The notes: generated from the letters alone by a model not told the origin. A DNA stretch of 20,175 nucleotides from Gemmatimonadota bacterium (GCA_002712305.1 PATE01000060.1:1-20175); one strand, 5' to 3'; shown: positions 1 through 20,175, numbered from the stretch's first letter. Numbers and translations: made by a program.

Positions 1-1
1 C

Positions 2-313
2 GCCGTCGATCCGTGGATGCAGGTTGAAGACGCGTGTGCGACGGCACTGTCGTTGTCGCAGCAGGTGAGACTACACGTCGATGATGGCGTGGATGCTCAG
101 GACCTGGTTCCACTCTTGCACCGCCAACGTGAGGCGGTCACTGAGTTACAGACTGCCCTTGGCACGCTCGTCGCTCTACCCCACCCCGGCCAGACCGAAC
201 GTCGCGACCAGTTAGGCCAGCAACTGCGCCAGTTGTTGGCTTTGCATGACACGAGCCTCGATTCCCTCTCATCAAGAGGCGTGCGCCTTGCCGGCCGCCG
301 ACGGATCCGCTGA
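2..313 (+). CDS. small helical protein, 5' truncated (possible flagellar chaperone-like)
   Basis: The reading frame is open from the first bases of the window and stops at the TGA at 311-313, so the true start may lie upstream; an internal ATG at 17 would give 98 residues. The product is rich in Leu, Gln, Arg and Ala, with heptad-like spacing that suggests two or three amphipathic helices. It has no signal peptide or membrane segment, and the tail is basic. Only 3 nt separate it from the kinase gene, so translation is probably coupled. Small helical export chaperones of the FlgN/FliT kind often lie near flagellar regulators, and the general character would fit. I see no diagnostic motif, so the function is a guess from context. 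Confidence 0.6.
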   Translation, partial: AVDPWMQVEDACATALSLSQQVRLHVDDGVDAQDLVPLLHRQREAVTELQTALGTLVALPHPGQTERRDQLGQQLRQLLALHDTSLDSLSSRGVRLAGRRRIR

Positions 314-316
314 CCG

Positions 317-1591
317 ATGACTTCTGACGCCCGCCCACCAGAACACGTCTTGCAGATGCCCCCTCCGACAGATGCCGCACCCCTGGAGGAGGCCTTCGCT
401 GACTCCTTCGTCTTGTTCAATGAGACGACGCGGCGCTACATGGAGGCCTACAAGCAGCTGGAAGAGCAGTTCGAGTATCTGAATGTCAAACTCGAGGAAA
501 CCAACCGCGAGTTGCGCATCAGCCTCGAAGAGAAGGACCGCGTCAGCAACTATTTGAACAACATTCTCGAGAGCATGAGCGGTGGCGTATTGGTCACCGA
601 TCTGGATGGTAACATCACCGTCTTCAATCGCGCTGCTGAAGCGATCACAGGTCGCAGCCAGGACGAGGTGCTGGGCAAGAGCTACGAAGAGGTGATCGGA
701 CTGGACGCAGGCCGCCAGAGCACCGTCCTGCACACATTGGAGACGAGTAAAGGAGTATCGAGCAAGGAGAAGGATCTGAAGCGGGCCGACGGCCGCACGA
801 TCCCTCTCGGGTTTTCGACCTCCCTCGTTCGCGATGCAGAAGGTCAGATCCTCGGCGCCGCTGAAGTGTTCAACGATCTGACGGAAATGAAGCGTCTCGA
901 GGAACAGGTTCGCCGCATGCATACGCTGGCGGCACTCGGCGAGATGGCCGCCACCGTCGCCCACGAGATTCGCAACCCCCTCGGTGGGATTGCCAGCTTT
1001 GCCAATCTGCTTGAACGAGATCTTGAGACCGATGACCCCAGCCGGCGCCTCGTGCGCAAGATTACCGAGGGTGTCGCACGGCTGAATCGGATCGTCTCAA
1101 GCCTTCTCAGCTACACGCGCCCCCTGAATCTGAATACCCACCCCGTCGACTTGATGCAGACCGTCGAGGAGGCAGCCGCCTTCTTCGAGATCGATCTCGA
1201 GCGCAAGCAACAGGCCGTTGAGATTCGCCGGCTGTTTCTCGAGACGCCCTGCGTCTGCCAGGTGGACACAGAGCAGTTTCACCAGGTGATCCTCAATCTG
1301 CTGCTGAATGCGACCCAGGCGATGCCCGAGGGTGGCACCATCGAGCTGGAGGTAGCTCAGACGAGCGACGCCGATGGAGACTGGATCGTAACCCGGGTTC
1401 GCGATACAGGGATGGGGATCGACGAAGAACTCCAGGAGAAACTGTTCACACCCTTCTTCACAACCAAGGAGGACGGCACCGGCCTCGGGCTGGTGACGTC
1501 ACGGAAGATTATCGAAGCCCACGGCGGAAACATCGTCGTAGACAGCACTCCCGGCGATGGCACGTGTTTCACCATCGCCCTCCCACTGTAG
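317..1591 (+). CDS. PAS-domain sensor histidine kinase, FleS/FlrB-like
   Basis: This is a 424-residue soluble histidine kinase that would autophosphorylate and pass phosphate to the regulator encoded next. A coiled coil spans about residues 38-80 and a PAS domain about 80-190. The H-box AHEIRNP has the phospho-acceptor His216. The catalytic domain has an N-box around Asn327-Asn331, G1 box DTGMGI at 363-368, F-box LFTPFFTT at 377-383, and a second glycine box GTGLGL at 387-392. There is no membrane segment, as in the cytosolic flagellar kinases FleS and FlrB (about 400 residues) and unlike most environmental sensors. The ATG at 317 is 3 nt after the upstream stop; the ribosome site is weak, which fits coupling. 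The kinase role is certain; the flagellar assignment is inferred from lack of membrane segments, size and partner. Confidence 0.92.
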   Translation: MTSDARPPEHVLQMPPPTDAAPLEEAFADSFVLFNETTRRYMEAYKQLEEQFEYLNVKLEETNRELRISLEEKDRVSNYLNNILESMSGGVLVTDLDGNITVFNRAAEAITGRSQDEVLGKSYEEVIGLDAGRQSTVLHTLETSKGVSSKEKDLKRADGRTIPLGFSTSLVRDAEGQILGAAEVFNDLTEMKRLEEQVRRMHTLAALGEMAATVAHEIRNPLGGIASFANLLERDLETDDPSRRLVRKITEGVARLNRIVSSLLSYTRPLNLNTHPVDLMQTVEEAAAFFEIDLERKQQAVEIRRLFLETPCVCQVDTEQFHQVILNLLLNATQAMPEGGTIELEVAQTSDADGDWIVTRVRDTGMGIDEELQEKLFTPFFTTKEDGTGLGLVTSRKIIEAHGGNIVVDSTPGDGTCFTIALPL

Positions 1592-1631
1592 ATCACGCCA
1601 GCACAAACCGCATCCAGGGAAGAGACGCATA

Positions 1632-3044
1632 ATGGCTACCAAGAGAATCCTCGTCGTCGACGACGACACGTATGTCCGCGGCGCCACCGAAGAGATCCTC
1701 ATCCGCAAGGGCTACAATGTCGACACCGCCGGCGACGCCGGTAGTGCACTGCGCAAGCTCGAAGATGCTGACTACGATCTGCTTCTTTCAGACATCAAGA
1801 TGCCGGGGATGAGTGGACTCGAACTGCTGGAGCAGGTTCGCACTCGTTGGTCCGATCTGACCGTCATTCTCATGACGGCCTATGGCACGATCGAGGACGC
1901 CGTGCACGCCATGCGCAACGGCGCCTACAACTACATCCAGAAGGGCTCCGAGTCGACGACGGAAGAGATGGAGATCGTCGTTGAGCAGGCTTTGAAGATG
2001 CAGGAGACCGAGCGTGAGAACCGCCGCCTGCGATCTGAGTTGCAGGGCCGGTATGGTGATGGCAGCATGATCGGCAAGGCGGCGAGTATGGCGCAGGTCT
2101 TCGACCTGATTGGCACCGTCGCCGAAAGTCGCGCAACGGTCCTGATTACTGGTGAGAGTGGCACAGGCAAGGAACTGGTCGCCAAGGCGCTGCACTATGG
2201 CAGCGGTCGCCGCAGTGGTGCCTTCATTCGACTCAACTGTGCCGCCCTGCCCAAGGACCTGATGGAGAGTGAGCTCTTCGGTCATGAGAAGGGCGCCTTT
2301 ACCGGCGCTCACAAACAGACCCGAGGTCGTTTTGAGATGGCCGATGGTGGCACACTGCTGCTCGACGAGATTTCAGAGATCGACCCCGCCCTGCAGGCAA
2401 AACTGCTGCGCGTGTTGCAGGAACGTGAATTCGAACGCGTAGGCAGCACGGAGACGATCAAGGTGGATGTGCGCATCGTGGCCACGACGAACCGCGATCT
2501 GCAGAAGAAGGTCGAGGAAGGCACCTTCCGCGAGGACCTGTACTACCGCCTCAATGTGATCGAGGTCGCCCTGCCTCCCCTGCGCGAGCGCATGGAGGAC
2601 GTACCGGCCTTGGCTCAGGCCTTCGTTGAGCGATACAACGAAGAGAATGGCAAGCAGATCGAAGGGTTCGAGGAGGGCACGATCGAGTTGCTCACCGGCT
2701 ATGACTGGCCCGGCAATGTTCGCGAACTCGAGAACTATGTCGAGCGCGCAGTGGTCGTCGCCGCCGGCGATCGGCTCACACCTAACGATTTCCCGCGCAA
2801 ACTCGCCCAGGGTCCTTCCATTGAAGGAGGCGACGGTCTGCAGGTCGGACTGACCGTGCACGAAATGGAACGACGTCTGATCATGAAGACCCTGGAGTCA
2901 CTCGGTGGCAATCGCACCGATGCGGCTGCACAGCTCGGGATCAGCACCCGTACCTTGCGCAACAAACTACATGAGTATGGCGCCATGGATGCCTACAAGA
3001 ACGGCAAGGCGGCGGCACCACCGGAGATGATCGAAAGTATCTGA
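1632..3044 (+). CDS. sigma-54-dependent response regulator, FleR/FlrC-like
   Basis: This 470-residue NtrC-family activator has three domains in order. The receiver (about 1-120) has acidic residues Asp10-Asp12, phospho-acceptor Asp54 in LLLSDIKMPG, Thr82 and Lys104. The AAA+ domain (about 145-385) has Walker A GESGTGK at 174-180, the sigma-54 contact loop GAFTGA at 221-226 and Walker B LLLDE at 242-246. A Fis-type helix-turn-helix lies at about 425-450. The length matches FleR/FlrC closely. I chose the ATG at 1632: an in-frame ATG at 1557 lies inside the kinase gene and adds 25 residues unlike a receiver, whereas 1632 is preceded by AGGGAAGAG and begins at the first receiver strand. It would activate sigma-54 promoters, probably of flagellar genes, on phosphorylation by the upstream kinase. 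Transcription ends at the terminator 33 nt downstream. Confidence 0.95.
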   Translation: MATKRILVVDDDTYVRGATEEILIRKGYNVDTAGDAGSALRKLEDADYDLLLSDIKMPGMSGLELLEQVRTRWSDLTVILMTAYGTIEDAVHAMRNGAYNYIQKGSESTTEEMEIVVEQALKMQETERENRRLRSELQGRYGDGSMIGKAASMAQVFDLIGTVAESRATVLITGESGTGKELVAKALHYGSGRRSGAFIRLNCAALPKDLMESELFGHEKGAFTGAHKQTRGRFEMADGGTLLLDEISEIDPALQAKLLRVLQEREFERVGSTETIKVDVRIVATTNRDLQKKVEEGTFREDLYYRLNVIEVALPPLRERMEDVPALAQAFVERYNEENGKQIEGFEEGTIELLTGYDWPGNVRELENYVERAVVVAAGDRLTPNDFPRKLAQGPSIEGGDGLQVGLTVHEMERRLIMKTLESLGGNRTDAAAQLGISTRTLRNKLHEYGAMDAYKNGKAAAPPEMIESI

Positions 3045-3076
3045 TCATGTGAGCACCCCGGTTCACCCCCGATTCA

Positions 3077-3108
3077 GGCCCTCTGCGCAACGCGCGGAGG
3101 GCCTTTTT
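3077..3108 (+). terminator. rho-independent terminator after the sigma-54 regulator
   Basis: A 12-bp stem pairs GGCCCTCTGCGC (3077-3088) with GCGCGGAGGGCC (3092-3103). It contains one G-T wobble and closes a three-base AAC loop. A run of five T follows at 3104-3108. The hairpin ends the two-component operon and isolates it from the HDOD gene downstream. Confidence 0.93.
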
Positions 3109-3227
3109 CGTTGCCCCGATCATCAGGTCGTCTCGTTGCGCTTCCCTCTCTGGGCGACTACCTTATTTTCTTCTGTATTGGACGCATGATCTGACGAATC
3201 TGACCCCTGAGAGACCTGTCTGACGGC

Positions 3228-3236
3228 AGGAGAGGG
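3228..3236 (+). promoter_or_regulatory. Shine-Dalgarno site next to a small hairpin, upstream of the HDOD gene
   Basis: AGGAGAGGG at 3228-3236 sits just upstream of the GTG at 3241 and supports that start. A 6-bp hairpin, CCTGTC (3215-3220), loop TGAC, GGCAGG (3225-3230), takes up the first bases of this site. It could therefore modestly affect initiation. The rest of the 196-nt gap holds the terminator and no promoter that I would call with confidence. Confidence 0.5.
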
Positions 3237-3240
3237 ACTG

Positions 3241-4821
3241 GTGATCGAAGAAGCTCAACCAGCTGGCAAGCGGCTGATCATCCTCGGTGATAAGATCGCA
3301 CCGACCCCTCATCTGACTGCGTTCGTTAAGAATCTCAAGCTGGAGAATTCCCTGCTCGACCTTGGCGAGCAGGTGAAATACGCGATCTGCAGCGACAGCA
3401 GCGAAGTCGCCACAACCCTCAGGCGTTATCAAGATGATGTGAAAATGGTCCTTATTGGCCCGGGTCTGCGGGGCAATGGCGTGACCGTGGCGCGTATGTT
3501 GGCCACCAAAGCACACATCGTGATGATTATCGATCCTCGGGTAAATCCCCTCGGAGCCGATCCGGCCTCCTACGCGCATATCCAGGCAAACCTTGAGGGG
3601 TTGGACGTCATCCTCGCCCTCACCAAGGATGCGGATGAAGCGTTCTTCCAGCCGCTGATCAAGGAATATGTGGTGTCCGGTATGTTGGTGGGCACCGATC
3701 TTGAGTCCATGTCGCCCGAGGAACGGGCGGAAATGATCGACAAGCGACTCGACGCGGTGAATACTTTTCCGTCGCTTCCCGATACGCAACGCAAAGTTGC
3801 TGCCCTCGACGATCTTGACCCACCGAAGAAGTGGGCCGAGGCGATCGATGAAGATCTGCCCACCAAGACGGTCATTCTACGGATTCTTAACAGTGCCCGA
3901 TACGGTTTCCGCTCGAGGGTGGAAACCATCGATCAGGCGGTCGCCCTGGCGAGTGCGCGTACGATTCGAGAGATCGTCACCGCCTGTCAGATCCGGCAGA
4001 TCTTCTCCAAAACGTCCGACGGCACCATCGATCAGTTCTGGAAGCACTCACTGGCCGTGGCCAACTTCGCCAAGCTGCTGTCCCTTCCCGCCGACCCAGG
4101 CGCTCAGGACTCCCAGCAGAAGACGGAATTCGAACGCTTCCAACTCGAAGAGGAGCAGGTCGCCGTCCTGCAGGAAGCCAAACTGTGGGAGAAGATCGAG
4201 CTGGGAGAGGGAGACGATCCCTTCACAGCAGGGTTGCTCCACGACATTGGCAAGGTGACCATGCTCATGTGTCTGGAAGACTCTCTCGAGCTGGTCATGG
4301 CCCTCGTCGAACAGGAAGTTCAGGAGGCCCAGGCGGCCAACCAGATGTGGGCGCATCAGGTGGTTGAGATCGAGCGTTTTCTCATGAAGGACATCGATCA
4401 CCAGAGCATCGGTATTCGTTTGGCAGACGGCTGGGAGTTCGATGCATCGATCCAACAGGTGATCGCAAACCATCACCAGGTGGCCGAACATGCACCGACG
4501 ATCATCAAACTCATCGCTCTGGCCGACATCGCGGGTAACTGCCTGTTCCCCTATCCTGCGACAGAGACACAGCATCCCTTTCCGATCCTGTTTGACCGGA
4601 TCGACAAGGGCCTGAAGAAGTCCACGAAGACGAGCCCTGAAGCCATTGACGAAGTCATCAGTGAAGAGATCTTCGAGGATCTCGTCGACGTCCTGAACCG
4701 TTTGAATCTCCCAAACCATCTGTGGGAACTCATCGACTTGAAGACGTTTTTCAAAGTGATCCACGTCCTGGCGCCGAAGATCAAGAGCGCCACGATCGGT
4801 TTCCTCCAGCAGACGGCGTAA
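3241..4821 (+). CDS. pseudo-receiver / HDOD-domain signalling protein
   Basis: This 526-residue soluble protein has two parts. Residues about 10-150 alternate strands and helices like a response-regulator receiver (strands near 11-16, 68-73, 92-98, 121-127). The expected phospho-acceptor position reads LIGPGL, with no Asp, so it is probably a degenerate receiver. Residues about 165-455 form an HDOD domain, recognised by FPSLPDTQRKV (176-186), ILRILNSARYGF (212-223), the helix following ETIDQAVAL, and GLLHDIGK at 331-338. The His334-Asp335 pair is kept, although HDOD domains usually lack full HD phosphohydrolase activity. HDOD proteins act in bacterial signalling, often with motility or cyclic-di-GMP circuits, which would suit the neighbouring two-component pair. 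The start is GTG. The next gene begins 39 nt after its stop, so a shared transcript is possible but not shown. Confidence 0.88.
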   Translation: MIEEAQPAGKRLIILGDKIAPTPHLTAFVKNLKLENSLLDLGEQVKYAICSDSSEVATTLRRYQDDVKMVLIGPGLRGNGVTVARMLATKAHIVMIIDPRVNPLGADPASYAHIQANLEGLDVILALTKDADEAFFQPLIKEYVVSGMLVGTDLESMSPEERAEMIDKRLDAVNTFPSLPDTQRKVAALDDLDPPKKWAEAIDEDLPTKTVILRILNSARYGFRSRVETIDQAVALASARTIREIVTACQIRQIFSKTSDGTIDQFWKHSLAVANFAKLLSLPADPGAQDSQQKTEFERFQLEEEQVAVLQEAKLWEKIELGEGDDPFTAGLLHDIGKVTMLMCLEDSLELVMALVEQEVQEAQAANQMWAHQVVEIERFLMKDIDHQSIGIRLADGWEFDASIQQVIANHHQVAEHAPTIIKLIALADIAGNCLFPYPATETQHPFPILFDRIDKGLKKSTKTSPEAIDEVISEEIFEDLVDVLNRLNLPNHLWELIDLKTFFKVIHVLAPKIKSATIGFLQQTA

Positions 4822-4849
4822 AGCCTCTCCTTCCCTTCACTATAGTCAC

Positions 4850-4854
4850 AAGGA
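4850..4854 (+). promoter_or_regulatory. ribosome binding site that fixes the start of the giant gene
   Basis: AAGGA at 4850-4854 lies 6 nt before the GTG at 4861. An in-frame TTG at 4855 touches the site directly and would leave no spacer, so GTG 4861 is the better start. Confidence 0.65.
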
Positions 4855-4860
4855 TTGCCC

Positions 4861-7800
4861 GTGGACGACGGCGGATTCCCTCTCCGACTGGTCGAGCACT
4901 ACAACTCGCGCACGGGTATCTGGCGCGCAAGGCGAACCGCAGGAGATCTCTGCGGTGAGGCCGAACTACAGACTGGCGATCGACCGTTTGCCGAATTGAC
5001 CTGGCAGCTTGCTGACGACTCAGCCGACGATGTTGAACTGACAGCGAGGCTCGTTGAACGCGCACTGCGGCTGGTCCCCCGTCGATTCGACAGTGATCCG
5101 CGGCTGGCCGCCCTTTCTAAGAGTCTGTCGAACCGGCAGATCCCCGTCCGCTTCTTTCGCCAGCATCATCGTATTCTGGATATCGAGATCCGCGACGGCA
5201 AAGCCACCTTGGCCGTGTGTGCCGATCTCGCGCCGGCCCTGGGCGTGTCCATCGATTCAACGAAGGACGATCTCGTCGCCGACGCGCCGGAACAGCTGCG
5301 CGCCTACGAGATGTTACTCGCCCTGCTGTTGTTCTACAGCTTCGCTGTAGAGGCGGGCGACACGCCCCGTGCAGCGATGCGCTGGATCACCCGACTCTAC
5401 GATCAACTGGCCAGGCGCGAGCGCACTCACCTTCATGCCCTGTTGGAAACACGTCACCTGGACGCGGGCAATCACGTCTCCGTCTTCCTGCGTCGGGCCA
5501 GCGAACGAGAAGACACCTCGGCCGAAGGACAGCGCTGGCGAGAGCAGCAGATTACATGGCTTCTGGGTCAGGATCGGCTGGATCTGCCCTACAATCGTCG
5601 CGCCGCCATCGACGTATTGCTCTCCGAAGCTGACGTCGACGACAAACGGTTCCTCCTCTACGACGTCCTGAGGGAATACGATCGCGACATCGAAGGCGAC
5701 AATATCCTGCGTATTGCAGGACAGGTCCGAGAAGCGGGACAACAACTGATCTTCGGCCGCATGAGCCGAGCCTTCCACAATCAAGGCACCCTGTTTGCCG
5801 ACGCAGCACTGATCGCACCGCAGGCCGACTGGAGCCCGCTGGGCGAACGGTTGTGGCAGGCAGTAGAGGGGAACGCCGAGTTGGAGACGGTGGCCCTCGA
5901 ACTCAAGTTGCTTCTGCAGGGCTCACGTGAAGTGGCCCTGACGCAGCTGGAGGGAGCCTGCGAGCGATTCGAGGAGGCTGTCCTCGACGCGCAGCGCGAT
6001 GAACTCATGCACCGCATTCAGGAAGCACGCAGCCGCATCGAGGACCACGGCGACGAATTGGAGCAGCCATCCCTGCCACCGGTCACTGATGCGAGCGTCG
6101 TGGGGGCCACGCAGAACCGGCTCGGTATCGTCGACGAGATCCGCAGGCAGCTGCTGAGTGCTCCCTCGCGCGATGCCGCCTACGTCGTGATCAGTCAGCG
6201 TCCGTCGCCAACCGGTTCGCACCTGTTGGTCAAGATCAACGAATTCGATGAGCCGTATCTGGGTAAGGCGGCGAATCTGCGCAAGCTGGTACGCTTGGCC
6301 GGTGACCGGGTCTACTCCAGCCCCGACTATCGATGGTTGCGCCTGGCCGACCATTGGATCGAGGCCATCCCCCTCTTCATCAAGGAAGAGGTGCTGATCG
6401 TCGATGGCCATGAGCAGACGAGAACCGTCATCGACATCGCGGGCATGGAGGAATCCTTCCGCGAAGAGATGTCCGACCACTGGTCCGCCAATATTCAGGA
6501 TGTCTTGAGAAGCGAGTTTGCCGCAGCAGCACGACGATTGTTGTGGCAGCAGGCGAATCCACCAGACGGCGCCGGTAGTGCCGATCTGTCGGCGGGCGAC
6601 GAGCTAAGTGTCCTGAGTTGGGCCCGAACCACCTCTGAAAATGATGACACCATGACAGATGCCATCTGTCTGGTGGCCGCCGCGATCCAGAATGCCTACA
6701 TGGCCGATCCCGTGGCCGCCCAGGAGGCGGTGGAAACGGACGCGCAAGAGCCTTTCCTGGCCATGTGTTCGTGGCTCGACGAAACGCCTCCTGCCGCTGT
6801 CAGCGAGACACTGAAGTCGATGGCCACCGGTGTAACAGGTAAAGCCCTCCGCGAGGTCGGGGGCGGCCAATCGTTGGCATGGGAACGATTTGGCCCGCAC
6901 GCGCTGGCACCCCGGCGCCCCCTGCCGGTGCTGCACGTGCTTACGACGCAGTCGGCGGGGATGACGGAAGGGTATGTCCGCACCTGGCTGGAAGAGTCAA
7001 TGGCCCTCTATCAGGTCATCGAGTCTGCTGCCCTGGGTGGTGAGGTGGAAGAGCGCCAGAAACGCTTCCGTCAGCGACTCAACGCGCTGGGTGCGTGTAT
7101 CATCCGTGAACTTGGAATCTGGGTTGAAGTCGAGGAGGTTGCCGCCGAAGAAGGCATTGATCAGGGTGCGGCTGTCGGCCGCGTCGTCGGTCGAAATCGG
7201 ACGGTGCAGGAGGAGGTCGGGGTCCTGGGCGCCTTGCTCGAGTTACAGGAAGAGATGGGCACACAGCGACAGGCGGGCGATATCGACGATCCTCTTGAGG
7301 TCGCCGAAGTGCTGGCTCAGCACGAGGAATCTCTGGCAGAGGATGCCCTGCCCCGCGTTGCCGATCGCAACGGGACCACCCTTGAGGAGGCCGTCGACGA
7401 TCTGCTGCGCCGGCATCCGTCTCTGGATCGGCCCCAGGCGTTGCGGCACGTCATCGACACGGATGAAGACTTCCGACAGGACCGTACCACGTTCACGCGC
7501 TTCCTTGCCCGGCGGCGACTGTTGGAGACGTGGGCCGCGGCACAGGGCATCGACGTCGATGACCGGACTCGAACCTATACGCGTCGATACGGTCGACTCG
7601 CGAAAACAACAGCGCGCAAACAGATCGTGCTGGAGAACCAACTCCGCGGGCAGGCACTACACCCGTCTCTGAGAATGAGCGCCAAGGGTGCCAGCAAAGG
7701 ATTTCACCTCCTCTACACGCCGAGTCGAGTCGATCTGGGTCATCGAGAGCGCGAGTCTGTGGAGACCTGGTCGCAGTGGGTCGGTGGCGCCGATCGGGCG

Positions 7801-10800
7801 GCTGCGCGGGCTGGCCGTCAGATCTATGGATTGATCAACAAATCGGTCCGCAGTTTTGACAGTCTCACAGAGCCGGAAGTGCTCAAGACGGGTGAGAACG
7901 CCTCCATGGCGTCCCATTTTGCCTACTCTAATGCCATGTCCTTGATGGTCTCCGCCTCCGGGCACGGCGACGTGGAGGAGATGGGCGATCAGATGAGTCG
8001 ACGCCGTGATCGCATCATCCATCCGGCCGGTGAGGGGTATGGCGGCTACTGTGTGCCGAAGGACGGCCTGTTCCTCGAATTCGTCCTGACCCTCGGACGT
8101 CGCGAGAAGCTTCAGCAGTTGGGCATCCCCGTCGAACACCATGCGCGTGTCGCCCGTCTGGCGAATGGGCTGCTCGACCGGCGACAGGACTTTGACACTC
8201 GATTCGCGTGGGAGGCCTGGGCAGCGGGTCTGCTGAGTGACGAGCAGGCCCTGAGCGATCTGATGCAGATACGCGCCGGTCAGGGACCGGGTGCGGCGCC
8301 CATTCCTGTCTTCCAGGTGACGAGGCTGGCAGAGGTTCTCGTGGGCCTCGGCCAACCTGAATTGCGCGACCCCGAACGTGTAACGGCGGCGCTGGTCGCG
8401 CGGTGGGGCATCCACAAGATGGTTGCCGGTGCCGAGCACGTGAATCGTTTCATGCCCTTCTACAAGGCCTGGCTGCTGCGGCGAGGGCTCAACGAGGCGG
8501 AGGCACGAGGCGGCTGTTCGTCGGGCCGCCCCTTCATCGCCGTGTTCAGCGCCGAATACAAACCAGATACGCAGGACGGTCGATTCGCCGCAGGGATGCG
8601 CAAGTTCGAAATCCTCACCGGCAGTGCCCAACATCTTTTGTATGCCCTCGACTCCGACGGACAGCTGCTGGCAACCCTGCTGTCGTCTGGATACGACACG
8701 CTTGCCGCCGATGGTCGCGGTCCGAGAGTCGCCCGCCTGCTCGGTCTCGCCGACGGTGATTCACAGCAGTTGTCGACGCTGTTTCCTGCGCCGCGTGAGG
8801 TCGATGAACTGCGCGTCGTCTCCCCCACGGGCCTGTCGACGCAGGACCTGCTCTCGTACACTAGTGACACACGGCTCGAACAGATCGCCGAGGAGGCGCG
8901 TTCGATGCTGTTGGCTGCCGGCCTGTCCGAAGCCGAAATCGAGGCCAATGTGGTCTCCTTTGGCCCCCGCCTTCGCCGTTGGGCTACGTCAGCCCCCTTT
9001 GAGGCGAGCGACCTGGATGCCCTTGCCCTACGCGTTGGATCGTCGATCCACGCCCTGTGCCTGCAGGTGGCCGGTCCCGAACGTTCCTACGAGCACGCCT
9101 TGCAGGGCGCAGATGTTCTCGACCTGGGCATCCCCCACCAGGAGTTGCTCGATCTGATGGGAGATCCGGCCCGAGTCGTGCGGCTCATGCTCGAAGGTCG
9201 ACAGGACAGTGCGTTGGTCATCGTCGACGGAGCCTCGGGGGCGCGACGTCGTGCGCTGAATCGTGTGGATGTCATGTTGTGGTTCGCCGTGGCCGAGCGC
9301 ATGGACCGAGAGTCGAGTTATGTCTCCATCGGCCTGGGCGCCAGCACCGTCGAATCCTGGCGGGTCACCATGAGTCGTCAGCGAGATCGCTCCAGCCGCC
9401 TGCTCACGGCTCTTGAATCGGGTGCCCGTCAAGAAGCAGAGACGTTGTATACGCGAATCATCGACGACATGCACAACGAGCAGGAGGCTCAGCTGCAGTT
9501 GGCAGAGATCGCCAAGTTGCGTCGTTTTGGACGACTGCGGAGTCGTGATGAAGCCCTCGCCCGCTCCCTGGCCGACATCGTCGCAGGAAGACCTCTGGTG
9601 GAGTTGACCTTCCTCGATTTCCTCGCTCTCGGCGGCCTGTTTCTTCTCGACGGCGCACAGCGCTCCGAAGTGACCCGTGTGCACAGCGCCTTGTCGAAGG
9701 GTCTGGTCGCCCTGGGCGCCCAGGGTTGGCCCGCATGGGAGCAAGAGCCAGCCGCCGATTGGGTGAATGTCGAGTCACCTCCGGCTCTGGAAGATTTCAG
9801 GGAGGAAAAGGGGCTCGAGAGTTCGAACAAAGCCTCTGAGGACCGCCCCGTGGTCGCCCTCGAAGCACGCAGCCAGCTTGCGGCGCGTGTTGAACAGGCG
9901 CGGGCACTCAATGAACGCCAGTTGGCCTACCAGGCCGTGGACACGGACAGCATCTCCTTTGATGAGGCCTACAGCTGCGCGAAAGCGGCCCTCGGTTCGG
10001 GGGACGAAGATGTCAGCGAGGCGGCCTTTGGCACCTTTCTGGGCTACTCACGCAACGCGTTGTTCGCCCTGGTCAGCCAGATGTATCAGGAGGACAACGC
10101 CGAAAACGCTCAGCGTTTTGTCGAACACCTGTCGCAGCTGTTTCTGGGGCGACAGATCGACAACGAACACTGGCGACTCATCGCCGGTGGTTATGAAGAT
10201 CTGGGCGACTTCGGTCGCCTCGCCCAGGTCGTCTCCGAACAAGGCGGGGACGACGAACAGCGTCGGAAGCGACTCGATATGGTCGCACGCGGAGCTGAAC
10301 TGTTCTACATCCTGCTTGCCGTCGACAGCGTATTGCCTCACATCCGCGGCGATGGCGATCCGCCCTCACTGTGGCGCGCCCTGGCGGATTTCTTCGCCGA
10401 GACGATCAACGACCACTTCCACGAGTATCGACCTTGGGTGTACTCGCGTGGGATGGGTTTTGCAGATCTGAAGGGAGAGGAACTCTACGAGTTCTCAGTA
10501 CATCATCACGCGTGGTTGTACCGCTATCTGCGACGTGTCGTGACGTGTTATACAGAGGTGTCCGCACTGCCAGATCAGGAGCAGGATCTGTTGCTGGGGA
10601 ACTACCTCGATGACGCCCAGATCAGCGCCATCGGTGCCGGTGCCGCGACACAGATCGAAAGACACTGGCGATCCTATGGTCAGTTGCGTGAACTGGCGTT
10701 CATCCGCAACGACGGGTTCCCCCTGCCGGAGGTCTTCGTCGATTTCGACCCCGACCTCATCGACGCCGATCAGCGCGTGAACCACGTCATCGCCTTGCCC

Positions 10801-12333
10801 GTAGGACGCACCCACTATTCGCGCGCCCTGCGCGAGGCCCCGACGCTGACCCGTGAGTTGGTCGAACAGGGGCAGCCCGGGGCGAATCTCATCATCACCC
10901 GTCGCGTCGAGTTTACCGAGGACAAACCCCATCCGCAGGCGGTCGTCGATGGCGGTCATCTGTATCTGAGTGGCGAGGCGTATGAAGAGGCGCTGAGACG
11001 TCACAAGGGACTGACCAGCACAGCAGCCAAGACAGCGGCAAAAGCCACCCATGCGAAGGGGAGGCGAATTGCGGCCCGCTTTGCGCACCCGGTTCGGGCG
11101 GCAGTCGTTTACCCCTTTCACGGCGATCCCGCCTATCTCGACGGCCGCCTGGAGGATTGCGGCCTGCCCTATTCGGTGCAGTCCCTGTTTCACACGTGGA
11201 CGACGTACGACAAGGCCAAGTATCCGGATATCTTCGAGCCGCAAGACGGGGTCGACACACCCAGAGAGATCGATTGGCTCGCTGTCGACACCGAGCGGGC
11301 GCCGGATGAGGCCACAGCACGCAGGTGGATCGCCGAGGGCACCGACGATGGAGTCTATCCCGGTCTGCGAACCTTCGCCGACGAGCACCGACTGGTAATG
11401 ATCAAGGATGCCGCTGAGTCGGGGGGGCGCAATGCCAGGGCTTTTGTGCTGCGAACCGTCGGAGCCACAACGATCGATAAGAGTGCCCTGGAAGAGGCGG
11501 TAGATTTCATCTACCAGGTCTCGCTGCGACACAATGTGGCGATTCAGGAAGTCATTGTTTCTTCGCCCGAATACTGGGCGACGCCGGCCTTCATCGAAGA
11601 CTTTGTGCATCGCCAGATCATCGAGTGGGGATCTGCGGTGGAGCGCGATCGTCGACCTCGATCGCCCTTGTATGGTTCACATCGGGTGATCGTCTCCACC
11701 GACGATCCAAGATCGGACGATCCCGATCGCTGGCATCTGTCTCACTGGATCACGCTCAACAGCAAGCAGCTGATCACGAATGTGGGTCGTGGTGGCTGTC
11801 TGGAACAGTTCCTGCCTCAATACATCGAGCCTCGTCATCGTGACGCTCTTTACGAGGGTTTGCGCAATGCGGCGCGTGCCGCCATGGATGCCCTGGCCGC
11901 GTACGAGGAGCGTGAGGGTGAAACCTATGAGGCCGAAACCGGTCGCAAGGTGGGCAAGGATCTGGCGGGGATCTCCTACGGCATGCCGCGATATCTGATG
12001 CTCGACTATCTGATCACGCCCCGCTTCGCCGAAGAGGGCGATCTGGTGGAGGTCCGCCAGCAGGAGGGTGGAGCCGTCTTCGTCCTTCAGCAGGGCGACA
12101 AGAGGCTTCACGGTACGGTAACGGGTTGGCGTGTGGTGCTGATCGAGCCCAATATCGGCGTCGGCCTGTGGGATCGGGTCGCCCTTCGCGAGGAGGCCCA
12201 TGAGTTGGCTGCCAGTCGCCGAGAGAATCGACCCTTCGAATGGGATCGAGTCGGCGAAAACGCTCGCATCGTGTTGCGTGACCTCACCAGAGCCGGTGAG
12301 CAGTATCTGAAGGCTCTTGGCGAAAAGGCCTGA
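4861..12333 (+). CDS. giant (2490-residue) protein of unknown function with C-terminal ATP-grasp-like domain
   Basis: One uninterrupted 7.5-kb frame, mostly helical, with no signal peptide or convincing membrane segment (residues 148-162 are hydrophobic but short), so probably cytosolic. I recognise no family for residues 1 to about 2060. A compact central region (about 1000-1350) looks enzymatic: it holds HPAGEGYGGYCVPKDG with Cys1064 and, further on, FIAVFSAEYKPD. Polar linkers lie near 1640-1665 and 2050-2065. From about 2070 the pattern is that of an ATP-grasp ligase: a pre-domain with GLPY (2101-2104) and TYDKAKY around Lys2118, Lys2182 before a glycine-rich turn ESGGRN, QEVIV at Glu2230, NVGRGG from Asn2307, MLDYLI with Asp2382, and IEPN with Glu2429 and Asn2431 as likely metal ligands. 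It is coupled to a second ATP-grasp gene 2 nt downstream. The reading frame is certain, the ATP-grasp call is from motifs by eye, and the overall function is unknown. Confidence 0.8.
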   Translation: MDDGGFPLRLVEHYNSRTGIWRARRTAGDLCGEAELQTGDRPFAELTWQLADDSADDVELTARLVERALRLVPRRFDSDPRLAALSKSLSNRQIPVRFFRQHHRILDIEIRDGKATLAVCADLAPALGVSIDSTKDDLVADAPEQLRAYEMLLALLLFYSFAVEAGDTPRAAMRWITRLYDQLARRERTHLHALLETRHLDAGNHVSVFLRRASEREDTSAEGQRWREQQITWLLGQDRLDLPYNRRAAIDVLLSEADVDDKRFLLYDVLREYDRDIEGDNILRIAGQVREAGQQLIFGRMSRAFHNQGTLFADAALIAPQADWSPLGERLWQAVEGNAELETVALELKLLLQGSREVALTQLEGACERFEEAVLDAQRDELMHRIQEARSRIEDHGDELEQPSLPPVTDASVVGATQNRLGIVDEIRRQLLSAPSRDAAYVVISQRPSPTGSHLLVKINEFDEPYLGKAANLRKLVRLAGDRVYSSPDYRWLRLADHWIEAIPLFIKEEVLIVDGHEQTRTVIDIAGMEESFREEMSDHWSANIQDVLRSEFAAAARRLLWQQANPPDGAGSADLSAGDELSVLSWARTTSENDDTMTDAICLVAAAIQNAYMADPVAAQEAVETDAQEPFLAMCSWLDETPPAAVSETLKSMATGVTGKALREVGGGQSLAWERFGPHALAPRRPLPVLHVLTTQSAGMTEGYVRTWLEESMALYQVIESAALGGEVEERQKRFRQRLNALGACIIRELGIWVEVEEVAAEEGIDQGAAVGRVVGRNRTVQEEVGVLGALLELQEEMGTQRQAGDIDDPLEVAEVLAQHEESLAEDALPRVADRNGTTLEEAVDDLLRRHPSLDRPQALRHVIDTDEDFRQDRTTFTRFLARRRLLETWAAAQGIDVDDRTRTYTRRYGRLAKTTARKQIVLENQLRGQALHPSLRMSAKGASKGFHLLYTPSRVDLGHRERESVETWSQWVGGADRAAARAGRQIYGLINKSVRSFDSLTEPEVLKTGENASMASHFAYSNAMSLMVSASGHGDVEEMGDQMSRRRDRIIHPAGEGYGGYCVPKDGLFLEFVLTLGRREKLQQLGIPVEHHARVARLANGLLDRRQDFDTRFAWEAWAAGLLSDEQALSDLMQIRAGQGPGAAPIPVFQVTRLAEVLVGLGQPELRDPERVTAALVARWGIHKMVAGAEHVNRFMPFYKAWLLRRGLNEAEARGGCSSGRPFIAVFSAEYKPDTQDGRFAAGMRKFEILTGSAQHLLYALDSDGQLLATLLSSGYDTLAADGRGPRVARLLGLADGDSQQLSTLFPAPREVDELRVVSPTGLSTQDLLSYTSDTRLEQIAEEARSMLLAAGLSEAEIEANVVSFGPRLRRWATSAPFEASDLDALALRVGSSIHALCLQVAGPERSYEHALQGADVLDLGIPHQELLDLMGDPARVVRLMLEGRQDSALVIVDGASGARRRALNRVDVMLWFAVAERMDRESSYVSIGLGASTVESWRVTMSRQRDRSSRLLTALESGARQEAETLYTRIIDDMHNEQEAQLQLAEIAKLRRFGRLRSRDEALARSLADIVAGRPLVELTFLDFLALGGLFLLDGAQRSEVTRVHSALSKGLVALGAQGWPAWEQEPAADWVNVESPPALEDFREEKGLESSNKASEDRPVVALEARSQLAARVEQARALNERQLAYQAVDTDSISFDEAYSCAKAALGSGDEDVSEAAFGTFLGYSRNALFALVSQMYQEDNAENAQRFVEHLSQLFLGRQIDNEHWRLIAGGYEDLGDFGRLAQVVSEQGGDDEQRRKRLDMVARGAELFYILLAVDSVLPHIRGDGDPPSLWRALADFFAETINDHFHEYRPWVYSRGMGFADLKGEELYEFSVHHHAWLYRYLRRVVTCYTEVSALPDQEQDLLLGNYLDDAQISAIGAGAATQIERHWRSYGQLRELAFIRNDGFPLPEVFVDFDPDLIDADQRVNHVIALPVGRTHYSRALREAPTLTRELVEQGQPGANLIITRRVEFTEDKPHPQAVVDGGHLYLSGEAYEEALRRHKGLTSTAAKTAAKATHAKGRRIAARFAHPVRAAVVYPFHGDPAYLDGRLEDCGLPYSVQSLFHTWTTYDKAKYPDIFEPQDGVDTPREIDWLAVDTERAPDEATARRWIAEGTDDGVYPGLRTFADEHRLVMIKDAAESGGRNARAFVLRTVGATTIDKSALEEAVDFIYQVSLRHNVAIQEVIVSSPEYWATPAFIEDFVHRQIIEWGSAVERDRRPRSPLYGSHRVIVSTDDPRSDDPDRWHLSHWITLNSKQLITNVGRGGCLEQFLPQYIEPRHRDALYEGLRNAARAAMDALAAYEEREGETYEAETGRKVGKDLAGISYGMPRYLMLDYLITPRFAEEGDLVEVRQQEGGAVFVLQQGDKRLHGTVTGWRVVLIEPNIGVGLWDRVALREEAHELAASRRENRPFEWDRVGENARIVLRDLTRAGEQYLKALGEKA

Positions 12334-12335
12334 GC

Positions 12336-13775
12336 GTGGATCTTCACCTGACCCAAGACCTGCAAAAAGCCTGGCACGAGGCAACCGATGCGCTGGGACT
12401 TGCCCGAGGCACCCGCCTGGATTCGACATCGGCTACGGCCCTGCTGCGTCGATGTCTGGCAATGGGGCCGGCAACTGGCGAGAGCACTACACCGTTGCCG
12501 CCCCCTGAACGATTGGTGCGTCTTCGGGGTCAGTTGCCACAACTGGCCTCGTGCCTGGTCGAGGGAGCCGCTGCGCAGGTGGCTCAGGCCCTGGAGGATC
12601 CCACGTACTGCCGTCGATTGGTTGAGTTGGCTGCCGACCTGCGGATGAGTGAGCGCATGGCACCTGAGATCTGCCTCGCGATCCGAGCGGATTCGATGGA
12701 GATGCTCTCCGAAGCACCCCTCGACGCGGTGATCTTCGCCGACCCCCAACTCATCGGGCATGAGTTGTATCCGCTGTGCATCGACGCCTGCGTAGCAGCA
12801 GGGCCGAAACACGTGCCGGTGGGAGTGCACTTGGATTGGCTCGTGGGCGACTCTGCGACCAGAGTGATCCACTACGATCTGGAAGAGGATCGATTCATCG
12901 AAATGTCGTTGGTGACACCCCGTCGGCTCGACCGGGCCTTGCCACTGGCCCTGGGTGCCGATGAGCAGCACCACCACCGTACGCTGGATGAGCTCTTTGC
13001 AGAGCGCTGCCGGAACCGTTTTCATGCCGCCGAGACGCTCGATCACAAGGCGATTTCCGCAGCCACGTGGTCGAAGCTCGGCCTGTCCATTCCCTCTCAG
13101 ACGGTGTGCCCCGTAGGCGATGTGGACGGTGCACGACAGGTGCTGAGCGCCGGGGGTGAGTGGGTGCTCAAGCCAGAAGCGTCGACGGGGGGGCAGGGCG
13201 TGGTCTTGCTGGAAGGGCCCATGGAGCTGCATCAGACATCCGACGACCTCGTCGAGTCCCTGCAGATCTGCTGGGCTCATGGTGATGCCGTCATCGAAGA
13301 ACGACGTGACGGACTCGCATATCGAGATGACCACGAGAAAGATCACAGTCTCGTCATCAGGTTGCATGTCACATCGACACCCGGCGGCCTGCACGTGGAA
13401 TCTGGCTGCGCCATCATCGGTGGCGACGACCTGACACCGGCAAGTTTCCATCACGGCGGGCGATCGATTGAACTGAGACAGGCCCTGGGCCAACTCGCCA
13501 GCCGCCGCGGAGAGTGGATCTGCGTCGATGTGGCACAGATCATCACCGACCTGCAGCAGACGGCGACGGCAGCGGTAACCGCTGTTGCCGACCTCGATCT
13601 GGTCGGTGTGGATCTGGTCCTCGATCTTGTGGGCAACAGGGTCGTGCCCGTACTGATCGAGGCAAATGCCCGTCCCGCCGGGCTGATCCATTCTCGTCGA
13701 CTCTCGGATGGATTGGCGGGTGTGTCCAATTCTCTCTGGACGACACCGGTGGTCAAACAAGAGACGGTGTCGTGA
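12336..13775 (+). CDS. ATP-grasp domain protein (putative carboxylate-amine/thiol-type ligase)
   Basis: This is a 479-residue soluble protein. Residues 1 to about 225 are an unfamiliar, mostly helical N-terminal domain. An ATP-grasp fold follows: a pre-grasp helix with LDHKAISAATWSKLGL (235-250), an ATP-binding strand WVLKPEASTGGQGV with Lys279 and the glycine loop, a second strand AVIEERRDG near Glu321, and the metal-binding end VGVDLVLD (423-430) then VLIEANARPAG with Glu442 and Asn444. Such enzymes make an acyl-phosphate and join a carboxylate to a nucleophile; nothing visible gives the substrate. The GTG start is 2 nt after the giant gene's stop and has AAAAGG about 7 nt upstream. The stop overlaps the next start by 4 nt (GTGA). 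It is clearly different in sequence from the ATP-grasp module ending the giant protein, so it is not a simple local duplication. Confidence 0.85.
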   Translation: MDLHLTQDLQKAWHEATDALGLARGTRLDSTSATALLRRCLAMGPATGESTTPLPPPERLVRLRGQLPQLASCLVEGAAAQVAQALEDPTYCRRLVELAADLRMSERMAPEICLAIRADSMEMLSEAPLDAVIFADPQLIGHELYPLCIDACVAAGPKHVPVGVHLDWLVGDSATRVIHYDLEEDRFIEMSLVTPRRLDRALPLALGADEQHHHRTLDELFAERCRNRFHAAETLDHKAISAATWSKLGLSIPSQTVCPVGDVDGARQVLSAGGEWVLKPEASTGGQGVVLLEGPMELHQTSDDLVESLQICWAHGDAVIEERRDGLAYRDDHEKDHSLVIRLHVTSTPGGLHVESGCAIIGGDDLTPASFHHGGRSIELRQALGQLASRRGEWICVDVAQIITDLQQTATAAVTAVADLDLVGVDLVLDLVGNRVVPVLIEANARPAGLIHSRRLSDGLAGVSNSLWTTPVVKQETVS

Positions 13776-15625
13776 AGGAAGCGGGAGCACGTCTTCTAAC
13801 CACGAAGACCATCGAAGACGCCCGGGGTCTGATCGATCAGGCCCTGCGTGAGGTCCGAGATGAGACGGGCCTGAAAGATCGGCGGGAGCTTCTGCGCACC
13901 CTGGTCCTCGGTGGTCTGAGCGAGACGCTGAATGTGGCCCCTGGCATCGACCATCTGCTCAATGCCATGCCGGCAGAAGAATGGGAAGTGCAGTTCGGAC
14001 CGGCCGTGGAAAAGGAACTTCCCGGCTTGCTCGTCGACGTCGTGGATAGCATGGCCGATGTACCCCACGTCGATGTGCTTCGACTGATTCCGCCAGAGGC
14101 TCACAAGACGTGGGTCGCCTGTATCAAGAAGCTGAGTGGATATATCGACGGTGTGGACGAAGAGCACCGTCGACTACGCGGCATGCGCGCCTCTATGATC
14201 TTCGCCGATCTGTTTGCGCAGTTGAACGACCCTAAGATCTGGCGCCGCCGCACAGTAACACCCTGTTCGATCGACAACAAGCAGATTCGCGCACTGAAGG
14301 AAACCAAGCAGATCGACGAATTGCCCGCGGCCTACCTGGCTCGCGTGAATCAGCTGCAACGGATCGACCTGCGTCACAGTCTTCTCGCCGTAAGCAGTGA
14401 CGACCTGGCCGGACAGATGTCCCAGGAGGACGCGGAGCTGCGCTTTGAGGTGCGGTCCCCATTGCGTCTCGGCCTGTCGAGTGCCAACGCATCGGACAAT
14501 CATGCACGCAGCAAAGAGCAGGGCGGCAAGACGCTGAATGCCGGCATCGACTTGCACACCAGCGGCAGCGATGCGCCGGCGCCGCCCCTGCACGTCACTG
14601 CACGACGACTGGCCGATCCTCGACTCGTGCTGAGATCTCGCTCTGCTGATTTCGAGGCCGACTTCGAGGCTGACCTTCGAGGGAATCCGACGACACAGAG
14701 TGAGTTGTTCTTTGCCTACAAACGTGGCGGCGACGAATCTCTGCGGATGCTCAAGCAAGCTCTCGTCCACACGGGGATCGTAGAGGACAACTCCGATGAT
14801 ATCGTCCGCGACATCGCCGGATTCACCGAAGGCGGAGGCCTTGAGATCGTCACCTCCAGCGCTGTCCTGCAAGGATCAGGTCTGGGCACCAGTAGTATTC
14901 TGGCGGCATCCATTCTCAAAGTGTTGTATCGCCTGGCTCAGCATAGTGCCGGTGGTGCTGAGGAGTATCCCTTCCTCTACGACCAGAGTGTTCTTCTAGA
15001 GCAGTCCATCGGGCTGAACTCGGGCTGGCAGGATGCCCGCGGCGCGTGCGGCGGATCGAGTGCGGTCAAGGATTTCTACGCCCCACCAACAGCTGGCCTG
15101 CCCACCCCGGAGATGTGCTTCGTCGACGTCGACGAGGACATATTCCATCAGCGTGTCGTCCTTTTCGACACAGGAATTGCTCGAGGCGCGACGCGAGGGC
15201 TCAATGTTATACTCGAGAGTTATCTGCGCCGAGACCGGGATCGATACAGCGCCATGCGGAAGTCTCTCGCGATCCATGATGAGATCGTCGAGGCCCTGAG
15301 CCAGGGAGACTACCCGCGGCTCGGAGCGTTGGCCAGTCGCTATTGGGCGTATCGCTGCGTCCTTGATCCGGAAGCGACCAGCGACGCCATTCAACAGTTG
15401 TTCTCCGCTCCCCTGTCCGATCTTCACGAAGGAGGGATGCTGACCGGCGCCGGTGGCGGCGGTTTTGCCCTCCTTATTGCCCGCGAAGGTGAAGAGGAGA
15501 GCCTTAGAGAGTGTCTGTCCAAAATGAAGGACCAGCGCGCATACGCCAGCAGCGCCGTCGTCGACTACCGACTGAATCGAACGGGACTTCAGCTCGAAAC
15601 AAGCCCCGCAGAGGCGACGGGATGA
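13772..15625 (+). CDS. GHMP-family kinase, L-fucokinase-like, with unknown N-terminal domain
   Basis: This is a 617-residue protein. Residues from about 224 to the end form a GHMP kinase: a first strand at EVRSPLRLGL (226-235), then a stretch like the fucokinase TLNAGIDL and LVLRSRS segments, the phosphate loop GSGLGTSSILA (from Gly368), SGWQDARG with candidate catalytic Asp421, and the third GHMP motif GAGGGGF at 559-565. The GSGLGTSS loop and GWQD motif most resemble L-fucokinase and the kinase half of FKP, with sugar-1-kinase activity. The first 220 residues are helical and unrecognised; they are far too short for FKP's GDP-fucose pyrophosphorylase half. I chose the GTG at 13772, which overlaps the upstream TGA; the frame is open further back only inside the ATP-grasp gene. 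The substrate is unproven and may be a heptose or another polyol. Confidence 0.85.
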   Translation: MKEAGARLLTTKTIEDARGLIDQALREVRDETGLKDRRELLRTLVLGGLSETLNVAPGIDHLLNAMPAEEWEVQFGPAVEKELPGLLVDVVDSMADVPHVDVLRLIPPEAHKTWVACIKKLSGYIDGVDEEHRRLRGMRASMIFADLFAQLNDPKIWRRRTVTPCSIDNKQIRALKETKQIDELPAAYLARVNQLQRIDLRHSLLAVSSDDLAGQMSQEDAELRFEVRSPLRLGLSSANASDNHARSKEQGGKTLNAGIDLHTSGSDAPAPPLHVTARRLADPRLVLRSRSADFEADFEADLRGNPTTQSELFFAYKRGGDESLRMLKQALVHTGIVEDNSDDIVRDIAGFTEGGGLEIVTSSAVLQGSGLGTSSILAASILKVLYRLAQHSAGGAEEYPFLYDQSVLLEQSIGLNSGWQDARGACGGSSAVKDFYAPPTAGLPTPEMCFVDVDEDIFHQRVVLFDTGIARGATRGLNVILESYLRRDRDRYSAMRKSLAIHDEIVEALSQGDYPRLGALASRYWAYRCVLDPEATSDAIQQLFSAPLSDLHEGGMLTGAGGGGFALLIAREGEEESLRECLSKMKDQRAYASSAVVDYRLNRTGLQLETSPAEATG

Positions 15626-15686
15626 GATTCACCCAGAGATCTGCCAGCACAGTACTCGATCGACCGAAACCCAGGAGAAGCCATCC

Positions 15687-16454
15687 ATGATCATGAAGGA
15701 TCGCACCACCTTCATTGCCGGCGTTGCCAACCACCGCAGCATTGCGTGGAGTATCGCTAAAGCTATCGACGCCGCCGGAGGGCGACTGGCCCTGGGGTAT
15801 CTGGGCGAACGGGAACGTGAGGGGATTGAGAAAATCGTCGGTCAGTTGGAGGGCTCTCCCATGCTGGTGCAGTGTGACGTCAATGACGGTGATTCGGTGC
15901 ACGCCGCCTTCGACGCCGTAGGCAAGGAGATGGGCCACCTCGACAGCCTGGTCCATGCCATCGCTTTCGCCAAGCGCGAAGACCTTGACGGCCGCTTCAA
16001 GGACACGTCGCGAGATGGATTTGAGTTGGCCCTCGGCGTGAGCGCTTATTCGCTGAATGTGCTCACACAGGCCGCTGAACCATTGATGAAGGAAGGCTCC
16101 TCCATCGTAGCGCTCACCTTCCTCGGCAGTGAGCGGGCCGTGCCGAACTATAACGTGATGGGCGTCGCCAAGGCTGCCCTGGAAGCCAGTGTCCGATACC
16201 TGGCCCGTGACCTCGGTCCCCAGGGTATCCGCGTCAACGCGTTGTCCGCCGGTCCCATCAAGACCCTGGCCGCGCGAGGGATCAAGGACTTCCCTGAGAT
16301 GCTCCGGACCCATGCCGAACGCGCGGCGATGAAACGCAATGTGACGGTGGAAGAGGTGGGGCAGGCAGGTCTGTTTCTCTGCAGCCCCATGAGCAGTGGC
16401 ATGACCGGTGATATCCTGTACGTCGACGCAGGTTACCGCTTCATGGCCGGCTAG
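15687..16454 (+). CDS. fabI: enoyl-[acyl-carrier-protein] reductase (NADH), FabI
   Basis: This 255-residue short-chain dehydrogenase-type enzyme reduces trans-2-enoyl-ACP in the last step of each fatty-acid elongation cycle. The cofactor loop is GVANHRSIAWSIA (from Gly12). The active site is NYNVMGVAK with Tyr155 and Lys162, matching Tyr156 and Lys163 of E. coli FabI, followed by the family signature VNALSAGPIKTLAA. The length is typical. The residue matching E. coli Tyr146 is Phe145 (TFLGSERA); the usual catalytic Tyr-Lys pair is intact. AGGAGA lies about 10 nt before the ATG at 15687, which favours it over the ATG at 15693. The 61-nt gap after the GHMP gene has no terminator that I can see, so fabI may be read from the upstream operon. 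It converges on the minus-strand gene with a 12-nt gap. Confidence 0.96.
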   Translation: MIMKDRTTFIAGVANHRSIAWSIAKAIDAAGGRLALGYLGEREREGIEKIVGQLEGSPMLVQCDVNDGDSVHAAFDAVGKEMGHLDSLVHAIAFAKREDLDGRFKDTSRDGFELALGVSAYSLNVLTQAAEPLMKEGSSIVALTFLGSERAVPNYNVMGVAKAALEASVRYLARDLGPQGIRVNALSAGPIKTLAARGIKDFPEMLRTHAERAAMKRNVTVEEVGQAGLFLCSPMSSGMTGDILYVDAGYRFMAG

Positions 16455-16466
16455 TCGGGCAGGGCG

Positions 16467-17153
16467 TCATGAAGGGGGTGGCAGGTCGAGACCCTCGAGG
16501 GCCGCGAGACTGCGCGACGCCGACAGCCCGCCGGCCTGTTGTTGAGCCTGAAGATGGTCACGAAGAAAGGCGGCCTCGCCTGGTTGATCGACATCATACC
16601 AGACGGGCAGCAGCGCTAGACGATGCCCCGCCGCGGCGGCCAGCGTCTGTTTCAAGACCATCCCCGTGCCCCATTCGATGTCGTCAGAGAACAGCGCCGG
16701 TATCCGGGCGGATAGTCCGATCAGATAGTACCCTCCGTCCGTCGAGGGGCCGACCACAATCTCATGGGTTCGCAGCAGATCGAAGGCCTGATCCAGAAAG
16801 TCAACCGGTAGCGAAGGGCTGTCTGTGCCGATGACGACCGTCGACTGCGAACCGGCAGCAAACGCGTCGTCAAACAGACCCGACAGACGAGCCCCCAGCG
16901 AGCCGTCAACCTGGGGGAGGTAGTCAAAGTCGCCCACCGAGTTCAGTAGCCTCGGAAGCCCGTCAGCAGCCCCTTCACCTGTGTAGACGACCACTTTCGT
17001 CGTTGCCGAACATGTAGCCAGGGTCGCTGCCGTGTCCTGCAGGAAAGCGGTGTATAGGTTGGCCGCCTGCTCAGGAGACAGAACCGATTGGAGTCGGGTC
17101 TTCACCTTTCCGGCGTGGGGCTGTCTGGCAAACATAGCGGCCCATTGGGTCAC
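16467..17153 (-). CDS. TIGR04282/DUF2064 family glycosyltransferase-like protein
   Basis: This 228-residue protein has a GT-A/nucleotidyltransferase-like fold. The family marks are an N-terminal MFARQPHAGKVKTRL (7-21), VVIGTDSPSLP with Asp111 (106-116), GPSTDGGYYLIGL (135-147), and WYDVDQPGE (185-193) near the end. These match TIGR04282 (DUF2064), often named rSAM/selenodomain-associated transferase 1, whose substrates are mostly unknown. I chose the GTG at 17153 because AAGGAGG lies 4 nt before it and the family motif begins soon after; an upstream ATG at 17186 adds 11 residues unlike the family and has no such site. It faces away from the Rid operon and converges with fabI, so it is probably its own unit. 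Confidence 0.88.
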   Translation of the reverse strand: MTQWAAMFARQPHAGKVKTRLQSVLSPEQAANLYTAFLQDTAATLATCSATTKVVVYTGEGAADGLPRLLNSVGDFDYLPQVDGSLGARLSGLFDDAFAAGSQSTVVIGTDSPSLPVDFLDQAFDLLRTHEIVVGPSTDGGYYLIGLSARIPALFSDDIEWGTGMVLKQTLAAAAGHRLALLPVWYDVDQPGEAAFLRDHLQAQQQAGGLSASRSLAALEGLDLPPPS

Positions 17154-17299
17154 AGATCCTCCTTCGCTGCGGTTGTAGCTGCGCAATCACGACAATAGTT
17201 TAGTTTCTCTGTTCTGCATATCGGACTATCGGCATATCGCGAAAAAGACCACTGACTGATTTCCATACCGCTTCACTTGCTTGAGGAGAGTATCGATCC
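17154..17299. promoter_or_regulatory. divergent intergenic region with 8-bp tandem repeats
   Basis: This 146-nt gap separates the minus-strand transferase from the plus-strand Rid operon and should hold both promoters. It is more AT-rich than its neighbours. Three copies of TATCGG/TATCGC start at 17219, 17227 and 17235, with an exact 8-nt step, and could form an operator. I could not pick a convincing -35/-10 pair for either direction. Confidence 0.4.
17158..17164 (-). promoter_or_regulatory. strong Shine-Dalgarno site of the TIGR04282 gene
   Basis: On the minus strand the bases read AAGGAGG, then ATCT, then the GTG start at 17153. This decides the start in favour of GTG over the ATG 33 nt upstream. 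Confidence 0.7.
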
Positions 17300-18490
17300 A
17301 TGGCCCAGGTTCACATCATCCGACACAATCCAGGCGCCGTCTTCTGCAACCCGTGCGAAGTCATCCAAGTCGATGACGATGGCAAGATCACGCGTCTCAT
17401 CGAGCCCAGCGGCAATGTGGGCACCCAATATGCCAACAACATCGGCGCCGAATGGTTCGGCACCATCGAGAATCTCAATCGCGGTCTCCAGACGTGCAAT
17501 GCACACTGGTCAGATGTATACAAGACGGATGTCCTGTGGACGACACCGTCCTTCGACCGGGATGAATGTGATCAGTTCAAGAACGACTTCAATGGCGTGT
17601 ATGGCGCCATGATCAATGCCGTGACGGGCGGTCCCATGCGCTCAAACCGGATGGCCCGGTTTACGCACCAGGAAGGGTTTCCTGACCCCGCCGCCCTCTT
17701 TGAGGTGCAGATCAAGGCCGCCCAGGGCGATGTCGAGATCGGTGGCGGCAAGCTCGACTTCGGTTCGTGGGTTGACCATCAGCCCTCTGGTGCATCAGTG
17801 ATGCACAAGAAGGGTGACGAGATGATCACGACTCTGGGCCCCGACGTGGGCAAAGAGATGGAGTTCGTCCTCGAAGAACAGTATGCGAAGGGATTTGCCG
17901 AGCAAGGGATCGATTTCCGCAAGCAGACGGTGTGGATGGAGATCCTCGTCGGCGTAGACGACGCACCCGATCAGGCGTGGGCCCGGATCGAGGCCACACG
18001 CAAGGCCTTTGAGGACTACTTCGGCGACGATCGTCCGGCGGGCCTGATCTACCCCGTGTCGAGGATTCCTAATCTCGATGGTGTTGTCGAGCCTCAGCCC
18101 CGCGTCGTGTCAGGTGATGTCGAGATCCAACGATCGGGTGAACTTGAACACGGCTTCAGCACGTGGACGAGTATCAAGCACGGAGGCATCACAGAGGCCA
18201 TGGTCTCTGCCGTTGCAGGGAATGATGCCTCAGCGATTCTCGATGGTGTCGACGAGCGTGTGAAGCAGGCTGGCGGCGAAGGACTCAAGGCCAATGGCGT
18301 CTTCAACAATGCCTACATCTTCGCTGGTGCCGACTCAAAGGCGAATCGCGACTCCCTGGCTGCCTTCAATCCGAGCTTCACAAAGTGGTATGAAGGGACG
18401 GTTCCCTCCGCTCGAACAGCGCAGTATGTCGGCGGGATCCAGCAGCAGGAGTTCGCCTACGGTGTCTCCAATCGCGCCATCTTTATCTGA
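17300..18490 (+). CDS. putative triple Rid (YjgF/YER057c/UK114-like) domain protein
   Basis: I read this 396-residue soluble protein as three tandem Rid-like units. Unit 1 (about 15-142) has a helix IENLNRGLQTCNAHWSDVYK (56-75), a strand DVLWTTPSFD (77-86), NDFNGVYGAM, then PMRSNR with Arg114 and a final strand LFEVQIKAA. Unit 2 (about 160-272) repeats this order, but the Arg position reads PAGLIYPV (246-253), so it may be inactive. Unit 3 (about 285-396) has ILDGVDERVKQAG (313-325), AAFNPSFTKWY, and PSARTAQYV with Arg372. In RidA the matching Arg binds the substrate carboxylate and the protein hydrolyses reactive enamines or imines. RidA is about 130 residues per subunit and a trimer, so one chain could form a pseudo-trimer. 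GAGGAG precedes the ATG. It leads an operon with a decarboxylase. The fold call is from pattern only. Confidence 0.6.
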   Translation: MAQVHIIRHNPGAVFCNPCEVIQVDDDGKITRLIEPSGNVGTQYANNIGAEWFGTIENLNRGLQTCNAHWSDVYKTDVLWTTPSFDRDECDQFKNDFNGVYGAMINAVTGGPMRSNRMARFTHQEGFPDPAALFEVQIKAAQGDVEIGGGKLDFGSWVDHQPSGASVMHKKGDEMITTLGPDVGKEMEFVLEEQYAKGFAEQGIDFRKQTVWMEILVGVDDAPDQAWARIEATRKAFEDYFGDDRPAGLIYPVSRIPNLDGVVEPQPRVVSGDVEIQRSGELEHGFSTWTSIKHGGITEAMVSAVAGNDASAILDGVDERVKQAGGEGLKANGVFNNAYIFAGADSKANRDSLAAFNPSFTKWYEGTVPSARTAQYVGGIQQQEFAYGVSNRAIFI

Positions 18491-18498
18491 GGTCGGCC

Positions 18499-18990
18499 GT
18501 GCAAGCGTCTCTGATTATCGACGAGTTGAAGAAGCAGGGCATCACACACGTGGTCGGCCTGCCGGACAACGGCGCCCGCAGTCTCTTTGAGCAGATCTGG
18601 GAGGAGGAGACGCTTCAGTTCGTCGGCGTCACCCGTGAGGGAGAAGCCTTTGCCGTGGCCAGCGGTCTGTATCTGGGAGGTGCGTCACCCGTGGTTATCA
18701 TTCAGAACACGGGTTTCTTCGAAACCGGTGACGCCTTCCGCGGAACATGCTACAACATGGCCCTGCCCATCGTGATGCTCATGGGGTATCGAGGTTACCA
18801 GACGATGGTCCCCGATGCACCCAGAGTGGATACGGCAGCGACGTTTCTTGAACCGACGCTCAAAGCATGGGATATCCCCTACTCACTCATGCACGAGGAT
18901 GAGGATGCCCATCTAATCGAGGACGCCTTCGTCGCGGCGCGTGAACGTTCGCGCCCGGCGGCGGTCCTCATCGTCAACCACACGGTCTGA
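18499..18990 (+). CDS. TPP-dependent decarboxylase alpha subunit, sulfopyruvate/phosphonopyruvate type (ComD-like)
   Basis: This 163-residue protein is the pyrimidine-binding half of a thiamine-diphosphate enzyme. The N-terminal LIIDELKKQGITHVVGLPDN (5-24), TREGEAFAVASGLYLGG with the likely TPP-activating Glu47 or Glu49, and IIQNTGFFETGDAF (67-80) match the split subunit family of ComD, where sulfopyruvate is decarboxylated to sulfoacetaldehyde. Phosphonopyruvate decarboxylases are close relatives, so the substrate cannot be fixed from motifs. It lies between the Rid-like gene (8-nt gap) and the beta subunit gene (18-nt gap). It starts at GTG with a GAGG overlapping the upstream stop. The size matches archaeal ComD (about 170 residues). 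No coenzyme M genes other than this pair are visible in the window. Confidence 0.85.
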   Translation: MQASLIIDELKKQGITHVVGLPDNGARSLFEQIWEEETLQFVGVTREGEAFAVASGLYLGGASPVVIIQNTGFFETGDAFRGTCYNMALPIVMLMGYRGYQTMVPDAPRVDTAATFLEPTLKAWDIPYSLMHEDEDAHLIEDAFVAARERSRPAAVLIVNHTV

Positions 18991-19008
18991 CCCGCGAAAG
19001 GCAACGCT

Positions 19009-19578
19009 GTGCTCAATAAGTACGATTGCTTGAAAAAGCTCGCCGCAGCGCGTCGGGATGGCGATGTGGTCGTCACCACGATGAGTGTGTCCATGCCGTG
19101 GGCGGAACTGTCCGATACACACCTCGATTTCGCGCACGTGGACAGTGCCATGGGCCACGCGGCTGATTTCTCCTATGGATTGGCCCTTGCCCAACCCGAT
19201 CGACGGGTCATCTGTCTCAATGGTGATGGGAGTACGCTGATGTGTCTTGGCACGCTGGTCACGATGACCCAGCAACCAGCACCGAACTTCACGCTGGTGA
19301 TCACCGAGAATGGCACATACGAGGTAACCGGCAGTCAGACCGTTCCCGGAGCGGGCAGTATCGACTTCGAGGGCATTGCCCGCGCTGCAGGAATCGACCA
19401 CGTAGTGACCATCGACAACGAGGACGACTTCGATAAACACCTGGATGAGCACTTCGACAGTCCAGGGCCTTCCGTGTTCGTCTGGAAGATCGAACGAGCG
19501 GACGAACCGGTTCCAAAGCCGGCCCGACCGATCCGTGATCGTGCGCACGATCTGCGAGCCGCTCTGACAGGAGCCTGA
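19009..19578 (+). CDS. TPP-dependent decarboxylase beta subunit (ComE-like)
   Basis: This 189-residue protein is the diphosphate-binding half that pairs with the upstream gene product. The TPP/Mg motif is GDGS (72-75) with Asn101 in ENGTYEVTGSQ (100-110). An upstream helix reads MGHAADFSYGLALAQ (48-62), comparable to the MGxAxxxGLGxA stretch of the family. The length matches archaeal ComE (about 190 residues). The C-terminal 35 residues are charged and Pro-rich and probably flexible. The GTG start has AAAGG upstream. The next gene begins 1 nt after the stop. A split alpha/beta arrangement separates this pair from fused phosphonopyruvate decarboxylases, but does not prove sulfopyruvate as substrate. 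Confidence 0.87.
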   Translation: MLNKYDCLKKLAAARRDGDVVVTTMSVSMPWAELSDTHLDFAHVDSAMGHAADFSYGLALAQPDRRVICLNGDGSTLMCLGTLVTMTQQPAPNFTLVITENGTYEVTGSQTVPGAGSIDFEGIARAAGIDHVVTIDNEDDFDKHLDEHFDSPGPSVFVWKIERADEPVPKPARPIRDRAHDLRAALTGA

Positions 19579-19579
19579 T

Positions 19580-20175
19580 ATGTCCTTCCCGCTGATGGGC
19601 ACCTTCCGCCAGCGCTTCGACGCCCAGCGCCTCGATGATCCCGTGGCCGCTGTGGCAGTTGAACTGCAACGCATGGGCATGGCCGATCAGATCAGCGATG
19701 GCCAGCGCATTGCCATCACTGGCGGAAGTCGCGGTATCGCCAACATCGACTCGATCACCAGAGCCGTTGTAGATGCTGTGCGGAGTGCGGGTGGCGATCC
19801 CTTCGTCATGCCCGCCATGGGCAGTCATGGTGGGGCAACGGCGGAGGGACAGAAGGAGGTTCTGGCCAGCTATGGGTTAGGCGAGACGGCCATGGGGTGT
19901 CCGGTAGAAGCGACGATGGAAACAGACCAGATCGGCAAATTAGAGGACGATACTCCCATTCTGGTCAATCGACTCGCTCTTGAAGCAGATGGCGTCATCG
20001 TCATCAATCGTGTAAAGCCGCATACATCGTTTCGTGGCGTGCACGAGAGTGGTGTCGTGAAGATGATGACCATCGGTCTTGGTTGTCATCGAGGCGCGAC
20101 CATGGCGCACGCTCAGGGTGCCGACGGACTCTCGCGCCTCATCCCCGCCCTTGGGAAAGCGATTCTCGAGCATCT
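19580..20175 (+). CDS. LarA-like (DUF2088) lactate racemase-domain protein, 3' truncated by window
   Basis: The first 198 residues are present and the gene runs off the window. Motifs of the LarA N-terminal domain are visible: VMPAMGSHGGATAEGQ (76-91), VIVINRVKPHTSFRG (139-153) and ESGVVKMMTIGLG (156-168) followed by CHRGA. LarA enzymes racemise or epimerise 2-hydroxyacids using a nickel-pincer nucleotide; many relatives have unknown substrates and may not carry the cofactor. The start ATG is 1 nt after the ComE-like stop, with AGGAG at 19569-19573, so it is in the same operon. Beside a 2-oxoacid decarboxylase, a role in interconverting a 2-hydroxyacid is reasonable but inferred. The full length and the downstream C-terminal domain cannot be judged here. 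Confidence 0.8.
   Translation, partial: MSFPLMGTFRQRFDAQRLDDPVAAVAVELQRMGMADQISDGQRIAITGGSRGIANIDSITRAVVDAVRSAGGDPFVMPAMGSHGGATAEGQKEVLASYGLGETAMGCPVEATMETDQIGKLEDDTPILVNRLALEADGVIVINRVKPHTSFRGVHESGVVKMMTIGLGCHRGATMAHAQGADGLSRLIPALGKAILEH

Follow-up and report, generated by a model that had tools for sequence, protein, structure and literature searches.

What reaction could be served by a protein of 2490 residues whose gene is coupled to those of an ATP-grasp protein and a GHMP kinase? The locus lies in a window of 20,175 nucleotides, an entire contig of a fragmented assembly from a Gemmatimonadota bacterium (GCA_002712305.1 PATE01000060.1); public records list its relatives as Latescibacterota, Gemmatimonadetes or Handelsmanbacteria. 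The first-pass annotation had described the three genes as one unit, left the giant protein unassigned and proposed that a sugar is activated and then ligated. The coupling was confirmed in the sequence of the window: the frames for the giant, the ATP-grasp protein (479 aa) and the GHMP kinase (617 aa) follow each other in this order, with a gap of 2 nt after the giant and a 4-nt overlap (GTGA) before the kinase. The open frame of the giant extends from TTG 4855 up to a stop codon ending at 12333. GTG 4861, preceded by AAGGA, is its likely start, with which the annotated length of 2490 residues holds (2492 residues if TTG 4855 were used). None of the three frames is a chance ORF, because the giant can be aligned end to end with its relatives, at 41-82% identity within its own family and at 25-33% across other phyla.

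Within the family, HK-NtrC-HDOD genes upstream and FabI downstream are likewise syntenic. An antisense open frame of 560 codons (12108-13790, minus strand) overlies the ATP-grasp gene and most likely results merely from codon usage at high G+C. A 396-aa protein (17300-18490, plus strand) adjoins FabI and shares 66-92% identity among same-family relatives; Pfam gave it no confident family, with weak luciferase-like and tail-sheath matches only. An Rfam search of the window found no match.

Table 1. Features of the locus in window coordinates. Residue numbers of the giant, here and in the text, count from TTG 4855; subtract 2 for numbering from GTG 4861.
Feature	Position	Strand	Basis
Shine-Dalgarno-like AAGGA	4850..4854	+	6-nt spacer to GTG 4861; read directly
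Giant: NDP-sugar-dehydrogenase-like core and C-terminal ATP-grasp ligase (predicted)	4861..12333	+	frame, homologue identity
Predicted NDP-sugar dehydrogenase fold inflated by helical insertions, residues ~295-1330	5737..8844	+	AlphaFold model pLDDT 85; VIA Z 16-20
T697-T698, equivalent of catalytic Ser117-Thr118	6943..6948	+	invariant 62/62
Central and UDP-binding domains, residues 932-1263, strongest sequence homology	7648..8643	+	hhalign, TIGR03026
K1011 and N1015, equivalent of Lys204 and Asn208	7885..7899	+	invariant 64/64
C1066, equivalent of catalytic thiol Cys260	8050..8052	+	invariant 64/64
Mostly helical part, residues ~1500-1970	9352..10764	+	confident predicted model, without fold assignment
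Complete LysX/RimK-like ATP-grasp ligase (predicted), residues ~1973-2488 (K2184, E2431, N2433)	10771..12318	+	VIA Z 20.5
Separate ATP-grasp ligase, 479 aa	12336..13775	+	Pfam/profile searches, co-occurrence
GHMP kinase, 617 aa, fucokinase-like in C-terminal part	13772..15625	+	domain searches; PRK13412 E 1e-38

Dehydrogenase core and ATP-grasp end of the giant

The only Pfam match of the giant was to the central domain of UDP-glucose/GDP-mannose dehydrogenase, and it stayed below threshold. TIGR03026 aligned with residues 941-1076 at an E-value of 2.5e-15 (56 bits, where the cut-off is 189.8) and matched all 15 aligned members of the giant family. A profile built from 45 giants found NDP-sugar dehydrogenases in the PDB at an E-value of 1e-13, the UDP-binding domain included, and hhalign of the giant profile against ordinary dehydrogenases aligned 225 columns across the central and UDP-binding domains (probability 98.5, E-value 1.6e-15). 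The AlphaFold model of residues 140-1330 (pLDDT 85) matched whole NDP-sugar dehydrogenases with VIA Z-scores of 16-20, the match beginning near residue 297 with the first Rossmann strand. Many VIA rows for this model have a high r.m.s.d. of about 15 Å, presumably because of large insertions and domain shifts, and the rows with r.m.s.d. values of 2.4-5 Å span 204-299 residues. We therefore read the core as the NDP-sugar dehydrogenase fold split by long helical insertions. Sequence homology and the predicted model together indicate that the giant contains an NDP-sugar-dehydrogenase core.

The predicted structure of residues 1301-2492 (pLDDT 89) revealed a second enzyme. Residues ~1973-2488 match LysX, RimK, DcsG and D-Ala-D-Ala ligases with Z-scores up to 20.5 (r.m.s.d. 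3.2, VIA), and the best LysX match aligns 270 of the 281 LysX residues. Among the giant homologues, the ATP lysine K2184 is found in 57/57 and the E-x-N metal residues E2431 and N2433 in 54/54, a conservation like that of active ATP-grasp enzymes. For the helical regions of the giant, a slight fold comparison saw no PDB match. The first-pass view of the giant as wholly unassignable is ruled out by the hhalign homology and by the structural matches of both the core and the C-terminal domain, to which TIGR03026 adds.

The giant resembles the 6-dehydrogenases of NDP-sugars (UDP-N-acetylhexosamine, UDP-glucose, GDP-mannose) in its fold, in its central and UDP-binding domains and in the equivalents of Thr118, Lys204, Asn208, Cys260 and Lys320. 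Unlike these enzymes, which have about 430 residues, it has a core of about 1,000, split by helical insertions, is devoid of GXGXXG, Tyr10, Thr83 and Glu141, and is fused to an ATP-grasp ligase. Likewise, its C terminus shares the whole ~280-residue fold and the ATP and metal residues with the LysX/ArgX/RimK and DcsG ligases, but is embedded in a megaprotein and has insertions of its own.

To see which parts of the active site are retained, we read the giant-family alignment, with 62-64 sequences per position, against the 18 positions that are invariant among 229 NDP-sugar dehydrogenases and against the residue roles assigned to them (PMC4794789). The equivalents of E201, K204, N208, G257, G258, C260, K320 and R327 are present in 64/64 giants, K320 and R327 being residues of the UDP-binding domain, and that of Pro140 in every aligned giant. 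The Thr118 equivalent T698 is found in 62/62, and the Ser117 position is occupied by Thr. The equivalents of Asn287 and Asn219 are found in 61/64 and 40/64, respectively, and the Asp264 position holds Asp in 41 and Glu in 23 of the 64. The NAD-binding motif GXGXXG is absent from the giants: the loop (residues 301-306) reads G-R-x-S-R-A with invariant arginines and retains no more than one of the three glycines in either register, the register of the first strand possibly shifting by two residues between the sequence and structural alignments. Neither Thr83 nor Tyr10, which has a role in thioester hydrolysis (PMC4794789), is kept, and Glu141, which follows Pro140, is Ser in 62/62 giants; the replacements at the GXGXXG, Tyr10 and Glu141 sites are themselves conserved. 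Thus, the substrate and thiol half is intact and the NAD half rewritten. With GXGXXG and Thr83 lost and Glu141 replaced by Ser, the giant may not carry out the four-electron oxidation with NAD, and the lack of the glycine motif makes its redox partner uncertain. The altered cofactor site would be compatible with NAD(P) oxidation of the sugar or with its retention on the thiol.

Partners of the giant across genomes

The separate ATP-grasp protein by itself scores below the Pfam gathering scores, and its profile matches D-Ala-D-Ala ligase (E-value 3e-8) and LysX (8.5e-7). Its annotation as an ATP-grasp enzyme therefore stands, but it is not the only one of the locus, as the giant ends in another. 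When we examined the 52 loci with readable sequence downstream of the giant, the ATP-grasp gene was the immediate neighbour or the fusion partner of the giant in 41, from many phyla, if L099, L103, L113 and L124 are included, where the script distance starts at the last aligned residue instead of the gene end (37 by the strict script count); it was not adjacent in 11. The HMM behind this count was built without the giant fragments L106 and L130. The search proposed with the first-pass annotation thus found the linkage conserved in distant genomes. In three further loci (L083, L093 and L098) the gene lies within ~1.4 kb of the giant. Where it is located apart, a GHMP kinase gene comes directly after it in nearly every such locus among the cases fetched, as in the g4 genomes, the f8 genomes (L136 and L137, galactokinase-like) and L142-L145 (methanotroph-type kinase); L149 breaks off at its contig end. 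Neighbouring genes for the giant, the ATP-grasp enzyme and a galactokinase-like protein recur in archaea, Sumerlaeota and others. Two Omnitrophota polypeptides of 5344 and 5707 aa even combine all three components in one chain. The open frame L107:7247-23281 (5344 codons) encodes, in order, an aldose 1-epimerase, the giant, the ATP-grasp enzyme and the GHMP kinase, and L114:959-18082 (5707 codons) the last three. The last part of the L107 kinase appears to run on in an overlapping frame (L107:23245-24489), so a frameshift may divide this end.

Two other kinds of neighbour were seen in some loci. HisF- and HisH-like genes, named by eye, lie directly 5' of the ATP-grasp/GHMP pair in L143:8080-9513, L144:4845-6291 and L145:6230-7788 (Omnitrophota-type), and a PhoU_div (DUF47) gene lies just 5' of the giant in some methanotrophs (L097:9320-9952, also L082 and L096).

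Giant homologues occur in Latescibacterota, methanotrophs, Omnitrophota, Armatimonadota, Bathyarchaeota and others, with Methylovulum miyakonense and Methyloglobulus morosus as cultured carriers; searches of plasmid and phage collections with the giant gave no match, nor did the PADLOC anti-phage defence models at an E-value of 0.01. In the phylum of the window, the ATP-grasp gene was found in 19/19 giant-bearing and 0/6 giant-free genomes, and among the giant-bearing genomes reached through the loci in 30/30. Exactly three of the 101 genomes of the Methylovulum family have the giant; these three are also the carriers of the ATP-grasp gene, with E-values below 1e-180, and the remaining ones show weak, general ATP-grasp similarities only. 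Altogether, every giant-bearing genome searched (19+30+3, two of the three Methylovulum-family carriers being also among the thirty) has the ATP-grasp gene, 104/104 giant-free genomes checked are without it, and no genome is discordant; these counts are not phylogenetically independent, and the clades are far apart. The giant and the separate ATP-grasp enzyme form an obligate partnership, with which the kinase is closely associated.

The kinase itself is a GHMP kinase with fucokinase likeness in its C-terminal part, as annotated: PF00288 (GHMP N domain) scores 25.3 bits against the curated 22.3, G370, S374 and D421 are invariant, and the match with PRK13412 has an E-value of 1e-38, whereas the equivalog cut-off for FKP fucokinase is not reached (132.7 bits against 721). 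The kinases adjoining the ATP-grasp gene are of galactokinase-, fucokinase- and heptose-kinase-like types that vary by clade. The kinase of the locus shares the GHMP motifs and the catalytic Ser and Asp (S374, D421) with bifunctional fucokinase/GDP-fucose pyrophosphorylase, galactokinase and heptose kinase, but it scores far under the NCBIfam equivalog cut-offs and has an extra N-terminal region; across the clades, three kinase classes have been recruited. The kinase of methanotrophs and Omnitrophota may be glucuronokinase-like. In the tree of giants, the galactokinase-like loci and those with the methanotroph kinase occupy separate branches; the kinase was thus exchanged, with its function beside the ligase kept. 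Complete genomes of one genus (g7) encode a kinase of 55% identity but neither the giant nor the ATP-grasp gene, and in several methanotroph loci no kinase was seen nearby. The kinase is thus not strictly bound to the system, and the obligate partnership of all three genes suggested by the first-pass annotation narrows to the giant and the ATP-grasp enzyme, with their fusions and lack of discordant genomes. A small protein beginning EHLLIDGYNLIK, which resembles NYN/YacP-type nucleases, directly adjoins the fucokinase-like kinase in L138:7204-7836, L139:9228-9872 and L133:2526-3065, and does so also in places that lack the giant and the ATP-grasp gene.

Four methanotroph loci have a member of a single gene cluster next to the ATP-grasp gene or close by, and 2/2 members scanned exceed the curated GalU cut-off. 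This neighbour is the best hint that the substrate of the giant may be an NDP-sugar. The methanotroph loci share the logic of a C1 kinase and a nucleotidyltransferase with UDP-glucuronate salvage, which consists of a glucuronokinase and a pyrophosphorylase (PMC3938481), but add the giant and two ATP-grasp ligases.

A candidate sugar-acid ligation system

The explanation that we favour, and consider about equally balanced between right and wrong, is a three-component sugar-acid ligation system. The GHMP kinase would phosphorylate a sugar at C1, and a nucleotidyltransferase, GalU beside the system in some methanotrophs and the supply of the cell elsewhere, would convert it into an NDP-sugar. The core of the giant, whose fold and residues are those described above, would bind the NDP-sugar and, via C1066 together with K1011 and N1015, convert its C6 into an intermediate at the acid level. 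The LysX/RimK-like domain and the separate ATP-grasp enzyme would then activate carboxylates with ATP and couple the sugar acid to one amine or to two, which are probably amino acids; the result would be a uronamide-type conjugate or a cofactor. The homology and residues of the core, the ATP-grasp end, the co-occurrence, the fusions, GalU and the kinases argue for this system; the loss of the NAD motif, Thr83 and Glu141, the variable kinase type and ~470 residues of the giant without assignment count against it. The annotated idea of a sugar activated and then ligated likewise fits the domains (a sugar-1-kinase-type GHMP protein, GalU, the dehydrogenase core and two ATP-grasp ligases), although we infer both product and chemistry. 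More tentatively, the giants could be a new class of megasynthase, in which an acyl-type thioester on the dehydrogenase cysteine would be converted by ATP-grasp domains of the same chain and of the partner into an amide or ester conjugate that biology has so far not encountered.

A rather doubtful alternative is that the core makes no classical use of NAD and serves as a thiol station, holding the sugar on C1066 as an unhydrolysed thio(hemi)acetal or thioester that is passed to an amine via the ATP-grasp domains. The invariant Cys, Lys, Asn and nucleotide-sugar residues would suit such a role, as would the replacement of GXGXXG, Glu141 and Tyr10, the residue tied to thioester hydrolysis (PMC4794789), by other conserved residues; a thiohemiacetal is trapped in the human Glu161Gln mutant (PDB 3khu; PMC3184952). 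Against this, the register of the first strand is based on the predicted model and ranges only, and NADP or some other nucleotide could be bound by the loop arginines. Moreover, no NDP-sugar dehydrogenase is known to transfer its thioester.

It is unlikely that the genes are an ordinary surface-polysaccharide accessory, in which a salvage kinase and sugar oxidation supply a uronamide residue of capsule or lipopolysaccharide. Sugar kinases, GalU and NDP-sugar dehydrogenases are indeed families common in polysaccharide pathways, but in the clustered neighbourhoods no third family beyond ligase and kinase recurs across phyla, and the system is found in archaea and bacteria with differing envelope types. 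Quite improbable is a giant that merely senses or regulates NDP-sugar levels without a new product; the degenerate cofactor motif and the large unassigned helical regions would allow this, but the catalytic residues are invariant in both enzyme halves, and the giant is strictly paired with the ligase and associated with the kinase. There is scarcely any chance that the genes are neighbours merely through the shared ancestry of a few relatives, as the syntenic HK-NtrC-HDOD and FabI genes might suggest, since linkage and fusion in distant phyla and strict co-occurrence in unrelated clades, even where unlinked, contradict it.

The components of the putative sugar-acid ligation system belong to known superfamilies. 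Neither their combination nor the inflated core, whose cofactor site is altered, nor the system as a whole is represented in Pfam, NCBIfam or PADLOC. No model of these libraries covers the giant, and the literature searched on ATP-grasp enzymes with GHMP kinases, UDP-glucose dehydrogenases, the giant, Omnitrophota and uronic acid contained no description of the system. A family of ~2,500-residue proteins in many phyla, archaea included, with strictly matched partners but absent from curated libraries points to a missed metabolite or conjugate. If the altered cofactor site is real, a sugar-nucleotide dehydrogenase would have been turned into something else. The cultured methanotroph carriers make product and function directly testable.
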